Shown here piece by piece: positions 1-64,000 of a stretch of DNA of 64,000 nt. The stretch is from Bradyrhizobium sp. B124 (GTDB lineage Bacteria > Pseudomonadota > Alphaproteobacteria > Rhizobiales > Xanthobacteraceae). The stretch lies in NCBI RefSeq assembly GCF_038967635.1, contig NZ_CP152413.1:744001-808000 (forward strand), read 5' to 3'. The position numbers and the translations under genes are program-made. Position 1 is the first letter of the stretch. The number at the start of each line of letters is the position of its first letter. The notes beneath the pieces are model-generated. The model had not been told where the DNA came from. It searched no databases and saw only the letters and a list, made by a program, of their open reading frames with translations.

Positions 1-2
1 TG

Positions 3-1334
3 GGCGACACGCTGAAGCAGCTCGGGTTCAACGTCATGGTGGCCGAGAATTTGAACCGGCAGGCATTCTCCGAGACGCTGCTCGCCTTCGACCGCGCCGT
101 GGAACCCGGCGACACCGCGTTCTTCTTCTATGCCGGTCACGGCTTCGAGATCGCGGGCCAGAACTTCCTGCTGCCGACCGACGTGCCGGCCGCCACCGAA
201 GGACAGGAGGAGCTGGTGCGCGACGCTTCGGTTCTCGCCGACCGCATCATCGAGCGGTTGCAGAACAAGAAGGCGCGGACCTCGATCCTGGTGTTCGACG
301 CCTGCCGCAACAATCCGTTCGAGCGCGCCGGCACGCGCGCCGTTGCCGGCGGCGGTGGCCTCGCGCCGATGACGCAGCTGCCCGAAGGCGTGTTCTCGGT
401 GTTTTCGGCGGGGCCGCGCCAGACCGCGCTCGACCGGCTGTCGAACGACGACGCCAATCCCAATTCGGTGTTCACGCGAACCTTTGCCAGGGAGTTGCTG
501 CAGCCCGGTGAAAACCTGGTGCAGGTTGCCCAGCGTACGCGGCGCCTGGTCAGCGAGATGGCCGAGACCGTGAAGCACAAGCAGATCCCGGTTTATTTCG
601 ACCAGATGGTCGATGACGTCTTCCTGAACGGGATCGCGAAGGGGCAGGCCGAGGCGGCCAAGCCGTCGGCTCCGCCGCAGCAGGTGGCCGCGCTGCCGCC
701 GGTCTCGGTGCCGAAGCTGCCGAAGGACGATTCCATCAACGCGCCGATCGCGAGCTTCTCGCGGCACAATGGCGGCTGGACCGTCGTGTTCTCGATCGCC
801 GATCCGACGCTCGGCATCTCCTGGCGGATCGGCGATAGCGGCGACTTCCGCGAAACCGGCTTCATGGACACGCTCGACCCGCGCACGCGCAAGCGGATGC
901 CCAATCCATCGATCGAGCTGCCGGCCGACGCGCCGGCGGCCACGATCGAGCTTCGCTATGTCGATACGCAAGGCGAGATGCAGGGGCCGTTCCCGATCAA
1001 GTTCGATCCCGACGCAGCGCTGATCCGCGACCAGCGCAAGATCCTCGACATGACCGCGACGAGCTGGCTGTCGTTCCGCGAGTTCAACGGGCTGCTCGTC
1101 TACTACACCCACCTGATGTCGTATCGCTGCGCGATCCGCGAGGTGCGGATCGGCATCGACACCGCGGTGCCGGACAAGGTGTTGAAGATGCCGGCCTGCA
1201 ATTCGCGCGATCCGAGCGCAATCCCGTCCGATGCGCAGCCCTATCTGAAGCTCGCGCCGCAGACCAAATCGGTTTCGGTGGAGCTGACCTATCGCGACGG
1301 CAGCGTGTCGGAAATCAAGACGTTCAGGCGATAG
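3..1334 (+). CDS. Caspase-family (peptidase C14) protein, 5' end outside the window
   Basis: The reading frame is open from the window edge, so the true start lies upstream; 443 residues are visible. The first part is a caspase-like fold: a core strand ending in FFFYAGHGF carries the catalytic His, and FDACRNNPF carries the catalytic Cys about 60 residues later. The dyad spacing and the following SVFSAGPRQTALD region fit bacterial p20-like caspase domains. A Pro-rich linker (near nt 660-720) leads to a C-terminal domain of about 180 residues that I do not recognise. Caspase-like proteases cut proteins after specific residues; the substrate here is unknown. No partner gene is visible because the upstream neighbour is missing. 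Confidence 0.85.
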   Translation, partial: GDTLKQLGFNVMVAENLNRQAFSETLLAFDRAVEPGDTAFFFYAGHGFEIAGQNFLLPTDVPAATEGQEELVRDASVLADRIIERLQNKKARTSILVFDACRNNPFERAGTRAVAGGGGLAPMTQLPEGVFSVFSAGPRQTALDRLSNDDANPNSVFTRTFARELLQPGENLVQVAQRTRRLVSEMAETVKHKQIPVYFDQMVDDVFLNGIAKGQAEAAKPSAPPQQVAALPPVSVPKLPKDDSINAPIASFSRHNGGWTVVFSIADPTLGISWRIGDSGDFRETGFMDTLDPRTRKRMPNPSIELPADAPAATIELRYVDTQGEMQGPFPIKFDPDAALIRDQRKILDMTATSWLSFREFNGLLVYYTHLMSYRCAIREVRIGIDTAVPDKVLKMPACNSRDPSAIPSDAQPYLKLAPQTKSVSVELTYRDGSVSEIKTFRR

Positions 1335-1406
1335 CCTTGCATCCTTGTCGTCCGATCCGCGTTACAATCGAGACCTGAGGGTCGAAGCAGCGGTAGGGAA
1401 GGCATC

Positions 1407-2651
1407 ATGGATGCAGGCAATCCGGCAGCGCAGAAAACGCGTCAGATGAAGGTGCGCTGCTGCGTTGTCGGCGGCGGGCCGGCCGGCATGATGCTCGGCT
1501 ATCTGCTCGGACGCGCCGGGATCGATGTCGTGGTGCTGGAGAAGCACGCCGATTTCTTCCGCGACTTCCGCGGCGACACCGTGCATCCATCGACCCTGCA
1601 GGTGATGGATGAGCTCGGTCTGATCGACGGCTTTCTGAAGCTGCCGCATCAGGACATCCAGAGGCTCGACGGCATGTTCGGCGGCACCTCGGTGCGGATC
1701 GCCGACCTCAGCCGCCTCAGCGTCAAATATCCTTTCATTGCGATGATGCCGCAGTGGGACTTCCTCAGTTTCCTGCGCGAGAGCGGCAAGCGGTTCTCCT
1801 CGCTGCAGGTTTTGATGAGCGCGGAGGCGACCGACCTGATCCGGCGCGGCGACGCTGTTGCGGGCGTCCGCGTGAAAACGCCTGATGGCCCGATCGAGAT
1901 CGAGGCGGATCTGACGATCGGCTGCGATGGCCGCCATTCGATCGTGCGCGAGCGCGCCGGGCTCGACGTCGAGGAGATCGGCGCGCCGATGGACGTGCTG
2001 TGGTTTCGCGTCGGGCGGCGTCGGGACGAGACCGAGAATTTGTTCGCCCGCATCGACCACGGCAAGATGATGGTGACGTTCGACCGCGGCGACTATTGGC
2101 AATGCGCCTATGTGATCGCCAAGGGACAATATGAGGCCGTGAAGGCGAGGGGATTGCCGGCGCTGCTCGACGACGTGCTGCGGCTCGCGCCGATCCTCAA
2201 GGCCGGCATTGCCGACGTGAAGAGTTTTGACGACGTCAAGCTGCTCACGGTTGCGATCAATCGCCTGACGCGCTGGACTCGTCCCGGCCTGCTCTGTATC
2301 GGCGACGCCGCGCACGCGATGTCGCCGATCGGCGGCGTCGGCGTCAACCTCGCGGTGCAGGACGCGGTCGCGACCGCCAACATCCTGGCGGCCAAGCTCG
2401 CGCAAGGCTGTCCGCCGGAGGACGAGCTCGACGCCGTGCGGCGTCGCCGCGAATTCCCGGTCCGGGTGACCCAACGCATGCAGGTGATTGCGCAGAACAA
2501 CCTCATCAGCGCTGCGCTGAAGGGTGGCGATCAACCGGTGCCGTTCGCGTTGCGGTTGATCACCGCGATGCCCTGGCTGCAAGGGCTGACGGCGCGTCTT
2601 GTCGCGATCGGGGTGCGGCCGGAGCACGTCCATTCGCCGGCGGCGCGCTGA
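1407..2651 (+). CDS. FAD-dependent monooxygenase (PHBH-type flavoprotein)
   Basis: This 414-residue protein opens with a Rossmann FAD-binding motif (VVGGGPAGMMLGYLLGRAG, residues about 21-39) followed by an acidic strand end (VVLEKHADF). It has the second flavin motif GDAAHAMSPIGGVGVNLAVQDA (GDAAH near residue 300) typical of p-hydroxybenzoate-hydroxylase-like aromatic hydroxylases. CDGRHSIVRERAG gives the DG motif that binds both FAD and NADPH in this family. It probably hydroxylates a small aromatic compound; the substrate cannot be told. The gene stands alone, about 70 bp after the caspase gene on the same strand. Confidence 0.85.
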   Translation: MDAGNPAAQKTRQMKVRCCVVGGGPAGMMLGYLLGRAGIDVVVLEKHADFFRDFRGDTVHPSTLQVMDELGLIDGFLKLPHQDIQRLDGMFGGTSVRIADLSRLSVKYPFIAMMPQWDFLSFLRESGKRFSSLQVLMSAEATDLIRRGDAVAGVRVKTPDGPIEIEADLTIGCDGRHSIVRERAGLDVEEIGAPMDVLWFRVGRRRDETENLFARIDHGKMMVTFDRGDYWQCAYVIAKGQYEAVKARGLPALLDDVLRLAPILKAGIADVKSFDDVKLLTVAINRLTRWTRPGLLCIGDAAHAMSPIGGVGVNLAVQDAVATANILAAKLAQGCPPEDELDAVRRRREFPVRVTQRMQVIAQNNLISAALKGGDQPVPFALRLITAMPWLQGLTARLVAIGVRPEHVHSPAAR

Positions 2652-2850
2652 CGGGCGTTGCGCGCAGGGAAGGAATTTATCAAGGATAACAGCTCCTTAA
2701 ATGAGCCATTAGAAGTTGCGTGATTGCAACAGACCGACATGATTCGAAACCGGCGCACATGGATTCGGCGCGACCGGTTCCCGCGGTTTGCTTTTGGTAA
2801 GGGTCTCTCTGGGAAAGCTCGTCCCCATCAGACAATCTGGGGATGCCGCC

Positions 2851-3627
2851 ATGTCTCATGCCAAATTCATTGCCGCGCTGACCGTGACCACGGCGCTCGG
2901 CGTCGGTGCTGCGTCGGCCGCCGACCTTGCTGCCCGTCCGTACACCAAGGCGCCGGCGTATGTGGAAACGGTCTACAACTGGTCCGGCTTCTACATTGGC
3001 GGCCATCTCGGCGGCGCCTGGACCAACGAGCAGTGGGTCAACAGCGCAAACACGACGGCGTTCGGCGATCTCGCACCCGGCCAGGGCTTTCGGCAACGCG
3101 GCTCGGGCTTCATGGGTGGCGGTCAGATCGGCTACAACTGGCAGGCCAACAACTTCGTGTTCGGCGTCGAGGGCACGATCTCCGGGCTCGACAATTCCGG
3201 CCGCGTCACCAACACGGTGTTCGGCGTCGGCCGCGACGATCAATTCAGCTGGCGCTCGAACGTCATGGCAACGATCGTCGGTCGTGCCGGCTACGCGATC
3301 CAGAACAACCTGCTCTATTTCAAGGGCGGCTATGCCGGCGTGAACAACCGCCTGTCCGTCGTCGACAACCTTCCGCCGGCAACCGGCTCCGGCAGCCAGA
3401 CCCATTGGGCCAGCGGCTGGACGGTCGGCGCCGGCTGGGAATACGGCATCACCCGCAACTGGACCGTCGGCGTCGAATACAATTACGCGGCCTTCGAGCG
3501 TCAGACCTATCAGCTCGCCGGCACTGCGGCGGGCACCTACACGTTCGACGCCAAGCCGCGTGACATCCAGTGGGCAGTGGTGCGCGTGAACTACAAGTTC
3601 GACGCACCGGTCATCGCGCGCTACTGA
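2851..3627 (+). CDS. Outer-membrane beta-barrel protein, Omp25/31 family
   Basis: 258 residues. The ATG at 2851 gives a clean signal peptide ending GAASAADLAARPYTKAPA, so it is preferred over an upstream TTG at 2788. The mature protein has the Omp25/Omp31 pattern: WSGFYIGGHLGG near the N-terminus, alternating aromatic beta-strands, and a C-terminus ending in VNYKFDAPVIARY with a terminal aromatic, as expected for an Omp85-inserted barrel. It is a structural outer-membrane protein of rhizobia and relatives. A related gene lies at 4669-5460 on the other strand. Confidence 0.88.
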   Translation: MSHAKFIAALTVTTALGVGAASAADLAARPYTKAPAYVETVYNWSGFYIGGHLGGAWTNEQWVNSANTTAFGDLAPGQGFRQRGSGFMGGGQIGYNWQANNFVFGVEGTISGLDNSGRVTNTVFGVGRDDQFSWRSNVMATIVGRAGYAIQNNLLYFKGGYAGVNNRLSVVDNLPPATGSGSQTHWASGWTVGAGWEYGITRNWTVGVEYNYAAFERQTYQLAGTAAGTYTFDAKPRDIQWAVVRVNYKFDAPVIARY

Positions 3628-3653
3628 ACGACACTGAGGCGAACAGGATGCAG

Positions 3654-3685
3654 GAGCCCCGGCGAACGCCGGGGCTCTTGTGTTT
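3654..3685 (+). terminator. Rho-independent terminator after the Omp25-like gene
   Basis: A 10-bp GC-rich inverted repeat (3654-3663 with 3668-3677, loop of 4) is followed by TTGTGTTTCTT. It lies 27 bp after the stop of the upstream porin gene. Confidence 0.8.
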
Positions 3686-3701
3686 CTTGGATCCTGTGGT
3701 T

Positions 3702-4472
3702 TCAGGCCATCACAGAATAGCCGCCGTCGACGGGGATCGCGGTGCCGGTGACGAAGTCCGACGCCGGTGAGGCCAGGAACACGGCGATGCCCGCGAAGTC
3801 GTCGATGGCGCCCCAGCGTGCCGCCGGCGTGCGTGCGAGCACGCGCTCGTGCAGCCCGGCGACCTGCTGGCGCGCGCCCTTCGTCAGATCGGTGTCGATC
3901 CAGCCGGGAAGGATGGCGTTGACCTGGATGTTGTCGGGGGCCCAGGCGTTGGCGCAGGCGCGGGTGTACTGCACGATGCCGCCCTTGCTTGCGGCATAGG
4001 CCGCAGCGAAGCTCGCGCCGAAGATCGACATCATCGAGCCGATGTTGATGATCTTGCCGTGGCCCGAGGCCTTGAGCGCCGGATAGGCCGCCTTCGAGCA
4101 CAGGAAGGCGCTGGTGAGGTTGGTGTCGATCACCTTGCTCCACTCGTCGAGCTCGAGCTCGTGCGGCGGCTTGCGGATGCTCATGCCGGCGTTGTTGACG
4201 AGGATGTCGATCCGGCCGAGCTCGCCGATAACCCGATCGACCATGGCCGCGACGGCGGCCTTGTCGGTCACGTCGGTTGCCACCGCGATCGCCTTGATAC
4301 CACGCTTGCCGAGGTCCTCGACGGCAGCCTTCGATTTCGCCTCGTTGCGGCCGACCACGGCAACCGCCGCGCCGGCATCCGCCAGGCCGCGCGCCATGCC
4401 AAGCCCGATGCCGCCATTGCCGCCGGTGACGATCGCGACCCGGCCCGAGAGATCAAACTGTCCGTTTCTCAT
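3702..4472 (-). CDS. SDR-family NAD(P)-dependent oxidoreductase
   Basis: 256 residues, the usual length of a classical short-chain dehydrogenase. It has the cofactor motif TGGNGGIG near the N-terminus, the NNAG structural motif, and the catalytic YAASK. The C-terminal part (LASPASDFVTGTAIPVDGGY) is typical. The ATG at 4472 matches family length; the frame stays open upstream without another good start. The substrate is unknown; sugar or polyol oxidation is a common role of close relatives. It converges with the upstream porin gene. Confidence 0.87.
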   Translation of the reverse strand: MRNGQFDLSGRVAIVTGGNGGIGLGMARGLADAGAAVAVVGRNEAKSKAAVEDLGKRGIKAIAVATDVTDKAAVAAMVDRVIGELGRIDILVNNAGMSIRKPPHELELDEWSKVIDTNLTSAFLCSKAAYPALKASGHGKIINIGSMMSIFGASFAAAYAASKGGIVQYTRACANAWAPDNIQVNAILPGWIDTDLTKGARQQVAGLHERVLARTPAARWGAIDDFAGIAVFLASPASDFVTGTAIPVDGGYSVMA

Positions 4473-4610
4473 TGTTGTTGTCCGCTGTGGTTTGAATCCG
4501 GTCGCGAGAGTGCCCGATCGCCACAGCGCTGACCAGATCGGGCGCGGCCGGTCGGCCCTGCGCCAGGAGGCGTGCGCGCGAGATCGTTCTCGACAGCGCT
4601 CAGGCAACAA

Positions 4611-4638
4611 AAAAGCCCCGGACAACGCCGGGGCTTTT
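4611..4638 (-). terminator. Terminator for the minus-strand Omp25-like gene
   Basis: A perfect 11-bp inverted repeat (4611-4621 with 4628-4638) forms a GC stem flanked by A and T runs. On the minus strand it ends in six Ts and sits about 30 bp past the stop of the porin at 4669, so it ends that transcript. Confidence 0.8.
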
Positions 4639-4668
4639 CGTCTGCTGGATCAGCAGGGAGTATTCAGC

Positions 4669-5460
4669 TCAGTACTTGGCAACAACCGGACCGGTCCAGT
4701 TGAAGCGGTAGACCAGCGAGGTGCTGATGGTCTGGACGAACGGCTTGAAGGTGATGTCGCGGCCGTTCGAGATGTTGGTGACGTCGGCGAGTTCCGAGAT
4801 GTTCCGGTTGTCGTAATAGGCAGCACGGTACTCGGTCTTCATGAACCAGCCCGGCGCGGTGATGCCGAAGATGTTCAGGTTGTTCTCGACGCCGCCGCCG
4901 ACGAACCAGCCGCTGCGATCGAAGCCGTTGGTGTGCAGGCCGGACGGGAGAGCGGTCGCGGTGTTGAACAGCGTGGTGCCCTTCCAGTGCGAGCTGGAGT
5001 AACCGGCGTTGACGTAGGACAGAACGTTCGGAGCGACCAGATAACCGAGGCGCGCACCGGCGGCCCAGCTGTAGTCGTTCTTGATGTTGCCGGCGATGAA
5101 CGGACCCTGATCCTGGATCGTGCCCTTCAGGCTGCCGAACTGACCGTCGGCGAACACACCGAGGACCCAGCTGTTGGCGGTCTGCCAGTCGTAACCCGCA
5201 CCGACGGTGCCGAACCAGCCATCGCCGCCCTGGCGCTGGTTGAAGCCGAGGATTGGCGCGCCCGTGACGGTCGACTGGACACCGGTGTCAGCGTCCCAGA
5301 CGCCGCCGCCGCCGCCGCCGAAGATGTAGAAGCCGGTCCAGCTCGGCGCCACTGCGATCGGGGCCGGAGCCTTGGTGTAGGGGCGGGCGGCCAGATCGGC
5401 AGCCGACGCGGAACCCGTCATCGCAGCAACCGCGGTCAGAGCGAGCAAAATCTTCTTCAT
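4669..5460 (-). CDS. Outer-membrane beta-barrel protein, Omp25/31 family
   Basis: 263 residues with signal peptide MKKILLALTAVAAMTGSASA. The mature start ADLAARPYTKAPAP is nearly identical to that of the porin at 2851. WTGFYIFGGGGGG is a glycine-rich version of the family's first strand, and the C-terminus ends VYRFNWTGPVVAKY with a terminal aromatic. The ATG at 5460 is chosen over a TTG 6 nt upstream because a GAGGA Shine-Dalgarno has proper spacing only to the ATG. It is an outer-membrane structural protein, and the two copies probably arose by duplication. Confidence 0.88.
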   Translation of the reverse strand: MKKILLALTAVAAMTGSASAADLAARPYTKAPAPIAVAPSWTGFYIFGGGGGGVWDADTGVQSTVTGAPILGFNQRQGGDGWFGTVGAGYDWQTANSWVLGVFADGQFGSLKGTIQDQGPFIAGNIKNDYSWAAGARLGYLVAPNVLSYVNAGYSSSHWKGTTLFNTATALPSGLHTNGFDRSGWFVGGGVENNLNIFGITAPGWFMKTEYRAAYYDNRNISELADVTNISNGRDITFKPFVQTISTSLVYRFNWTGPVVAKY

Positions 5461-5632
5461 ATCCAAATCCTCGACTTTAGCGTTCGATCGGGTCGCTGAC
5501 GGGGGCGCGATGGCACCGATTCCCGAAACTCATGTCAGGACTATACGTAGTTCCGCCGGAAATGCTGTTGCGGGTGAGACACAACCGCCCGAAAACGAAA
5601 CCGCAGACGCTCTTCGAATACGCGAATGAAAA

Positions 5633-5658
5633 CGGCCGCCCCGATCGAGGGGCGGCCG
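5633..5658 (-). terminator. Terminator downstream of parE
   Basis: A perfect 10-bp inverted repeat (5633-5642 with 5649-5658, loop GATCGA) is followed on the minus strand by TTTTCATT. It lies 31 bp beyond the parE stop codon. Confidence 0.75.
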
Positions 5659-5688
5659 GAAAATCATTTCAAATCAGCCGGTTGAGGC

Positions 5689-7749
5689 CTAAACGTCGAG
5701 CAGATCGTCGCTTGCGAATTCGGCCTTGTCGGAGATGAAGGCAAAGCGGGCTTCCGCCTTGGTGCCCATCAGCCGCTCGACCGAGTCGGCGGTGCCCTCG
5801 CGATCGTCGGCGAGCAGCACCACGCGCAGCAGCGTGCGCTTGGCCGGATCCATTGTGGTCTCCTTCAGCTGCGCCGGCATCATCTCACCGAGGCCTTTGA
5901 AGCGATTCACCTCGACCTTGGCGTTGGCGTTGAATTCGCTCTTGAGCAACTCTTCCTTGTGGGCGTCGTCGCGGGCGTAAACCGACTTGGTGCCGTGCTT
6001 CAATTTGTAGAGCGGCGGCACCGCCAGATAGAGATGTCCCTCGTCGATCAGCCGCGGCATCTGCCGGTAGAAGAAGGTGATCAGGAGCGATGCGATGTGC
6101 GCGCCGTCGACGTCGGCGTCGGTCATGATGATGATGCGCTGATAGCGCAAATCCTCTTCGCGGTAGTGCGCGAGCGTGCCGCTGCCGATCGCCTGGACGA
6201 GATCGGAGAGCTGCGCGTTGGCGGTCAGCTTGTCCTTGCCGGCAGAGGCGACGTTGAGGATCTTGCCGCGCAGCGGCAGCACGGCCTGCGTCTTGCGATC
6301 GCGTGCCTGCTTGGCGCTGCCGCCGGCCGAGTCGCCTTCGACGATGAAAAGTTCAGAGCCTTCGGTGCCGGCATCGGAGCAATCCGCAAGCTTGCCGGGA
6401 AGACGCAGCTTCTTGCCGGCGGTCTTGCGCGCGGTTTCCTTTTCCTGGCGGCGGCGCAGCCGTTCCTCGGCGCGATCGATCACGAAGTCGAGCAGCCGGT
6501 TGGCCTGGTTCGGATTGCCTGACAGCCAGTGGTCGAACGGGTCCTTCATCGCCTGTTCGACGATGCGCTGCGCTTCGGCGGTGGCGAGGCGATCTTTCGT
6601 TTGGCCCTGGAATTCAGGCTCGCGCACGAACACCGAGAGCATCACGGCCGCGCCCACCATCACGTCTTCCGAAGTGATGGAGGCCGCGCGCTTGCCCTGA
6701 CCGGCGCGCTCGGCGTGGTCCTTCAGGCCGCGCAGCAATGCGCTGCGCAGACCCGATTCATGCGTGCCGCCATCGGGCGTCGGCACCGTGTTGGTGTAGG
6801 ACGACAGGAAGCCGTCGGCGTCGGCCGTCCAGGCCACCGCCCATTCGCAGGCGCCATGCGCGCCGCTGCGGCCGGATTTGCCGGAGAAGATATCCTGATG
6901 CACCAGCGTGTCGGCATGGATCGCCGCGGCCAGATAATCCTTCAGGCCGCCGGGGAAGTGGAACTTGGCTTCCGCCGGGACGTCCTCAACGCCCTTCAAC
7001 AACTCCTGATCGCAATGCCAGCGAATCTCGACACCGCCGAACAGGTACGCCTTCGAGCGCGTCATCTTGAATAGACGCTGCGGCTTGAAGGCCGCCTTGG
7101 CGCCGAAAATGTCGGTATCCGGCTTGAAGCGGATCCGCGTGCCGCGGCGGTTGTTGACCTTGCCGAGGTCTTCGAGCTTGCCCTTGGGATGGCCGCGCTC
7201 GAAGGTCATGCGGTGCAACTGCCCGCTGCGCGCGACCTCGACCTCGAGCCGTGACGAGAGGGCGTTGACCACGGAGACGCCGACGCCGTGCAGGCCGCCC
7301 GAGGTCTCGTAGACCTTGGAGTCGAACTTGCCGCCCGAATGCAGCGTGCACATGATGACTTCGAGCGCGGACTTCTTCGGGAATTTCGGATGCGGATCGA
7401 CCGGGATGCCGCGGCCATTGTCGGTCACGGTCAGGAAGCCGTCGGTGGTCAACTCCACGTCGATGAAGGTGGCGTGGCCGGCGAGGGCCTCGTCCATGCA
7501 GTTGTCGATCACCTCGGCGAACAGATGGTGTAGCGCCTTCTCGTCGGTGCCGCCGATATACATGCCGGGCCGCCGGCGGACCGGTTCCAGCCCTTCCAGC
7601 ACCTCGATATCGGCCGCCGTATAGCCGGCTTCGGCACTTCCCGTGGGCCGGGAAGCAGCCTTCGCCGGGGCGCGTCCCTTCGGCTCCGGGGCTCCGAACA
7701 GATCGTCGGCAGATTTACTTTTGGCGTTTGATTTCAGCGGTTTGGACAT
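5689..7749 (-). CDS. parE: DNA topoisomerase IV subunit B
   Basis: The 686-residue type IIA topoisomerase B subunit unlinks daughter chromosomes together with ParC. The N-terminal GHKL ATPase shows EVIDNCMDEA, DNGRGIPVD and GLHGVGVSVVNALS. The transducer domain follows, then the TOPRIM domain with EGDSAGGSAKQARDR, PLRGKILNV and TDADVDGAHI, ending in RFKGLGEM. Length and the absence of a GyrB-type TOPRIM insertion favour ParE over GyrB. About 40 low-complexity residues precede the ATPase domain, which is common in this order. The ATG is at 7749. Confidence 0.93.
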   Translation of the reverse strand: MSKPLKSNAKSKSADDLFGAPEPKGRAPAKAASRPTGSAEAGYTAADIEVLEGLEPVRRRPGMYIGGTDEKALHHLFAEVIDNCMDEALAGHATFIDVELTTDGFLTVTDNGRGIPVDPHPKFPKKSALEVIMCTLHSGGKFDSKVYETSGGLHGVGVSVVNALSSRLEVEVARSGQLHRMTFERGHPKGKLEDLGKVNNRRGTRIRFKPDTDIFGAKAAFKPQRLFKMTRSKAYLFGGVEIRWHCDQELLKGVEDVPAEAKFHFPGGLKDYLAAAIHADTLVHQDIFSGKSGRSGAHGACEWAVAWTADADGFLSSYTNTVPTPDGGTHESGLRSALLRGLKDHAERAGQGKRAASITSEDVMVGAAVMLSVFVREPEFQGQTKDRLATAEAQRIVEQAMKDPFDHWLSGNPNQANRLLDFVIDRAEERLRRRQEKETARKTAGKKLRLPGKLADCSDAGTEGSELFIVEGDSAGGSAKQARDRKTQAVLPLRGKILNVASAGKDKLTANAQLSDLVQAIGSGTLAHYREEDLRYQRIIIMTDADVDGAHIASLLITFFYRQMPRLIDEGHLYLAVPPLYKLKHGTKSVYARDDAHKEELLKSEFNANAKVEVNRFKGLGEMMPAQLKETTMDPAKRTLLRVVLLADDREGTADSVERLMGTKAEARFAFISDKAEFASDDLLDV

Positions 7750-7877
7750 GGCTCTTCAAGTAGTACGCCGGCTTGGGCGCAGCGAATCGGTTGCTCTGAC
7801 TATGCCACGGATGGGCTGCCAAATGGGGGCGGCCGCGCCGTTAGGGCCCGGCCGCCTGTGTAGATAGGAGCCTGCGA

Positions 7878-8246
7878 TTACGCCCGCGAGGTGCGGAATA
7901 CAACGACCGTGAACAGGGCCATGGCGGCGACCACCATCAGCGATCCCACGATCGGCGCTGCCTCGAACGCGGGACCCTTCAGCAACACCGCGGCCACGCC
8001 GGCCGGAAACAGGATGCCGCCGACGATATGCAGCCAGCCCTGGATCCTGGCGAGCAACATGGTTCCTGCCGCCGGCACCAGCCGGTAGTACAGGCCGAAC
8101 AGGAACAGCAGCACGCCGCCGACGAGATTGAGATGCGCATGCGCCGGCCCCAACGTGAAGTCGTGCTGGATACCCATGGCGATGCCCGCGAGCATTCCGA
8201 ACAACAAGACGAGAACGCCGACGCACATCATCAGTGACCCGATCAT
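7878..8246 (-). CDS. Four-helix membrane protein, function unknown
   Basis: 122 residues with four hydrophobic segments. The first loop carries GPAHAHLNLVGG, a His-X-His arrangement resembling those in cytochrome-oxidase-like membrane proteins, so haem or metal binding is possible but unproven. The ATG at 8246 has AAGGAA at good spacing; a TTG at 8285 is the alternative. It is divergent from the DedA gene, with an intergenic region containing a short inverted repeat. Confidence 0.72.
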   Translation of the reverse strand: MIGSLMMCVGVLVLLFGMLAGIAMGIQHDFTLGPAHAHLNLVGGVLLFLFGLYYRLVPAAGTMLLARIQGWLHIVGGILFPAGVAAVLLKGPAFEAAPIVGSLMVVAAMALFTVVVFRTSRA

Positions 8247-8333
8247 CCAGTGATTCCTTTTTCTTATGAGGGAGGGGCCAGCCAACCCGGACCGCAGGGG
8301 CCTTACCGGAAATCACGTTTGATCCCCGCCTTT

Positions 8334-8348
8334 GTGACTTGATGTCAC
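8334..8348. promoter_or_regulatory. Short inverted repeat between divergent genes, possible operator
   Basis: GTGAC and GTCAC arms flank a 5-nt centre (TTGAT) between the divergent genes at 8246 and 8435. It resembles CRP/FNR-family half-sites, but the arms are only 5 bp, so this is suggestive only. Confidence 0.25.
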
Positions 8349-8434
8349 GCAATGGGCTGGCTTACCTGTTCTTAGGCTGTGTGCCGCTACAAAGGTTCAT
8401 TCAGTTTTCAACGCAGCGGAGGGCACTCGACGAG

Positions 8435-8965
8435 ATGGAAGACTTTGCGCGGGCCTTGGCCGAATTCGTCCGCCACCACCAGGCCTGGGCCGCTCCGATC
8501 GTCATGCTGCTGGCGTTCGCTGAATCGCTCGCCTTCATCTCGTTGCTGGTGCCCGCCTGGGGTGCGCTGGTCGCGATCGGCGCCCTGATCGGCGTCAGCG
8601 GGATCAGTTTCTGGCCGATCTGGATCGCGGGCGGCATCGGCGCCGCACTCGGCGACTGGGTCTCCTACTGGTTCGGCTATCGCTACAAGGAGCAGGTCGC
8701 GCAGATGTGGCCGCTGTCGCGCTACCCCGAGATCCTGCCGCGCGGCGAGGCCTTCGTGAAGACCTGGGGCGTGCCCAGCATCTTCATCGGGCGCTTCTTC
8801 GGCCCGCTGCGCGCCTCGGTGCCGCTTGCCGCCGGCATTTTCGAGATGTCGTACTGGCAATTCCAGATCGCCAATTTCGTCTCCGCGCTGGTCTGGTCGG
8901 CGGCGCTGCTGTTGTTTGGCGACGTCATCGGCCAGGTCGTCGAGTGGATGTGGCGGGCGGTGTAA
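8435..8965 (+). CDS. DedA-family inner-membrane protein
   Basis: 176 residues with the family pattern: a first hydrophobic hairpin containing FAESLAFISLLVPAWG (the E and the P-containing turn are typical), then GAALGDWVSYWFGYRYKE, then FIGRFFGPLRASVPLAAGIFEMSYWQF, which carries the conserved Arg and Gly-Pro-x-Arg motif. DedA/DTT proteins are thought to move lipid carriers such as undecaprenyl phosphate or to support membrane homeostasis. The ATG at 8435 follows a GGAGGG sequence; the frame is open further upstream, but that part does not look coding. Confidence 0.85.
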   Translation: MEDFARALAEFVRHHQAWAAPIVMLLAFAESLAFISLLVPAWGALVAIGALIGVSGISFWPIWIAGGIGAALGDWVSYWFGYRYKEQVAQMWPLSRYPEILPRGEAFVKTWGVPSIFIGRFFGPLRASVPLAAGIFEMSYWQFQIANFVSALVWSAALLLFGDVIGQVVEWMWRAV

Positions 8966-9118
8966 CGACGTCAGGAATATCGCGACGATGCAGGGGTTAG
9001 GCGGGAGAACAATTGCTTGCACGGCCGTCTTCACGCGACTGTCAAAACGCTGAGCAAAACTCGCCGCAGCGGACGCGGCTCCGCCGGGCGCATCATTGCT
9101 TCACTGGGAGGACATCAG

Positions 9119-10108
9119 ATGGAATTGACACGACGTCGCGCTCTCGCAGGTGCTGCCGGCATCGCAGCCGCGCCGTTGCTGCCTGCCGTTCCCGCGGCCG
9201 CCGCAGCGCCCGCCGCCGACAGGCAGGCGCCGGGCTTCTATCGCTACAAGGTCGGCGACATCCTCGTCACCGCGGTGTCGGACGGCAAGAACGTCTTCAA
9301 GCTGGAAGATTCCTTCATCCCGAATGCGAAGCGGGACGATGTCAACGCGGCGCTGGAGAAGGCCTTCATGCCACGCGACATGGTGTCGATCTGGTACGCG
9401 CCGCTCGTGCTCAACACCGGCGGCAAGCTGGTCGTGATCGACACCGGCAATGGCGCGCTGGCGAAAGCCAGCACAAAGGGTGCCAGTGGCCAGTTCGCCG
9501 ACAATTTCGCTGCGGCCGGCTTCGATCCGAAGAATGTCGACATGGTCGTGATCTCGCATTTCCATACCGACCACGTGAACGGCCTGCTGACGGCGGAGGG
9601 CACGCCGGCGTTCCCGAATGCCGAAGTGCTGGTGCCGGCGACCGAATGGAAGTTCTGGATGGATGACGGCGAGATGAGCCGGGCGCCCGCCGGCCGCATG
9701 CAGGGCCTGTTCAAGAACAACCGTAATATCTTCGAGGCCGGCCTGAAGAAGAAGGTCACGCCCTACGAGTGGGGCAAGGAGATCGCGCCGGGCCTGATCT
9801 CGGTCGAGACCGTCGGCCACACGCCGGGCCACACCTCCTACGTGCTGGCTTCGGGGGCGGACAAGGTCTTCATCCAGTCCGACGTCACCAACAATCCGAA
9901 CCTGTTCGCGGCCAATCCCGGCTGGCATGCGTTCTTCGACCAGGACGGCGACGTCGCGGAGAAGACCCGCCGCCGGATCTACGACATGGTGGTCGCGGAA
10001 CGGCTCCAGGTGCAGGGCTATCATTACCCGTTCCCGGGCCTCGGCAATGTGGTCAAGGACGGCAATGGCTACCGCGTCGTGCCGGCGCCGTGGAATCCGG
10101 CGATCTGA
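9119..10108 (+). CDS. Tat-exported MBL-fold metallo-hydrolase
   Basis: 329 residues. A twin-arginine signal (MELTRRRALAGAAGIAAAP) opens the protein. The metallo-beta-lactamase fold shows SHFHTDHVNGL (HxHxDH, two-metal site), GHTPGHTSY and FIQSDVTN (third His and bridging Asp). Relatives include quorum-quenching lactonases and other periplasmic hydrolases; the substrate is unknown. GGGAGG at ideal spacing supports the ATG at 9119. Confidence 0.87.
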   Translation: MELTRRRALAGAAGIAAAPLLPAVPAAAAAPAADRQAPGFYRYKVGDILVTAVSDGKNVFKLEDSFIPNAKRDDVNAALEKAFMPRDMVSIWYAPLVLNTGGKLVVIDTGNGALAKASTKGASGQFADNFAAAGFDPKNVDMVVISHFHTDHVNGLLTAEGTPAFPNAEVLVPATEWKFWMDDGEMSRAPAGRMQGLFKNNRNIFEAGLKKKVTPYEWGKEIAPGLISVETVGHTPGHTSYVLASGADKVFIQSDVTNNPNLFAANPGWHAFFDQDGDVAEKTRRRIYDMVVAERLQVQGYHYPFPGLGNVVKDGNGYRVVPAPWNPAI

Positions 10109-10118
10109 ACGGTTTTCC

Positions 10119-10147
10119 TTGACGCAAAACGGGCGCGGCCTTATAGC
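10119..10147 (+). promoter_or_regulatory. Promoter for a leaderless leader peptide
   Basis: TTGACG (10119-10124) and TATAGC (10142-10147) are separated by exactly 17 nt. The -10 box ends 7 nt before the ATG at 10155, so transcription should begin at or next to that ATG. This geometry is the same as at the DAHP-synthase leader near 44.9 kb. Confidence 0.6.
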
Positions 10148-10154
10148 CGCGTCC

Positions 10155-10229
10155 ATGATCAACGCCGCGACCATCATCATCGCCCGCCGCCGCCGCATTA
10201 TCGCGGTATGGGCGGTCGCTCGCGTTTAA
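10155..10229 (+). CDS. Putative Ile/Val-rich leader peptide (24 aa)
   Basis: A 24-codon reading frame begins 7 nt after a good -10 box. It contains ATC-ATC-ATC, then four consecutive CGC codons, then ATT-ATC; overall six Ile and three Val codons plus one Thr and one Trp. Repeated regulatory codons in a tiny frame just after a promoter are what ribosome-mediated attenuators look like. The next gene on the strand is the PaiB-like gene at 10329, followed by argC. I see no clear U-tract terminator, so control may act on translation instead. Confidence 0.5.
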   Translation: MINAATIIIARRRRIIAVWAVARV

Positions 10230-10291
10230 GACCATCGCCTCTGCCGCCGGATCCGATCCCGCGGCGCTCTCCTGAAAAAGACACGCGGTTC

Positions 10292-10328
10292 GATCTGGCG
10301 GCTCCTTCGTCATGCAGGAGCTTCGATC
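10292..10328 (+). promoter_or_regulatory. Hairpin that can hide the paiB ribosome-binding site
   Basis: GCTCCT (10301-10306) is complementary to AGGAGC (10316-10321), which contains the Shine-Dalgarno of the gene at 10329. GATC at 10292 can pair with GATC at 10325 to extend the structure to the start codon. An alternative CTCCT lies upstream near 10268. This is consistent with translational control by the upstream leader peptide. Confidence 0.4.
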
Positions 10329-11000
10329 ATGTATACGCCACCGCCTTTCAAGCCTGACCGCGCCGCGAGCCTTGCGTTCGCGGAAGCGCGCGGTTTCGGC
10401 ATCGTCTGCGCGTGCGACGGCGGCAAGCCGATCGCCTCTGCGCTGCCGTTTTATTTGACCTACGCCGCCGACGGTACGCCGCGGGCGCTGTTTCATGTTG
10501 CCCGTCACAATCCGCTGGTAAAGCTGGCGAACGGGAGCCCGTGGCTGCTGGCCGTCACCGGCGCGGATGCCTATGTGTCGCCGGACTGGTATGTGTCGCC
10601 CGATCAGGTGCCGACCTGGCTCTATCAGGCCGTTCATCTGACCGGGCCGGTGCGGACCCTGTCGGACGAGGAACTTGCCGTTCAGATCGACGTGCTGAGC
10701 GCCAAGTTCGAGGACCGGCTGCTGCCGAAAAAGCCGTGGGTGTCGGGCAAGATGACCGCCGCGCGGCTGGAAGCCATGAAGAAGGCCATCGTGGGCCTCG
10801 AGATGATGGTGGAAGAGGTGGAGGGCAGCTTCAAGCTGAACCAGCACAAGTCTGAAACCGATTTCGCGGCGGTCGGCAACACGCTCGCATTGCAGGCCGA
10901 AGCCGGTGCCCGGGACATCGCGGCTTTGATGCGCGAAGTGCGCCCGCAGGCTTTCGCGATGGTACAGGCCGAGATGACTGCGCTTCCGAGGAGCGAGTAA
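10329..11000 (+). CDS. PaiB-family FMN-binding protein
   Basis: 223 residues matching the PaiB family throughout: MYTPPPFKPDR at the N-terminus, ALFHVARHNPL and WYVSPDQVPTWLYQAVHLTG in the split-barrel core, and a C-terminal helix ending in ARDIAALMREVRPQ. PaiB proteins bind FMN and are named negative transcriptional regulators after Bacillus PaiB, although their biochemical role is uncertain. Its stop codon overlaps the argC start by one base (TAATG), so the two are translationally coupled. Confidence 0.82.
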   Translation: MYTPPPFKPDRAASLAFAEARGFGIVCACDGGKPIASALPFYLTYAADGTPRALFHVARHNPLVKLANGSPWLLAVTGADAYVSPDWYVSPDQVPTWLYQAVHLTGPVRTLSDEELAVQIDVLSAKFEDRLLPKKPWVSGKMTAARLEAMKKAIVGLEMMVEEVEGSFKLNQHKSETDFAAVGNTLALQAEAGARDIAALMREVRPQAFAMVQAEMTALPRSE

Positions 11001-12046
11001 TGATGAAGAAGAAAATCGGAATTTTGGGCGCGTCCGGCTACACCGGCGCCGACGCGGTGCGCCTGTTGGCGCGGCACCCGAATGCCGAAATCACCGCGCT
11101 TACCGCCAACACCCATGCCGGCAAGGCGATGAGCGAGGTGTTTCCTCACTTCTTCATGCTCGACCTGCCAAAACTCGTGGAATGGGAAAAAGTCGACTGG
11201 ACGCGGCTCGATGCCGCGTTCTGCGGACTGCCGCATGGGACGACGCAAGAGATCATCGCCGCGGTGCTGAAAGCCAATCCCAGAATCAAGATCCTCGATA
11301 TGTCCGCGGATTTCCGGCTGCGCAACAAAGACAGCTACGCGCAATGGTACGGCCATGAGCACCGGGCGCTCGAATTGCAGGACGAGGCCGTCTATGGGCT
11401 GACCGAACTCTACCGGGAGAAGGTCACGGCCGCGCGGCTGGTGGCCTGTCCCGGCTGCTATCCGACGGCGGTGCTGCTGGCGCTTGTTCCGCTGGCGAAG
11501 GCAAAGCTGATTGACGTCGACGAGATCATCATCGACGCAAAGTCGGGCGTCACCGGCGCCGGACGCGGACTGAAGCAGAACACGCTGTTCAGCGAGGCCG
11601 GCGAAGGTTTGTCGCCCTATTCGATCGGAAGCCATCGACACTCGGCGGAGATCGAGCAGGAGATCGGCGCAGCCGCTGGCTCGGCTGTGACAGTGAACTT
11701 CACCCCGCATCTCATTCCGATGGCGCGCGGTGAGTTCTGCACATCCTATGTCAAGCTCAACGGGGCTACGCCCGACGATTTGCGCGCCGAGCTGGAAAAG
11801 GCCTACGCCAACGAGCCGTTCGTATATGTGACGAAGAAGGGCGTGCTGCCACAGACGCAGAACGTGCGCGGTTCGAATTACGTTCAGATCGGCGTCGTCG
11901 CCGACCGGATCAAGAACCGCGCCATCGTGCTCTCGACGCTCGATAATCTTGTGAAGGGGTCGGCCGGACAGGCGATCCAGAATATGAACCTGATGTTCGG
12001 CTTGCCCGAAACCACCGGGCTGGAGCAGATCGCGCTGTTTCCGTGA
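11000..12046 (+). CDS. argC: N-acetyl-gamma-glutamyl-phosphate reductase, long form
   Basis: 348 residues. It reduces N-acetylglutamyl phosphate to the semialdehyde in arginine synthesis. It has the NAD(P) motif GASGYTGADAVRLLARHP, the catalytic Cys in VACPGCYPTAVLLAL, SGVTGAGRG and the HRHSAEIEQE region. The length fits type 1 enzymes. It overlaps the upstream PaiB-like gene by one base and is followed 121 bp later by a second, shorter argC. Confidence 0.92.
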   Translation: MMKKKIGILGASGYTGADAVRLLARHPNAEITALTANTHAGKAMSEVFPHFFMLDLPKLVEWEKVDWTRLDAAFCGLPHGTTQEIIAAVLKANPRIKILDMSADFRLRNKDSYAQWYGHEHRALELQDEAVYGLTELYREKVTAARLVACPGCYPTAVLLALVPLAKAKLIDVDEIIIDAKSGVTGAGRGLKQNTLFSEAGEGLSPYSIGSHRHSAEIEQEIGAAAGSAVTVNFTPHLIPMARGEFCTSYVKLNGATPDDLRAELEKAYANEPFVYVTKKGVLPQTQNVRGSNYVQIGVVADRIKNRAIVLSTLDNLVKGSAGQAIQNMNLMFGLPETTGLEQIALFP

Positions 12047-12167
12047 GCGGGGGTTGTTGTCGTGGACGAGGATGCGCTCAATCTAGGGATAACAGCCCCG
12101 GATTGGCGGCGCAGGTGCGGCCAAACGTGTTAGCAAACGAAACGAACGAGCTCGAAAGGAGCATGCC

Positions 12168-13148
12168 ATGACCGTCACCGATACCAACCAGCCGAAAACC
12201 AAGAGCGGTGCGACCAGGGCCACCGTGTTCGTCGACGGGGCGTCCGGCACCACCGGCCTCGGTATCCAGGAGCGGCTGCACGCGATCGGCGACGTCGCTG
12301 TCAAGCACATCGCCGACGACAAGCGGAAGGACGCAGGCGCCAAGCGTGCGCTGATGGAGGAGGTGGATCTCGTGATCCTCTGCCTGCCTGACGATGCCGC
12401 CAAGGAGACCGTCGCGCTGATCGACACGATGGGCAGTGCCGCTCCGAAGGTGCTCGATGCGTCGACCGCCTATCGCGTCGCGCCCGACTGGGCCTACGGT
12501 TTCGCGGAGCTCGCGCCCGACCAGGCCGACAAGATCCGCAACGCGCAGAAGGTCTCCAATCCGGGCTGCTATCCGACCGGTGCGATCGCGCTGCTGCGGC
12601 CGATCGTCGATGCCGGCCTGCTGCCCGCGGATTATCCCGTCACCGTCAACGCGGTGAGCGGCTATTCGGGCGGCGGCAAGTCGATGATCGCGAGCTTCGA
12701 GGATGGCTCGGCGCCGGCCTTCGAGCTCTATGGCCTCGGCTTCGAGCACAAGCACGTGCCGGAGATGCAGCTTTACTCGCATCTGACGCGGCGGCCGATC
12801 TTCATCCCGTCGGTCGGCAACTACCGGCAGGGCATGCTGGTCTCGGTGCCGCTGCAGCTCGACACGTTGCCGGGCAAGCCGACCGGCGCCGACCTGCAGG
12901 CTGTTCTGGCGAAGTGGTATGCCGGCAGCAAACACGTCTCGGCGATGCCGCTGCAAAACGAAGCGGCCAAGGGCGGGCGGATCGAGCCGGAGGCACTCAA
13001 CGAGACCAACCAGCTCGAGCTTTATGTGTTCGCCAGCGACAAGCACCGCCAGGCCGTGCTGGTCGCCCGGCTCGACAATCTGGGCAAGGGCGCCTCGGGT
13101 GCCGCGGTGCAGAACATGCGGCTGATGCTCGGACTGGCCGACAGCTGA
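12168..13148 (+). CDS. argC: N-acetyl-gamma-glutamyl-phosphate reductase, short form
   Basis: 326 residues, or about 310 after a short N-terminal extension. It has VDGASGTTGLGIQERL (cofactor loop), LCLPDDAAKE, the catalytic Cys in SNPGCYPTGAIALLRP, and a C-terminal segment GASGAAVQNMRLMLGL. It belongs to the second ArgC subfamily, whose sequence differs strongly from the gene just upstream, so this is not a recent duplicate. AAAGGAG precedes the ATG. Both copies keep the active-site Cys, and their division of labour is unknown. Confidence 0.9.
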   Translation: MTVTDTNQPKTKSGATRATVFVDGASGTTGLGIQERLHAIGDVAVKHIADDKRKDAGAKRALMEEVDLVILCLPDDAAKETVALIDTMGSAAPKVLDASTAYRVAPDWAYGFAELAPDQADKIRNAQKVSNPGCYPTGAIALLRPIVDAGLLPADYPVTVNAVSGYSGGGKSMIASFEDGSAPAFELYGLGFEHKHVPEMQLYSHLTRRPIFIPSVGNYRQGMLVSVPLQLDTLPGKPTGADLQAVLAKWYAGSKHVSAMPLQNEAAKGGRIEPEALNETNQLELYVFASDKHRQAVLVARLDNLGKGASGAAVQNMRLMLGLADS

Positions 13149-13164
13149 CGGCGAGGTTCGCATC

Positions 13165-13758
13165 GTGGATGACGCCACGCTGCAATTCTACCGGCGCAAT
13201 GCCGAGGCCTATGCCGGGTGGGCGAAAGCGCCGTCCACCCGGCTGATCGGCTTTCTCAAGCTGCTGCCGCCGGGCGGCGCGATCCTCGAACTCGGCTGCG
13301 GTGCCGGCAATCATGCCGCCGTCATGCTTGCCGAAGGCTTCGTGCTGCGCGCGACCGACGGGTCCCCCGAGATGGCTGACGTCGCGGCGCGGCGCATCAA
13401 CCATCCCGTCGAGGCGATGCTGTTCGATGAACTCGAGGACCTGGAGGCCTATGACGGCGTCTGGGCCAGCGCCTGCCTGCTGCACGTGCCGCGCGACGAA
13501 TTGGCCGGCATCCTCAGTCGCATCCATCGCGCGCTGAAACCCGGCGGCATCTTCTACGCGAGCTACAAGATCGGCCATGGCGATGGCCGCGACAGCATCG
13601 GCCGCTACTACAATTATCCCGCGGCCGACTGGCTGGCGGCGACCTACGCCGCGTCAGGGGCGTGGGTCCAGGTCTCGTCCGACACCAGCGAGATCAAGAG
13701 TTTCGACGAGGCGCCCGCAACGATGCTGCATATCGTGGTGCGCAAGGCTGTGGCGTAA
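13165..13758 (+). CDS. Class I SAM-dependent methyltransferase
   Basis: 197 residues from a GTG start 16 bp after argC. SAM motif I is AILELGCGAGNHA, motif II is LRATDGSPEMADVAARR, and the post-motif region is LKPGGIFYASYKIG. These are typical of small UbiE/Tam-like methyltransferases. The substrate cannot be inferred; close spacing suggests co-transcription with the short argC. Confidence 0.8.
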   Translation: MDDATLQFYRRNAEAYAGWAKAPSTRLIGFLKLLPPGGAILELGCGAGNHAAVMLAEGFVLRATDGSPEMADVAARRINHPVEAMLFDELEDLEAYDGVWASACLLHVPRDELAGILSRIHRALKPGGIFYASYKIGHGDGRDSIGRYYNYPAADWLAATYAASGAWVQVSSDTSEIKSFDEAPATMLHIVVRKAVA

Positions 13759-13910
13759 CCCTCGTCATTTTCCAGCCTCCGGTTCCACGGTGGCGCCATG
13801 CACATTTGCAGCCTCCGATAGACATTTCACGCCTATTGCGATATGGTGTCTGTTTTCAGAACTATAGGTAGTGCGCATTCCAAGGCTGTATTTTTGGAGG
13901 CTGGACTCAT

Positions 13911-15506
13911 ATGAACGAGGAACAGTTTCACATTCCGCCCGGTCCTGACGATCCGGTCCAGATATTCGTTTCATACGCGCACGACGACAACAGCGTCCCG
14001 CCAGGGCTGGAACCGGAGAAGGGGTTCGTGACGGTCCTGATCAGCCATCTTGAATATATTCTCACGCGGCGGGGCCATCCGAGGCCGAAGATCTGGTGGG
14101 ATCAGCGACGCATCGACAAGGCGGATCGCTTCGACAACATCATTCAGGAGGCGATCAAGCGGTCATCGCTGCTGCTGGTCGTGATGTCGACGAACTGGCT
14201 GTCCCGACCCTGGTGTCGCAAGGAACTGGAACTGTTCGCAAAGCGGCAGGACAGCACTGAACACATGGTTCTCGTGCGCGCCAACCACGTCGAGCCGGCC
14301 GAGCATCCCGATGAACTGCAGAATATTGAGGGATACGACTTCTTCAGTCTCGACGAGTGGCGAGAGCCCGGCAATGAACGTTTCTTCGTTGATCAGGGTG
14401 AGATCTGCGACAAGTTGTTCACCAAGCGTGTCTCCGAGCTTGGAAGCGTCGTCTGGCGCAGGGCGAGTAACGTTCGAAGGAAGATCGTCCCGCCACAGCC
14501 ACTGTCGCTTGCGCCAGCGAGCGTGGCCAGGATCAGTTCCCTCCGGGAACCGCGAACGATCTATCTCGCCAAGCCCGCTCCGGATACGGCGGTGGTCTAT
14601 GACCGTATTGCCAACGACTTGATGCGCGAGGGGTACCAGGTCGTGCCGCCCATCGGCGAGAATATTCCAGCGGAAGCGGCGGCGCGGGCCCTTCAGTTCG
14701 TGGACAGCGCGCTCGAGTCCGCCGAAGCATCGATTCACCTGCTCGGCGACAAGCCAGGATACAAGCCCGATGAATTGGATCACATCGTCCCGTTGCAGCT
14801 CGCGCGGGCCGGAGAACGGGCCAAGTTGCACCCCACCAATCCTAACGGCGCACGGTTCACCAGGATCGTGTGGGCGCCCAAATCGCCTGAGGACGATTGT
14901 CGATTTCCGGCGGCAGCGTTGCGTGAACCGATCACGGTGCTCGACAGATTTGACCACCATTGCGAGGGGGATCAACTCTACGGCGATGTTTTCAGCGCGT
15001 TTCAGAGCTACCTGAAGCGAGAACTCGAACGGCGCGTTCCTCCGAGCCGGACCGACAGCATCGAGCAGGAGAGCTTTGGCTCGCGGATCTACGTTTGGCA
15101 CCGCAAGGACGACCGCGAATTCGCGCGCAAGGTTCGCAAATGGCTGCGCGACCATGATGCCGAAGCGATCCTGCCCGGCAATGACGAGGATCCGGACCGG
15201 GACAAGCTCCATCGCCAGAATCTCGCCGATTGCAGCGCCGTCTTTCTGTGCTGGGCACAGGCGACCGACGTCTGGGCGAAAATGTCCGCCAGTCAGCTGC
15301 GGAGCTGGCGGGACCTTGGCCGGAAGGAAAGGTTCTCCGTCCGGGGACTGGTGCTCGGCCCGCCGCCGGGGGAGAGCAAGTCCGAGGACGACATGCCGTT
15401 GCCGTCCGAGATCGACGAGGTCCTCGACTTGTCGCATGACAACCAGCTGATGCTCGATCGGCTTCAGCAGTTGCTCGATCGCTCGCGCGCCAGTCACCTG
15501 CGATGA
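13911..15506 (+). CDS. Multi-domain TIR protein, partner of the STAND NTPase
   Basis: 531 residues. Residues 16-112 form a clear TIR domain: IFVSYAHDD at the first strand, WWDQRRI, SSLLLVVMSTNWLSRPWC, and Glu105 in WCRKELELF at the position of the NADase glutamate of catalytic TIRs. Residues about 213-370 (TIYLAKPAPDTAVVYDRIANDL onward) and 391-525 (IYVWHRKDDREFARKVRKWL, then SAVFLCWA) look like two further diverged TIR-fold repeats without an obvious Glu. GGAGG at 13896-13900 supports the ATG. The stop overlaps the next gene (ATGA), so the two proteins are made together. Likely roles are NAD+ cleavage or TIR-mediated assembly in immune-type signalling. Confidence 0.8.
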   Translation: MNEEQFHIPPGPDDPVQIFVSYAHDDNSVPPGLEPEKGFVTVLISHLEYILTRRGHPRPKIWWDQRRIDKADRFDNIIQEAIKRSSLLLVVMSTNWLSRPWCRKELELFAKRQDSTEHMVLVRANHVEPAEHPDELQNIEGYDFFSLDEWREPGNERFFVDQGEICDKLFTKRVSELGSVVWRRASNVRRKIVPPQPLSLAPASVARISSLREPRTIYLAKPAPDTAVVYDRIANDLMREGYQVVPPIGENIPAEAAARALQFVDSALESAEASIHLLGDKPGYKPDELDHIVPLQLARAGERAKLHPTNPNGARFTRIVWAPKSPEDDCRFPAAALREPITVLDRFDHHCEGDQLYGDVFSAFQSYLKRELERRVPPSRTDSIEQESFGSRIYVWHRKDDREFARKVRKWLRDHDAEAILPGNDEDPDRDKLHRQNLADCSAVFLCWAQATDVWAKMSASQLRSWRDLGRKERFSVRGLVLGPPPGESKSEDDMPLPSEIDEVLDLSHDNQLMLDRLQQLLDRSRASHLR

Positions 15507-18394
15507 GCTGGGTACGGCACGGTCTTTCCAATGATCAGCCGTTTCCCGGCTTGCGCCCGTTCGATCATGAAGATCATGCATTCTTCTTCGGAAGGCGCAG
15601 CCAGATCGCCTCGCTCTACGGGCTGCTGGATCGCAGCCGGTTCGTCGCCGTCATCGGCAGCTCGGGATCGGGCAAGTCCTCGCTGACCAGAGCCGGCTTG
15701 TTGCCGGTACTCGAGGAGGAGAACGAACAATCGCGGTCCGGCAAATGGGCGTGGTGTTCGATGCGGCCAGGCGACGCTCCGCTGGCGTCGCTGGCCGATG
15801 CGCTGGCGCAGCTGGCCGACAGCCGCGATGTCGGCGGCACCACCTCGGATATTCGACGCCACCACATCGAGTATCAGCTGGGTCGGTCGAGTTTCGGTCT
15901 TGCCGACGCCGTGTCCGAGGCCGGCGTCGGCGCAGACGAGAAATTCGTTCTGGTCGTCGACCAGTTTGAGGAATTGTTCCGTTATGCCGACCGCCCGAGC
16001 GAGACGGAGGCCGACCGCTTGCGGGACGCCACCTCCCGGAGCGAAGCCAAGCGGTTTGTCGAATTGCTGATGGAAGGGCGGCGCAGTGCCGACCGCGACA
16101 TCCGCGTGCTGATCACGATGCGCTCCGACTTCATCGGCGCATGCTCCGATTTCCCGGGGCTGCCGGAGGCCGTCAGCGCAACGCAATTTCTGGTGCCCGG
16201 ACTGGAACTCGACCAGATCGAGCAGATCATTACCGAACCGATCAAGCGCGCCGGCGCTACGATCGATCCTGCACTTGTACAGCAACTGCTGACGGACGCG
16301 CAGGGAGAACCGGATCAGCTGCCCGTGCTCCAGCACTGTTTGCTGCAACTCTGGCAGCAGGCCGGAGTGGTGGCTTCGCAGCCGTCCGAGCAGGCGCCGG
16401 CGGGCGACGCGCCCGCCGAACCTGGTGAGGGTCATCCGTCGCTCGCTCGGCACATCGACCCCGGTTGTTACGTTGCAGTCGGCAAGATGTCTGGCGCACT
16501 TTCGGTTCATGCCGAGAAGCTGCTGCCGAAGCTACGTGAGGAGGCCGTCGGGGCGGTGTTTCGGGCGCTGTCCGATATCAAGGACGGGCGGGCAATCCGT
16601 CGCGCCCTGTCCTATGCGCAGCTTCGTGACGAGTGCGGCGTTCCGGACGAAGAGCTCCGCAGGATCGTCGACCTGTTTCGCGCCGATGACTGCTCGTTCC
16701 TCGTCACATCGCCGGCAGGGATCGCCAATGTAACGGACGATACCGTCATCGACATCGGCCATGAGGCGCTGTTGCGGCGCTGGGAACGGATACGCGGCCT
16801 GCCGGGAGCGACCGGCGATGCCGGTGACAAGATGCCGATCGGATGGCTTGCGCAGGAGCAGAAGGACGGTCGGAAATATCAGATGTTGCTATCGATGCTC
16901 GATGGCGACCGCCGCAGCAACAAGGTCGAAGGCATCGAGCGACACTGGGACTGGTGGCGGAAAGGTTCTCGAACACCGAAATGGGCCGAACGTTATGGCG
17001 GCAATTTCGCAAGCGTCGAGGATATGCTGCGCCGCGGGCTCGCCTATCAGAGAAGATCCCTGTGGCTGACGGGGTCGATGGCTGTTGCTGGCGGAGTGCT
17101 CGTCCTCTGGGTCGGGTATCTGCAATACCGCAATCACGTCGACACCGCGGAACGAGCGACGCAGCAAGCGCGTGCAGACGAGAACCGCCGGCTTGCAGAC
17201 CAGAATTTCGCCAGATCGATCTCGAATGCACAGGCGTTTCTCGACAGGACGCTCGCGGCACTCAACGCCGGTGACATGAAAATCGCGGCGGCGGTGAGCA
17301 TGGAGGAGGCCGCGCAAGCCGCCGTCAACAACATCCAGGAAGCGGAAGGCCAGAGCGCCGTTCAGTCTGGATTCGACCCGTCGCCGGAAACCCTGTCGCT
17401 GGAAATCAAGCTCGACAACACCGCGACAGACATCCTCATCAGGAGCAAGAACTCGGAAGACGAGGCGCGCAAGCGCGCGACACGCGCGCTGCAACTGGCC
17501 GAGAAGCTGGTGGTGCTGCAGCCAAATAGTGACGGCGCGCAAGGTCTGCTTTATGAGACCAAATTCCGCTCGGCCGATGTGTTGGCTGAAAAGCAGCCCC
17601 AGGCTGCGCTCGCGCTATATCGCGAAGCCAGGGAAATTGCGCAAAAGCTTGCGGACAAGTCACCAGGCGACGGAGAGCGGCAGTATCACCTCGCCTTTAG
17701 CACGGTGAAGATCGGCGAAGTGTTCAGGGACGACCAGAAATACGGCGAGGCGCGACAGCAATTCGAACTGGCGTTACCGATCGCGGACAAACTTGCCGTC
17801 GATCATCCGGACAACCCCGTATGGGCGGCATATGCGCCGAATACGATGTCGAAACTCGCCGGCGTGATGGCCAGGCAATCGCCTCCCGACCTCGACCGGG
17901 CACTTCAATTGTATGACGCCGCACTCAAGCGCCAGAATGGGCTGGCCGAACGTTTTCCAACCAACAGCGTGGTGATTTCGAACCGGATTACGACGCGGCG
18001 TGGCAGGGCCGAGGTCCTGGCCAGGAAGGGTGAGTGGGCCAGGGCGAGCGCCGAATTCGAGGAAGTCGTTGCTGGCCGGGAGACGCTGGTCGACGCGGAT
18101 CGCAACAACATGACGTCGCTTGAATATCTCGCCATGGACTACGAGAGGGCTGTCTCGTTGCTATTTGGTCAGCTTGACGCCGGCGCCGGCGAGGCTTCGC
18201 TGCCGACTGCCGATCTCCTAAACAAGGCTGTCACCGTCGAGACCAAGGCACACGACGCCTGGCTGAAGCTTACGAAGGTCGACCCGAAGAATTCGAATTG
18301 GCAGAAGAGCCTGACGGAGTCCGGCAAGAGGCGCGACGCACTGAACCTGCGTCTCGACGCGATCAAGGCGCCTCAAGAAGCTGCGCGACAGTGA
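15503..18394 (+). CDS. STAND NTPase (nSTAND1-like) with transmembrane helix and TPR-like repeats
   Basis: 963 residues. PFPGLRPF (13-20) and FFFGR (27-31) begin a STAND NTPase domain with Walker A GSSGSGKSS (52-60) and Walker B VLVVDQFEE (149-157); a winged-helix-like region follows. One transmembrane helix lies near residues 519-540 (SMAVAGGVLVLWVGYL). After it, helical TPR-like repeats run to the C-terminus (ALALYREAREIAQKLADK, ARQQFELALPIADKLAVDHP, ALQLYDAALKRQNGLAE). The architecture suggests a membrane-anchored switch with a sensing repeat domain on the other side of the membrane from the NTPase. It overlaps the TIR gene by 4 bp. STAND proteins act in bacterial antiphage defence and in signalling; which applies here is unknown. 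Confidence 0.82.
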   Translation: MSWVRHGLSNDQPFPGLRPFDHEDHAFFFGRRSQIASLYGLLDRSRFVAVIGSSGSGKSSLTRAGLLPVLEEENEQSRSGKWAWCSMRPGDAPLASLADALAQLADSRDVGGTTSDIRRHHIEYQLGRSSFGLADAVSEAGVGADEKFVLVVDQFEELFRYADRPSETEADRLRDATSRSEAKRFVELLMEGRRSADRDIRVLITMRSDFIGACSDFPGLPEAVSATQFLVPGLELDQIEQIITEPIKRAGATIDPALVQQLLTDAQGEPDQLPVLQHCLLQLWQQAGVVASQPSEQAPAGDAPAEPGEGHPSLARHIDPGCYVAVGKMSGALSVHAEKLLPKLREEAVGAVFRALSDIKDGRAIRRALSYAQLRDECGVPDEELRRIVDLFRADDCSFLVTSPAGIANVTDDTVIDIGHEALLRRWERIRGLPGATGDAGDKMPIGWLAQEQKDGRKYQMLLSMLDGDRRSNKVEGIERHWDWWRKGSRTPKWAERYGGNFASVEDMLRRGLAYQRRSLWLTGSMAVAGGVLVLWVGYLQYRNHVDTAERATQQARADENRRLADQNFARSISNAQAFLDRTLAALNAGDMKIAAAVSMEEAAQAAVNNIQEAEGQSAVQSGFDPSPETLSLEIKLDNTATDILIRSKNSEDEARKRATRALQLAEKLVVLQPNSDGAQGLLYETKFRSADVLAEKQPQAALALYREAREIAQKLADKSPGDGERQYHLAFSTVKIGEVFRDDQKYGEARQQFELALPIADKLAVDHPDNPVWAAYAPNTMSKLAGVMARQSPPDLDRALQLYDAALKRQNGLAERFPTNSVVISNRITTRRGRAEVLARKGEWARASAEFEEVVAGRETLVDADRNNMTSLEYLAMDYERAVSLLFGQLDAGAGEASLPTADLLNKAVTVETKAHDAWLKLTKVDPKNSNWQKSLTESGKRRDALNLRLDAIKAPQEAARQ

Positions 18395-18451
18395 TCCGGG
18401 CTTGGTCGAACGCGACCAACCCAGTCACGGTGGCAGATGGCAGATGGCAGC

Positions 18452-18850
18452 CTAGACGATCTTGAAGATCGCGAGCGCCAGCACCGCCTGGGCGATGAAA
18501 CCGACCGTGAAGGCCAGGGTGCGGAACACCGGCAGGCCGAGCGTGTAGACGATCAGATGCGCGACGCGGGCCCAGAAATAGACGGCGCAGGCCAGCACGG
18601 TCCATTTGGTGGAATAGTCGGCCGCGTTGAGGATCAAGACCAGCGGCGCGAAGATCACGAGATTTTCGACCGCGTTGTCGTGGGCGAACATCAGCCGGTT
18701 GGCCCATTCCGCGTGTGGCTTGTCGTTGCGCGAGGGATTGCCCATGGCGCCGGAGAGGCCGCGCACCTGGCAGCGGTTGATGATGTAGGGAATCCACAGC
18801 AGCCCGGTCAGGATCACCGTCAGCGACAGCCAGAACAGTTCGCGCGTCAT
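18452..18850 (-). CDS. MAPEG-family membrane protein
   Basis: 132 residues with four hydrophobic helices. The family core is visible as RGLSGAMGNPSRNDKPHAEWANRLMFAHDNAVENLVIFAPLVL, in which the A-x-x-A-x-x-N-x-x-E-x-x-x-x-F pattern is typical of MAPEG proteins (glutathione-linked or eicosanoid enzymes). A bacterial function is not established. It converges with the STAND gene, 57 bp away. Confidence 0.83.
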   Translation of the reverse strand: MTRELFWLSLTVILTGLLWIPYIINRCQVRGLSGAMGNPSRNDKPHAEWANRLMFAHDNAVENLVIFAPLVLILNAADYSTKWTVLACAVYFWARVAHLIVYTLGLPVFRTLAFTVGFIAQAVLALAIFKIV

Positions 18851-18941
18851 CGTCTCCCCCTCACGTGAATTCGATTCCCGACGGTCGGGACCATCTGTTT
18901 ATAGCTGAGCGGAAGACTTGGCGCTACGCGAAGACTTGGCG

Positions 18942-20750
18942 CTACGCGCGGACGCGGACATAGCTGCCCGGAGCGTCCTCGAGCACCGACGCCCCGTTCG
19001 AGCCCACAATGCGCGCCGGCACCGTCTCCGGATCATGGCTTTCCAGCCAGCCGCGCCAGTCGGGCCACCACGATCCCTTGTGTTCCTCGGCGCCCTTAAG
19101 CCAGTCGGCGAGCTTGATGTCCTTGATGTTGTCGTTGGTCCAGTACTGGTACTTCTTCGAGGCCGGCGGATTGACCACGCCGGCGATATGGCCGGAGCCG
19201 GACAGCACATATCTCACCGGGCCGCCGAAGAACTGCGAGCCGTAGAGCACCGATTCCGCCGGTGCGATGTGATCCTCGCGTGCCGCGAGGTTGTAGACCG
19301 GCACCTTCACCTTCGACAGATCGAGCAGCGTGTTGTCGAGCACCATCGTGCCGGTCGACAGCCGGTTCTCCAGATAGCAGTTGCGCAGATAGTAGGAGTG
19401 GTTCGACGAGGGCATCCGCGTCGCGTCCGAATTCCAGTGCAGAAGGTCGAACGAGGAGGGCGATTGGCCCTTCAGATAATTGTTCACGACATACGACCAG
19501 ATCAGGTCGTTCGAGCGCAGCATGTTGAAGGCCATGGCCATCTTGCTGCCCTCGAGCACGCCGGATTCCTGCATGTCGCGTTCCAGCGCCGAGATCTGGT
19601 CCTCGTCGACGAACACCAGGAGGTCGCCGGCGTGGGTGAAGTCGACCTGCGCGGCAAAGAACGTCGCCGACGTCACGCGCTGGCGGCGCTTCTCGGCGAG
19701 ATAGGCGAGCGTCGAGGCGAGCATGGTGCCGCCGACGCAATAGCCGGCGGTGTGCACCTTCATCTCGCCGGTGACCTTCTCGATCACGTCCATCGCCGTG
19801 AGCGGGCCTTCGGCCATGTAGTCGGCCCAGGTCTTCTTGCCGAGCTCCTTGTCCGGATTGACCCAGGAGATCACGAACACCGTGATGCCCTGGTCGACGC
19901 ACCATTTGACGTAGGATTTCTCGGGGCGCAGATCGAGGATGTAGAACTTGTTGATCCATGGCGGCACGATCAGCAGCGGCGTGCGCAGCACGTTCTCCGT
20001 CGTCGGCGAATACTGGATCAGCTGCATCAGCTCGTTCTGGTAGATCACCTTGCCCGGCGTCGTCGCCATGTTGACGCCGACCTCGAGGTTGCTCGAATCG
20101 GACTGGCGGATCCGCAGCGTGCCGTGACCGGCCTCGATATCCTCGGCCAGCATCTTCATGCCGCGGACCAGATTGTCGCCATTGGTCTCGACCGTGGCGC
20201 GCAGCACTTCCGGATTCGTCAGCACGAAATTCGACGGCGCCAGCGCGTTGGTGATCTGCTGGACGTAGAATTCGGCCTTCTTGCGGGTGTGAGGATCGAT
20301 TCCGTCGGCGTCGTGGACCAGCTGCTGCGCCCATTTCGCGGTCAGCAGATAAAGCTGGAGGATGAAGTCGAAGAACTGATTCGACTTCCATTCCGGATCC
20401 TGGAAGCGCTTGTCGCGCGGGGCCGGCGCGATCGCCGGCTTGGCGTCGGCTTCGCCGGCCATGCGGCGCACGGCCGATCCCCAGAGATCGAGGTAATCCT
20501 TGCCGAGCTGCATCTGCAGCGAGGAGGCGCGCTCCTTGTCGGCCAGCCAGTATTCGGCGATCACGCTGAAGGTCTTGATGACCTCACCGAGCTCGTTCGG
20601 CGGCTTGTCGCGGACTTCCCCGGTCTGGCGTGGCTTGAGATAGGCTGCCAGCGCCTGGCCGCTGCTCTCCATCGCTCGCGCGATGTTCATGGCGAAGGCT
20701 TCGGCGTTGAATTTCGGGGCGGCTTGGGTGTCGGTACTGACGTTGCTCAT
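18942..20750 (-). CDS. phaC: Class I poly(3-hydroxyalkanoate) synthase
   Basis: 602 residues from the ATG at 20750, chosen because MSN followed by KFNAEAFAMNIARAME fits family N-termini; an in-frame ATG at 20786 is the alternative. It polymerises 3-hydroxyacyl-CoA into storage granules. The lipase-like box GYCVGG carries the catalytic Cys (residue 338), and the catalytic Asp and His are in AAREDHIAPAESV and GSGHIAGVVNPP. WINKFYILDLRPEKSYVKW is a family signature. No phaAB or phaR is adjacent. Confidence 0.92.
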   Translation of the reverse strand: MSNVSTDTQAAPKFNAEAFAMNIARAMESSGQALAAYLKPRQTGEVRDKPPNELGEVIKTFSVIAEYWLADKERASSLQMQLGKDYLDLWGSAVRRMAGEADAKPAIAPAPRDKRFQDPEWKSNQFFDFILQLYLLTAKWAQQLVHDADGIDPHTRKKAEFYVQQITNALAPSNFVLTNPEVLRATVETNGDNLVRGMKMLAEDIEAGHGTLRIRQSDSSNLEVGVNMATTPGKVIYQNELMQLIQYSPTTENVLRTPLLIVPPWINKFYILDLRPEKSYVKWCVDQGITVFVISWVNPDKELGKKTWADYMAEGPLTAMDVIEKVTGEMKVHTAGYCVGGTMLASTLAYLAEKRRQRVTSATFFAAQVDFTHAGDLLVFVDEDQISALERDMQESGVLEGSKMAMAFNMLRSNDLIWSYVVNNYLKGQSPSSFDLLHWNSDATRMPSSNHSYYLRNCYLENRLSTGTMVLDNTLLDLSKVKVPVYNLAAREDHIAPAESVLYGSQFFGGPVRYVLSGSGHIAGVVNPPASKKYQYWTNDNIKDIKLADWLKGAEEHKGSWWPDWRGWLESHDPETVPARIVGSNGASVLEDAPGSYVRVRA

Positions 20751-21043
20751 CTGGGGGACACTATCGCGTCGTTTGGAGGGCGTCATCGCGCGGTGCGGTA
20801 GCGGAAATCAGTCAAAAGCCGATGTTTCGCTCTGTTGCGGTGCGATAAAAAAATCTTTGTTCCGTCATATTGAAGCCTCAGGGGTCGCTTTTGGTGTTCC
20901 CGCTTTAAGCGTTTCGGGCGACAATGGTTTGAAACCGCTAAAGCCAGGACTAATGCAGCGGGGACGCTGCAAGGCTCGTACCAGTGCGACCCGTGTCGGC
21001 AATGTGCGACGTGCGCGCTAGCTTGTTGGGGACAATTCGGCGC

Positions 21044-21331
21044 ATGCCGATCGATCGAATGAACAGGGGGCTCGCGGCCGCAGCGCTGCTCGCGTCGATG
21101 CTGGCGCTGAGCGGGTGCTCGAGCACGATTGCCGATATGGCCATGCCGGCCGATGCGCCGGCGCGGCAAAAGGATGCCAACGGCTACCTCCCGGTGCACG
21201 ATATTCCGCCCGACCGCGCCGATCCGACGATCAAGCCGGCGGATCAGGCCAAGATCGAGCAGGAGCTGGTTGCCGCGCGCGATCGTCAGGCCCAGGCACA
21301 GGCTGCGACGGCGGCCCAAAGCGGGAAGTGA
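21044..21331 (+). CDS. Small lipoprotein
   Basis: 95 residues. A signal peptide ends in a lipobox (LALSGC), so the protein should be lipid-anchored. The rest (DANGYLPVHDIPPDRADPTIKPADQAKIEQEL) is hydrophilic with a helical, Ala/Gln-rich tail. The start at 21044 is preferred; 21059 is possible. No known domain is recognised. Similar small lipoproteins occur widely in Bradyrhizobium. Confidence 0.75.
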   Translation: MPIDRMNRGLAAAALLASMLALSGCSSTIADMAMPADAPARQKDANGYLPVHDIPPDRADPTIKPADQAKIEQELVAARDRQAQAQAATAAQSGK

Positions 21332-21546
21332 ACGCGCGAGATCGGCCGATCAGCGCTGGCGCCGCCCGGCGTCCGTGCTAAAAGAAACCCAATTCAACCG
21401 CAGATCCGGCCGCAGCCCCCCGATCGTGCGCCTGAATTCGCTCTAAGTCATTGATTCAGTGCGATTTCTGTAAGAGGCCGAGCCGGCTTCCGCAAGTCGA
21501 CCAAGGGGGACGATTCTGGCATTGCGGTTGTCGGAGCAAGGGTCCC

Positions 21547-22767
21547 ATGGAAGATTTTTACCGCATTCGCCGTCTGCCGCCTTACGTCTTTGAAAAGGTC
21601 AACCAGGCCAAGGCGGCCGCGCGCAATGCCGGGGCCGACATCATCGACATGGGCATGGGGAACCCGGACCTGCCGACCCCGCCCCACGTCATCGAGAAGC
21701 TCAAGGAGACGCTGGGCAAGCCGCGGACCGACCGCTACTCGGCCTCCCGTGGCATCAACGGCCTGCGCAAGGCCCAGGCCGCCTATTATGGGCGCCGCTT
21801 CGGCGTCAAGCTGAACCCCGATACCCAGGTGGTTGCGACGCTCGGCTCGAAGGAGGGGTTCGCCAACGTTGCGCAGGCGATCACCGCGCCTGGCGACGTC
21901 GTGCTGTGCCCGAATCCGAGCTACCCGATCCATGCGTTCGGCTTCCTGATGGCGGGCGGCGTGATCCGTTCGGTGCCGTCGGAGCCGACGCCGCAGTTCT
22001 TCGAGGCGGTCGAACGGGCGATCCAGCATTCGATTCCGAAGCCGATCGCGCTGATCGTCTGCTATCCGTCGAACCCGACCGCCTATGTGGCGGACCTCGA
22101 CTTCTACAAGGATCTGGTCGCGTTCGCGAAGAAGCACGACATCTTCATCCTGTCCGATCTGGCCTACGCGGAAGTCTATTTCGACGAGAACAATCCGCCG
22201 CCGTCGGTGCTGCAGGTGCCCGGTGCGCTCGACGTCACCGTCGAATTCACCTCGATGTCGAAGACGTTCTCGATGGCCGGCTGGCGCATGGGCTTTGCGG
22301 TCGGCAATGAGCGCATCATCGCAGCGCTGGCGCGGGTCAAATCCTATCTCGATTACGGCGCCTTCACGCCGGTCCAGGTGGCCGCGACCGCCGCGCTGAA
22401 CGGCCCCGACGACTGCATCCGCGAGATGCGCGACACTTACCGCAAACGCCGCGACGCGCTGGTTGAGTCATTTGGCCGCGCCGGCTGGGACATTCCGCCG
22501 CCGCAGGCCTCGATGTTTGCCTGGGCGCCGCTGCCCAAGGCGTTCGAGGCGGTCGGCAGCATGCAGTTCGCAACCCTGATGGTGGAGAAATCCGGCGTGG
22601 TGGTATCGCCCGGCGTTGCGTTCGGCGAGCATGGCGAAGGCTATGTCCGCATCGCGATGGTGGAGAACGAGCAGCGCATCCGGCAGGCCGCGCGTGGCGT
22701 ACGCCGCTTCCTTGAAAGCGGCATCGAAACGTTGCACAACGTCGTTCCTCTCGCCAACCGGCGCTAA
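21547..22767 (+). CDS. Class I/II PLP-dependent aminotransferase
   Basis: 406 residues. It has NPDLPTPPHVIEKLKE at the substrate-binding end, NPSYPIHAFGF, CYPSNPTAY, LSDLAYAEVYFD (the PLP-binding Asp and Tyr), and the Schiff-base Lys in SMSKTFSMAGWRMGF. It resembles the AlaC / LL-diaminopimelate-aminotransferase-like group. It is followed 37 bp later by hom on the same strand, which suggests a role in amino-acid metabolism. The ATG at 21547 removes a Cys-rich upstream extension that looks non-coding. Confidence 0.88.
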   Translation: MEDFYRIRRLPPYVFEKVNQAKAAARNAGADIIDMGMGNPDLPTPPHVIEKLKETLGKPRTDRYSASRGINGLRKAQAAYYGRRFGVKLNPDTQVVATLGSKEGFANVAQAITAPGDVVLCPNPSYPIHAFGFLMAGGVIRSVPSEPTPQFFEAVERAIQHSIPKPIALIVCYPSNPTAYVADLDFYKDLVAFAKKHDIFILSDLAYAEVYFDENNPPPSVLQVPGALDVTVEFTSMSKTFSMAGWRMGFAVGNERIIAALARVKSYLDYGAFTPVQVAATAALNGPDDCIREMRDTYRKRRDALVESFGRAGWDIPPPQASMFAWAPLPKAFEAVGSMQFATLMVEKSGVVVSPGVAFGEHGEGYVRIAMVENEQRIRQAARGVRRFLESGIETLHNVVPLANRR

Positions 22768-22804
22768 TCCTTCCAGGTTGCTTAATCTCCAGGTCCCTAA
22801 ATCC

Positions 22805-24124
22805 ATGGTCGCACCCCTGAACGTGGGCATAGCGGGGCTCGGCACCGTCGGTGCCGATGTCGTCCGCCTCATCGAAACGCAAGGACGGGCGCTGGCCGAG
22901 CGCAGCGGCCGCGGCATTCGCGTCGTCGCCGTCACCGCGCGCTCGAAAGCCAAGAAGCGCGGCCTCGACCTGCGCGGCATCGCCTGGGCGAAGAGCCCGC
23001 AGGCGCTGGCCGAGGATCCCAATATCGACTGTTTCGTCGAGTTGATGGGCGGCGCCGGCGATCCCGCGCTCTCCGCGATCGAGACCGCACTGAAGGCCGG
23101 CAAGTCGGTCGTGACCGCCAACAAGGCGCTGATCGCCAAGCACGGGCTGCGGCTTGCCGCCGCGGCCGAGAAGCACGGCGGCGCGCTGAATTTCGAGGCG
23201 GCAGTCGGTGCGGCGATCCCGGTCATCAAGACGCTGCGCGAGGGCCTCGCCGGCACCAGCGTCAACCGCGTCTACGGCATCCTGAACGGCACCTGCAACT
23301 ACATCCTGACCCGGATGGAGCAGGAGGGCTTGTCGTTCGAGGAATGCCTGAAGGACGCCCAGCGGCTCGGCTACGCCGAAGCCAACCCGTCATTCGACGT
23401 CGATGGTCACGACACCGCGCAGAAGCTTGCGATCCTGGCGAGCCTCGCCTTCGGAACCAAGGTCGCCGAAAGCGCGGTCTATGTCGAAGGCATCTCCTCG
23501 ATCACGCCGGAAGACCTCAAGGCCGCCGCGGAACTCGGCTACCGCGTCAAGCTGCTCGGCGTTGCCGTGCGCACGGCAAAGGGCATCGAGCAGCGCGTGC
23601 ATCCGACCATGGTGCCGAAATCATCGTCGATCGCGCAGGTGATGGGCGTCACCAACGCGGTGGCGATCGATGGCGAGGGGATTCCCCCGATCACGCTGGT
23701 CGGCCCGGGTGCCGGCGGCGGCGCGACCGCCTCGGCGGTGGTCGCCGACATCGCCGATGTGGCCCGCGGCATTCGTGCCAAGCCGTTCGGGCGTCCGGTG
23801 GAGCGGTTGCGCGACACCACCAAGGCGCCGATGGAACGCCACGAGGGTGGCTACTATATCCGCCTGATGGCGCGCGATCTTGCAGGCACTGCTGCAACAA
23901 TCGCCACCCGGCTCGCGGAACAGAAGATATCTCTGGAGTCCATCGTGCAACGGCATCCGGATGGCGTCGATGTGAACGGTGCGGCCAAAAAACCTTCACC
24001 GGTCCCGGTCATTCTGATTACCTACGCGACCAGCGAGGATGCGGTGCATCGTGCGCTGGCCGCAGTGCAGCGCGATAAGGTCATCAGCGGCCGGCCGCAG
24101 GTGATCCGGATCGAGAAAAACTAA
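22805..24124 (+). CDS. hom: Homoserine dehydrogenase
   Basis: 439 residues. It makes homoserine from aspartate semialdehyde on the route to Thr and Met. It has the NAD(P) motif NVGIAGLGTVGADVVRLI, the catalytic region NGTCNYILTRMEQEGLSFEECLKDAQRLGYAEANPSFDVDGHD, and a C-terminal ACT-like regulatory domain (YYIRLMARDLAGTAATIATRLAEQKISLESIVQ). The ATG at 22805 starts the cofactor fold directly. It is probably in one transcript with the aminotransferase upstream. Confidence 0.93.
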   Translation: MVAPLNVGIAGLGTVGADVVRLIETQGRALAERSGRGIRVVAVTARSKAKKRGLDLRGIAWAKSPQALAEDPNIDCFVELMGGAGDPALSAIETALKAGKSVVTANKALIAKHGLRLAAAAEKHGGALNFEAAVGAAIPVIKTLREGLAGTSVNRVYGILNGTCNYILTRMEQEGLSFEECLKDAQRLGYAEANPSFDVDGHDTAQKLAILASLAFGTKVAESAVYVEGISSITPEDLKAAAELGYRVKLLGVAVRTAKGIEQRVHPTMVPKSSSIAQVMGVTNAVAIDGEGIPPITLVGPGAGGGATASAVVADIADVARGIRAKPFGRPVERLRDTTKAPMERHEGGYYIRLMARDLAGTAATIATRLAEQKISLESIVQRHPDGVDVNGAAKKPSPVPVILITYATSEDAVHRALAAVQRDKVISGRPQVIRIEKN

Positions 24125-24203
24125 CGCATGACCTGAACGGGTCGGGCGTGAGACGATTGATGCGGGCAGGCTGGCCTGTCCCCGAGGCTTAAGGAGTACG
24201 CCG

Positions 24204-25202
24204 ATGTCGACCCATATTTCCGTTCCGCCGCAGATGCTGCTCGAGCGCATCTTGACGCTCGAAATCGTGCGCGTGACGGAGCGCGCGGCGGTGTCGGCCG
24301 CGCGGCTGCGCGGCCACGGCCAGGAGAAGGCCGCCGACAAGGCCGCGGTCGACGCGATGCGGCGCGAGCTCAACAAGCTGCCGATCGAGGGCACGGTCGT
24401 GATCGGCGAGGGCGAGCGCGACGAGGCGCCGATGCTGTTCATCGGCGAGAAGGTCGGCCTCAACGCCGGCCCGAAGGTCGACATCGCCGTCGACCCGCTC
24501 GAAGGCACCACGCTGTGCGCCAAGAACATGCCGGGCTCGATCGCCACCATGGCGATGGCCGATGGCGGCACGCTGCTGCACGCCCCCGACGTCTACATGC
24601 AGAAGATCGCGATCGGCCCGGGCTATGCCAAGAACGTGATTGAGCTCGACGCGCCGCCGGCCGACAATGTCCGCCGGCTCGCCAAGGCGAAGGGTGTCGA
24701 TCCCACCGCCATCAATGTGCTGGTGCTCGACCGTCCGCGCCATGCCGACATCATCAACAGCGTGCGCTCGACCGGCGCTGCCGTGCAGCTGATCACCGAC
24801 GGCGACGTCGCCGGCGTCATTCACTGCGCCAAGCCCGATGAGACCGGCGTCGACATGTATATCGGCACCGGCGGCGCGCCCGAGGGCGTGCTGGCAGCGG
24901 TCGCGCTGCGCTGCATCGGCGGCCAGATGCAGTGCCGCCTGATCCTCGACACCGAGGAGAAGCGCGAGCGCGCGCACAAGATGGGCGTGCTCGATCCGAA
25001 GATGATCTACGGCATCGAGGACATGGCCAAGGGCGACTGCCTGTTCGCCGCCACCGGCGTCACCACCGGCTCGCTGCTGACGGGCGTGAAGTTCAAGAAG
25101 GACGTGATCGAGACCGAGACGGTCGTGATGCGCTCCGTCACCGGCACCGTGCGCTACATCAAGGCCGAGCACCGCCAGCTGGAGAAGTTCCACCTGGATT
25201 AG
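24204..25202 (+). CDS. glpX: Class II fructose-1,6-bisphosphatase
   Basis: 332 residues. The GlpX family hydrolyses fructose-1,6-bisphosphate in gluconeogenesis or the Calvin cycle. Metal-site motifs are VVIGEGERDEAPMLFIGE and DIAVDPLEGT, followed by GSIATMAMADGG and LMTDGDVAG-like LITDGDVAGVI. AAGGAG is perfectly spaced before the ATG. It is 79 bp after hom. Confidence 0.92.
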   Translation: MSTHISVPPQMLLERILTLEIVRVTERAAVSAARLRGHGQEKAADKAAVDAMRRELNKLPIEGTVVIGEGERDEAPMLFIGEKVGLNAGPKVDIAVDPLEGTTLCAKNMPGSIATMAMADGGTLLHAPDVYMQKIAIGPGYAKNVIELDAPPADNVRRLAKAKGVDPTAINVLVLDRPRHADIINSVRSTGAAVQLITDGDVAGVIHCAKPDETGVDMYIGTGGAPEGVLAAVALRCIGGQMQCRLILDTEEKRERAHKMGVLDPKMIYGIEDMAKGDCLFAATGVTTGSLLTGVKFKKDVIETETVVMRSVTGTVRYIKAEHRQLEKFHLD

Positions 25203-25245
25203 CGTCTTGCCCGGATGCCTCGGAGGCCATGGCCAAACAAAGCCA

Positions 25246-25282
25246 AAGCGCGACGTTGATTCGAGCTTCTCTCGTCGCGCTT
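25246..25282. terminator. Hairpin downstream of glpX
   Basis: A perfect 10-bp inverted repeat (25246-25255 with 25273-25282) lies between the convergent glpX gene and the gene at 25332. There is no strong U-tract, so termination is likely but not certain. Confidence 0.4.
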
Positions 25283-25331
25283 CAGGCTGGGCGGATTTCT
25301 TCTTCGATCAGCATTTGCAAGCGGCATGTAA

Positions 25332-26489
25332 CTAGAACATGTGGAGATCGCCGCGGCCGATTGCGTATCGTGCGGTCTCTTGAAATTTCCTGATCTCCAT
25401 CGCGAACGGCATCAAGGCCGATTTGGCGAGCTCGGTCTCACCGCGCATAAGGGCACGGCGCGCTTTTTCATCCGCTTCAACGTACGCGTCAGTCCCGAGA
25501 ATACCTGAGAAGACGCCATTCAGGCCGTGGTCGTAGCTCTCAAGGCGGACGTCTGAAACTCGGGCGTTCCGAGGCAATTGCACCTGATTATCTGGGCTCG
25601 ACGCATCGAAAAGACCGACCCTTGATAACATCACCAGAAGGGGATGATCCTTGGCAATGGCTGCCGGAATGATCGGATAATGCCGCGGCTGCTCTGGCGC
25701 AAGACGGATGTCACCAACCGCGATCACAGGCAAACCGGTAAGGCGCGAAATGCGATGATGAATCTTGATACGATCGGTGGCCGATACCCCGATCGTATCG
25801 CCGTCTTTGACCGCGGTGCCGTGCTCAATCAAATATGTCGCCAGCCCAGCCACCCGATGGATTGTGGTGGGGAGATCCATGCCGTCGACTTCAAATTCGA
25901 TCTCGCGATCGACGAAGGCGGACAATCCGATTGTAATCGCTCCGACGGTCCGGTCCGATTTGTAGGGTATGACATCGAGCCACAGCGTGAACGGGTAGCC
26001 TGGAAACGGGGCGAAGGCCCTGCGTGACCCTTCCAGCCACATCTGCGCTGAGCTAGCGACCTTGCCTCCCCAGACCGCCGCACAGCAGCCGGGGGTGGTC
26101 GCAATCAATCCGCCGACCATCGCCGTTGTCAGACGGGTGTTCTCGATATACGTCAGACGGCGGATATCGGCCCCGTCTTCGGCGGCACCCATCGTCGAGA
26201 CGACGAGATGGGCGCGGTGGCGGCTCGCAACACCGGGAGCTTCCGGCCAGAAACTTGACGCCCGTTTCCATAGATTTTCGTCGAGCGGGATCGGTGCCGG
26301 CATCGACATTGCGACCAGAAGGTGATCGTCGGCGCGGATCACGAGCGGGCCATCGGCCCGGACATTTGCGCCATGTTCGGTGACGTTCCATCGGACGTCC
26401 GGATGACGCTGCCGCAAGGCTTCGAGCAATGCTGTCTCATTCAGCGTGACAGGACCCTCAAGCAGGACGAAGGCAACCGGGTTGTTCAT
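25332..26489 (-). CDS. Protein of unknown function, DUF4261-like
   Basis: 385 residues without a signal peptide or membrane segment. The N-terminus (VAFVLLEGPVTLNETALLEALRQRHP) and the C-terminal part (ISPLS-free region RHHRISRLTGLPV, then LPRNARVSDVRLESYDHGLNGVFSGILGTDAYVE) resemble DUF4261-type proteins, but I cannot confirm this. The middle contains LVVSTMGAAEDG and a Trp-rich stretch. GC and codon use seem slightly lower than in neighbours, by impression only. No functional clue comes from the context. Confidence 0.7.
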   Translation of the reverse strand: MNNPVAFVLLEGPVTLNETALLEALRQRHPDVRWNVTEHGANVRADGPLVIRADDHLLVAMSMPAPIPLDENLWKRASSFWPEAPGVASRHRAHLVVSTMGAAEDGADIRRLTYIENTRLTTAMVGGLIATTPGCCAAVWGGKVASSAQMWLEGSRRAFAPFPGYPFTLWLDVIPYKSDRTVGAITIGLSAFVDREIEFEVDGMDLPTTIHRVAGLATYLIEHGTAVKDGDTIGVSATDRIKIHHRISRLTGLPVIAVGDIRLAPEQPRHYPIIPAAIAKDHPLLVMLSRVGLFDASSPDNQVQLPRNARVSDVRLESYDHGLNGVFSGILGTDAYVEADEKARRALMRGETELAKSALMPFAMEIRKFQETARYAIGRGDLHMF

Positions 26490-26672
26490 CTTACACTCGT
26501 TGGCTCTGGCGATCGCTGTGTGTTTCCGGCCTCAAGATGGCTGGGCGGACGGCAACTGGCGAACCCCTACGGTTGCTATTGTTGCATGGAAGGGATCGTG
26601 GTTTAAAGCTCCGCTCACGTGGGTTGGACAAGCGCAGCGTCGACGACAAGAATAACAAGCCGGAGTGAAACC

Positions 26673-27401
26673 ATGAGCGTGATGTCCGATCTTTCCTCCG
26701 TCAAGGCACTGGTGTTCGACGTGTTCGGAACCGTGGTCGACTGGCGCACCAGCCTGATCAACGACTTCACCAAATGGGGTGAGACGCGTGGCATCAAGGC
26801 CGACTGGACCGCGCTGGTCGATGGCTGGCGCGCGGTCTACACGGCCTCGATGGACGAGGTGCGCAAGAACCCGCAGAACGGCTATGTCATTCTCGACGTC
26901 CTGCACCGCCGCTCGCTGGAGAAGCTGGTCGCGCAATTCGACATCAAAGGCCTCACCGAGGCCGATCTGCACCATCTGACGCTGGGCTGGCATCGCCTGC
27001 ACGGCTGGCCCGACAGCGTCGCCGGCCTGACCCGGCTGAAGAGCAAATACATCATCTCGCCGCTGTCGAACGGCAACGTCGCGCTGCTCACCAACATGGC
27101 GAAGTTCGCAGGCCTGCCCTGGGATCTCGTGATGTCGGCCGAACTGTTCGAGCACTACAAGCCCGATCCGGAAACCTATCTCGGCGCGGCGAAGCTGCTG
27201 TGCCTACCGCCGGAGCAGGTGATGATGGTTGCCGCCCACAACTACGACCTCAAGCACGCGCAGAAGCACGGCCTGAAGACCGCCTTCGTGGCGCGGCCGA
27301 CCGAGTACGGTCCGTTGCAGAAGGTCGATTTCGAGGCCACCGGCAGCTGGGACATCGTGGCCAAGGATTTCGGGGAAATCGCCACCCGGATGGGCTGCTA
27401 G
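26673..27401 (+). CDS. Haloacid dehalogenase type II (HAD superfamily)
   Basis: 242 residues. It has the HAD nucleophile motif ALVFDVFGTVVDWRTSL (Asp of FDVFGT), motif II SPLSNGN (Ser), the Lys motif FEHYKPDPETYLGA, and AAHNYDLKHAQKHGLKTAFV in motif IV. The VFDVFGTVVDWR sequence and the length are characteristic of L-2-haloacid dehalogenases. The real substrate may be a natural 2-haloacid or another small acid. GGAG precedes the ATG. Confidence 0.88.
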   Translation: MSVMSDLSSVKALVFDVFGTVVDWRTSLINDFTKWGETRGIKADWTALVDGWRAVYTASMDEVRKNPQNGYVILDVLHRRSLEKLVAQFDIKGLTEADLHHLTLGWHRLHGWPDSVAGLTRLKSKYIISPLSNGNVALLTNMAKFAGLPWDLVMSAELFEHYKPDPETYLGAAKLLCLPPEQVMMVAAHNYDLKHAQKHGLKTAFVARPTEYGPLQKVDFEATGSWDIVAKDFGEIATRMGC

Positions 27402-27456
27402 AACTGGCTTGGGATTCACTGAGGCGCTACGATTCCCGCTTGATTGGAAGGGAATC

Positions 27457-29298
27457 ATGACGCTCCACGCATCCGCATTGCCCGTCGAGGCGCCACAGGC
27501 GTTCCTCGGCGTGGCGCGGTCGCTGACCGGAAAGCTCTGGCGCGACCGGCTGGATGCGCGCGGGGCGGCCCGGGCGCTCGCGATCGTGCAGCGGCACAAT
27601 CTGCCGGAAATGCTGGCGCGGGTGCTGGCCGGCCGCGACGTCGCGATCGACGAGGTCCCTGATTTCCTCGACCCGACCATCCGCAAGCTGATGCCGGATC
27701 CATATACGGTCACCGAGATGGAGCATGCGGCCAAGCGCATTGCAGATGCGGCGGTGCGAGGCGAGAAGGTCGCGATCTTCGGCGACTACGACGTCGACGG
27801 CGCGACCTCGGCGGCGCTGCTGACCTGGCATTTGCGCCATTGCGGGCTGGATCCGCTGATCCACATTCCCGACCGCATCTTCGAAGGCTACGGTCCGAAC
27901 GTCGACGCCGTCCGCGCGCTGGCGGCGAAGGGCGCGACGCTGCTCGTCACGGTCGATTGCGGCACCACCAGCATCGAGCCGCTGGCGGAAGCCAAGAAGC
28001 TCGGCATGTCGGTCGTGGTGATCGATCATCACCAGACCGGCGATGAACTGCCCGAGGTCGACGCGCTGGTGAATCCGAACCGGCCCGATGACCTGTCAGG
28101 ACTCGGGCATCTCGCTGCCGTCGGCCTGGTGTTCGTCACATTGGTCGCCGTGAACCGCGAGCTGCGCCAGCGCGGCTTCTGGACCCGCGAGATGCCGGAG
28201 CCCGACCTGCTCAGCGTGCTGCATCACGTCGCGCTCGGCACCGTTGCCGACGTCGCGCCGCTGATCGGGCTCAACCGCGCCTTTGTCGCCAAGGGCCTGA
28301 TCGCGATGCGCCGCCGCGACCATGTCGGCCATACCGCGCTGATGGACGTGGCGCGGCTCAATGGCCCGCCGGAGGCCTGGCATCTCGGTTTCATGCTGGG
28401 CCCGCGCATCAATGCCGGCGGCCGCATCGGGCGCGCCGATCTCGGCGTGCGGCTTTTGCTCGAAGGCGATGTCTCGGAGGCCGCGCGGATCGCGGCCGAG
28501 CTCGATCGCCTCAACGCCGAGCGGCGGGTGATCGAGCAGGTGGCAGAGGCGCAGGCCGAAGCCGAAGCGCTCGCCTCGCTCGGCCTCGAGGACAAGGGCG
28601 CTGTGATCGTCACAGCGGCGGAAGGCTGGCATCCCGGCGTGGTCGGGCTGGTCGCGGCGCGGCTGAAGGAGAAGTTCGCGCGTCCGGCCTTTGCGATCGC
28701 GCTCGAGCCGGGCGGCATCGGTACCGGATCGGGCCGCTCGATCGGCGGCGTCGATATCGGCAAGGCTGTGCGGCAGGCGGTGCACGACGGTCTGCTGATG
28801 AAAGGCGGAGGGCACGCGATGGCGGCGGGCGTCACGCTGCGCAAGGAGAAGCTCGCCGAATTCCGCGCCTACATGGAAAGTGCGCTGGCGGCCGACGTCG
28901 CCAACTCGCGCCACGAAAACGAGCTGTTCATCGATGGCGCCGTCACCGCCCGCGCGGTGACGCCGGAATTCGCCGCGACGCTCAATCGCGCAGGTCCGTT
29001 CGGTGCCGCCAATCCGGAGCCGGTGATCGCGCTGCCGTCACATCAGCTGGTCTATGCCGACGAGGTCGGACAGGCGCACTTGCGGCTGCGCTTCAAGTCC
29101 GGCGATGGTTCCATCGTCAACGGTATCGCATTCCGCTCGGTCGGACAGAAGCTCGGCAGCGCCTTGACGCAAAATCGCGGCCAGCAATTGCACGTGGCGG
29201 GCTCTCTCGCAGTCGACCGTTGGCAAGGCACCGAACGTGTGCAATTCCGTGTGCTCGACGTCGCGGCACCGGATCAGGGCCCGGCGGTGATCAAATAA
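27457..29298 (+). CDS. recJ: Single-stranded-DNA-specific exonuclease RecJ
   Basis: 613 residues. It is a 5'-3' single-strand exonuclease in recombination and mismatch repair. DHH-family motifs are in order: FGDYDVDGATSAALL (I), VDCGTT (II), VIDHHQTGDELPEVDALVNPN (III), and GHLAAVGLVF; the DHHA1 part has GRSIGGVDIGKAVRQAV and MKGGGHAMAAGVTL. The ATG at 27457 follows GAAGGGA. It is 56 bp after the HAD gene. Confidence 0.93.
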   Translation: MTLHASALPVEAPQAFLGVARSLTGKLWRDRLDARGAARALAIVQRHNLPEMLARVLAGRDVAIDEVPDFLDPTIRKLMPDPYTVTEMEHAAKRIADAAVRGEKVAIFGDYDVDGATSAALLTWHLRHCGLDPLIHIPDRIFEGYGPNVDAVRALAAKGATLLVTVDCGTTSIEPLAEAKKLGMSVVVIDHHQTGDELPEVDALVNPNRPDDLSGLGHLAAVGLVFVTLVAVNRELRQRGFWTREMPEPDLLSVLHHVALGTVADVAPLIGLNRAFVAKGLIAMRRRDHVGHTALMDVARLNGPPEAWHLGFMLGPRINAGGRIGRADLGVRLLLEGDVSEAARIAAELDRLNAERRVIEQVAEAQAEAEALASLGLEDKGAVIVTAAEGWHPGVVGLVAARLKEKFARPAFAIALEPGGIGTGSGRSIGGVDIGKAVRQAVHDGLLMKGGGHAMAAGVTLRKEKLAEFRAYMESALAADVANSRHENELFIDGAVTARAVTPEFAATLNRAGPFGAANPEPVIALPSHQLVYADEVGQAHLRLRFKSGDGSIVNGIAFRSVGQKLGSALTQNRGQQLHVAGSLAVDRWQGTERVQFRVLDVAAPDQGPAVIK

Positions 29299-29316
29299 GA
29301 AACGTTGGGAGTGGAC

Positions 29317-30129
29317 ATGTCAGGACAGGTTGAAGGCAAGGTCGCGCTGGTGACCGGCGGCGCGTCGGGTATCGGCGAGGCCATCGTCGAATTGTTCGCG
29401 CAGGAAGGCGCGACGGTTGTTGCGACCGACATCGACGAGTTGAGGGGACCCGAGCTCGCCGCGCGGCTCAAGAAGGCTGGCCGCGAGGTGATCTTCCTGC
29501 CGCAGGACGTCACCAGCGAGGAGCGCTGGATCGAGGTCGTCGCCGATATCGGCAAGCGCTACGGCCGCCTCGACATCATGGTCTCCAACGCCGGCATCGG
29601 CATCGGTGCGCCGTCGATTGTCGAGATGTCGCTCGCAGACTGGCGCCGGCAGACCGCCATCAATCTCGATGGCGTATTCCTGTCGGTGAAGCATTCGCTG
29701 CCGCTGATGCGTAAAACTGGCGGCGGCTCGATCATCATGATGTCGTCGCTGGCCGGCTTGCGCGGGGCAGCGACGCTCTCCGGCTACAGCGCGACCAAGG
29801 GGGCGGTGCGGCTGTTCGCCAAGTCGATCGCGATGGAATGCGCGCAGGTGAACGACGGCATCCGCGTCAACTCCGTGCATCCCGGCATCATCGACACGCC
29901 GATCTGGGGCAAGATCCCGACCGGCGCGACGGGCGCCGGCCAGAACGCACCGATCGATCCGGAGGAGCGCGCAAGGTTCGCAACACCGCTCGGCCGCGCC
30001 GGCCAGGCCATCGAGATCGCGCAAGGCGTGCTCTATCTCGCCTCCGATGCATCGCGTTACGTCACCGGCACCGAACTCGTGATCGACGGCGGCATGAATG
30101 CCGGCGGCGTCGTGCGGCAGCCGAAATAA
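29317..30129 (+). CDS. SDR-family oxidoreductase
   Basis: 270 residues. It has TGGASGIG (cofactor), the NAG motif in VSNAGIGIG, the catalytic Ser in MMSSLAG and YSATKGA (YxxxK), and a typical C-terminus VTGTELVIDGGMNAGG. The ATG at 29317 has GGGAG six nt upstream. Relatives act on steroids, cyclic alcohols or 3-hydroxyacyl groups; the substrate is unknown. It follows recJ by 18 bp and is likely co-transcribed. Confidence 0.87.
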   Translation: MSGQVEGKVALVTGGASGIGEAIVELFAQEGATVVATDIDELRGPELAARLKKAGREVIFLPQDVTSEERWIEVVADIGKRYGRLDIMVSNAGIGIGAPSIVEMSLADWRRQTAINLDGVFLSVKHSLPLMRKTGGGSIIMMSSLAGLRGAATLSGYSATKGAVRLFAKSIAMECAQVNDGIRVNSVHPGIIDTPIWGKIPTGATGAGQNAPIDPEERARFATPLGRAGQAIEIAQGVLYLASDASRYVTGTELVIDGGMNAGGVVRQPK

Positions 30130-30134
30130 GTCTT

Positions 30135-30219
30135 CGTCATTGCGAGCGAAGCGAAGCAATCCATCGTGCCGCAAGTAGAGAGATGGATTGCTTCGTCGCT
30201 GACGCTCCTCGCAATGACG
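30135..30219. repeat. Dispersed intergenic palindromic repeat
   Basis: An 85-bp imperfect palindrome begins CGTCATTGCGAG and ends CTCGCAATGACG, with inner arms GAAGCAATCCATC and GATGGATTGCTTC. This element type is common between genes in Bradyrhizobium and Rhodopseudomonas. It sits between the convergent SDR and transglycosylase genes and may act as a bidirectional terminator. Confidence 0.85.
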
Positions 30220-30223
30220 GCGG

Positions 30224-31459
30224 CTAGCCACCTTGCCGCAGCCGCGCCAGCACCTTGAGCCCGCCGTAACCGTCGGCGGGCAACAGGCCCGTCTTGGTCT
30301 GGAAATCCTTGATCGCCTGCATGGTGTCGTTGCCGACGCGGCCGTCGGTGCCGCCGGTGTCGAAGCCGGCCTTGGTCAGCCGGGTCTGCATCTCCTGCAC
30401 CTCGGCGAGCGTCAGCGCGCGCTCCGAGCCCGGGAACGGCTGGATGAAGGGCGGCCCGCCGAGACAGCGGTCGCCGAGATGGCAGATCGCCAGCGCGTAG
30501 TTCATCGACGGATTGTAGCTCTTCACCGAATTGAAGTTCGGACCGAGCAGGAAGGCCGGCCCGCCCGCGACCGGGATCCAGAGCTGCGCCGACGCGTTCG
30601 GCTGCGGGAACGGCTGGCCGTCGGCTCTGACGACGCCGGCGCTGGCCCAGGCTGCGTAGGTGCGGCTGCCGCCGGCGCCGCCGCCCTGTGCACGAACCTC
30701 GTAGCCCCAGTGCTCGCCGCGGTGCCACTTGCCGCGATTGACGAGATATTTCGCGGTCGAGCCGAGCGCGTCGTCCGGGCGGCCGAACGGCGAGACCTTG
30801 CCGTCGCCGTCATAGTCGAAGCCGACATTGAGCCAGACTTCCGGCATCCACTGCGAATGGCCCATCGCGCCGGCCCAGGAGCCGTTCATCTCCTCGGGCG
30901 TGCTCCAGCCGCGCTGCACGATCTTCATTGCGTTGATCAGCTCGGTTTCCCAATAGGCCTTGCGGCGTGGCTCGTTCCAGGCGAGCGCGGCGAGCGAGGG
31001 AAACACCGGCGTCATGTGGTTCTGCTGCACCAGCGGATCGCCGTAGGCTGACTCGACGCCCCACAGCGCGAGCAGCGTGCCGCGCTCGACGCCGAAGTCG
31101 CGCTCGATCCGCGCGAACAGCGCCTCGTTCTTCTTCAGCGCCTCGCGGCCGTGGATGACCCGCCAGTCCGAGACGCGGCGGTTGATGTACTGCCAGATCT
31201 GCTCGTGGAATTCGGGTTGGTTGCGCATCTGCTTGAACACGCTCATGTCGGGCTCGACCCGTCCCATGCAGCGATTCCAGGTCGCTTCCGAAATGCCTTT
31301 TGCTAGTGCGCGGGCGCGAAAATTGTCGCGCCACTGGTCGAAGCCCGCTGGCGCGGCCGCCAGCGCGCCGAATGGATTGGCGAGCGTCACGCCAGCCGCG
31401 AGCGCCGCCTTCAGGACGGCTCGGCGGGCAGGAGATTTCAAAGAATCAGGCTGTTTCAT
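30224..31459 (-). CDS. Lytic murein transglycosylase, MltB-like, with peptidoglycan-binding domain
   Basis: 411 residues. A Tat-like signal (SPARRAVLKAALAAGVTLANP) leads to an MltB/SLT-type catalytic domain with LLALWGVESAYGD (catalytic Glu in VES), SWAGAMGHSQWMP and DYDGDGKVSP. A C-terminal peptidoglycan-binding 1 repeat follows (VQEMQTRLTKAGFDTGGTDGRVGNDTMQAIKDFQ). It cleaves peptidoglycan to 1,6-anhydromuropeptides in the periplasm. The ATG at 31459 gives the proper signal; the frame is open a little further upstream. Confidence 0.9.
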   Translation of the reverse strand: MKQPDSLKSPARRAVLKAALAAGVTLANPFGALAAAPAGFDQWRDNFRARALAKGISEATWNRCMGRVEPDMSVFKQMRNQPEFHEQIWQYINRRVSDWRVIHGREALKKNEALFARIERDFGVERGTLLALWGVESAYGDPLVQQNHMTPVFPSLAALAWNEPRRKAYWETELINAMKIVQRGWSTPEEMNGSWAGAMGHSQWMPEVWLNVGFDYDGDGKVSPFGRPDDALGSTAKYLVNRGKWHRGEHWGYEVRAQGGGAGGSRTYAAWASAGVVRADGQPFPQPNASAQLWIPVAGGPAFLLGPNFNSVKSYNPSMNYALAICHLGDRCLGGPPFIQPFPGSERALTLAEVQEMQTRLTKAGFDTGGTDGRVGNDTMQAIKDFQTKTGLLPADGYGGLKVLARLRQGG

Positions 31460-31522
31460 CGGGCCAGTGTAGCGACGCTGATCGGGTGAGCCAAAAGCCA
31501 CGCCGCCGCAGGAGCATTATTT

Positions 31523-31571
31523 GAGCATGCCCTTGTCGGAAAACCGGTTCCCACTTTTCCGGGGCATGCTC
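31523..31571. repeat. Palindromic repeat, GAGCATGCCC type
   Basis: A 49-bp palindrome with outer arms GAGCATGCCC and GGGCATGCTC and an inner GGAAAAC...CTTTTCC arrangement. It is a variant of the abundant rhizobial palindrome with core GGAAAACCG. It reaches the last base of the MarR gene's stop codon. A decayed relative is at 39121. Confidence 0.75.
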
Positions 31572-32143
31572 TAGCTATCCTGCAAATCTGTGGCGATTTT
31601 TGACAGCCATTGCCGGACAATTTGCTCTGACTTGCTGTCGAGGCCGGCGGCGAGCCGACGCTCCTGAGCCTGGGCGATATGGCGGCATTTCTCCAGCAGC
31701 GTGGTTCCATGGCTGGTCAGCGTCCATTGCAGCACCCGGCCGTGGACCGGATGCGGCGTCTTGCCGATCGCGCCGTCGCGCTCGAGGTTGCGGATGATCA
31801 CGCTGACGGTCTGCGGCGTCAGGAATGCCACTCGTGCCAGATCGGCGCCCGAGAGGCCCGGATAGGCTTTCAGCATCGTCAGCACGACGAATTGGGGAGA
31901 GGTGACGCCGAGGCCTGCCAGTTCGCGCTCCATCGACAGCCGCGAGGCCGCATTCGCCTGGCGCAACAGGTAGGCGAGATAGCCCTGTTCGCCGCGCTTG
32001 CCTTCGCCGGGCGGCGGGACGGCGGAGGCGGGCAGGGCGTCTGCGGCCGATCCCGCCCCGATCGCAGCCTTGCCGGCCGCCGCTTTCCCCGCCGGGCGCC
32101 GCCCGGCGGCGCCGGATTTCCTTCGTTTCTGCATTCCCGCCAT
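31571..32143 (-). CDS. MarR-family transcriptional regulator
   Basis: 190 residues. The N-terminal 45 residues are Ala/Lys-rich and disordered, then a MarR winged-helix domain follows: VTSPQFVVLTMLKAYPGLSGADLARVAFLTPQTVSVIIRNLERDGAI (helix-turn-helix) and the wing region HPVHGRVLQWTLTSHG. It is divergent from the AhpD-like gene at 32228, and two near-perfect palindromes lie between them, so it probably represses both directions. GAAGG supports the start at 32143; 32134 is possible. Confidence 0.88.
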   Translation of the reverse strand: MAGMQKRRKSGAAGRRPAGKAAAGKAAIGAGSAADALPASAVPPPGEGKRGEQGYLAYLLRQANAASRLSMERELAGLGVTSPQFVVLTMLKAYPGLSGADLARVAFLTPQTVSVIIRNLERDGAIGKTPHPVHGRVLQWTLTSHGTTLLEKCRHIAQAQERRLAAGLDSKSEQIVRQWLSKIATDLQDS

Positions 32144-32173
32144 GTTGCCTTCGCGAATGTCTGCGTCTTGCTC

Positions 32174-32193
32174 AATATCAGAGCTCTGATATT
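32174..32193. promoter_or_regulatory. MarR operator candidate 1 (20-bp perfect palindrome)
   Basis: AATATCAGAGCTCTGATATT is a perfect 20-bp palindrome in the 84-bp gap between the divergent MarR and AhpD-like genes. The TATCAG half-site recurs in the second palindrome. Confidence 0.75.
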
Positions 32194-32194
32194 A

Positions 32195-32212
32195 TTATCA
32201 GTGCACTGATAA
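32195..32212. promoter_or_regulatory. MarR operator candidate 2 (18-bp perfect palindrome)
   Basis: TTATCAGTGCACTGATAA is a perfect 18-bp palindrome sharing the TATCAG/CTGATA half-sites of the first. The two centres are 20 bp apart, about two helical turns, so two dimers could bind the same face of the DNA. It ends 16 bp before the AhpD-like start codon. Confidence 0.75.
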
Positions 32213-32227
32213 CATGAGGCCAAGCCA

Positions 32228-32707
32228 ATGTCACATGCCCGCAAGGAATACACCGACTTCGAGAAGCTCGCCCCCGATGTCTTCGCCGTCGTGCGTGACC
32301 TCGGCCAGTTCGCGGCGAAGGCCGGTCTCGACAAGCAGCTGCTCGAACTGGTCAAGCTGCGCGCCTCGCAGATCAACGGCTGCGCCTTCTGCGTGCAGTA
32401 TCACATCCTGCAAGGCGAGAGCCTCGGCGTCCCCGTCGACAAGCTCAACCTCGTCGTGGTGTGGCGCGAAGCGCCGCAGTTCTCGGCGCGCGAGCGCGCG
32501 GCGCTGGCCTGGACCGAGGCGCTGACGACCTTGCCGAACGGCGTCAGCGACGATGTCTATGCCGAGGTCACCGCCGAATTCTCCGAAAAGGAGCTGACCT
32601 ACCTGACCTCGGCGATCGCTTCGATCAATGTCTGGAACCGGTTCGGCGCCGCCTATCGCTGGACGCCGCCGCCGCGCCGGCAGCGGGCGGCCGCGGCGAC
32701 TTCGTGA
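32228..32707 (+). CDS. Carboxymuconolactone decarboxylase / AhpD-family protein
   Basis: 159 residues. It has LLELVKLRASQINGCAFCVQYHI, with the CxxC pair of AhpD-like alkylhydroperoxidases, followed by REAPQFSARERAALAWTEALT and NRFGAAYRW. Family members use the CxxC for peroxide or disulfide chemistry. It is divergent from marR and probably controlled by it, which suggests a response to an oxidant or aromatic inducer. A cupin gene follows after 37 bp. Confidence 0.87.
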   Translation: MSHARKEYTDFEKLAPDVFAVVRDLGQFAAKAGLDKQLLELVKLRASQINGCAFCVQYHILQGESLGVPVDKLNLVVVWREAPQFSARERAALAWTEALTTLPNGVSDDVYAEVTAEFSEKELTYLTSAIASINVWNRFGAAYRWTPPPRRQRAAAATS

Positions 32708-32744
32708 GACGGATCGAACGGCAATTGACAGGGGAGAACGACCG

Positions 32745-33251
32745 ATGAGTTCGATGGCGATGACACCATCTGTTTCATGCGCGCGGCCGCCGCGGCCGGT
32801 CTTGCTGGCCGTGATCGCGGGACTGGCTTCGGCCTTCGTGATCGGCAAGGCGCTGCCGACCCCGATGGACGCGATCTCCGCGGTGATTGCGCCACTCTGC
32901 GCGAGTGCCAATGCGGCGTCGCCGCTCGACAAGGTCGAGGTCATCACCTCGCATGCGTTGCCGAACGTGGCGGGCAAGCGCGTCACCGTCGTACGCGTGT
33001 TCTATGGTCCCGGCGGCTTCACGCCGCCGCACCGCCATTCCGGCTCGGTGACGGCCTACATCACCAAGGGCGAGATCCGTTCCCAGCTCGGCGGCGGCCC
33101 GGTCGAGACCTTCAAGGTCGGCCAGTCCTTCTTCGAGCCGCCGGGCTCGACCCACATGGTCTCGGCCAATGCGAGCACCACGGAGCCGGCGGAACTGATC
33201 GCGGTGTTCGTCGCGGACGAAGGCGCGCAGCTGACCACGATGCTGGAATAG
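32745..33251 (+). CDS. Cupin-domain protein with N-terminal membrane or signal segment
   Basis: 168 residues. Residues about 15-40 are hydrophobic (VLLAVIAGLASAFVIGKAL), an anchor or signal peptide. The cupin barrel has GGFTPPHRHSGSVTAYITKGEI (metal His cluster in PPHRH) and FFEPPGSTHMVSANAS (second motif His). It is probably a periplasmic metal-binding cupin. It is 37 bp after the AhpD-like gene and likely in its transcript. AGGGGAG precedes the ATG. Confidence 0.82.
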   Translation: MSSMAMTPSVSCARPPRPVLLAVIAGLASAFVIGKALPTPMDAISAVIAPLCASANAASPLDKVEVITSHALPNVAGKRVTVVRVFYGPGGFTPPHRHSGSVTAYITKGEIRSQLGGGPVETFKVGQSFFEPPGSTHMVSANASTTEPAELIAVFVADEGAQLTTMLE

Positions 33252-33446
33252 CCGCCGGCAATTCTAGTCGACGCCGGCCCAGTTCCGCAGATCGCACGCG
33301 CCGTCGCGCACTGGACCAGTTTGCTGCGAAGTCCGCGGCAAACTGGACCTTGCGGGCGGAACTGGGCGCGGTGATTGATGGCGCGGCGGTGACGACCGCA
33401 ATGCGATCGCGCCGCGCGCGCGGCGGTCAACGAACAGGAGCAACCG

Positions 33447-34340
33447 ATGGTCAATCTCAAGGGGCTTTCCGCCTTTCCGATCACGCCCTCGAACAGAGAT
33501 GGGCAGGTCGATGCGGGAGCGCTTCGCGCATTGCTGGAGCCCCTGATCGCGGCGAAGGTGGATTCGATCGGTCTACTCGGAAGCACCGGCTCATATCCGT
33601 ATTTCAACCGCGATGAGCGGCGGCGTGCCGTGCAGGTGGCGGCCGCCCTGGCAGGTGGCAAGACGCCGATCCTGGTCGGCGTCGGCGCGCTGCGCACCGA
33701 TGATGCGGTGAAACTGGCGCAGGATGCGCGCGATGCCGGCGCGGCGGCAGGCCTGCTGGCGCCGGTTTCCTATACGCCGCTGACCGATGATGAGGTGTTC
33801 GAGCACTTTCAAACGGTGGCGCGTGAAAGCGGATTGCCGATCTGCATCTACGACAATCCGGGCACGACGCATTTTCGATTCACGCCGGCTCTGGTCGGCC
33901 GCTTGAGTCATGTTGCGGGAATCCTGGCGGTGAAGAGTCCCGCGCTGGACGCTTCCGCGCTGTCGGGCCATATCGCTGAATTGCGCGCCGTCGTGCCGAG
34001 CGGCTTCTCGTTGGGGTACAGTGCCGACTGGAATTGCACCGAAGCGCTGCTGGCGGGTGGCGAGACCTGGTACAGCGTTCTCGCAGGAGTTTTCCCCAAG
34101 GTCTGCGTCGACATCGTCCGTGCCGTGGCAAGTGGCGATGCCGCCAGGGCGCGGCAGCTCGACGCGCGGCTGCAACCGGTCTGGCAGCTGTTCAAGACAT
34201 TCTCCAGCCTGCGGGTCGCCTACGCGATCGCCAATCTCAGAGGGATCTGTGCGGCCGAGCCTCCGCGTCCGATCCTGCCGTTGCCCCCGGACGCCCAGAA
34301 GCAGGTCGGTGAGATGTTGGCCGGAATGGAGATCGGCTGA
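33447..34340 (+). CDS. Dihydrodipicolinate synthase-family aldolase
   Basis: 297 residues with a DapA-type TIM barrel: GLSAFPITPSNRDGQVD, LLGSTGSYPYFNRDERRRAV (GSTGE-like phosphate loop), YTPLTDDEVFEHF, PICIYDNPGTTHF (Tyr of the active site), and the Schiff-base Lys in GILAVKSPA. GSTGSYPYF in place of the usual GTTGE and the AVKSPAL context suggest a class I aldolase other than DapA proper. The substrate is unknown. Confidence 0.82.
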   Translation: MVNLKGLSAFPITPSNRDGQVDAGALRALLEPLIAAKVDSIGLLGSTGSYPYFNRDERRRAVQVAAALAGGKTPILVGVGALRTDDAVKLAQDARDAGAAAGLLAPVSYTPLTDDEVFEHFQTVARESGLPICIYDNPGTTHFRFTPALVGRLSHVAGILAVKSPALDASALSGHIAELRAVVPSGFSLGYSADWNCTEALLAGGETWYSVLAGVFPKVCVDIVRAVASGDAARARQLDARLQPVWQLFKTFSSLRVAYAIANLRGICAAEPPRPILPLPPDAQKQVGEMLAGMEIG

Positions 34341-34459
34341 TCGCATCGATGCGCTTCGCGATGGAATTCGCGGTCGCTCCATCGCCATCACAGCTTCCAT
34401 CGGCGCGCAAAATCGGCTTAACAATCGCCCGTCGTGCTCGGCTTTCTGGGAGGCGTTCG

Positions 34460-34882
34460 ATGCGATTGCCGGTGGTTCTGTTGACGCTTCTGATCCCTGC
34501 GGTGGCGTGGGCCGAGGAGCCTGCGACCAACGCGCCGGCGTTGTGGGGCAGTCCCACCGTCGACAACGGCGCCTGCTGCAAGACGCTTGGCGAGGTGCGC
34601 AGCAATATCGACCGGCTCGACCGCGAGATCGTGCGCCTGATGGCCGAGCGCGGCCGCTACGTCCATGAAGCCGCCCGCTTCAAGGCCAACCCCGCGCAGG
34701 TCGAGGCGCCGGAGCGCGCCGAGGCTGTCGTGAAGAAGGCGATGGCGCTTGCGGAAGCAGACGGGCTCTCGCCCAAGGTCGCGGAAGCCGCCTATCGCGC
34801 AATGGTGCGCGCCTTCATCGACTACGAGCAGGGCATCTTTGCGGACGCTGCGGCACGCGGCGATGCACCCTGGAAGAAATAG
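34460..34882 (+). CDS. Exported chorismate mutase (AroQ type)
   Basis: 140 residues. Signal peptide MRLPVVLLTLLIPAVAWAEE begins the protein. An AroQ-fold chorismate mutase domain follows: EVRSNIDRLDREIVRLMAERGRYVHEAARFK (the R, R and K residues of the active site are in place) and ERAEAVVKKAMALAEADGLSPKVAEAAYRAMVRAFIDYE. It would convert chorismate to prephenate in the periplasm. GGGAGG precedes the ATG. It is located 119 bp after the aldolase gene. Confidence 0.85.
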   Translation: MRLPVVLLTLLIPAVAWAEEPATNAPALWGSPTVDNGACCKTLGEVRSNIDRLDREIVRLMAERGRYVHEAARFKANPAQVEAPERAEAVVKKAMALAEADGLSPKVAEAAYRAMVRAFIDYEQGIFADAAARGDAPWKK

Positions 34883-34895
34883 GCGAACGCTCACC

Positions 34896-35057
34896 ATGCG
34901 GACCGCCCTCCAGCACGTGCTCGCGGGTGCGACGTTCGTCCTGATCGGCTTTATGGCCGGATCGGTCCCCACGTTTGCCGACGTCTCGCTCCATAATGTG
35001 GCGTTACTCACCAATCACTTCGCAGTTGATACCGATTCTTCAGGCGGGTCGTCGTGA
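34896..35057 (+). CDS. Small exported protein, hypothetical (53 aa)
   Basis: A 53-residue frame 13 bp after the chorismate mutase. It looks like a signal peptide (FVLIGFMAGSVPTFA, predicted cleavage near TFA-D) followed by only about 24 residues. The ribosome-binding site is weak and the family is not known to me. Its 3' end overlaps the convergent gene at 35008. Confidence 0.4.
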   Translation: MRTALQHVLAGATFVLIGFMAGSVPTFADVSLHNVALLTNHFAVDTDSSGGSS

Positions 35058-35238
35058 CGCTCGTCGCGTGCTGGATCCTGTTGAGATCTCCACCGTCCCG
35101 CACCGATGCATGAAGGCTCCAATCCGCATTCGCTGAAACGACTTCCACGTGGCATACGTGCTCCCCGCCGGGACAACTGCGTATTTCGCGCAGCGCAATC
35201 AACTCGAGATCTCTTGCCGAAATTGGCGTTCTCATCAT
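35008..35238 (-). CDS. Small conserved-looking protein, last gene of the hsp20 cluster (76 aa)
   Basis: 76 residues beginning MMRTPISARDLELIALREIRS, with a compact alpha/beta pattern (HVCHVEVVSANADWSLHASVRDGGD, then helix LNRIQHATSVTTTRLKNRY). GAGG six bases before the ATG supports it. It lies 39 bp after the 59-aa gene on the same strand, so it may belong to the heat-shock transcript. Small proteins of this look are frequent in Bradyrhizobium; the function is unknown. Confidence 0.6.
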   Translation of the reverse strand: MMRTPISARDLELIALREIRSCPGGEHVCHVEVVSANADWSLHASVRDGGDLNRIQHATSVTTTRLKNRYQLRSDW

Positions 35239-35277
35239 TGAGCCTCGCCATCCACACGTTGTCCACGGGCAACCCGA

Positions 35278-35457
35278 TCAGGCGGCCTGGGCCGCCTGAG
35301 TGAGATCAGCAAACAGCCGTTCCAGGTTGCGCTTCTCTTCGTCGATCCTTCTTGCGAACTTCTCCCGCTCCTGATCCGATTTGGCAGTGTCGAGCAAGAA
35401 CTGATAGTGACGGATTACCTTCTCGCTTCCGCGTATCAGAAACTGCGTCGTGCTCAT
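35278..35457 (-). CDS. Small coiled-coil protein of the hsp20 operon (59 aa)
   Basis: 59 residues, mostly charged alpha-helix (EKVIRHYQFLLDTAKSDQEREKFARRIDEEKRNLERLF) and likely a coiled coil. Its ATG overlaps the upstream gene's stop (ATGA at 35454-35457), and GAAGG lies upstream, so translational coupling supports it as real. Function unknown. Confidence 0.65.
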   Translation of the reverse strand: MSTTQFLIRGSEKVIRHYQFLLDTAKSDQEREKFARRIDEEKRNLERLFADLTQAAQAA

Positions 35458-35753
35458 GGCGAGGCGCCTTCCGATCTACCGACGCTCAGCGATGGCCGTT
35501 CATGTAAAAGAGGCGGCATGTCGGCCGCCAGAGCCTCCATCGCCGAGGATTCCTCGGAAAGACGTCGTTCGATGAACTGGCGCTCAAGGTCGCTCAGCTT
35601 GGTGCTGAGTAACCGTCGATACCGCCGGATGTTGTTGCGATGCGCCCGAAGCTGTTCGAGCCGGCGGTCGACGATCTCGCGCTTTTCCTGCCTGGCGCAC
35701 CAGCGGGCCTCGATTCTGTCTACGATGTGTTTCGGAAGATTGATGTCCTTCAT
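35454..35753 (-). CDS. Small helical protein of the hsp20 operon (99 aa)
   Basis: 99 residues, strongly charged and helical (IVDRIEARWCARQEKREIVDRRLEQLRAHRNNIRRYRRLL). GGAGGG is well placed before the ATG. It overlaps the next gene by 4 bp. No known domain is recognised; the context points to a heat-shock-linked role. Confidence 0.65.
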   Translation of the reverse strand: MKDINLPKHIVDRIEARWCARQEKREIVDRRLEQLRAHRNNIRRYRRLLSTKLSDLERQFIERRLSEESSAMEALAADMPPLLHERPSLSVGRSEGASP

Positions 35754-35762
35754 ATCACCCTC

Positions 35763-36074
35763 CTACGCCGCCAGCGGACGTACCGTTGAGCGAAGACGGT
35801 GGGGCTTGCCGCCCGGCGGATGATGAGGATCGCTATCGAGACGACATAGCGCGTCGAGAATTGCGTCGATCGTTGCCGGTGATCGCAGCTCTGTTGGCGC
35901 GCGTAAGTCCGGACGACACGGCACCGCGGCAGCGTCAGACGCCCACGACGCCAGGAGCGCGCGTTTTTCTTCCGTGGTCAGGGAGAGATCTGCCAAGACA
36001 TCCCGGGGATGATTGAACCGCGCCTTACTGCGGTCGGATCTCAAACAAATGACTTCAGCGGTCGTCGGCCGCAT
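35763..36074 (-). CDS. Small protein of the hsp20 operon (103 aa)
   Basis: 103 residues. The core FNHPRDVLADLSLTTEEKRALLASWASDAAAVP is a helical motif that I associate with small Bradyrhizobium proteins encoded next to heat-shock genes, but I cannot name it. GGAGG precedes the ATG. It lies 9 bp upstream of the next gene and 73 bp downstream of hsp20, so a shared transcript is likely. Confidence 0.7.
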   Translation of the reverse strand: MRPTTAEVICLRSDRSKARFNHPRDVLADLSLTTEEKRALLASWASDAAAVPCRPDLRAPTELRSPATIDAILDALCRLDSDPHHPPGGKPHRLRSTVRPLAA

Positions 36075-36147
36075 GTTTGCCTCCGTTCTAAGACGAGAAT
36101 TGAATGTTGAGGCCGCGCCCGGCGTTCCGAACGCGGCTGCTCGTGTG

Positions 36148-36603
36148 TCACGCTGCAGCTGATTCGAGCTGTTGCGGCCGGTTCGGCTGCGTTGCGTTGA
36201 TCGCGATCCGCCGCGGCTTCATGGCTTCCGGAATTTCGCGTGCCAGCTCGATCTTGAGCAGACCATTGTCGAACGCGGCGTTCTTCACCAGGACATGGTC
36301 CGCCAAACTGAATTGCCGCCTGAATCGACGGGTCGAGATACCTTGATAGAGATAGTCGCGGTCTGCTTTTTCGACCTTGTTGCCCTCGATCGTCAGGACG
36401 TTCTGCTCGGCCGTAACCGAGATCTCGTCCGGTGAGAAGCCTGCGACCGCGAGTGCTATCTGGTAGCGATCTTCGGCAAGTCGTTCGATGTTGTAGGGCG
36501 GGTAGTTGTCTTCGGTGGCCCGCTGAGCGGTCTCGGCCAGATCGAAGAGACGGTCGAACCCGATCGTCGACCGGAAGAGGGGAGAGAAATCGTACGTGCG
36601 CAT
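36148..36603 (-). CDS. Small heat-shock protein, Hsp20 / alpha-crystallin family
   Basis: 151 residues. This ATP-independent holdase has the alpha-crystallin domain (YPPYNIERLAEDRYQIALAVAGFSPDEISVTAEQNVLTIEG), the RDYLYQGISTRRFRRQFSLADHV region, and the C-terminal arm with PRRIAIN (an IxI-like tail motif). It starts MRTYDFSPLFRSTIGFDRLFDL, typical of rhizobial class A Hsps. GGAGG lies 10 bp upstream of the ATG at 36603 and is part of the ROSE element. Confidence 0.92.
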   Translation of the reverse strand: MRTYDFSPLFRSTIGFDRLFDLAETAQRATEDNYPPYNIERLAEDRYQIALAVAGFSPDEISVTAEQNVLTIEGNKVEKADRDYLYQGISTRRFRRQFSLADHVLVKNAAFDNGLLKIELAREIPEAMKPRRIAINATQPNRPQQLESAAA

Positions 36604-36715
36604 AGCCAAATCCTCCAAAGAGCAAGATGGGTATGAGAAGCACCGGACACGACCGGTGCCCGTCAATCCTGGACCCGACCGGCGTCCAGGTGGTCGGCCA
36701 CGCGGACCGACGTGT
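36604..36715 (-). ncRNA. ROSE-type RNA thermometer in the hsp20 5' UTR
   Basis: The minus-strand leader ends in TTGCTCTTTGGAGGATT just before the hsp20 ATG. This matches the hallmark ROSE hairpin, in which a U-rich strand masks the GGAGG ribosome site with weak pairs. Upstream hairpins are also present: GCACCGG with CCGGTGC (around 36640-36660) and a GGGTCCAGG/CCTGGAC-type stem. At low temperature the site would be closed and heat would open it. ROSE elements are well known in Bradyrhizobium small-HSP genes. Confidence 0.8.
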
Positions 36716-36720
36716 CACGA

Positions 36721-36746
36721 ATTAAATCGGGCTCGGAAAGTGTCAA
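36721..36746 (-). promoter_or_regulatory. Promoter candidate for the hsp20 operon
   Basis: On the minus strand CTTGACA (36741-36747) is followed by CCCGATTTAAT (36721-36731), a -35/-10 arrangement that can be read as sigma-70-like or RpoH-like. It lies just upstream of the ROSE leader. Confidence 0.45.
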
Positions 36747-37497
36747 GAGGTCTTCGCAAAAAAAATGCGACAGCATGTGAGCGGCCCGCCCCGAGAGGTG
36801 CTGGGGCCGTTTCTTTGGGCGACATCTCGTCACCGGGATTCCACGAAATCCATCTTGGCCGCATTTGGCGCTAATTGTCCTGACGACCGGGGCAAGATTT
36901 CATCCCGAAGCAATTTTCAGGTTTCGGTTGAGGGGCCGTCTCGCGACACGGCCCCTTTTCATTTCACGCGACCAGGTCTCGGCCGGTGTCGGTGAACTTT
37001 AGCACGCGCCTCTTTCGTGCGCGGTGTCTTGCGGCGCGAGCACTTGATCTCCAGCCGCGTGTAGCCGGCGTTGATGGCATGGCAGCGCGCCTCTCGGTCG
37101 AATGCGGTGCGAGGATCGTCGTGACCGCTCTGGCACGCGCGAGTTCCTTCGTCGGCGCTTTGCGGTCGCCGCCGGAGAGGGGCGTGGGATAATATTTAGG
37201 GCCCATGTCCATGATCGCGCCGCCGCCGTTCTGCAAGCCGATGTGACCCACCGGAACGGACGTTCTGGAAACTGTTGCGACGGAGCCGATGGCCATGGCC
37301 CCCAAGGCAAACGGCGTTTGCGCGATTTCGGAATAATGGAATAATGCCGCTGAGTTGCCCGACATGTCAAGGCGTCGTGTCTATGGCGGCAGCCGCGGGC
37401 TACTTTGCATGGGGTTGTTTTGGATATTTTGGTGGTGCGCCCGGAACCGGTGTCCATCCCGCATCAAGTGCGGGGACAGGCTTCGCTCGACCACGCG
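36747..37497. other. 751-bp stretch with no confident gene
   Basis: The region between the hsp20 promoter and the M23 peptidase stop holds no convincing gene. A minus-strand frame at 36964-37365 (133 codons) lacks a ribosome site and looks low-complexity. Two GC hairpins with T-rich tails (around 36780-36820 and 36932-36959) suggest a small transcript on the plus strand. A further hairpin lies at 37451-37478. Confidence 0.5.
36932..36959 (+). terminator. Orphan rho-independent terminator
   Basis: A perfect 8-bp stem (36932-36939 with 36948-36955) is followed by TTTTC. No protein gene precedes it on the plus strand, so it may end a small RNA starting near 36.75 kb. Confidence 0.65.
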
Positions 37498-39084
37498 CTA
37501 ATTGCCGCCGCCTTCCTGGGTGTCGATGCGATGCAAGACATCGTCGGGCAGCGCATGGGCCACCGCCGCCGCAGGTCCGGGCTCCGGTCCGATCTCGCGG
37601 CCGCGGCCGCGGATCAGCCGCTCATAGGCCGACACCAGCGTGGTGTAGGGATTGACCCAGAGCCAGCCGTCGCGCGTGAACACCTGCACGTCGAAATGCA
37701 GATGCCGTGACGTGCCGTTGGGATGGTCGAGATAGTTCGAGACCACGCCGATCTTCTCACCCTCGCTGAGGCGGCGTCCATTGAGCAGGCCGTCGGCATC
37801 CATCACAGACGGGTTCATGTGCATGTAGCGGAAACGGACATGCTCGGTGCTTGTGTTGACCTGCAATGTCGCGGCCTGCTGCTGCGCCGAGCGGATCACG
37901 ATACTGTCGCGCACCGCGACGACGGCCTGCTGCCTGGGGTCGCAACGGTCCTTGCTGTCGGCCGGACACGCGCCGGGCCTGATATCCTGGCCCTGATGAC
38001 CGTAGCCGCTGGCGCATTGGCCGACCTCGAAGCTGCGCGCCTCGCAGAAATTGTCCTGCCAGGGATACTCGTCGACGGTCGCGCCAGCCTTGCGCCTGGC
38101 GAAGGATTGCGAGTGCGCGAAGGCCGGCGCTTTGTCGAGCGGAAAGCGGATCTGCGAATAGACGGTGAAGTCGGCATGGCCGCCCTGCTGCCTGCGGCCG
38201 CTGCTTCCCGCGACGATGTCGCCGCTCGGGCGGTAGGTGAAGTCAGCCGATTGCGCGATCGGCCGCTCTGCAATGTCGGAGGCGATGTCGCTGCGCGGCC
38301 GCGACGGTTGCCCGCCGGCGATGCGCAACGCCTTCAGGAAGCGTTCGGCCACCGGATAGGCCTCGCGGCAGGCCAGCCGCTTCGGCCGTGGCGCGCTGTC
38401 GAGGCACTGGATCGAGACGACATAGGGAATCCCGAAGCGGGTGAAGGCGTAGCGCACATAGCCTTCGCGGATGAAGCGGCGCAGGTCCGGAAACTGCGCG
38501 GCCAGCGTCTTGACCGGTTCGCCCTTGCCGCCGAGCCGGTCGGCGAGGTCGTAGACCAGGATCGAGCCCGAGATCTGCACTTCGACCGGCTTTGCAAAGG
38601 TCCGCGGCGGCATACCGTCGCCGGCGCCCGGGTCGAGCGAGAACACCGCGTCATAGCCGGACGCGCCGGCATGGAACACATCGGCCGCGCGGAAGTCGGC
38701 CTGGTAGCGTGCGACCGGCAGGCTGTCCGGTGCGCCGTTCTGTCGTGCGTCGAGATAGCTAGCGGGGTCGAAAGGCAGCAGCACCGGGATCGGGCTGCGC
38801 GCAATACCGGGGAAGAGCGGCGATGTCACCGCGTTCAGCTGCACCAGCGCGGGCGTCGCGCGTGGATCGGTAGCGGGAACGCGGCGCTGTCCGGCGAATG
38901 TGAAGCTGGAGGCGATAGCCGGGCGGGTCGTGATCTCTTGCCGGAGCTGGTCGAGCACCGAGCGCCATTCGACCCGCATGGCCGAGATCGAAGGCGTCCG
39001 GAATTCGTCGGCATGAGCGCCGGGAGGAGGCAAGAGCAGGGCTGCCAGCCAGCAACTGACGAAGCTGACGACCTTCCTGTTCAC
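37498..39084 (-). CDS. M23-family metallopeptidase, exported
   Basis: 528 residues with signal peptide VSFVSCWLAALLLPPPGAHA. A long N-terminal region of unknown fold is followed by a C-terminal LytM/M23 domain: GYGHQGQDIRPG (metal ligands His and Asp of GHxGxD), SIVIRSAQ, RFRYMHMNPSVM and SRHLHFDVQVF (HLH ligand motif). The zinc site appears complete, so it likely cuts peptidoglycan cross-links in the periplasm. Extra Cys residues (CASGYGHQ, CPADSKDRC) may form disulfides. Confidence 0.88.
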   Translation of the reverse strand: MNRKVVSFVSCWLAALLLPPPGAHADEFRTPSISAMRVEWRSVLDQLRQEITTRPAIASSFTFAGQRRVPATDPRATPALVQLNAVTSPLFPGIARSPIPVLLPFDPASYLDARQNGAPDSLPVARYQADFRAADVFHAGASGYDAVFSLDPGAGDGMPPRTFAKPVEVQISGSILVYDLADRLGGKGEPVKTLAAQFPDLRRFIREGYVRYAFTRFGIPYVVSIQCLDSAPRPKRLACREAYPVAERFLKALRIAGGQPSRPRSDIASDIAERPIAQSADFTYRPSGDIVAGSSGRRQQGGHADFTVYSQIRFPLDKAPAFAHSQSFARRKAGATVDEYPWQDNFCEARSFEVGQCASGYGHQGQDIRPGACPADSKDRCDPRQQAVVAVRDSIVIRSAQQQAATLQVNTSTEHVRFRYMHMNPSVMDADGLLNGRRLSEGEKIGVVSNYLDHPNGTSRHLHFDVQVFTRDGWLWVNPYTTLVSAYERLIRGRGREIGPEPGPAAAVAHALPDDVLHRIDTQEGGGN

Positions 39085-39120
39085 TGTACTCCCCGGTTCA
39101 TGTCTGATCGCGAGAGATTA

Positions 39121-39165
39121 GAGCAAGTTCCAGAAAAGTGTGTAGCAGTTTTCCGGAAAGTTTGA
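39121..39165. repeat. Decayed copy of the GGAAAAC palindromic repeat
   Basis: AGAAAAGTGTGTAGCAG and TTTTCCGG form the inner part of the same palindrome type seen at 31523, but the outer arms are mutated. It lies upstream of the M23 gene. Confidence 0.45.
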
Positions 39166-39248
39166 GGTTAAACAACAGCCTGATGTGCGATGAAGGTTCA
39201 TTACGACTGTCACCGCACTTCGCCGCTCAATCCTTGCTCAATCCTTGC

Positions 39249-39815
39249 TCAGTCCTTGGCGCGTTCGACGTAGGAGCCGTCCTCGGTCATCACGACGATG
39301 CGCGTGCCGGTGGAAACGTGCGGCGGCACGCCGGTGCGGATGCCGTTGGACAGCATCGCCGGCTTGTACGACGACGAGGCGGTCTGGCCCTTGGTGACGG
39401 GCTCGGTCTCCACCACTTCCAGCGTCACGCGCTGGGGCAGCTGGATCGCGACCGGATTGCCGTCGTGCATCGACAGCTTCACGGTCATGTTCTCCTGCAA
39501 ATACGGCGCGGACGAACCGACGATCTCCTTGGAGACCTGGACCTGGTCGTAGTTGTCGTTGTTCATGAAATGGAAGCCGTCGGCGTCCTCGTAGAGGTAG
39601 TTGTAGTTGTGATCCTCGACGGTGGCCTTCTCGACCTGGTCGGTGGTCTTGTAGCGCTCCGACACCTTCACGCCGTCGCCGATGCGGCGCATTTCGATCT
39701 GGCTGACGGGGGTGCCCTTGCCGGGATGAATGTTTTCGGCGGAGAGGACCACATAGAGCTTGCCATCCTGCTCGATGATGTTGCCCTTGCGGATGGAACT
39801 GGCGATGACTTTCAA
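39249..39815 (-). CDS. efp: Elongation factor P
   Basis: 188 residues from a TTG start. EF-P relieves ribosome stalling at proline runs. Domain I contains [43 protein letters not shown], where the Lys of the PGKG loop is the residue modified by beta-lysylation. The later OB domains end [20 protein letters not shown]. The TTG at 39815 gives the family's N-terminus and has AGGA upstream; an ATG at 39899 would add 28 residues that do not match the family. epmA and epmB lie about 1.1 kb away. Confidence 0.92.
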
Positions 39816-39980
39816 AGGTGTTTTCCTGAATTTGAGAAGCTGGGGCGCAAACCGGACCGGCAGCCCCTCGGCCGTGGCGGCGATTTCGGGCTGCAACATA
39901 CTGATTTGTCCCTGAGATGCCAGTCTTTTGCGGCCGAATTCGGCAGTTTGCCAACCGCTGGCAACAGCCCTCGGGGGCCG

Positions 39981-40706
39981 CTAACGAGGGTCCTTGCCGG
40001 GGATTTTTCGAGCCTTCTCGTTATGTTCGGCAAGGCTTGGGGGAACCGAGAATGTGCCCGTCTTCAGGTCGTAAACGCAGCGCCAGTCCTCAACCCAGGG
40101 GAAGGGCGTATCTTCGCCCTGGATATCGAAGGACAGGCCGATCACCAGATATCGGCTGTTCGGCCAATGCTGACCCATCGCGGCGTAATTGTCCTCCAGG
40201 CCCCTGATCAGCCCGACCTGCATGTGATCGAGCGCATAGGGGTCGTTCGGGTCGCGGCGTACGCCATCGGCTGCCGGCTGGGTGTAGAAGAAGTCCCACG
40301 CGGCCTCGCCAAGCGGCCTTTCGGTGGCCGGCACGAACCGATCGCCGGTCCGCTTGTAGAGGTAGAGGGTGTGATATCCGGCGCCGAGCTTCTGCATCCG
40401 TACCAGCCAGCGGCTGTCCGGGCTGAAGCGGAAGCCGGCCTGATAACCGGCTACGTTGGTGCCTTCGCCCTGGTTCAGCAGCGCGCCATGCTTGCGGGCC
40501 TGGTCGAAGGTCCAGAACTGGAAGAGAAGACCTTCATCGCCCATGTCCTTCGCATATTGCTCGAGGCGGACCGTTCGATCCGGGGAGGTGAAGCTGGCGT
40601 CCGCGACCCGCTTGAACTAGCTGTCAGGGCTGTCGGCCCGCGCCGGCGTCGCCACGGCAAAGCCGAGCAATAGAAGCAATCCAGCAGTTCGCAACCAGCC
40701 GGCCAT
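39981..40706 (-). pseudogene. Exported protein gene interrupted by an in-frame amber codon
   Basis: From ATG 40706 the frame encodes a signal peptide (WLRTAGLLLLLGFAVATPARA) and then DSPDS, followed by TAG at 40617-40619. The same frame continues without another stop for 211 codons (FKRVADASFTSPDRTVRLEQYAKDMG onward) to 39981. The C-terminal part is a soluble, Trp/Tyr-rich domain I do not recognise. A single C-to-T change from CAG would create this amber stop, so this is a recent nonsense mutation, or less likely a sequencing error or a suppressed stop. An internal ATG at 40544 could yield an unexported fragment. Confidence 0.75.
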
Positions 40707-40949
40707 GGCGACATCCTGTGTCCGCGGAACTGGCGATGGGACGCGCGAGCCGGCGTTCAGGTTCAGCCGTGGCGACGCATGGACAATGCCGGCATCTTTC
40801 GACAAGAAGGGACACGCTTCGCCGCGTTCCGCGGCGACCAAGACCGTGTCGACGATGTATTTGTATGGAATCAAGGATTTGCGCCCGGCTCTTAAATCGG
40901 GGCGGTGGCTTGTTGATGTTGAATTCGTAGCCGTTGGATCGGCCGGCCG

Positions 40950-42002
40950 ATGACCGCCCATGACCAGCCCTCGCCCTGGTGGACGCCGTCACGCTACGCC
41001 GACCGCAGGCCCTTCCTGCAGGCACGGACCGCGATCACGCGGGCGCTCCGGGCCTGGTTCGAGGAGCAGGGTTTTGCCGAGGTCGAGACCGCCATCCTGC
41101 AGATCTCGCCCGGCAATGAGACTCATCTGCACGCCCCCCGTACCGAGCTCAGGCGACCCGATGGCTCGCCTGCGCCGCGCTATCTGCGCACCTCGCCCGA
41201 GTTCGCCTGCAAGAAGCTGCTCGCGGCCGGCGAGCCCAAGATCTACGAGTTCGCGCGGGTGTTCCGCGATCGCGAGCGCGGCGACCTGCATTTGCCCGAA
41301 TTCACCATGCTGGAATGGTACCGTGCCAATGCCGGTTACGACGCCATCATGGCCGACACGATCGTCGTGATCGCCCATGCGGCGCAGGCGACCGGGATCG
41401 GCCGGTTTTCATTCCGCGGCAGGATGGCCGATCCGTTTGCCGAGCCGGAATTGCTGACGGTTGCCGCCGGTTTCGAGCGCTTCGCCGGCATCGACCTGCT
41501 CGCGACGATCTCGGGCGGCGAGGGCAATCGCGAGGCGCTGGCGGCAGCCGCGCGAGAGCGGGTGCGGATCGCGGACGACGACACCTGGTCGGACATCTTC
41601 AGCAAGGTGCTGGTCGAGCATGTCGAGCCCAACCTCGGACAGGGCCGCCTGACGGTGCTGTTCGAATACCCATCGCCGGAGGCCGCGCTGGCGCGCACCA
41701 AGGCGGGTGAGCCACGCGTCGCCGAGCGTTTCGAGGTCTATGCCTGCGGGGTCGAGCTCGCCAACGGCTTTGGCGAGTTGACCGACGCAGCCGAGCAGCG
41801 CCATCGTTTCACCGCGGCGATGGACGAGAAGGCCCGCCGTTACGGCGAGCGCTATCCGCTCGACGACGATTTCCTTGCCGCCGTCGGCCAGATGCCCGAG
41901 GCGAGCGGCGTCGCGCTCGGCTTCGACCGGCTGGTGATGCTGGCGAGCGGCGCACCACGAATTGACCAGGTGGTCTGGACGCCGCCTGCAGGAGAGCCAT
42001 GA
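40950..42002 (+). CDS. epmA: EF-P--(R)-beta-lysine ligase
   Basis: 350 residues homologous to the catalytic core of class II lysyl-tRNA synthetase without the anticodon-binding domain. Motifs include RAWFEEQGFAEVETAILQISPGNETHLHAP, RYLRTSPEFACKKLLAAGEPKIYEFARVFRDRERGDLHLPEFTMLEWYRA (motif 2) and GVALGFDRLVMLASG (motif 3). It attaches beta-lysine to the PGKG lysine of EF-P. Its stop overlaps epmB by 4 bp (ATGA). Confidence 0.93.
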   Translation: MTAHDQPSPWWTPSRYADRRPFLQARTAITRALRAWFEEQGFAEVETAILQISPGNETHLHAPRTELRRPDGSPAPRYLRTSPEFACKKLLAAGEPKIYEFARVFRDRERGDLHLPEFTMLEWYRANAGYDAIMADTIVVIAHAAQATGIGRFSFRGRMADPFAEPELLTVAAGFERFAGIDLLATISGGEGNREALAAAARERVRIADDDTWSDIFSKVLVEHVEPNLGQGRLTVLFEYPSPEAALARTKAGEPRVAERFEVYACGVELANGFGELTDAAEQRHRFTAAMDEKARRYGERYPLDDDFLAAVGQMPEASGVALGFDRLVMLASGAPRIDQVVWTPPAGEP

Positions 42003-43090
42003 ACAGGATCGATCCGAAACTGGCGGCAACGCTGCGCCAGCCGCGCGAGCTGGCCGATGCCGGCCTCGTGCCGGTCGCAGCTCTTGCCGAGCTCGAACAG
42101 GTGGCTGCGCGCTACGCGGTCGCGGTGACGCCGGAGCTCGCGGCGCTGATCGATCCGGCCGATTCCACCGATCCGATCGCGCGGCAGTTCATCCCGAGCG
42201 CTGACGAGCTCGTCGAGCAGCCGGGCGAGAACGCCGATCCGATCGGCGACGATGTGCATTCACCGGTCGCCGGGATCGTGCATCGCTATCCGGACCGGGT
42301 GTTGTTCAAGCTCGTCCATGTCTGCGCGGTCTATTGCCGGTTCTGTTTCCGGCGTGAAATGGTCGGGCCGGGCAAGGCCTCGGCCTTGTCCGACGATGCC
42401 TACCGCGCGGGACTGGAGTACATCCGTACCCATCAAGAAGTCTGGGAAGTCATCCTGACCGGCGGCGATCCCTTGATGCTGTCGTCGCGCCGGCTGTCCG
42501 AGATCATGGCCGATCTTGCCGGCATCGATCATGTGAAGATCATCCGCCTTCACAGCCGTGTACCGATCGCCGATCCCGGGCGCATCAATCCCGACATGAT
42601 CGCGGCGCTCCGGGCCGAGGGGGCGACGACCTGGATCGCCATCCACGCCAACCATCCGCGCGAGCTGGGCGCCAATGCCCGCGCCGCGTGCGCGCGCCTT
42701 GCCGACGCCGGCATTCCGTTGGTCAGCCAGACCGTCCTGCTGCGCGGCGTCAATGACGATGCTGCGACGCTCGCGGCGCTGATGCGCGCCTTCGTCGAGT
42801 GCCGGATCAAGCCCTATTATCTGCACCACGGCGACCTTGCACCCGGCACCGCGCATTTGCGCACCACCATCGAAGCCGGGCAGGAATTGATGCGGGCGTT
42901 GCGCGGGCGCGTCTCCGGACTGTGCCAGCCGGATTATGTGCTCGACATCCCCGGGGGCTATGGCAAGGCGCCGATCGGCCCGACCTATTTGTCGCAGCCG
43001 GCTTCCCGCGAAGGTGAGGATCCGGTGGAGCGGCGGTACCGTATCGTCGATTATTGCGGTGACGTTCATCTTTACCCGCCGCAACCCTGA
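41999..43090 (+). CDS. epmB: EF-P beta-lysylation radical-SAM aminomutase
   Basis: 363 residues, lysine 2,3-aminomutase family. The radical-SAM cluster is CAVYCRFC, followed by RREMVGPGKASALS, WEVILTGGDPLMLS and the PLP region IPGGYGKAPIGPTYL. It makes (R)-beta-lysine for EpmA. The start overlaps the end of epmA, so the pair is translationally coupled. Together with efp it completes the modification pathway, although no EpmC hydroxylase is visible. Confidence 0.93.
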   Translation: MNRIDPKLAATLRQPRELADAGLVPVAALAELEQVAARYAVAVTPELAALIDPADSTDPIARQFIPSADELVEQPGENADPIGDDVHSPVAGIVHRYPDRVLFKLVHVCAVYCRFCFRREMVGPGKASALSDDAYRAGLEYIRTHQEVWEVILTGGDPLMLSSRRLSEIMADLAGIDHVKIIRLHSRVPIADPGRINPDMIAALRAEGATTWIAIHANHPRELGANARAACARLADAGIPLVSQTVLLRGVNDDAATLAALMRAFVECRIKPYYLHHGDLAPGTAHLRTTIEAGQELMRALRGRVSGLCQPDYVLDIPGGYGKAPIGPTYLSQPASREGEDPVERRYRIVDYCGDVHLYPPQP

Positions 43091-43097
43091 GCCTGCG

Positions 43098-43310
43098 ATG
43101 AGCGGGGCCGGGGACGGACGGCAGGAGCCGCCCGAGGACGAGGGCCGCCGCGGCGTCGAAAATGCTGTGATGTTCGGCTGCTTTGTGGTGCTGGTCGCCG
43201 CGGGAATCTGGCTCCTTGGCACGATGGCCGATATACGGAAGGTTCAGGATTGCGCAGCGCAGGGGCGACGCAACTGTGCTACCGTCGAGGTGCCGGAACG
43301 GGCGCAATAG
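43098..43310 (+). CDS. Small single-helix membrane protein (70 aa)
   Basis: 70 residues. An acidic N-terminus (SGAGDGRQEPPEDEGRRG) is followed by one transmembrane helix (VMFGCFVVLVAAGIWLLGTM) and a short tail with two Cys (VQDCAAQGRRNCATVEV). It begins 8 bp after epmB, so it may be the third gene of that operon. Function unknown. Confidence 0.65.
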   Translation: MSGAGDGRQEPPEDEGRRGVENAVMFGCFVVLVAAGIWLLGTMADIRKVQDCAAQGRRNCATVEVPERAQ

Positions 43311-43332
43311 GGTTGAGAAGCGGAGACGCGAG

Positions 43333-43593
43333 ATGCGGAAGACTGTTTTGTTGATGGCTCTGATGATGGTTGGAGCGCCCCAGGTTGGAACGTCCCAGGC
43401 ATGGGCGCAGCAACAGGGCGGATCGTCCTCCATGCAGAAGAACGCGCCGCCGCCGGAGGCGCCGGTCGGACATCGTCAGCCACGCCGCGGCGACGTTCCC
43501 AACGAAAAGAATATCAGCGATCCGAACAATACCGCGAACAAGGAAGACGCTGCGCTCGACAAGAAGATCAAGAGCATCTGCCGCGGCTGCTAG
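43333..43593 (+). CDS. Small exported protein (86 aa)
   Basis: 86 residues. Signal peptide MRKTVLLMALMMVGAPQVG...SQAWAQ is followed by a Pro/Gln/Asn-rich mature region (PPPEAPVGHRQPRRGDVPNEKNISDPNN) and ends KIKSICRGC with two Cys. It follows the small membrane protein by 22 bp. No known domain. Confidence 0.68.
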   Translation: MRKTVLLMALMMVGAPQVGTSQAWAQQQGGSSSMQKNAPPPEAPVGHRQPRRGDVPNEKNISDPNNTANKEDAALDKKIKSICRGC

Positions 43594-43659
43594 GCTACGG
43601 AAGAGACCGGCGGAGCGCGATATCCGCCCCGCCGGCAACGCTCAATCCGTTCGACCGTC

Positions 43660-44745
43660 TCAGGCCGAACGCTCCTGCAGGCCATCACGCCGCACGCTGC
43701 GCCTCGCGTCGACAGCATCGGCCAACTGCTTCAGCACGTCAGCCGTCGTCGCGAGATCGATGCAGCCGTCCGTGATGCTCTGGCCATAGGCCAGCGGCTT
43801 GCCCGGCACGACGTCCTGGCGTCCCGCGACAAGGTTGCTCTCGATCATCACGCCGATGATGCGCTGTTCGCCGCTTGCGACCTGCCGTGCGATGTCGGCC
43901 GCAACCAGTGGCTGGTTCTCCGGCTTCTTGCTGCTGTTGGCGTGGCTGGTGTCGATCATCAGTCGTGGCGCGACGCCGGCGTGGCCGAGCTCGGCGGCGG
44001 CCGCATCGACGCTTCCGGCATCGTAGTTCGGCACCCGGCCGCCGCGCAGGATGACGTGGCAGTCCTCGTTGCCCCTGGTCGCGGCGATGGCCGAACGGCC
44101 GCCCTTCGTGACCGCCATGAAATGATGCGGGTGCGACGCCGATTTCACCGCGTCCGCCGCGATCCGCACGCCACCGTCGGTGCTGTTCTTGAAGCCGACC
44201 GGGCACGACAGGCCGGACGCCAGCTCGCGATGGATCTGGCTCTCGGTGGTGCGCGCGCCGATTGCGGCCCACGAAACCAGATCGGCGATGTATTGCGGCG
44301 TCGTCATGTCGAGGAATTCGGTGCCGGCGGGCAGGCCGAGATTGTTCACGGCCGACAGCACGTTGCGTGCAAGGCGCAGGCCCTTGTTGATGTCGAAGCT
44401 GCCGTCGAGATCGGGATCGTTGATCAGGCCCTTCCAGCCGACGGTGGTACGCGGCTTCTCGAAATAGACCCGCATCACGATCTCGAGGCGGTCGGCGAGC
44501 TGTTCGCGCAGGCTGGCGAGACGCTCGGCGTAATCGACGGCCGCCGCGGGATCGTGGATGGAGCAGGGGCCGACGACGACCAGCAAGCGGTCATCGGTGC
44601 CGTTGAGGATCGCGTGGATGGCGTTGCGGGCGCCCATCACGACCCGCGTCGCCGTCAGGGTGCGCGGAACTTCCCGCATCACCTCTTCGGGCGTACTCAG
44701 CTCTTTCAATTCCTTGATGCGAAGATCGTCTGTCGTACTCAACAC
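43660..44745 (-). CDS. aroG: 3-deoxy-7-phosphoheptulonate synthase, AroG/AroF type
   Basis: 361 residues from a GTG start with AAAGGAG at good spacing. DAHP synthase condenses PEP and erythrose-4-phosphate, the entry step of the shikimate pathway. Signatures include DRLLVVVGPCSIHDPAAAVDYAERL, YFEKPRTTVGWKGLINDPDLDGSFDINKGL, GFKNSTDG, and DTSHANSSKKPENQ. It is the type I-alpha form normally inhibited by aromatic amino acids. The 160-nt leader carries an attenuator with a Tyr/Phe/Trp-rich peptide. Confidence 0.93.
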   Translation of the reverse strand: MLSTTDDLRIKELKELSTPEEVMREVPRTLTATRVVMGARNAIHAILNGTDDRLLVVVGPCSIHDPAAAVDYAERLASLREQLADRLEIVMRVYFEKPRTTVGWKGLINDPDLDGSFDINKGLRLARNVLSAVNNLGLPAGTEFLDMTTPQYIADLVSWAAIGARTTESQIHRELASGLSCPVGFKNSTDGGVRIAADAVKSASHPHHFMAVTKGGRSAIAATRGNEDCHVILRGGRVPNYDAGSVDAAAAELGHAGVAPRLMIDTSHANSSKKPENQPLVAADIARQVASGEQRIIGVMIESNLVAGRQDVVPGKPLAYGQSITDGCIDLATTADVLKQLADAVDARRSVRRDGLQERSA

Positions 44746-44781
44746 GGCTGGCTCCTTTGGAGTTCAGGACCTGCCGGCACG

Positions 44782-44805
44782 AAAAAAGCCGCCAGGTCTG
44801 GCGGC
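44782..44805 (-). terminator. Attenuator terminator upstream of aroG
   Basis: GCCGCCAG (44798-44805, minus-strand reading) pairs with CTGGCGGC (44788-44795), extended by AA/TT, and is followed by TTTTTT (44782-44787). It lies between the leader peptide and the aroG ribosome site, so it can stop transcription before the gene. Confidence 0.85.
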
Positions 44806-44900
44806 TTGTTTTGGACGTTTGCTGCAATTCTTCAGATTGAGCGCGATCCTCCTGCCGCCAGCGAGCTGTCGTAGCTAAAGTACCAAAAATAGCTGGTGGC
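44782..44900 (-). promoter_or_regulatory. Aromatic-amino-acid attenuator of aroG with alternative RNA arms
   Basis: Four arms alternate. Arm 1 GCCACCAG (44893-44900) sits in leader codons 5-7. Arm 2 CTGGCGGC (44854-44861) sits in codons 18-20. Arm 3 GCCGCCAG (44798-44805) and arm 4 CTGGCGGC (44788-44795) form the terminator. Arms 2 and 4 are identical, so arm 3 can pair with either; arm 1 pairs with arm 2 at 7 of 8 positions. Ribosomes stalled on the aromatic codons right after arm 1 would cover it and free arm 2 for antitermination. Confidence 0.75.
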
Positions 44901-44912
44901 GACGGTGATCAT
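44832..44912 (-). CDS. Aromatic-rich leader peptide of aroG (26 aa)
   Basis: A 26-codon frame whose codons 8-14 read TAT-TTT-TGG-TAC-TTT-AGC-TAC: Tyr, Phe, Trp, Tyr, Phe, Ser, Tyr. Such density of exactly the end-products of the pathway is diagnostic of a regulatory leader. A -10 box ends 7 nt before the ATG, so the message is probably leaderless, as known for the trpL leader of Sinorhizobium. There is no Shine-Dalgarno. Confidence 0.82.
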   Translation of the reverse strand: MITVATSYFWYFSYDSSLAAGGSRSI

Positions 44913-44919
44913 GGCGGGC

Positions 44920-44948
44920 TCTATACCCGACGGATATCGGCCTGTCAC
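44920..44948 (-). promoter_or_regulatory. Promoter of the aroG leader transcript
   Basis: On the minus strand GTGACA (44943-44948) and TATAGA (44920-44925) are 17 nt apart. Seven nt separate the -10 box from the leader ATG at 44912, so the start site falls at or beside that ATG. Confidence 0.7.
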
Positions 44949-44979
44949 CCCCCAAATCCGCAGGCGAGCCGGTTCGCCG

Positions 44980-45552
44980 TCAGGTGTTGCGCGCGGCCAA
45001 CGCCATACCTATCAGGGTCGCCCCGCCGAACATCAGATTGAGGCCGACCAGGAGGCCGATCGCCCAGCCCGCCGACTCCGGCAGGCCCGCGATGATGAAG
45101 AAGGCGACGACGACATCCATCAGGCCGGCGATCAGGAGCCAGGACCAGCGTCCCGACAATTCGCGGCGGTGCTCCAGCGCATACATGATGGTGGCGACGC
45201 CCTCGGCGACGAAATAGGCGCCGATCACGATGGTCAGCGTCAGCACACCCTGCATCGGACGCGCCAGCAGCACCATGCCGGCCAGCACGGCGAGCGCGGC
45301 CGAGATCAGCGACCACCAGAAGCCCGGCATGTTGCGCGCCCAGAAGGTCACGATCAGTCCGCCGATGCCTGAGATCAGGAACATCCAGCCGAGGAAGATG
45401 GTGACGGCGAGGCTCGCGAATGTCGGCACGATCATCGCCGCGATGCCGAGGATCACGAGCAGGATGCCTTCGAACAGGAATGCCTTCCAGTGTTGCTTGA
45501 CCGCGGCCTGCATCTCCGATCGCAGTCTGTCGAGATTGTTGGACAGGGTCAT
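44980..45552 (-). CDS. HdeD-family membrane protein
   Basis: 190 residues with six hydrophobic helices in three pairs, typical of HdeD/DUF308 proteins (FEGILLVILGIAAMIVPTFAS, FLGWMFLISGIGGLI, GGATLIGMALA). HdeD is linked to acid resistance in E. coli; here it is a general membrane-stress candidate. The ATG at 45552 follows GAGAG. It ends 32 bp before the aroG leader promoter on the same strand, so that promoter does not overlap it. Confidence 0.85.
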   Translation of the reverse strand: MTLSNNLDRLRSEMQAAVKQHWKAFLFEGILLVILGIAAMIVPTFASLAVTIFLGWMFLISGIGGLIVTFWARNMPGFWWSLISAALAVLAGMVLLARPMQGVLTLTIVIGAYFVAEGVATIMYALEHRRELSGRWSWLLIAGLMDVVVAFFIIAGLPESAGWAIGLLVGLNLMFGGATLIGMALAARNT

Positions 45553-45633
45553 CGCGGCTCTCCAAATCTGCAACCGAAAAGTCGGCAACGGTAAAGTCTG
45601 CGAGCACGGGGTCTGCGAGCGTGCGGCGTAATC

Positions 45634-46671
45634 CTAGCCCTGGCCCGGCGCGGACGGAAAGCCCTCCGCGGCGGTCCGCATCCGGTTGCGGCCGAGGAAA
45701 TAGACCGTGGTGGTCGCGATCAGCAGCGCCAGGCCGATCAGGATCGAGGTGAAGCCGATCGGGACCAGGATGAACGAGGCATTGCGCTCGGGATTGACGT
45801 ACCAGTGGTGCAGCGAGGTGAGCAGGAAGGAGACCCCGGCAAAGCCGGTGCCGCCGCCGACCAGCAGCAGCGCCCACATCCGCCGCAGCTGGCTCAGCCG
45901 CTCGCGCGCGACATCAGTGCGCGGGGCATGATGCCTGCCGAGGCGGCGCACCAGGCGGATTGCAAAACCGATCGAGGAGAAGCCGATCAGCACGCTGGCC
46001 GAACCGAGCAGGAGCCGCGCGGTCGAACTAAGGTCGGGAATGCGCTGGAGCGCGAGCAGCGGAAAATCGAACGCCGAGTGCAGCGCGACCGGCGCGACCA
46101 GCACCAGCGCCCAGTTGGTGATGCGCGCCCAGTCGCGGTGGCCCCGGTAGGCGCCGAGCGCGCCGCCGGAGCGCGCGATCGCAAGGTAGGCGCCGGCGAT
46201 GATGCCGAGCGCACCGTGAAACGGCACCGTGAGCACGCTGCGCAACGCCGCGAGCGCCCGCCACATGTCCTTGTGCTGGACGAGATAGGCGAGGTTCTCG
46301 TAGGCCGCAAATCCGAGGCCCGCGGCCGCACCATAGACCACCGTATCCATCGGATCGGCGAAGGCACGGCGGCGCGTCGAGATGGCGACGATGACGAGAA
46401 CCTTGACGATCTCCTCCGGCGCCGCGACGCCGAACGCCGCGCGGACCGCCTGGGTCGCCCAGGGATTGTCGGGAATGGCAAGCAGCGCGTTGAAGGGAAT
46501 GCGCGCCAGGCCGAGCAGCGAGATGCTGGCCGCGCCGAGCACGAAGGCGAGCCACACCTGCACCGGCGGTCCAGGGCGCTCGTCGGCGGCAATCACCAGC
46601 CACAGCACCAGCAGCGCGGGCGCGATGGCGGCGGCGCCAATCACAGTCGGAAGCGACTCAAGCAACAACAT
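45634..46671 (-). CDS. PrsW-family glutamic-type intramembrane protease
   Basis: 345 residues with about eight membrane helices. Family motifs are AAPEEIVKVLVI (EE pair), GAAAGLGFAAYENLAYL (EN), VPFHGALGIIAGAYL and VALHSAFDFPL (His residues). In PrsW these acidic and His residues form the active site within the membrane. Bacterial PrsW cuts anti-sigma factors; the target here is unknown. An in-frame upstream start at 46749 exists, but the ATG at 46671 starts the first helix. Confidence 0.87.
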   Translation of the reverse strand: MLLLESLPTVIGAAAIAPALLVLWLVIAADERPGPPVQVWLAFVLGAASISLLGLARIPFNALLAIPDNPWATQAVRAAFGVAAPEEIVKVLVIVAISTRRRAFADPMDTVVYGAAAGLGFAAYENLAYLVQHKDMWRALAALRSVLTVPFHGALGIIAGAYLAIARSGGALGAYRGHRDWARITNWALVLVAPVALHSAFDFPLLALQRIPDLSSTARLLLGSASVLIGFSSIGFAIRLVRRLGRHHAPRTDVARERLSQLRRMWALLLVGGGTGFAGVSFLLTSLHHWYVNPERNASFILVPIGFTSILIGLALLIATTTVYFLGRNRMRTAAEGFPSAPGQG

Positions 46672-46880
46672 GGGGTCAATCTGTTCTCGTGAACGGCGAA
46701 AATGGCCGCAAACCCAGCGCTTTGCAAGGTCGCCGGCGGTCGCGAACACGCGCTTGGGAATTCACGTTTGGCTGTATCCGGCGGCTGGCACATTCGGATC
46801 CTGGAGGATTGCGCGGCGGGCGCAAGCGCGCCGGTAAACGGCATGGTAGAAGTGTTCGATCAGACGGGAGACGTTACCGG

Positions 46881-47099
46881 GTGCATTTACGCGCAGCAGA
46901 GAGTCACACGCGATCGATCCTCAAGGCCATCAGCTGGCGGACATTGGGGACGCTCGATACTTTCGCCATCAGCTGGTTCATGACCGGCGAGGTCTCGCTC
47001 GCCGGCTCGATCGCCGGGCTCGAGATCGTCACCAAGATCGCCTGGTACTATGTACACGAGCGGGTCTGGGCAGTTGTTCCGTTCGGACGGCGCGCCTGA
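46881..47099 (+). CDS. DUF2061 membrane protein (72 aa)
   Basis: 72 residues from a GTG preceded by GGGAG. It matches the DUF2061 pattern HTRSILKAISWRTLGTLDTFAISWFMTGEVSLAGSIAGLEIVTKIAWYYVHERVW nearly end to end, with two membrane helices. Function unknown. The upstream part of the same open frame looks non-coding. Confidence 0.82.
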   Translation: MHLRAAESHTRSILKAISWRTLGTLDTFAISWFMTGEVSLAGSIAGLEIVTKIAWYYVHERVWAVVPFGRRA

Positions 47100-47102
47100 C
47101 CC

Positions 47103-47369
47103 GTGCGACCGGTGCGACGAAACAGGATTTTTTGGAACGGACCAGTCAGTGATGAACCCCGCTGGATTTGCGGGGCCGTGCAGGTGCGCGAGAACAAGAT
47201 CCACTTCTGGATCGAAAACAGTGTTCACGCTATTGGGCAAGTCCGAACGGCGGGAGCGTCGCAGGACGTTGACGAATTGGTTCGTCGGCTCACAGCCAAG
47301 GCTGAAGGTCGGGGCCTCCGCCGTTTCTGCGAACAGCTATTTCTGAGCCGGAGTCCCGGAAGGCCGTAA
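47103..47369 (+). CDS. Hypothetical small protein (88 aa)
   Basis: 88 residues from a GTG 3 bp after the DUF2061 stop. The middle (RWICGAVQVRENKIHFWIENSVHAIGQVRTAGASQDVDELVRRLTAKAEG) looks like a small folded alpha/beta domain, but it has no family I recognise. The last 33 bp overlap the convergent gene at 47337, which weakens the call. Confidence 0.45.
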   Translation: MRPVRRNRIFWNGPVSDEPRWICGAVQVRENKIHFWIENSVHAIGQVRTAGASQDVDELVRRLTAKAEGRGLRRFCEQLFLSRSPGRP

Positions 47370-47534
47370 CCAATCCGCCATCTGTGCCGCGGTTTCCGCC
47401 TGGCGAGCTCTTCGGATCAACCGTTCGCGCTCAACGCCTGGGTAGGTGCCTTGTGCTTCCTTCCGAAGACGCTCAGCCTGATCACCAAGGCGAATTTCGA
47501 GAGTATTAGTCTGCTTGAACCGGCGACGCTGCAT
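47337..47534 (-). CDS. Small conserved-looking protein (65 aa)
   Basis: 65 residues: MQRRRFKQTNTLEIRLGDQAERLRKEAQGTYPGVERERLIRRARQAETAAQMADWLRP-type sequence, all helical and charged. GGAG lies 9 bp before the ATG at 47534. Near-identical small proteins occur widely in Bradyrhizobium, in my recollection. The function is unknown. Confidence 0.75.
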   Translation of the reverse strand: MQRRRFKQTNTLEIRLGDQAERLRKEAQGTYPGVERERLIRRARQAETAAQMADWLRPSGTPAQK

Positions 47535-47629
47535 GGAACGCTGCTCCGTCTTGTTGGGGAGGGCGGGAGCGCGTGATGGCGTTCTCGTCACCGATAGATG
47601 CCGCGTGCGGGGCGATGACGATGACCAAC

Positions 47630-47679
47630 GGCCCGCGCGGCAATTTGTTCCTGCAATGGGAACAACCCCCGCGCGGGCC
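47630..47679. repeat. 50-bp nested hairpin
   Basis: Outer arms GGCCCGCGCGG (47630-47640) and CCGCGCGGGCC (47669-47679) are perfect complements. Nested inside, TTGTTCC (47645-47651) pairs with GGAACAA (47659-47665). It lies 10 bp beyond the end of the DUF892 gene and may terminate it or be a mobile palindrome; it has no U-tract. Confidence 0.6.
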
Positions 47680-47689
47680 GAGGCACAGC

Positions 47690-48178
47690 TCAGGCTGCTT
47701 CAGCGTTGATGGCTGCAACGGCCAGTTTGGTCAGCGCGTCGTCGGTTTTCTTCTCCTCAGCCAGGGTCTGATCGAGAAGCTTGACCGCCTCGTTCATGCT
47801 CAGCTTGCTGGCCCATGCCTTGAGCGTGCCATAGCGGGAGATTTCGTAATGCTCGACCGCCTGCGCCGCGGCAAGCAGGCCAGGATCGAGCGCCGGCGTG
47901 TCGGCGTATTCGTCCATGATCTCCTTGCCCTCGTCGATGATCCCCTCGATCGCGTCGCATTTCTTGCCGCGCGCCGGTTTTCCCAACAGCTCGAAGATCT
48001 TCTCGAGCCGGTCGATCTGGCCTTCGGTCTCCTCGTGATGCTTCTCGAAGGCTGCGCGCAACTTATCCGATGACGCTGCCTTGGCCATCTTTGGCAGCGC
48101 CTTATAGATCTGCTTCTCGGCGTAGTAGATGTCCTTCAAGGTGTCGAGGAACAGGGCGCTGAGGTCTTTCTCCGGCAT
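47690..48178 (-). CDS. DUF892 (YciE/YciF) ferritin-like protein
   Basis: 162 residues. Four-helix ferritin-like pattern: KDLSALFLDTLKDIYYAEKQIYKALPKMAKAA, RAAFEKHHEETEGQIDRLEKIFELLG, AAQAVEHYEISRYGTLKAWA and LLDQTLAEEKKTDDALTKLA, with Glu and His in the metal-binding positions (E in YAEKQ, HHEET, EHYE, EEKK). Such proteins are stress-induced. GGAG precedes the ATG at 48178. Confidence 0.88.
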   Translation of the reverse strand: MPEKDLSALFLDTLKDIYYAEKQIYKALPKMAKAASSDKLRAAFEKHHEETEGQIDRLEKIFELLGKPARGKKCDAIEGIIDEGKEIMDEYADTPALDPGLLAAAQAVEHYEISRYGTLKAWASKLSMNEAVKLLDQTLAEEKKTDDALTKLAVAAINAEAA

Positions 48179-48277
48179 CGACTTTCTCCATAGCAAAGGT
48201 TGATTTCGCGATCCCAACCCGTGCGCAGATGCGATGTTCCTATTTGTGGTGGCTCGGGCTTGAGCCAGCCGAACCGA

Positions 48278-49510
48278 TCATTGCGTCAGCAGGCGCCGGC
48301 AGGTTTCGACGAACACCTCGGCGCCCGTGACGATATCGGCGTCGTCGGTGTTCTCGCTCCAGTGATGGCTGATGCCGCCGATCGACGGCACGAACAGCAT
48401 CGCCGCCGGCATGATGGTGGCGAGGACCTGGGCGTCATGGCCGGCGCCGCTCGGCATCCGGATTGACTTGCCGCCGGCGAAAGCCGCGCTCGCGGCCTCG
48501 ATCGCATCCTGGAACGCAGGCGTCATCATCGCGGGCACGCCGGTGCGGATCCGCTCGACCTTCACGCCGCAGCGACCCTGCGCGGTGGCGTCTTCCGCCA
48601 GGCGATGCAGATGCGCCTCGAGCCGTGCGATCACCTCGGGATTGTCGTCGCGGATCTGGAACAGCATCTCGGCGTGGCCTGGAATGATGCTCGGCGCGCC
48701 CGGGTCGAGCGTGATGCGGCCGGTGGTCCACACCGTGCGCGGTCCGCACAGGGCAGGGAAGCTGTCGTCGATCGCGACGCAGAACCGCGCCAGCGCCAGG
48801 CCGGCGTCCCTGCGCACCGCCATCCGCGTGGTGCCGGCATGGTTCTGCTCGCCGGTGAACGTGATGCGATATTGCCAGATGCCGACGATGGAAGTGACGA
48901 CGCCGATCTTCAGCCGGCTGGCTTCCAGCGTGTCGCCTTGCTCGATATGGGCTTCGAGATAGCCGATGTGGCGGCCAGATTCGGCGGTGACGCGCGGGCG
49001 GCCGGCGAAGCCCGCATCGCGCAACGCCTGTCGCATGGTGCGATCGCTGGAGCGGTCGCGCGCCGCATCGATGTCGGCTTCCGTCACGGCGCCGGCAAAC
49101 GACCGGCTGCCGAGGAAGCTGCCGAAATGTCCTTCCTCGTCGCACCATGCGGCGACCTCGACTGCGCCGTTGACGCCGGGATCGCCGTTGATGACGCGTG
49201 CGGCCTCCAGCGCATAGATCACGCCGAGCGGCCCATCGAGCCAGCCCGCATGGTTCTGGCTTTCGAGATGCGAGCCCGCGAGCAGCTTCGGTCCCGCCTT
49301 CGCACTGGTGCCGAACACGTTGCCGATGCCGTCGATCGTCGCGGTGAGGTCGGCATCGGGCAGGCGCGTTGCAAGCCAGTCCAGCGAGCGCAGATGCGGC
49401 TCCGAGAATGTCGGCTTGTGCACACCGGTCTTGTAGGCGCCGATCGCGCGCAGCGCATTGAGATCGGCGAGCACGCGCTTGCCGTCGAAGCGACCGTTGA
49501 TGCCTGGCAT
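48278..49510 (-). CDS. M20-family amidase / carbamoylase
   Basis: 410 residues, hydantoinase/carbamoylase subfamily. Metal-site motifs are GSHLESQNHAGWLDGPLGV (metal His and the bridging Asp), AWCDEEGHFGSFLGSRSFAG (catalytic Glu pair), YLEAHIEQG and SGAGHDAQVL. HLES replaces the HLD of the family HxD motif, an unusual Asp-to-Glu change. Likely substrates are N-carbamoyl amino acids or allantoate, which release ammonia. The gene is alone on its strand here. Confidence 0.85.
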   Translation of the reverse strand: MPGINGRFDGKRVLADLNALRAIGAYKTGVHKPTFSEPHLRSLDWLATRLPDADLTATIDGIGNVFGTSAKAGPKLLAGSHLESQNHAGWLDGPLGVIYALEAARVINGDPGVNGAVEVAAWCDEEGHFGSFLGSRSFAGAVTEADIDAARDRSSDRTMRQALRDAGFAGRPRVTAESGRHIGYLEAHIEQGDTLEASRLKIGVVTSIVGIWQYRITFTGEQNHAGTTRMAVRRDAGLALARFCVAIDDSFPALCGPRTVWTTGRITLDPGAPSIIPGHAEMLFQIRDDNPEVIARLEAHLHRLAEDATAQGRCGVKVERIRTGVPAMMTPAFQDAIEAASAAFAGGKSIRMPSGAGHDAQVLATIMPAAMLFVPSIGGISHHWSENTDDADIVTGAEVFVETCRRLLTQ

Positions 49511-49668
49511 GGTTGGACTACTCCGGATTAGCGTCTTGGTGCCTCAATCCCGTCTTGATGCGGTCGCGGTTGGATGCGACGGAACAATCAGGGTGAACGA
49601 TTTCTTAGCGGTTCTGCTCTTAGTTTGCAGAACTGATGTCGCGGTACGAATAGCGTGTGAGTGTGATC

Positions 49669-50019
49669 ATGTCTGCATTCAGGAACTGGGCTCGCAAGGC
49701 CGTCGTGCTGTTTCTTCCGATCGCGCTCGGCGCCTGCGCGCAATACTCGCAGCAATACAGCATGACGGCTCCCTCGCCGGGAACAGGTCCGTTGGCCTGG
49801 GATGGCGCTGGGCAGGATCCCAATCAGCCGCAGCCGCGACGCCATGCGCGGAATGCGTCACCGGTGGCGGCAGAGACGCAACTGTCGGAAGAGGATGCCG
49901 ACAACCGGCTGGCGCGCAAGCTCGTGATCTGCAGCATCTGCATCAAGCAGACGCCGGTGGCGGCGGCCGCGGCGCAGCCGACCAATCGTCAGGACGTCGC
50001 GAGCGTGACCAATCACTAG
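49669..50019 (+). CDS. Small lipoprotein (116 aa)
   Basis: 116 residues. A signal peptide with lipobox (LFLPIALGAC) leads to a Gln/Pro-rich region and a C-terminal segment LARKLVICSICIKQTP with a CSIC pair. The ATG at 49669 is preferred over a GTG at 49657. It is likely lipid-anchored; no known domain. Confidence 0.68.
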   Translation: MSAFRNWARKAVVLFLPIALGACAQYSQQYSMTAPSPGTGPLAWDGAGQDPNQPQPRRHARNASPVAAETQLSEEDADNRLARKLVICSICIKQTPVAAAAAQPTNRQDVASVTNH

Positions 50020-50079
50020 CGCGCTGTCGCCAGACATCGATCCGGCCTGCAGGCCTTAGTTAGGCTACGATGTCGTTCG

Positions 50080-50241
50080 ATGCGCAGGCCCATGTCGTTC
50101 CGAAAACTCATTGTTCCCGCCGCCGTCGTCGCGCTTGCTGCCGCCATCCTGATTCATGGGGGCGGTTCGCGGGCCCATGCGCATGCGCCGTCGCATTGCG
50201 GCTTCTGGACTTCGATCGAGGCCGGATTGTCGTGCAGGTAA
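50080..50241 (+). CDS. Small exported protein (53 aa)
   Basis: A 53-residue frame with a hydrophobic N-terminus (LIVPAAVVALAAAILI) and a His-rich stretch (HGGGSRAHAHAPSHCG), ending GLSCR with two Cys residues overall. An internal ATG at 50092 is possible. No recognisable family. Confidence 0.45.
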   Translation: MRRPMSFRKLIVPAAVVALAAAILIHGGGSRAHAHAPSHCGFWTSIEAGLSCR

Positions 50242-50398
50242 TCGCCCGCAGGAGGCCTGGGCGGCAGTCCGGGAAAAGCGTTCTGAGCGCTTGCCCGTCC
50301 GGCCAATCGCCACTATACGTTCGCCCGTCGCGGCCGTTCGCCGGTAGCGGCCAGTACGGCATATCCAACGTCTAACGTATTGATTTGCCGGGAGTTTT

Positions 50399-50473
50399 GC
50401 TCCCTTCGTCTATCGGTTAGGACGCCACCCTTTCACGGTGGAGAGAGCGGTTCGATTCCGCTAGGGAGCGCCA
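50399..50473 (+). tRNA. tRNA-Glu (UUC)
   Basis: Acceptor arms GCTCCCT and AGGGAGC pair perfectly; the anticodon stem-loop CCACC-CTTTCAC-GGTGG carries TTC, and the T-loop GGTTCGATTCC is present. CCA is encoded at 50471-50473. Confidence 0.95.
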
Positions 50474-50642
50474 TCGGCGCCAAACCGGAAATCCAGCAGA
50501 CTCAACGAATTATCGCGCAGGCGAACGGCTTGCCGTGCGGTTCGGCGCACTGTGAACAACGGCACAAATCACTGCAATCCGCCGGGCTTTCGCAACCTTT
50601 TGTAAAGCCAGCGGCGATACGGCTGGGCCTGGGGATCATGTG

Positions 50643-50900
50643 ATGGCTCTAGGGTCCAAGAAGCGCGAAACGCGCAAATCGCTGCGTCAATCCGGCTGGA
50701 TCACGCTCGACGGCGGATTCGCCGCGCGGCCGTGCGTGGTCGAGGACATGTCCTCGTCGGGCGCAAAAATCACCGTGCAGGACAAAAACACGCTGCCGGC
50801 CAAGCTGCGGCTGGCGTTTTCGCGCGACGCCCGCACCGGGCGCGCCTGCGAAGTGGTCTGGCGCGAGGGCAAGACGTTCGGCGTCAGATTCGTGCGCTAG
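50643..50900 (+). CDS. PilZ-domain protein (85 aa)
   Basis: 85 residues. The PilZ pattern is KKRETRKSLRQSGWITLDGG (RxxxR-like c-di-GMP arm, here R-x-x-x-R in RETRKSLR), VVEDMSSSGAKITV (D/NxSxxG core) and CEVVWREGKTFGVRFV. It probably binds cyclic-di-GMP. It stands alone with no partner. Confidence 0.85.
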   Translation: MALGSKKRETRKSLRQSGWITLDGGFAARPCVVEDMSSSGAKITVQDKNTLPAKLRLAFSRDARTGRACEVVWREGKTFGVRFVR

Positions 50901-50931
50901 CCTGATCCGGCCGCGCGCGATAAAAGGCCGG

Positions 50932-51177
50932 ATGCGCAAGACCTGCTTCGCCGTCATCGCCGTCCTGCTTCCCGCCGCTGCGTTCGCGCAAGCCGGCGAC
51001 CGCCGCAATTTCCAGACGCCGCCCGATGCCGGCAGAACCCTGCCGTCGAAATCCGCGACGCGGAGCAATTTCTGCGCGTCGTACGGACCGGGCTTCGTCA
51101 AGGTCGAGGGCTCCGACACCTGCGTGAGGTTAGGTGGCGCCATTAGTGTCGGTGCGGGGGTGTCCAGCGGACGCTGA
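50932..51177 (+). CDS. Small exported protein with a porin-like core (81 aa)
   Basis: 81 residues. Signal peptide MRKTCFAVIAVLLPAAAFA is followed by SNFCASYGPGFVKVEGSDTCVRLGGAISVGAGVSSGR. The C-x-x-YGPGF-x-x-x-x-G-x-DTC-x-x-x-GG pattern is the start of rhizobial porins, but it ends there. It could be a stand-alone small protein, or a remnant of a full porin. Confidence 0.6.
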   Translation: MRKTCFAVIAVLLPAAAFAQAGDRRNFQTPPDAGRTLPSKSATRSNFCASYGPGFVKVEGSDTCVRLGGAISVGAGVSSGR

Positions 51178-51189
51178 GCGGCTTGCCGC

Positions 51190-51831
51190 TCACGACATCG
51201 GCGGCGCGACGATGCGCACGAAGGCCGGCCGCTGCGCGATCTCGCCGAACCAGCGTTCGAGATGGGGCAGCTTCGGCTTCGTGACGCCCTCGACACCGAA
51301 CCAGCGCCGCGCAAAGGCGCCGAGCGCGATGTCGGCGATCGTGAACTGATCGCCCTCGACGTAGCGGCGGCTCGCAAGCTGCGCCTCGACGACGCGCCAC
51401 GCGACGCCCGCGGCATCGGCGTCCTTCTGGATCTGAACCATGTCGCGCTTCTCCGGCGCCGTGCGCACCAGTCCCCAGAACAGCGGGCGCTCGACCGGTT
51501 GCAGCGTCGACAGCGTCCAGTCGAGCCAGCGGTCAACGGCCGCGCGCGCCTTCGGCGCCTGCGGATAGACCGGCGAGCTCAGGCCGTAGGCCAGGCAGAG
51601 ATAGCGCATCACCGAATTGGATTCCCACAGCACATAGTCGCCGTCGACCAGCGTCGGGACGCGGCCATTCGGATTCATCGCGAGATAGTCCGGCTGATCG
51701 TTCTTGCCGAACTGCATGCCGGCATCGATGCGCTGATAGGGCAGGTCGAGCTCGGCCAGACACCAGAGCACCTTTTGCACATTGACCGAATTGGCCCGGC
51801 CCCAGATCGTCAGTTGCGGCTTGCTGTCCAT
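51190..51831 (-). CDS. Glutathione S-transferase family protein
   Basis: 213 residues. The thioredoxin-fold N-terminal domain has LTIWGRANSVNVQKVLWCLAEL, NPNGRVPTLVDGDYVLWESNSVMRYL (glutathione-binding loop with ESN), and the C-terminal helical domain has QFTIADIALGAFARRWFGV. It may conjugate glutathione or act as a thiol transferase. The start could also be the GTG one codon upstream. Confidence 0.87.
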   Translation of the reverse strand: MDSKPQLTIWGRANSVNVQKVLWCLAELDLPYQRIDAGMQFGKNDQPDYLAMNPNGRVPTLVDGDYVLWESNSVMRYLCLAYGLSSPVYPQAPKARAAVDRWLDWTLSTLQPVERPLFWGLVRTAPEKRDMVQIQKDADAAGVAWRVVEAQLASRRYVEGDQFTIADIALGAFARRWFGVEGVTKPKLPHLERWFGEIAQRPAFVRIVAPPMS

Positions 51832-51917
51832 CACGCGTTTTCTTTCCGCTGTTGCGCTTTGCGCGCGTTCTTAGCCGAACCGTCAGGGAAAAGCGCGGGG
51901 TGAATTGTACCGAGCGC

Positions 51918-51953
51918 AAAAAAAGAGACTCCGCCGCGATGCAGCAGAGCCTC
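51918..51953 (-). terminator. Terminator for the 26-aa membrane peptide
   Basis: On the minus strand a 10-bp stem with two G-U pairs (51944-51953 with 51925-51934) is followed by seven Ts (51918-51924). It lies about 23 bp after the stop of the small gene at 51976. Confidence 0.6.
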
Positions 51954-51975
51954 GTCGATAGCAGTCAAATCGCAG

Positions 51976-52056
51976 TCAGTGACCGAACAGCAACCACAGC
52001 ACGATGATCACCGGGATCGGCACACCCAACAGCCAAAGCAAAAGTCCTTTTCCCAT
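51976..52056 (-). CDS. 26-aa membrane microprotein
   Basis: 26 residues: MGKGLLLWLLGVPIPVIIVL, then a short WLLFGH tail. It is one transmembrane helix with Pro at the centre. GAGG lies 7 bp before the ATG, and its own terminator lies downstream at 51918. Such tiny hydrophobic proteins with a VPIPVII core are recurrent in rhizobia. Confidence 0.65.
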   Translation of the reverse strand: MGKGLLLWLLGVPIPVIIVLWLLFGH

Positions 52057-52179
52057 CTCCTCGCCTCCTCGCATTCGTGTGAGGAGGCAACGTCAACTGC
52101 TGCGTCATGTTCCTCGCGATCGCTCCGCGCTTCGCCGATGGAGAAACGCGGATTAGGAACGTGCGCGCGGGCGCTGCGT

Positions 52180-52632
52180 TTACCAGTGCCCGGTGTTCGG
52201 CATCGAGGCCCATGGTTCGGCCGGCGCCTTCGGATCGCCCTTCTGCAGGATCTCGATCGAGTGCAGGTCGGGCGAACGCACGAACGCCATGTTGCCGTCG
52301 CGCGGCGGACGGTTGATGGTGACGCCCATCTTCATCAGCTTCTCGCAGGTCGCGTAGATGTCGTCGACCTCGTAGGCGAGATGGCCGAAATGGCGATCCT
52401 CGCCGTATTTCTCCTCGTCCCAATTGTAGGTCAATTCGACCAGCGGCGCGCCGCGGCTTTGCGGCAGCGACTTGAGCAGATGGAGATCTTCCTCCGCGCA
52501 GAGAAACACCAGCGTGAAGCGGCCCTTGTCATTGTCGATGCGGCGCACTTCCTTCAGCCCCAGCGCGTCCTGATAGAATTTCATCGCGACATCGAGATTG
52601 CGGACGCGCAGCATGGTGTGCAGATAGCGCAT
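52180..52632 (-). CDS. gloA: Lactoylglutathione lyase (glyoxalase I)
   Basis: 150 residues. It converts the hemithioacetal of methylglyoxal and glutathione to lactoylglutathione. Motifs are LHTMLRVRNLDVAMKFYQDALGLKEVRRID (metal His), LVFLCAEEDLHLLKSLP, VELTYNW (metal Glu), GHLAYEVDDIYATCEKL (metal His) and DLHSIEILQ (metal Glu). AGGAGG lies 8 bp before the ATG at 52632. Confidence 0.91.
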   Translation of the reverse strand: MRYLHTMLRVRNLDVAMKFYQDALGLKEVRRIDNDKGRFTLVFLCAEEDLHLLKSLPQSRGAPLVELTYNWDEEKYGEDRHFGHLAYEVDDIYATCEKLMKMGVTINRPPRDGNMAFVRSPDLHSIEILQKGDPKAPAEPWASMPNTGHW

Positions 52633-52953
52633 TTTCTTGTCCTCCTGGGAATTCAGAGATCTTGTTTTGGCTCGGGCGAGACGCGCCAAGAAATAGCAGC
52701 AAAACGCGGCGCGGGGCAGGGGCCTGCACGACTTTTGCGACCGCTCCGGGCGGCTGCGTTCTCAAGCTTTCGCGAGCCTTCGCATTGAGCGACCTGCGAC
52801 ACGCTCATGCAGCGCGCGATACGGGAAAGCCCGCCTAGGAGAATTCTGGAACGGGGCTTTCGTGGTCGAGCCTTGGAGGCACGGCGCTCTATCTCATCGA
52901 ATGCCCATCACTGCCAATCAAGGACGCGCGAGGTTGGACCTCCTCTAAAAAGC

Positions 52954-52978
52954 AAAACCCCGCGAGTGGCTCGCGAGG
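52954..52978 (-). terminator. Rho-independent terminator of a putative minus-strand sRNA
   Basis: CCTCGCGAG (52970-52978, minus reading) pairs with CTCGCGGGG (52958-52966), one G-U pair, and is followed by TTTTGCTTTTTA on the minus strand. Confidence 0.55.
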
Positions 52979-53067
52979 TCTGATGCCGGCGGGCCTTGGG
53001 GAGATCGTGCCGGCAACCAGCCATCTAACGGTGCTTGCGGCGGCAGGTTCCAGCATCCCCAAAATAG

Positions 53068-53096
53068 AAAGCCCCGCAGGCTGGATGCGGGGCTTT
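53068..53096. terminator. Terminator hairpin, possibly bidirectional
   Basis: A perfect 11-bp stem (53068-53078 with 53086-53096, loop of 7). On the minus strand it is followed by CTATTTTG, so it may end a transcript coming from element A (53177-53284). Confidence 0.6.
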
Positions 53097-53176
53097 CCCA
53101 GTTGACGGACTGGGGATCTCTCAGGGCGTGAGCCGTCAACTGCTGGAGACCAAACTTAAGGTTGAATTTATAAAAT

Positions 53177-53284
53177 GCAACAGCGCCGCGTAGACGGAAT
53201 ATCCTCGTCCCACAGCGCTGCGCCAGACGCTGGGCCCTGAAATCCCCAGCGCAGTTTTGTCTTGGCGCTGCGTAAAAGGTTCAA
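53177..53284. repeat. Structured 108-bp element, copy A
   Basis: It has the blocks GCAACAGCGCCG, N4, GACGGAATAT, N28, TGGGCCCTGAAATCCCCAG, N28, GGTTCAA. The same blocks with identical spacings occur at 58766-58873. The 19-nt core is self-complementary (CTGGG with CCCAG) and extends to a 7-bp stem; a further outer stem is possible. It could be a small RNA or a dispersed repeat. Confidence 0.65.
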
Positions 53285-53418
53285 AGGAAAAGCCCGGCGA
53301 GGGGGGATTTGCGGCGGCCTTCAGGGCCGGCCTGGCGGTGGGTCCCCGGATCGCGCGCGACATGCGCCGGCGCGCGCCGCCACGTGTGCGATGCAAACGT
53401 CGTTGGCCGGTTGTGATC

Positions 53419-53592
53419 TCACACCTTGATGTCGAGAATGGTCTCGACGGCATCGCGGTCGGCCTTGTTCTTGGCGGCGAAGACGTCGAGCACATCCTCG
53501 CTGATGATGCGCGGCTGCTCCTTCGCCGTTTGATCGACGACGAGTTGCACTCTGGCGTGCGTCACTTCGACAGGTACGGGGTAAACGAGCAT
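53419..53592 (-). CDS. Small conserved-looking protein (57 aa)
   Basis: 57 residues: MLVYPVPVEVTHARVQLVVDQTAKEQPRIISEDVLDVFAAKNKADRDAVETILDIKV-type sequence with a beta-alpha pattern. GGAGGGAGAG precedes the ATG. Function unknown; the sequence is too regular to be a chance frame. Confidence 0.68.
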   Translation of the reverse strand: MLVYPVPVEVTHARVQLVVDQTAKEQPRIISEDVLDVFAAKNKADRDAVETILDIKV

Positions 53593-53760
53593 GGCTCTCT
53601 CCCTCCGGCTGTCGAACCCTGTCAGGGCTTTCTTAACGATTTGTAAGCGCCTGTATCGGCGCTTTCGGTTCGAATCGGCGGCCGGGCGGTATTGGCCCCG
53701 CTCGCCTGCCGCCCTGCTTGGCGCCATACTGCGGGCCTTTGGGACCGGACGGCGCGATCG

Positions 53761-54108
53761 ATGAGGAACGGGCTCTATTCGATCCATATCCATATGATGG
53801 ACGGCGTGCGTGGCCGCGACAGCGGCGTCCTGATCCTGCGCGATGGTCTGCTGATCGGCGGCGGGCCGCATTTCTGGTCGATCGGGGCCTACACGGCCGG
53901 CGAGGGCACGTGGAAGGGGCATCTCAGGACCAGCCAGCATTCCCCGTTTTCCGATCCGTTCACCCGGCCGCTGTTCGCCGGCCAGGAGGTGACGAGCGGA
54001 TTTTCCGGCACCTTCAGCGGTGACCAGGCCGAAGTGTTCGGAACCGTGCTGGTTGGAACCCGCAGCCTGAGCTTCCAGGCAACCCTGAAAAGGCTGGCCG
54101 ACGCCTGA
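53761..54108 (+). CDS. GrlR-like small regulatory protein
   Basis: 115 residues. It resembles the GrlR fold (MRNGLYSIHIHMMDGVRGRDSGVLILRDGLLIGGGPHFWSIGAYTAGEGTWKGHLRTS): an N-terminal strand, then G-rich strands with a repeated G-G-x-F-W motif. GrlR negatively regulates a type III secretion activator in pathogens; its role in rhizobia is unknown. No T3SS genes are nearby. Confidence 0.6.
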   Translation: MRNGLYSIHIHMMDGVRGRDSGVLILRDGLLIGGGPHFWSIGAYTAGEGTWKGHLRTSQHSPFSDPFTRPLFAGQEVTSGFSGTFSGDQAEVFGTVLVGTRSLSFQATLKRLADA

Positions 54109-54329
54109 TTGCGGCAAGGCTGTGGACGAGTGCGCAGCAAGCTATGCATTCTGTTTGGCAAATCGAGCTGGCGCGGCTGTGGATTTGCTGCGGACAAGCG
54201 CGGGATATCGTTGTGGATGTCGGCCTGAGGCCTTCCAACGCCGCCTTACCGGGCCACCGCTAACCCTACCTGGTTAGGTTAAGGGCAGCATCGCGTTGTC
54301 ACCACCTGTGATTGTTGCAGGTGACAGCC

Positions 54330-54515
54330 ATGATGCCATCGTTCCATAGCGCTGACAGACCGACCCACCGGCGCGTGATGGTGGTGGGCTTGCTGCTCTG
54401 TTCCGCCTTTGTCGCGATCAGCTTCTGGCTTCGGCCGCAGCCGGAGAGCGGCAAGGCGCTCGTGAAGGCGGACCGGCTGGTTCGCACGGCGGGAGAGGCG
54501 CGGAAATCAAACTAG
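54330..54515 (+). CDS. Small single-helix membrane protein (61 aa)
   Basis: 61 residues. A His/Arg-rich N-terminus (PSFHSADRPTHRR) precedes one membrane helix (VMVVGLLLCSAFVAISFWL) and a charged tail. AGGTGA is upstream. No known domain. Confidence 0.5.
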   Translation: MMPSFHSADRPTHRRVMVVGLLLCSAFVAISFWLRPQPESGKALVKADRLVRTAGEARKSN

Positions 54516-54561
54516 AGCGGAAATCAAACTGGAATCGGCAAGCGGAGCCGCGCCACGGCGC

Positions 54562-54663
54562 TCAGTCCGGCAGCTTCCCGTTCGGATGCTTGTGATACAT
54601 CGCGATGCCGATAAAGCCGGCAAAGCCCATCACATTCAGCAGCAGTTCCATCCACGCCGGCAT
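54562..54663 (-). CDS. 33-aa membrane microprotein
   Basis: 33 residues, MPAWMELLLNVMGFAGFIGI followed by AMYHKHPNGKLPD. One transmembrane helix is followed by a basic, Pro-containing tail. GAGG lies upstream of the ATG at 54663. Its hydrophobicity and ribosome site argue that it is real; the function is unknown. Confidence 0.55.
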   Translation of the reverse strand: MPAWMELLLNVMGFAGFIGIAMYHKHPNGKLPD

Positions 54664-54835
54664 CGATGCCAACCTCGCTTACGGAAAAGCTAATCATTGA
54701 GGTTGTGTTTTTGTTCCGGCGCTAACCGATGGTAGCTTTGCGCTATCGCATGGCTGCGGAACCCGAAGGGGCGTTTTGCTGCAACCATCCTTTTGCGCCC
54801 GCGTTGGTGCACATCACCACGTGAGGAGGTTGTCC

Positions 54836-55111
54836 ATGAAGAGGACATTGGCAGTTTTGGCGACGGTAGCGACGGTGGGCGCAACGATGGTGAGCGCGCC
54901 GGCGCAAGCGCGCGGTATCGGCCCTGGCCTGGCGTTCGGTCTGGCCGCCGGCGCACTCGCCGCGGGTGCGGCCGGCGCGTATGCGTACGGCCCACACTAC
55001 TATGGGCCCGGCTACTATGATGGCCCGCGCTACGGCTACTACGGCGATCCCGGCTACGCCTATTATCGCGGTCCGTACTATCGGCACCACTACTATCGCC
55101 ATTATTGGTAA
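54836..55111 (+). CDS. Exported Gly/Tyr-rich protein (91 aa)
   Basis: 91 residues with signal peptide LAVLATVATVGATMVSAPAQA. The mature part is Gly/Ala-rich (GPGLAFGLAAGALAAGAAG) and then a Tyr/His/Gly/Pro repeat (YGPHYYGPGYYDGPRYGYYGDPGYAYYRGPYYRHHYYRHYW). GGAGG precedes the ATG. A similar protein, with Arg in place of His/Pro, is encoded at 60140. The function is unknown; envelope or matrix roles are guesses. Confidence 0.75.
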   Translation: MKRTLAVLATVATVGATMVSAPAQARGIGPGLAFGLAAGALAAGAAGAYAYGPHYYGPGYYDGPRYGYYGDPGYAYYRGPYYRHHYYRHYW

Positions 55112-55120
55112 CGGAGATCA

Positions 55121-55146
55121 GCCCGGAGCACACCGCTCCGGGCTTT
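55121..55146 (+). terminator. Terminator after the Gly/Tyr-rich protein gene
   Basis: A perfect 9-bp stem (55121-55129 with 55135-55143) followed by TTTCTCA, 9 bp after the stop codon. Confidence 0.75.
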
Positions 55147-55244
55147 CTCAATTGCGCGTCATGGTGTGATCGCGCGGATGTGCGTTCGGGTTGCCTGTGG
55201 CTCGCGGTGTGATCGTCCGGTGAGCGCACGCGGTCGGCGCGACA

Positions 55245-55406
55245 TCAAGCGCTCTTGCGCTGCAATCCACTCCAGACATTGCCGAGCGTATTGTCGTAAT
55301 ATTCCTGGCGATCGCGCTCGAACTTCTGCTGCGTCGCGCGGAAGCTGGCAACGCGTGCGACGATCTCTTCGCGCTCGCGCGCCGCACTGTCTTTCTGATC
55401 GGCCAT
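55245..55406 (-). CDS. Small charged protein (53 aa)
   Basis: 53 residues: MADQKDSAAREREEIVARVASFRATQQKFERDRQEYYDNTLGNVWSGLQRKSA-type sequence, largely alpha-helical and rich in Glu, Arg and Gln. GAGG precedes the ATG at 55406. No known family by name. It lies 101 bp after the terminator of the neighbouring gene, on the opposite strand. Confidence 0.65.
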   Translation of the reverse strand: MADQKDSAAREREEIVARVASFRATQQKFERDRQEYYDNTLGNVWSGLQRKSA

Positions 55407-55661
55407 TGCCCATCCTCTTCGTCATGGTCCTATCCCCGCCGCGCATTGGCATCAGTGAATTGGGCGTCAATGCGGAGCAGACTTTGCAGGATTGTGATGA
55501 AGCCAAGGCAGCGGAAGAGCGACGAGGCTGACGCGCCGGCGGAGCAGGTCGCCAACGCAACCCGATCACGGCGGCCCCACCGCCGCTCGCTCGCGTGATG
55601 GTTGAGCTCGCAATCGCGCCGACCATGCTATAGTCGTGGCCGGCCAACCGGATCATTCCCA

Positions 55662-56423
55662 GTGATTGCAAAAGATCTGCGCAGCGGCGTCGAGCGGCTC
55701 GGCAACATGATTGCCGAGGCATCATCGATCGTGCCCTTCACCGGGGCGGGCATCTCCACCGAGTGCGGCATTCCCGACTTCCGCTCGCCTGGCGGGCTGT
55801 GGACGCGCAACCGGCCGATCCCGTTCGACGAGTTCGTGGGCAGTCAGGAGGCGCGCGACGAGTCATGGCGCCGGCGCTTCGCGATGGAACCGACATTTGC
55901 GGCGGCCAAGCCGGGGCGCGGGCATCGTGCGCTCGCGTCACTCTACCGGGCAGGCAAGGTTCCCGGCATCATCACGCAAAACATCGACAATCTGCATCAG
56001 GCGTCGGGCTTCAAGGCCGATGACGTCATCGAGCTGCACGGCAACACCACCTACGCCCGCTGCATCGGTTGCGGCAAGGACTACGACCTCGCGTGGGTGA
56101 AGCTGCACTTCGACAAGACCGGTGGTGCGCCGGACTGCGCGGCGTGCGGTGATCCCGTGAAGACCGCGACGATCTCGTTCGGGCAGTCGATGCCCGAGGA
56201 TGCGATGCATCGCGCGGCGGAACTCGCAAGGCAGTGCGACCTGTTCCTGGCGATCGGCTCATCGCTGGTGGTGTGGCCCGCCGCAGGCTTTCCGATGATG
56301 GCGAAGGAGAGCGGCGCGCGGCTCGTGATCATCAACAACGAGCCGACCGATCAGGACGCCATCGCCGACCTGGTGATCCGGCATGACATCGGCGACACGC
56401 TTGGTCCTTTCGTAGGCAATTGA
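55662..56423 (+). CDS. Sir2-family NAD-dependent protein deacylase
   Basis: 253 residues from a GTG start (start uncertain; an ATG at 55707 is also possible). Sirtuin motifs: SIVPFTGAGISTECGIPDFRSPGG (NAD-binding GAGxS), ITQNIDNLHQASG (catalytic Asn-Asp), IELHGN (catalytic His), the zinc Cys pairs CIGCG and CAACG, and FGQSMPEDAMHRA. It removes acyl groups from lysines using NAD+. No operon partner is evident. Confidence 0.88.
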   Translation: MIAKDLRSGVERLGNMIAEASSIVPFTGAGISTECGIPDFRSPGGLWTRNRPIPFDEFVGSQEARDESWRRRFAMEPTFAAAKPGRGHRALASLYRAGKVPGIITQNIDNLHQASGFKADDVIELHGNTTYARCIGCGKDYDLAWVKLHFDKTGGAPDCAACGDPVKTATISFGQSMPEDAMHRAAELARQCDLFLAIGSSLVVWPAAGFPMMAKESGARLVIINNEPTDQDAIADLVIRHDIGDTLGPFVGN

Positions 56424-56636
56424 CGTCCGATTGATTCGCGGCTGTTGCAAGCCTGTTCATAGTTCCCGCAAGAATCGTTTTTTAGCTATGCCCGGCAAGC
56501 GGGAGTGTTATCTTTTGGTTGAGAGATTCGCGCAGCGTCCAGATGATTTGTCCAAGTGAGTTGGTCATGGAGAGCAGCGTGTACAGGGTGCGCCGCAACG
56601 TCGGCGCTCTGCATTTGATGTGTGGGGTCCGGGGTC

Positions 56637-57299
56637 ATGGGGTCGGACGGATTTGAGTCCAAGAAGCTCGGCGGACCGCCGATAGGCGGAGTTGGGCAAA
56701 GCAGGATTGCACAAGGCGAGTACGGCAGCGCGCCGCGCGATCCGGCGATCGATGCCTTCTCCGGTCTCGGCGACGCCGCGGCCAACCTCGTCGAAGTCTC
56801 CGGCGTCATCAAATGGTTCGACGCCTCGAAAGGCTACGGCTTCATCGTCCCCGACAATGGCTGGCCCGACATCCTGCTGCACGTGACGGTGCTGCGGCGC
56901 GACGGCCATCAGACCGCCTATGAGGGCGCGCGGCTCGTCGTCGAGTGCGTGCAGCGCGCGAAGGGTTACCAGGCCTTCCGCATCGTCTCGATGGACGAGT
57001 CGACCGCGATCCATCCGGCGCAGATGCTGCCGCCGCGAACCCATGTCACCGTGACGGCGACCAGCGGGCTCGAGCGTGCGCAGGTCAAGTGGTTCAACCG
57101 GCTGCGCGGCTTTGGCTTCGTGACTTGCGGGGAGGGCACGCCCGACATCTTCGTGCATATGGAGACGCTGCGCCGCTTCGGCATGACCGAACTGCGCCCG
57201 GGCCAGTACGTGCTGGTGCGGTTCGGGCCCGGCTCCAAGGGTATGATGGCCGCCGAGATCCACCCGGAGACCGGTCCGTCGGCGCTGTCGTCGCACTGA
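56637..57299 (+). CDS. Double cold-shock-domain protein
   Basis: 220 residues with two cold-shock domains. CSD1 has SGVIKWFDASKGYGFIVPDNGWPDILLHVTVL (residues about 60-95) and CSD2 has AQVKWFNRLRGFGFVTCGEGTPDIFVHMETL (residues about 148-180). KGYGFI and RGFGFV are RNP1 motifs; LLHV and IFVH are RNP2 motifs. It binds RNA or ssDNA. An N-terminal 50 residues are unstructured. An in-frame GTG 15 nt upstream is an alternative start. Confidence 0.9.
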   Translation: MGSDGFESKKLGGPPIGGVGQSRIAQGEYGSAPRDPAIDAFSGLGDAAANLVEVSGVIKWFDASKGYGFIVPDNGWPDILLHVTVLRRDGHQTAYEGARLVVECVQRAKGYQAFRIVSMDESTAIHPAQMLPPRTHVTVTATSGLERAQVKWFNRLRGFGFVTCGEGTPDIFVHMETLRRFGMTELRPGQYVLVRFGPGSKGMMAAEIHPETGPSALSSH

Positions 57300-57421
57300 G
57301 CCCCGAGCTGGACTCCCTGACGGAAACGTGAGCCGGCGGCGAGCCGCCAGGGCTCTGGCATTTGCCGCAATCATCGGGTTAGGGTCCGCCGGAAAATCTA
57401 CCCCGGTGTGAGTATTTGTCG

Positions 57422-57901
57422 ATGAATTTCGATCGCATGGTTGGGCGGCTTCGCCCATGGCTGTTGGCCTCCCTCATCATGATGTTCGGCGCGCTGCTGG
57501 CCCCGGCCGCGCTGGCTGCCAGCGTCCAGCCGCTCGAGATCGTCACCAAGTCAGGCGTGCACGTCTTCTCCGTCGAAATGGCGACCACCGAGCAGGAGAA
57601 GGAGACCGGACTGATGTACCGGAAGGAACTCGCGGACGGCAAAGGCATGCTGTTCGACTTCACGCCGGAGCAGGAAGTGTCGATGTGGATGAAGAACACC
57701 TACATCTCGCTCGACATGATCTTCATCCGCGCCGACGGGCGCATCCTGCGGATCGCCGAGAACACCGAGCCGATGTCGACCAAGATCATTCCGTCGCGGG
57801 GGCTCGCCAGGGGCGTCCTCGAGGTGATTGCCGGCACCGCGCAGAAATACGGCATCCAGCCCGGCGACCGGGTCGGCCACCCCTTGTTCGGCGGCCACTA
57901 G
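57422..57901 (+). CDS. Exported DUF192 protein
   Basis: 159 residues with signal peptide WLLASLIMMFGALLAPAALAA. The DUF192 domain has FSVEMATTEQEKETGLMYRKELADGKGMLFDFTPEQEVSMWMKNTYISLDMIFI, and a terminal GQPLF-like HPLFGGH. It is a periplasmic protein of uncertain function; some relatives occur beside sugar metabolism or copper genes. The ATG at 57422 is preferred over a TTG at 57416. Confidence 0.85.
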   Translation: MNFDRMVGRLRPWLLASLIMMFGALLAPAALAASVQPLEIVTKSGVHVFSVEMATTEQEKETGLMYRKELADGKGMLFDFTPEQEVSMWMKNTYISLDMIFIRADGRILRIAENTEPMSTKIIPSRGLARGVLEVIAGTAQKYGIQPGDRVGHPLFGGH

Positions 57902-58020
57902 TTCTCTGTTCTCAACGGTTTCTGGGCGGGAAACCGTGCCGATGTCCCAGCCGGAGGTCCCGCACCGGCGCCTTGCTGGCGCTGGCTGAAGCGTGTATCC
58001 ACGGGGCTTCTCGGAAATGT

Positions 58021-58097
58021 CGGGGTATAGCGCAGCCTGGTAGCGCGGCAGTTTTGGGTACTGCAGGTCGTTGGTTCGAATCCAGCTGCCCCGACCA
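58021..58097 (+). tRNA. tRNA-Pro (UGG)
   Basis: Acceptor arms CGGGGTA and TGCCCCG pair with one G-T; the anticodon stem-loop GCAGT-TTTGGGT-ACTGC carries TGG, and the T-loop GGTTCGAATCC is present. CCA ends at 58097. No integrase is adjacent. Confidence 0.93.
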
Positions 58098-59006
58098 TTC
58101 AAATCAAAGACTTGATAGGTTTTTCGAGGCTCTTTGCTTCCCGGATTTTGCGTCTGGGAAGAGCATGGAAGGAAGGAAGAGGGCGGCGTCCTGGACAAGT
58201 CCGTCGAACTTGCCGATCCGGCCACCGAACTCGCCGATCTTGTCGAGCGGCTGCGACCGACGAAGCGAATGCCGACTGGATTGGAAGCAATCGCTGGCGT
58301 CGTGGTCGCTCAAAACGATGCGATCTTTGTTGATCTGCTAGCCGGAGCCCCGCGCTCCGCTCTCCGCAACGTCAGCCGCCCGGGCGCTCACCAGATCAAC
58401 GAGCCGGCGGGTTGTAGCGATCCAAGATCACGGTTCTTGAGCCACTCTCCGGCGGTCGCGGGATGGCGTCGTCGAATTTGTGATAGCGGTCGAACTGCTG
58501 CTGCTCATCGTGCAGATGTGGCGTTTCGGCGGACGCGTAAGCTCTCTTTGCACCGTTCCAGTGATCAAATCCCGACACGACGCAACCCCGTCTTGATTCA
58601 GATGCAGGTGGGTTAGCATCGTTGTAAGGGTATCTCTGTATCGCCGTGGCAACACCATCAGCAATCCGCCCGAATTGAGCACACGGATTGTTTCTGCGGC
58701 TCTCTGTGCGTGAACAGCGTTCTGCCACGGGTAGCGCGCGCTTCGGCCGGGATGTCTCGCCTGACGCAACAACGCCGTCGGGACGGAATATGGATCGTCC
58801 GGACGGCGTCGCCGAATACTGGGCCCTGAAATCCCCAGTGCCCATGGGTCGTCCGCGCGGGAAATAGGTTCAACGTTGCGGCGCCTTGCCGCTGTCGCAA
58901 TCGGGGCAGACTCGTCGCCTGATCTCGTGCGGATGTGGCTTGCCGATGGTGCGCGCGGACTGGCAGGTTGCTTCAGCCTGACAAGACCAATCCGCGAGGA
59001 GGCACC
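58098..59006. other. Gene-poor stretch with element B
   Basis: Between tRNA-Pro and the cyclase gene, about 900 bp hold no frame I trust. A plus-strand frame from 58134 contains LADPATELADLVERLRPTKRMPTGLEAIAGVVVAQNDAIFVDLLAG, which looks protein-like but then becomes incoherent, so it may be a remnant. The 108-bp element lies at 58766-58873. No att-like repeat of the tRNA 3' end is seen. Confidence 0.45.
58766..58873. repeat. Structured 108-bp element, copy B
   Basis: The same blocks and spacings as at 53177-53284: GCAACAACGCCG, N4, GACGGAATAT, N28, TGGGCCCTGAAATCCCCAG, N28, GGTTCAA. In the inner stem a G-C pair of copy A (53229/53250) is A-T here (58818/58839) and C-G (53228/53251) is T-G, consistent with selection on structure. 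Confidence 0.65.
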
Positions 59007-59783
59007 ATGGCGCGCAGACTGATCGATATCTCGGTTCCCTTGCAGAACGACGTTCCGGCCGATCCGCCGGGCAACCATCCGACCATCCAGTATATCGACC
59101 ATCAGCAAGGGCTGCCGCGCATGCTGCAGTTCTTCGATGGGCTGAAGGCTGCGGATCTGCCTGACGGGCAGGGCTGGGCCGTCGAGCAGGTCTCGCTTTC
59201 CACGCACAACGGCACGCATCTCGATGCGCCCTGGCATTTCCATCCGACCATGAACCGCGGCGAACGCTCGTGGACCATCGACGAGGTGCCGCTGGAATGG
59301 TGCTTTCAGCCGGGCGTCAAGCTCGACTTCCGCCATCTGCCTGACGGCTACGTCGCGACCGCAGGCGATGTTGAAGCCGAGCTGAAGCGGATCGGCCACA
59401 CGCTGTCGCCGCTCGAGATCGTCGTCGTCAACACCAGCGCCGGCGCGAAATACGGTCAGGCTGACTACGTCAATTCGGGCTGTGGCATGGGCTATGAGGC
59501 GACGATGTATCTGCTCGAGCGCGGTGTGCGGCTGACCGGCATCGACGGCTGGAGCTGGGACGCGCCGTTCGTCTTCACTGCTAAGCGATACGCTGAGACC
59601 AGGGACGCCAGCCTGATCTGGGAAGGCCACAAGGCCGGGCGGCACATCGGTTACTGCCACATCGAGAAGCTGCACAATCTCGAGCAGCTGCCGTCGACCG
59701 GGTTCATGGTGTCGTGCTTCCCGGTGAAGATCGAGCGCGCGTCGGCGGGATGGACGAGGGCGGTTGCGATCCTCGACGATTAG
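59007..59783 (+). CDS. Cyclase-family (KynB-like) metal-dependent hydrolase
   Basis: 258 residues. The metal motif STHNGTHLDAPWHFHP matches the HxGTHxDxPxHF signature of the cyclase family (PF04199), which includes kynurenine formamidase and isatin hydrolase. VVVNTSAGAKYGQADYVNSGCGMGYEA and IGYCHIEKLHNLEQLPSTGFMVSCFPVKIERASAGWTRAVAI are typical later parts. GGAGG precedes the ATG at 59007. The substrate (an N-formylated or cyclic compound) is unknown. Confidence 0.87.
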   Translation: MARRLIDISVPLQNDVPADPPGNHPTIQYIDHQQGLPRMLQFFDGLKAADLPDGQGWAVEQVSLSTHNGTHLDAPWHFHPTMNRGERSWTIDEVPLEWCFQPGVKLDFRHLPDGYVATAGDVEAELKRIGHTLSPLEIVVVNTSAGAKYGQADYVNSGCGMGYEATMYLLERGVRLTGIDGWSWDAPFVFTAKRYAETRDASLIWEGHKAGRHIGYCHIEKLHNLEQLPSTGFMVSCFPVKIERASAGWTRAVAILDD

Positions 59784-60139
59784 GCGCCTTCGGGCTGTTT
59801 CGCCCGGTTCGGGAACCGGTGGACATGCTGTGCATTACGGCGGGTTGTTGCGGCACGGCTACAGCCTGAGGCAGCCGAATCTGCTCTCATACACGTCGTA
59901 GATGCATTGGGTGATCGGGCCGGCGGCTCGTCCTCGCGTCCCGATTTCTGAAGCGTTCTCTCCCGTGACTAGAGCCCCGGCGTCTCCCGGGGCTCTTTCT
60001 TGCGTGCCGGAGATGAGCCAGGCCCCAGCGGGTGAACCGAGCCCTAGCAGAACAACCAAGCCGCAAAAGAAAATCAGGTGCGCCGGGACCGACGCACCTG
60101 ATTGATGTCTTCAATATCGCTTGTATCGGCCGGCGGTTG
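59784..60139. other. 356-bp stretch with one terminator
   Basis: Apart from the plus-strand terminator at 59971, no gene is confident. A minus-strand frame (59859-60059) ends in a protein-like tail, GPITQCIYDVYESRFGCLRL, but it has no start or ribosome site and runs through the terminator hairpin. Confidence 0.4.
59971..60000 (+). terminator. Rho-independent terminator
   Basis: A perfect 10-bp stem (59971-59980 with 59987-59996) followed by TTCT, about 190 bp after the cyclase gene stop. The long gap suggests either a long 3' UTR or an intervening sRNA. Confidence 0.65.
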
Positions 60140-60421
60140 TTACCAGCGGCAAACGCGAACACCACGCGGGGTCCACCAGCAACGGGGACCGACGTAACCG
60201 CCGTAGTAGCCATAGCCGCGGCCATAACCATATCCGCGACCATAACCCCAACCGCGTCCGCGACCCCAGCCGCCGCGATACCCATAGCCGCGTCCGCGCC
60301 ATTGCGCCTGCGCAGACGACGTGGTGGCGCCGACCAGGATGGCGGAGGTGCTTGCGACATAGACGAACAACAAAGCGACTGCTGCGAGGCAACGAGTCAG
60401 GATATTGTAGCGTTTAGTCAT
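60140..60421 (-). CDS. Exported Gly/Tyr/Arg-rich protein (93 aa)
   Basis: 93 residues. A signal peptide (LAAVALLFVYVASTSAILVGATTSSAQA) is followed by a repetitive mature part (GYGYRGGWGRGRGWGYGRGYGYGRGYGYYGGYV) and ends PRCWWTPRGVRVCRW with two Cys and three Trp. GGAG precedes the ATG. The composition resembles the protein at 54836. Function unknown. Confidence 0.72.
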   Translation of the reverse strand: MTKRYNILTRCLAAVALLFVYVASTSAILVGATTSSAQAQWRGRGYGYRGGWGRGRGWGYGRGYGYGRGYGYYGGYVGPRCWWTPRGVRVCRW

Positions 60422-60787
60422 TCCGAAGATCTCCAGTCACTTCCAAACATCTGAACTGATGCTGGCTGTCTCACTTGGATGTGCGAAACCGGTATCCGGT
60501 TCGAGCATGCTAAGACAATATTTTCACTAAGGTTCTTGCGAGCTTTAGCGACATTATTGAGACCAACAGGTAAGGTCAAGTTACGTTCCCGCCTGCAAAG
60601 GATGATGTGGTTGCTACACTCATCTTGTCGTTCATCCGCCGTTCATTCTGTTCATCTTGCATTGCGCCGATGTGATTTGTGCATCGCAGAAGCAGAGATT
60701 TGCGAGCCGCGGAAAATGCCGCCGAGAACTTGAAGTCGACACGATCATGTTCTCTGAGCGTTCCAGAATCCTCCCCGAAGAGTGCCC
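60422..60787. other. 366-bp intergenic region upstream of the carbamoyltransferase
   Basis: It contains an AACCGGTATCCGGTT palindrome with GAGCATGCT (near 60490-60510), a decayed copy of the GAGCATGCCC repeat, and AT-rich sequence. No gene is seen. It likely holds the divergent promoters of the genes at 60140 and 60788. Confidence 0.5.
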
Positions 60788-62605
60788 ATGCCGAAACAAC
60801 ACACCTACGTCCTTGGTCTCAACGTCTACGACCATGACGTGAGCGCCTGCCTGCTGCGTGACGGCGCGATCGCCTATGCGATTTCCAAGGAGCGCATCAC
60901 CCGCGAGAAGCACGCCTCCGGCTTCTACAAGGAAGTCATCGACTACTGCCTGTCCGCCGAGGGCATCACGCTCGACGACGTCGATCTCGTGGTGAGCAAC
61001 AGCTACATCCTGCCGGTGCCCGAGATGGAGGAGCGGATGCTCCATCAGGACATGCCGGGCTTCCTGCCGATCGCCGAGCGCAACGAGGCGATCAAGCACC
61101 CGCTGTTTCGCGCGAAGTCCGACAAGGTGGTGTCGATCTCGCATCACCTCGCGCATGCCTATAGCGCGTTCGCGGTGTCGCCGTTTAGGGACGGCGTCGT
61201 GATGATCGTCGACGGCGTCGGCAACTACCAGGCCGACGCGATGGAAACCTATCCGTCGGATGGGACCTCGCCGCTGGCCCGCGAGTCCGAGAGTTATTAC
61301 AGGTTCGACGATACCAAGCTCGAATGCCTGAAGAAGGTCTTTATGGAGCCGGCGCGCGGTCTCTTGTCGGACGAGTTCTACAACATGCCGGGTCTCGGCG
61401 CGCTGTACAGCCGGGTCTCGACCTATGTGTTCGGCGACTGGAACAAGTGCGGCGAGCTGATGGGGCTTGCGCCCTATGGCCGCCACGAGCAGGTCGGCCA
61501 TCTGCTCGAGATGAAGGACGGCAGGCTGCACGTGCCGTTCTGGGGCGCCGAGAACCAGCAGCCCTTCGTGCTCGACAGCGGCAGCTGGGACAAGAGCCCG
61601 ACGATGCGGCACTGGGAGGACATCGCCTGGCGGGTGCAGGACGACACCGAGAACGTGCTGCTGGCGCGGGCGCGCTGGCTGCGCGAGACCACCGGTGCGA
61701 AGAACCTCTGCATCGCCGGCGGCGTCGCACTGAACTGCGTGGCCAACGGGCGCATCGCGCGCGAGGCCGGCTTCGAGAATGTCTGGATCCAGCCCGCCGC
61801 CGGCGACGACGGCATCGCCATCGGCTGCGCCTATTACGGCTGGCTCGAGATTCTGAAGCAGCGCCGCGCCTTCGTGATGGAGCACGCCTATGTCGGCCGG
61901 CGCTACAGCGACGCCGAGGTCGCGGCCGCGCTGCAAAGCTTCCTGGTGCGCATCCAGGTCGACGCCAAGCGCAGCGACAATATCTGCCGCGACACCGCCA
62001 AGCTGCTCGCCGACCAGCGCGTGATCGGCTGGTTTCAGGGCCGCTCAGAATTCGGTCCCCGCGCGCTCGGCAACCGCAGCCTGATTGCCGATCCGCGCAA
62101 GGCCGAGATGAAGGACATCCTCAACAGCCGCGTCAAGCACCGGCAGGCCTTCCGCCCGTTCGCGCCGATCGTGCTGGCCGAGCGGATGACGGAGATCTTC
62201 GAGGGCGAGGAGGACTCGCCCTACATGCTGATCGCCAAGCCGGTGCGCCCCGAATGGCGCGACAAGATCCCGGCGATCGTGCATGTCGATGGCTCGGCGC
62301 GGGTGCAGAGCGTGCGGGAGGAAACCAACCCGGTGCTCTATCGCCTGCTGAAGGAGTTCGAGGCGCTGACCGGTGTGCCGGTGCTGATCAACACCTCGTT
62401 CAACGTCAAGGGCGAGCCGATCATCGAGACGCCGCAGGATGCGGTGAGCTGCTTCCTTACCACCGGGATCGACAACCTCGTGCTGCACGACACGCTGGTG
62501 TCGAAGACCAAAATGCACAAGGTCGTCACGCCCGTGATGACGACGTTCGGCGACGTCGCCACCATCGTCTCCTCGACCACGCAGGACGGCAGCCGCGGCG
62601 GCTGA
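60788..62605 (+). CDS. NodU/CmcH-family carbamoyltransferase
   Basis: 605 residues. The N-terminal ASKHA-like domain has VLGLNVYDHDVSACLLRDG, VSISHHLAHAYSAFAVSPF (His cluster of the catalytic and metal site) and VIVDGVGNYQADAME; the C-terminal Sua5/YrdC-related half has GWFQGRSEFGPRALGNRSLIADPRKAEMK and VPVLINTSFNVKGEPIIETPQDAV. It transfers carbamoyl groups from carbamoyl phosphate to a hydroxyl; NodU does so on Nod factors, other members on antibiotics. No nod genes are nearby, so the acceptor is unknown. Confidence 0.88.
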   Translation: MPKQHTYVLGLNVYDHDVSACLLRDGAIAYAISKERITREKHASGFYKEVIDYCLSAEGITLDDVDLVVSNSYILPVPEMEERMLHQDMPGFLPIAERNEAIKHPLFRAKSDKVVSISHHLAHAYSAFAVSPFRDGVVMIVDGVGNYQADAMETYPSDGTSPLARESESYYRFDDTKLECLKKVFMEPARGLLSDEFYNMPGLGALYSRVSTYVFGDWNKCGELMGLAPYGRHEQVGHLLEMKDGRLHVPFWGAENQQPFVLDSGSWDKSPTMRHWEDIAWRVQDDTENVLLARARWLRETTGAKNLCIAGGVALNCVANGRIAREAGFENVWIQPAAGDDGIAIGCAYYGWLEILKQRRAFVMEHAYVGRRYSDAEVAAALQSFLVRIQVDAKRSDNICRDTAKLLADQRVIGWFQGRSEFGPRALGNRSLIADPRKAEMKDILNSRVKHRQAFRPFAPIVLAERMTEIFEGEEDSPYMLIAKPVRPEWRDKIPAIVHVDGSARVQSVREETNPVLYRLLKEFEALTGVPVLINTSFNVKGEPIIETPQDAVSCFLTTGIDNLVLHDTLVSKTKMHKVVTPVMTTFGDVATIVSSTTQDGSRGG

Positions 62606-62645
62606 TCACGGTCCTCCAGGCGAGCTTGTCGCGGCTGATCGCGGG

Positions 62646-64000
62646 CTATCGGGCAGGGGGCGGTTCCATGCCGCGCCCCAGCCCGAACTGGCCGACCGGC
62701 CCCTCGACGTGAATGTCGAGCCCGGTCATCTTCGCGAACAGATCGATATTGGCGGTGCCGATCGCACAGCCGCCGAGGCCCAAATCCGTCGCCACCAGGT
62801 ACAGCGTCTGGGTCAGGACGCCGACATCCTTCAGGACGAGCGCATAAGCGATTGCGCTGTACTTCCAGGAGATCCGGCCAAAACGCGCGGCGATGGTGAT
62901 CAGGATCTGCGGTGGAGACGGCGCGTCCATGGCAAATCCCGCGCTTTGCAACATGGCCTCGAAGTGTTGCGGGCGAACGTCGATGGCTGCCAACGCATGC
63001 GCATCGGCGTCGTAGTGGTAGAAACCTGGCGTCAGGCCGTCGCAATTCGCGACGGCCAGATAGAGCTCAAGCTCGTAGGCGCTGCCCGCTGCCGGATACG
63101 GCCTGCTGGTGTATTCGATATCGGGACCATCATCGGCAAACTCCAGCTGCCCGCTCCATTTCGCCCGGACCCGCGCGACGCTGTTCAGGAACGTCGAAAG
63201 TTCAGCCAACGTGATGGGCTTGTGATTGTCGAAATCGCGAGTCGAATGCCTGTCATGCAGCAGTTGTTCCAGCGGCGAGGCGATGCGGTCGGATTCCGGC
63301 AGCCTGATGCGCTTACCGGGCCAGGCAGGTCGGATCGCGGGGAGCGGCGCAATCAGGCCGGTGTGCGGATAGAGGCCACCCAGCGGATTAGCCTGTCGGC
63401 CTTCCGTGCTGCGGGCATGGAACAGCAAGTCGTGAAAATCCCAGAGCACGAGGCCGTCATCGCCTTCCGCTTTTCGCAGCGTATCGCGTTGTGCCGCGTC
63501 GACCTCGATCAGGATTTGGCAGTCCAGCAGCAGCGCAAGCAATGCAGGGCCCGGATAGCCATCCAGACGCCGGATGCGGCTGATCTTCTGAGGAGTGGCA
63601 AGGATGGTCAGCAGGGCCGCAATCCGCGCATCATGGATCCTCAACAGTGCGCCGGCCCGCGGTGATTCCAAAATCATCTCGGTGCCGCGCCGCCGAAGAT
63701 AGGCGAAGCGTGACAGCACGATTGTTGCCGCATCGTCGAGCTTTGGCGTTCGCGGCCAGTAATCGGGGGTCTGCGGCTCGATCGTGACGAGAGGATTGGC
63801 GTCGCCCGTGCGCGCCAGGCGATATTCCAGCAGGCCGCGGTGTGCCAATTGCCGCACCAGGCGCTCGACCTCTCGCTCGACCGCATCGCCGTCAGGGCGA
63901 GGGAGTGGCAGGCCTGCCCGCAGTTCGAGGGCGCGTTCCGCTGCGGCTGTGCTGAACGTTCCCAGAGGCTCCGAATAGCCTTCGACATGGGCCGCTATAC
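62646..64000 (-). CDS. SagB/ThcOx-type dehydrogenase, 5' end outside the window
   Basis: The frame is open to the right edge (63998 reads IAAHVEGYSEPLGTF inward), so this gene starts beyond the window; 451 codons are visible. The FMN nitroreductase-like domain has LLHDRHSTRDFDNHKPITLAEL, RPYPAAGSAYELELYLAV (FMN-binding), YHYDADAHALAAI and ATDLGLGGCAIGTANIDLFA. SagB proteins oxidise azolines to azoles in thiazole/oxazole-modified peptides. An extra N-terminal domain of about 200 residues (WPRTPKLDDAATIVLSRFAYLRRRG) resembles the winged-helix leader-binding part of such enzymes. Confidence 0.85.
   Translation of the reverse strand, partial: IAAHVEGYSEPLGTFSTAAAERALELRAGLPLPRPDGDAVEREVERLVRQLAHRGLLEYRLARTGDANPLVTIEPQTPDYWPRTPKLDDAATIVLSRFAYLRRRGTEMILESPRAGALLRIHDARIAALLTILATPQKISRIRRLDGYPGPALLALLLDCQILIEVDAAQRDTLRKAEGDDGLVLWDFHDLLFHARSTEGRQANPLGGLYPHTGLIAPLPAIRPAWPGKRIRLPESDRIASPLEQLLHDRHSTRDFDNHKPITLAELSTFLNSVARVRAKWSGQLEFADDGPDIEYTSRPYPAAGSAYELELYLAVANCDGLTPGFYHYDADAHALAAIDVRPQHFEAMLQSAGFAMDAPSPPQILITIAARFGRISWKYSAIAYALVLKDVGVLTQTLYLVATDLGLGGCAIGTANIDLFAKMTGLDIHVEGPVGQFGLGRGMEPPPAR

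Follow-up and report, generated by a model that had tools for sequence, protein, structure and literature searches.

A predicted leaderless attenuator with tyrosine, phenylalanine and tryptophan codons upstream of the DAHP synthase gene aroG in Bradyrhizobium and related bacteria

The gene aroG, encoding a type I DAHP synthase on the minus strand of the 64,000-nucleotide stretch of Bradyrhizobium sp. B124 DNA analysed here (the window), is preceded by an aromatic-codon leader and an intrinsic terminator, and this arrangement was confirmed as a real feature. The features of the leader make it very probable that aroG is under ribosome-mediated attenuation by aromatic aminoacyl-tRNA, and it is probable, with less confidence, that the attenuator senses all three of Tyr, Phe and Trp. 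An attenuator of this kind had been proposed in a sequence-only reading of the locus, and that interpretation is supported in substance.

Along the minus strand from 44948 to 44782 the element consists of a sigma-70-like promoter, a 26-codon open reading frame and a terminator, followed by aroG. The promoter (44920–44948) contains a -35 box GTGACA at 44948–44943 and a -10 box TATAGA at 44925–44920, separated by a 17-nt spacer, and the leader ATG at 44912 is located 7 nt downstream of the TATAGA box. The leader frame, MITVATSYFWYFSYDSSLAAGGSRSI followed by a TGA stop codon, occupies 44832–44912 and is predicted to be leaderless; its codons 8–14, the putative control codons at 44871–44891, read Tyr Phe Trp Tyr Phe Ser Tyr. 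Codons 12 and 13 of this run, UUUAGC (Phe-Ser, window 44879–44874), consist of the same nucleotides from Bradyrhizobium to some Oxalobacteraceae. Arm 1, GCCACCAG (44893–44900), pairs with arm 2, CTGGCGGC (44854–44861), with one A.C mismatch. Arm 2 can instead pair with arm 3, GCCGCCAG (44798–44805), to give an antiterminator that is extended (44813–44849) by pairing of GGA at 44849–44847 with UCC at 44815–44813, enclosing a small hairpin around the stop codon at 44842–44821. The other partner of arm 3 is arm 4 (44795–44788), which has the same letters as arm 2, CTGGCGGC. The intrinsic terminator (44782–44807) is formed by the 3:4 hairpin of nine pairs at 44807–44786 and a six-T/U run at 44787–44782. 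The promoter spacing, the ATG 7 nt further on, the 26-codon frame, the aromatic run, the coordinates of the arms, the identity of arms 2 and 4 and the terminator with six Us had all been put forward in the sequence-only reading, and direct reading of the letters confirmed each of them.

In 57 of 60 sequences a further segment, GCCGGCAG/GCCGCCGG (44780–44761 in the window), is located 0–7 nt past the U-run and is a possible partner of arm 4. This candidate fifth arm is singly significant in 22 of the 60 and has one mismatch in Bradyrhizobium, and on both counts it is kept as an observation only.

The aroG gene itself (43660–44745) has a GTG start and an SD-like AAGGAG at 44757–44752. Its product scored 524 bits against TIGR00034 (aroFGH, cut-off 173) and 541.5 against the AroG-only model NF006723, under the cut-off of 568. 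The best-matching solved chains were DAHP synthases, Phe-regulated ones included, and the closest named AroG had 86% identity. The same genome, of 9.17 Mb, also encodes a type II DAHP synthase (G000:C1:235896-237209), and visual inspection of the sequence read upstream of it showed no aromatic leader.

The chance of finding such an element was examined within the window. A terminator scan of 44500–45500 gave the 3:4 hairpin as its sole site, but 0.5 such sites were expected in shuffles of that kilobase; the hairpin alone is therefore unremarkable, and the terminator by itself was dropped as evidence. The leader promoter was not among the sites of a strict sigma-70 scan. The leader is the sole ATG reading frame of 12–45 codons in the 64-kb window with at least six aromatic codons within eight, it has a terminator less than 100 nt behind it, and 60 first-order Markov resamples of the window gave no such frame. 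The remaining doubt about the reality of the element was removed by its conservation in relatives.

Conservation was analysed in 114 aroG upstream regions, comprising 30 plus 20 of the 139 genus matches, 18 from the family and 46 from wider groups, with one genome (G137) counted twice. A leader was taken as readable if it had at least four aromatic codons within eight and a terminator, and this was found in 112 of the 114 regions. The upstream region of L093 is truncated by a contig end, and its leader is probably the one matched on a different contig of the same genome; in L096 the run has shrunk to Phe-Tyr, and this locus was excluded from the 112. Phe, Tyr and Trp codons all occur inside eight codons in 108 of the 112 leaders, the other four (L097–L100, all class-level) containing Phe and Tyr without Trp, and the aromatic reading frame is kept despite residue swaps. 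The codon run is thus retained in close relatives, as the proposal had anticipated, and also beyond the genus. At 37 loci the identity of third codon positions is 0.977 in leader codons 8–26, compared to 0.802 in aroG of these loci. A search of five leader peptides against Pfam and NCBIfam gave no family matches.

The distribution of the element was determined using a covariance model, R1, built on 60 of the locus sequences. In the genus R1 matched 139 of 146 genomes, exactly the 139 that carry aroG at E≤1e-50, and the same seven genomes, of which two are only 67 and 75% complete, gave no match in either search. The element was found in 19 of 19 aroG genomes and none of the 130 others in the family sample (149 genomes), in all 46 aroG genomes plus six others in the order sample (297 genomes), and in all 10 aroG genomes plus one weak match (G742, E 0.008) in the class sample (289 genomes). 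These samples overlap partly, and many of the order and class sequences are contained in R1, so that their matches are by construction, which does not apply to the absences. Whether the leader stands next to aroG was checked in the 114 loci; G727 and G090 each have the aroG match on one contig and the element match on another. Weak matches in G404 and G039 were rejected, as each falls within a longer open frame that has no aromatic leader, and a second match in G108 is on the opposite strand, overlapping that genome's own element. The six extra genomes of the order sample comprise one chance match and five members of family f38 (G548, G389, G508, G523 and G492; loci L155–L159), in which tyrS is preceded by an element that looks leaderless, contains a run of Tyr and Phe codons (e.g. 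MIKTAATFVYFYYVTSIPAAA) and has a terminator. The tyrS gene behind it scored above the TIGR00234 cut-off in the one case tested (L155), the other four being alike by eye, and the f38 element is a candidate tyrS attenuator.

Two genomes contain a second copy of the element beside the normal one, L250 (G098:C48:62504-62633, plus strand) and L251 (G065:C54:107850-107982, minus strand). Both copies retain the promoter, the terminator and nearly all of arm 2, with one arm 2 change in L251, but their runs read RRFWHFTHR or HRFGRWTHR, His and Arg codons having replaced the Tyr codons. In both genomes the product of the gene behind has a few AroG-like residues at its start, and the rest is an Arg-rich DUF1127 protein (PF06568). 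These copies may represent either a re-coded attenuator or a relic, and they suggest that the aromatic codons decay or are re-coded once the element serves no intact aroG.

The matches away from aroG also bear on the possibility that a terminated small RNA or peptide is the main product of the element and acts in trans, in the manner of rnTrpL/peTrpL, with attenuation secondary. The leader nucleotides within the genus are near-invariant, third positions included, as might be expected of such a product, and a precedent from Sinorhizobium meliloti is outlined in PMC7298713. The extra matches examined away from aroG, however, precede tyrS or a DUF1127 gene or are due to chance, and the seven aroG-less genus genomes (the two least complete among them) contain no credible element. 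R1 gave no match in those seven at E 0.01, and an orphan leader was rejected as only weak matches were seen, the best of them (E 0.038) within an open frame. A main role in trans is accordingly considered improbable, and cis-acting attenuation of aroG is preferred.

The wider spread of the leader was examined in a named collection, in which the best 80 of 589 matched stretches were inspected. A leader and terminator were present in 45 of these best 80 aroG-like loci, including 13 of 13 that were alphaproteobacterial by title and 32 of the 67 others, and the leader-bearing genera include Burkholderia, Paraburkholderia, Caballeronia (MSAKFYFYFFWYLRPLADREG), Massilia, Rugamonas, Xanthomonas and Dyella. 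The 35 loci without a leader include Erwinia, Pantoea and Citrobacter, enteric loci being few among the best 80, as well as Undibacterium, although this genus lies inside a leader-bearing clade. Within the same 80, L189 has just 52 nt of upstream sequence and was counted as lacking a leader, and L202 and L208 have an aromatic reading frame but no terminator by the test used. A quick tree built from 95 AroG proteins requires 7 changes of the leader label, compared to approximately 28 in shuffles, and a 35-row AroG clade containing alphaproteobacterial and Xanthomonadales rows is leader-bearing throughout. The Mesorhizobium AroG proteins (L173–L175, 81–82% identity) cluster with Bradyrhizobium and f1 rows, inside another family, and this grouping hints that aroG was transferred along with the leader.

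The promoter is positioned at a nearly fixed distance from the leader start. The motif [TGC]GACA is found 34–36 nt upstream of the leader ATG in 107 of the 112 leaders and at 37 nt in one, the remaining four being without it; where two in-frame ATGs were available, in four leaders, the first was taken as the start. SD-like 4-mers precede 6 of the 112 leader ATGs (14-nt stretch) compared to 105 of 112 aroG starts (20-nt stretch). The fixed promoter-ATG distance and the missing SD support the prediction that the leader is leaderless, and agree with the earlier proposal that the element has no 5' UTR, as in leaderless trpL. The trpL, pheL and pheST leaders of Escherichia coli are SD-led. Leaderless mRNAs have been reported in general for B. 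japonicum by dRNA-seq, and no aro gene or leader peptide was found in the main text of that report (PMC4842269).

Base pairing was assessed in an alignment (A1) of 60 sequences. The seven-pair core of the 2:3 antiterminator is paired in 89.5% of cells, beyond the genus as well as within it, and the whole 18-pair antiterminator in 78.5%, compared to 23–47% in slid versions. Two of the core pairs change from GC to AU on both sides, in L116/L117 and in L031/L067/L068 (2 and 3 of the 60 sequences), while arm 4 retains G at these double changes, which indicates that arm 2 tracks arm 3 independently of the terminator. In single sequences the 2:3 pairing exceeded that of codon-shuffled tails (p≤0.05) in only 80 of 112. 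The covariation of the antiterminator as a whole is weak evidence, because its count of 10 pairs changed on both sides was reached by 123 of 500 shuffles and slid versions gave 8–11; the count of further pair types was reached by 192 of 500, these two shuffle measures being the least inflated by kinship. The extension pairs as GGA/UCC in 30 of the 60 sequences and as GGG/CCC in 16, with 6 mixed and 8 lacking one side, under a loose pattern, and it co-varies mainly between large clades.

The terminator pairing 3:4 is formed in 91.5% of cells and shows a double change in seven sequences, while the 1:2 helix is paired in 65.2% of cells across the 60 sequences, with one pair broken in 41 of these. 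Covariation in the 1:2 helix and the terminator did not exceed the kinship-robust shuffle measures (389 and 447 of 500). The three pairings expected in relatives have therefore fared differently: 2:3 and 3:4 are conserved, whereas 1:2 is only partly so and carries its A.C mismatch in the window. A structured 5' region with a terminator would also be expected of a metabolite riboswitch or T-box in which the reading frame is incidental, but the aromatic frame is conserved through residue swaps and Rfam searches returned no match at the element and none overlapping the leaders of 20 loci, the sole match at the locus being a sub-threshold microRNA inside aroG. Such a regulator is considered highly improbable, and a translated attenuator is retained as the explanation.

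The spacing between the control codons and arm 2 is narrowly distributed. Counting from the first base of the final aromatic codon, arm 2 is reached after 12 nt in 68 of the 112 leaders and after 11–14 nt in 106, a distance that would place arm 2 at about the leading edge of a ribosome stalled on that codon. When folded without a ribosome the partial transcript favoured the antiterminator and the full transcript the terminator. The MFE-only view was dropped, and ribosome footprints were masked instead. Static folds in which a 29-nt footprint was masked were calculated for 40 representatives hand-picked from the 112 leaders, and in all 40 an A site within the run gave more antiterminator pairing than one beyond it, with means of 0.68 and 0.31. 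The mean was approximately 0.7 before the run and over most of it, 0.52 at the last aromatic codon and 0.30 one codon further on. The masked fold restates the geometry in energy terms and is not kinetic proof. The spacing and the fold both suggest that a ribosome stalled on the control codons would not cover arm 2. Once the stop codon occupies the A site, arm 2 is free again in the masked fold, so termination under plenty would rest on timing or on the 1:2 pairing.

The reading frame, arms, promoter geometry, terminator, conservation and association with aroG are properties of the sequence itself, whereas the transcription start site, the stalling, the termination and the responses to the individual amino acids are inferred. 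In the proposed mechanism a ribosome would load on the AUG at or beside the 5' end and translate the leader while following RNA polymerase. A shortage of charged tRNA for Tyr, Phe or Trp would make the ribosome stall in codons 8–14, leaving arm 2 free to form the 2:3 pairing, extended by GGA/UCC and the stop-codon hairpin; this would block the terminator and aroG would be transcribed. If all three were plentiful the ribosome would enter arm 2, or finish translation and allow 1:2 to form, and with arm 2 occupied the 3:4 pairing would form and transcription would end at the U-run.

The codon usage and composition of the run bear on how many amino acids are sensed. Phe codons in the 40 representative leaders are UUU in 75 of 99 cases, compared to 42 of 314 in window genes (reading frames longer than 300 residues whose GC3 exceeds 0.75) and 6 of 96 in 16 aroG genes, while the Tyr bias is slight, with UAU in 65 of 106 leader codons, 97 of 207 in window genes and 46 of 83 in aroG. 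The UUU bias may slow the ribosome or may leave the run unpaired. A working attenuator might answer to just one or two amino acids, with the remaining codons as passengers of a slow run, and the skew of the leader Phe codons to UUU would suit this explanation, as would the four class-level leaders without Trp and the observation that among the 45 leaders from the best 80 of 589 matches the best eight-codon stretch lacks Trp in 14 and Tyr in 1. The Phe-Tyr-Phe leader aroR of Corynebacterium glutamicum is likewise said, in the account given by PMC11802643, to respond to Phe and not to Tyr. Trp is, however, retained in 108 of 112 alphaproteobacterial leaders while neighbouring positions vary, and a response restricted to one or two inputs is considered rather unlikely, sensing of all three remaining the preferred reading.

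When the aroG leader was compared with known systems, one close likeness was to the leaderless trpL (rnTrpL/peTrpL) of S. meliloti, also an alphaproteobacterium, in which the transcript is described as beginning at the AUG of the leader frame, as is predicted for the aroG leader, and a terminator/antiterminator switch operates (PMC7298713, PMC10117765). A difference is that trpL, as outlined in these sources, controls trpE(G) through Trp codons, while here the peptide is unrelated, the codons are a mixture of Tyr, Phe and Trp and the gene encodes a DAHP synthase, so that the trpL-type pattern of Trp codons before trpE is absent. The trpL peptide of Bradyrhizobium itself is MSTAVAPARLWWRTS. A leader-peptide attenuator of a DAHP synthase gene is also provided by aroR, the leader of aroF in the actinobacterium C. 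glutamicum (PMC11802643, PMC4046766), although the residues quoted there are Phe-Tyr-Phe without Trp. In Acholeplasma, which belongs to a different clade, a candidate uORF beside a terminator, uORFC-13-1, precedes the DAHP synthase gene aroF, but it has a ribosome-binding site and only Phe codons are noted in the entry given (PMC8632094). The E. coli trpL, pheL and pheST leaders share ribosome-mediated attenuation, each being tuned to one amino acid according to the summary in PMC11802643. The sequence-only reading had called control of the first shikimate step by three amino acids through one peptide unusual; leader attenuators of DAHP synthase genes do have precedents in aroR and uORFC-13-1, while the Trp component stands apart, Trp not being mentioned in the parts of those reports that describe the two leaders. 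No description of an aroG attenuator in these proteobacteria was found in the open-licence literature; Vitreschak et al. 2004 and the Merino predicted-attenuator website (cited in PMC1173090) fall outside that scope and could list it.

The aroG leader thus appears to be a widespread new form of a known attenuation mechanism, its novelty being the candidate three-amino-acid input. We give an even chance to the full account, in which one leaderless attenuator forms a three-aminoacyl-tRNA OR gate at the entry to the shikimate pathway, has spread together with aroG through the alphaproteobacteria, Burkholderiales and Xanthomonadales, and has a sensor run that can be re-coded, as in the two His/Arg copies before a DUF1127 gene and the five Tyr/Phe versions before tyrS. 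In E. coli control of the first step is described as served by the repressors TyrR and TrpR (PMC5343134). If the account is true, the leader would place the first shikimate step under transcriptional control in many members of the alphaproteobacteria, Burkholderiales and Xanthomonadales, one short peptide would integrate three amino acids, and leaderless attenuation would extend beyond trpL.
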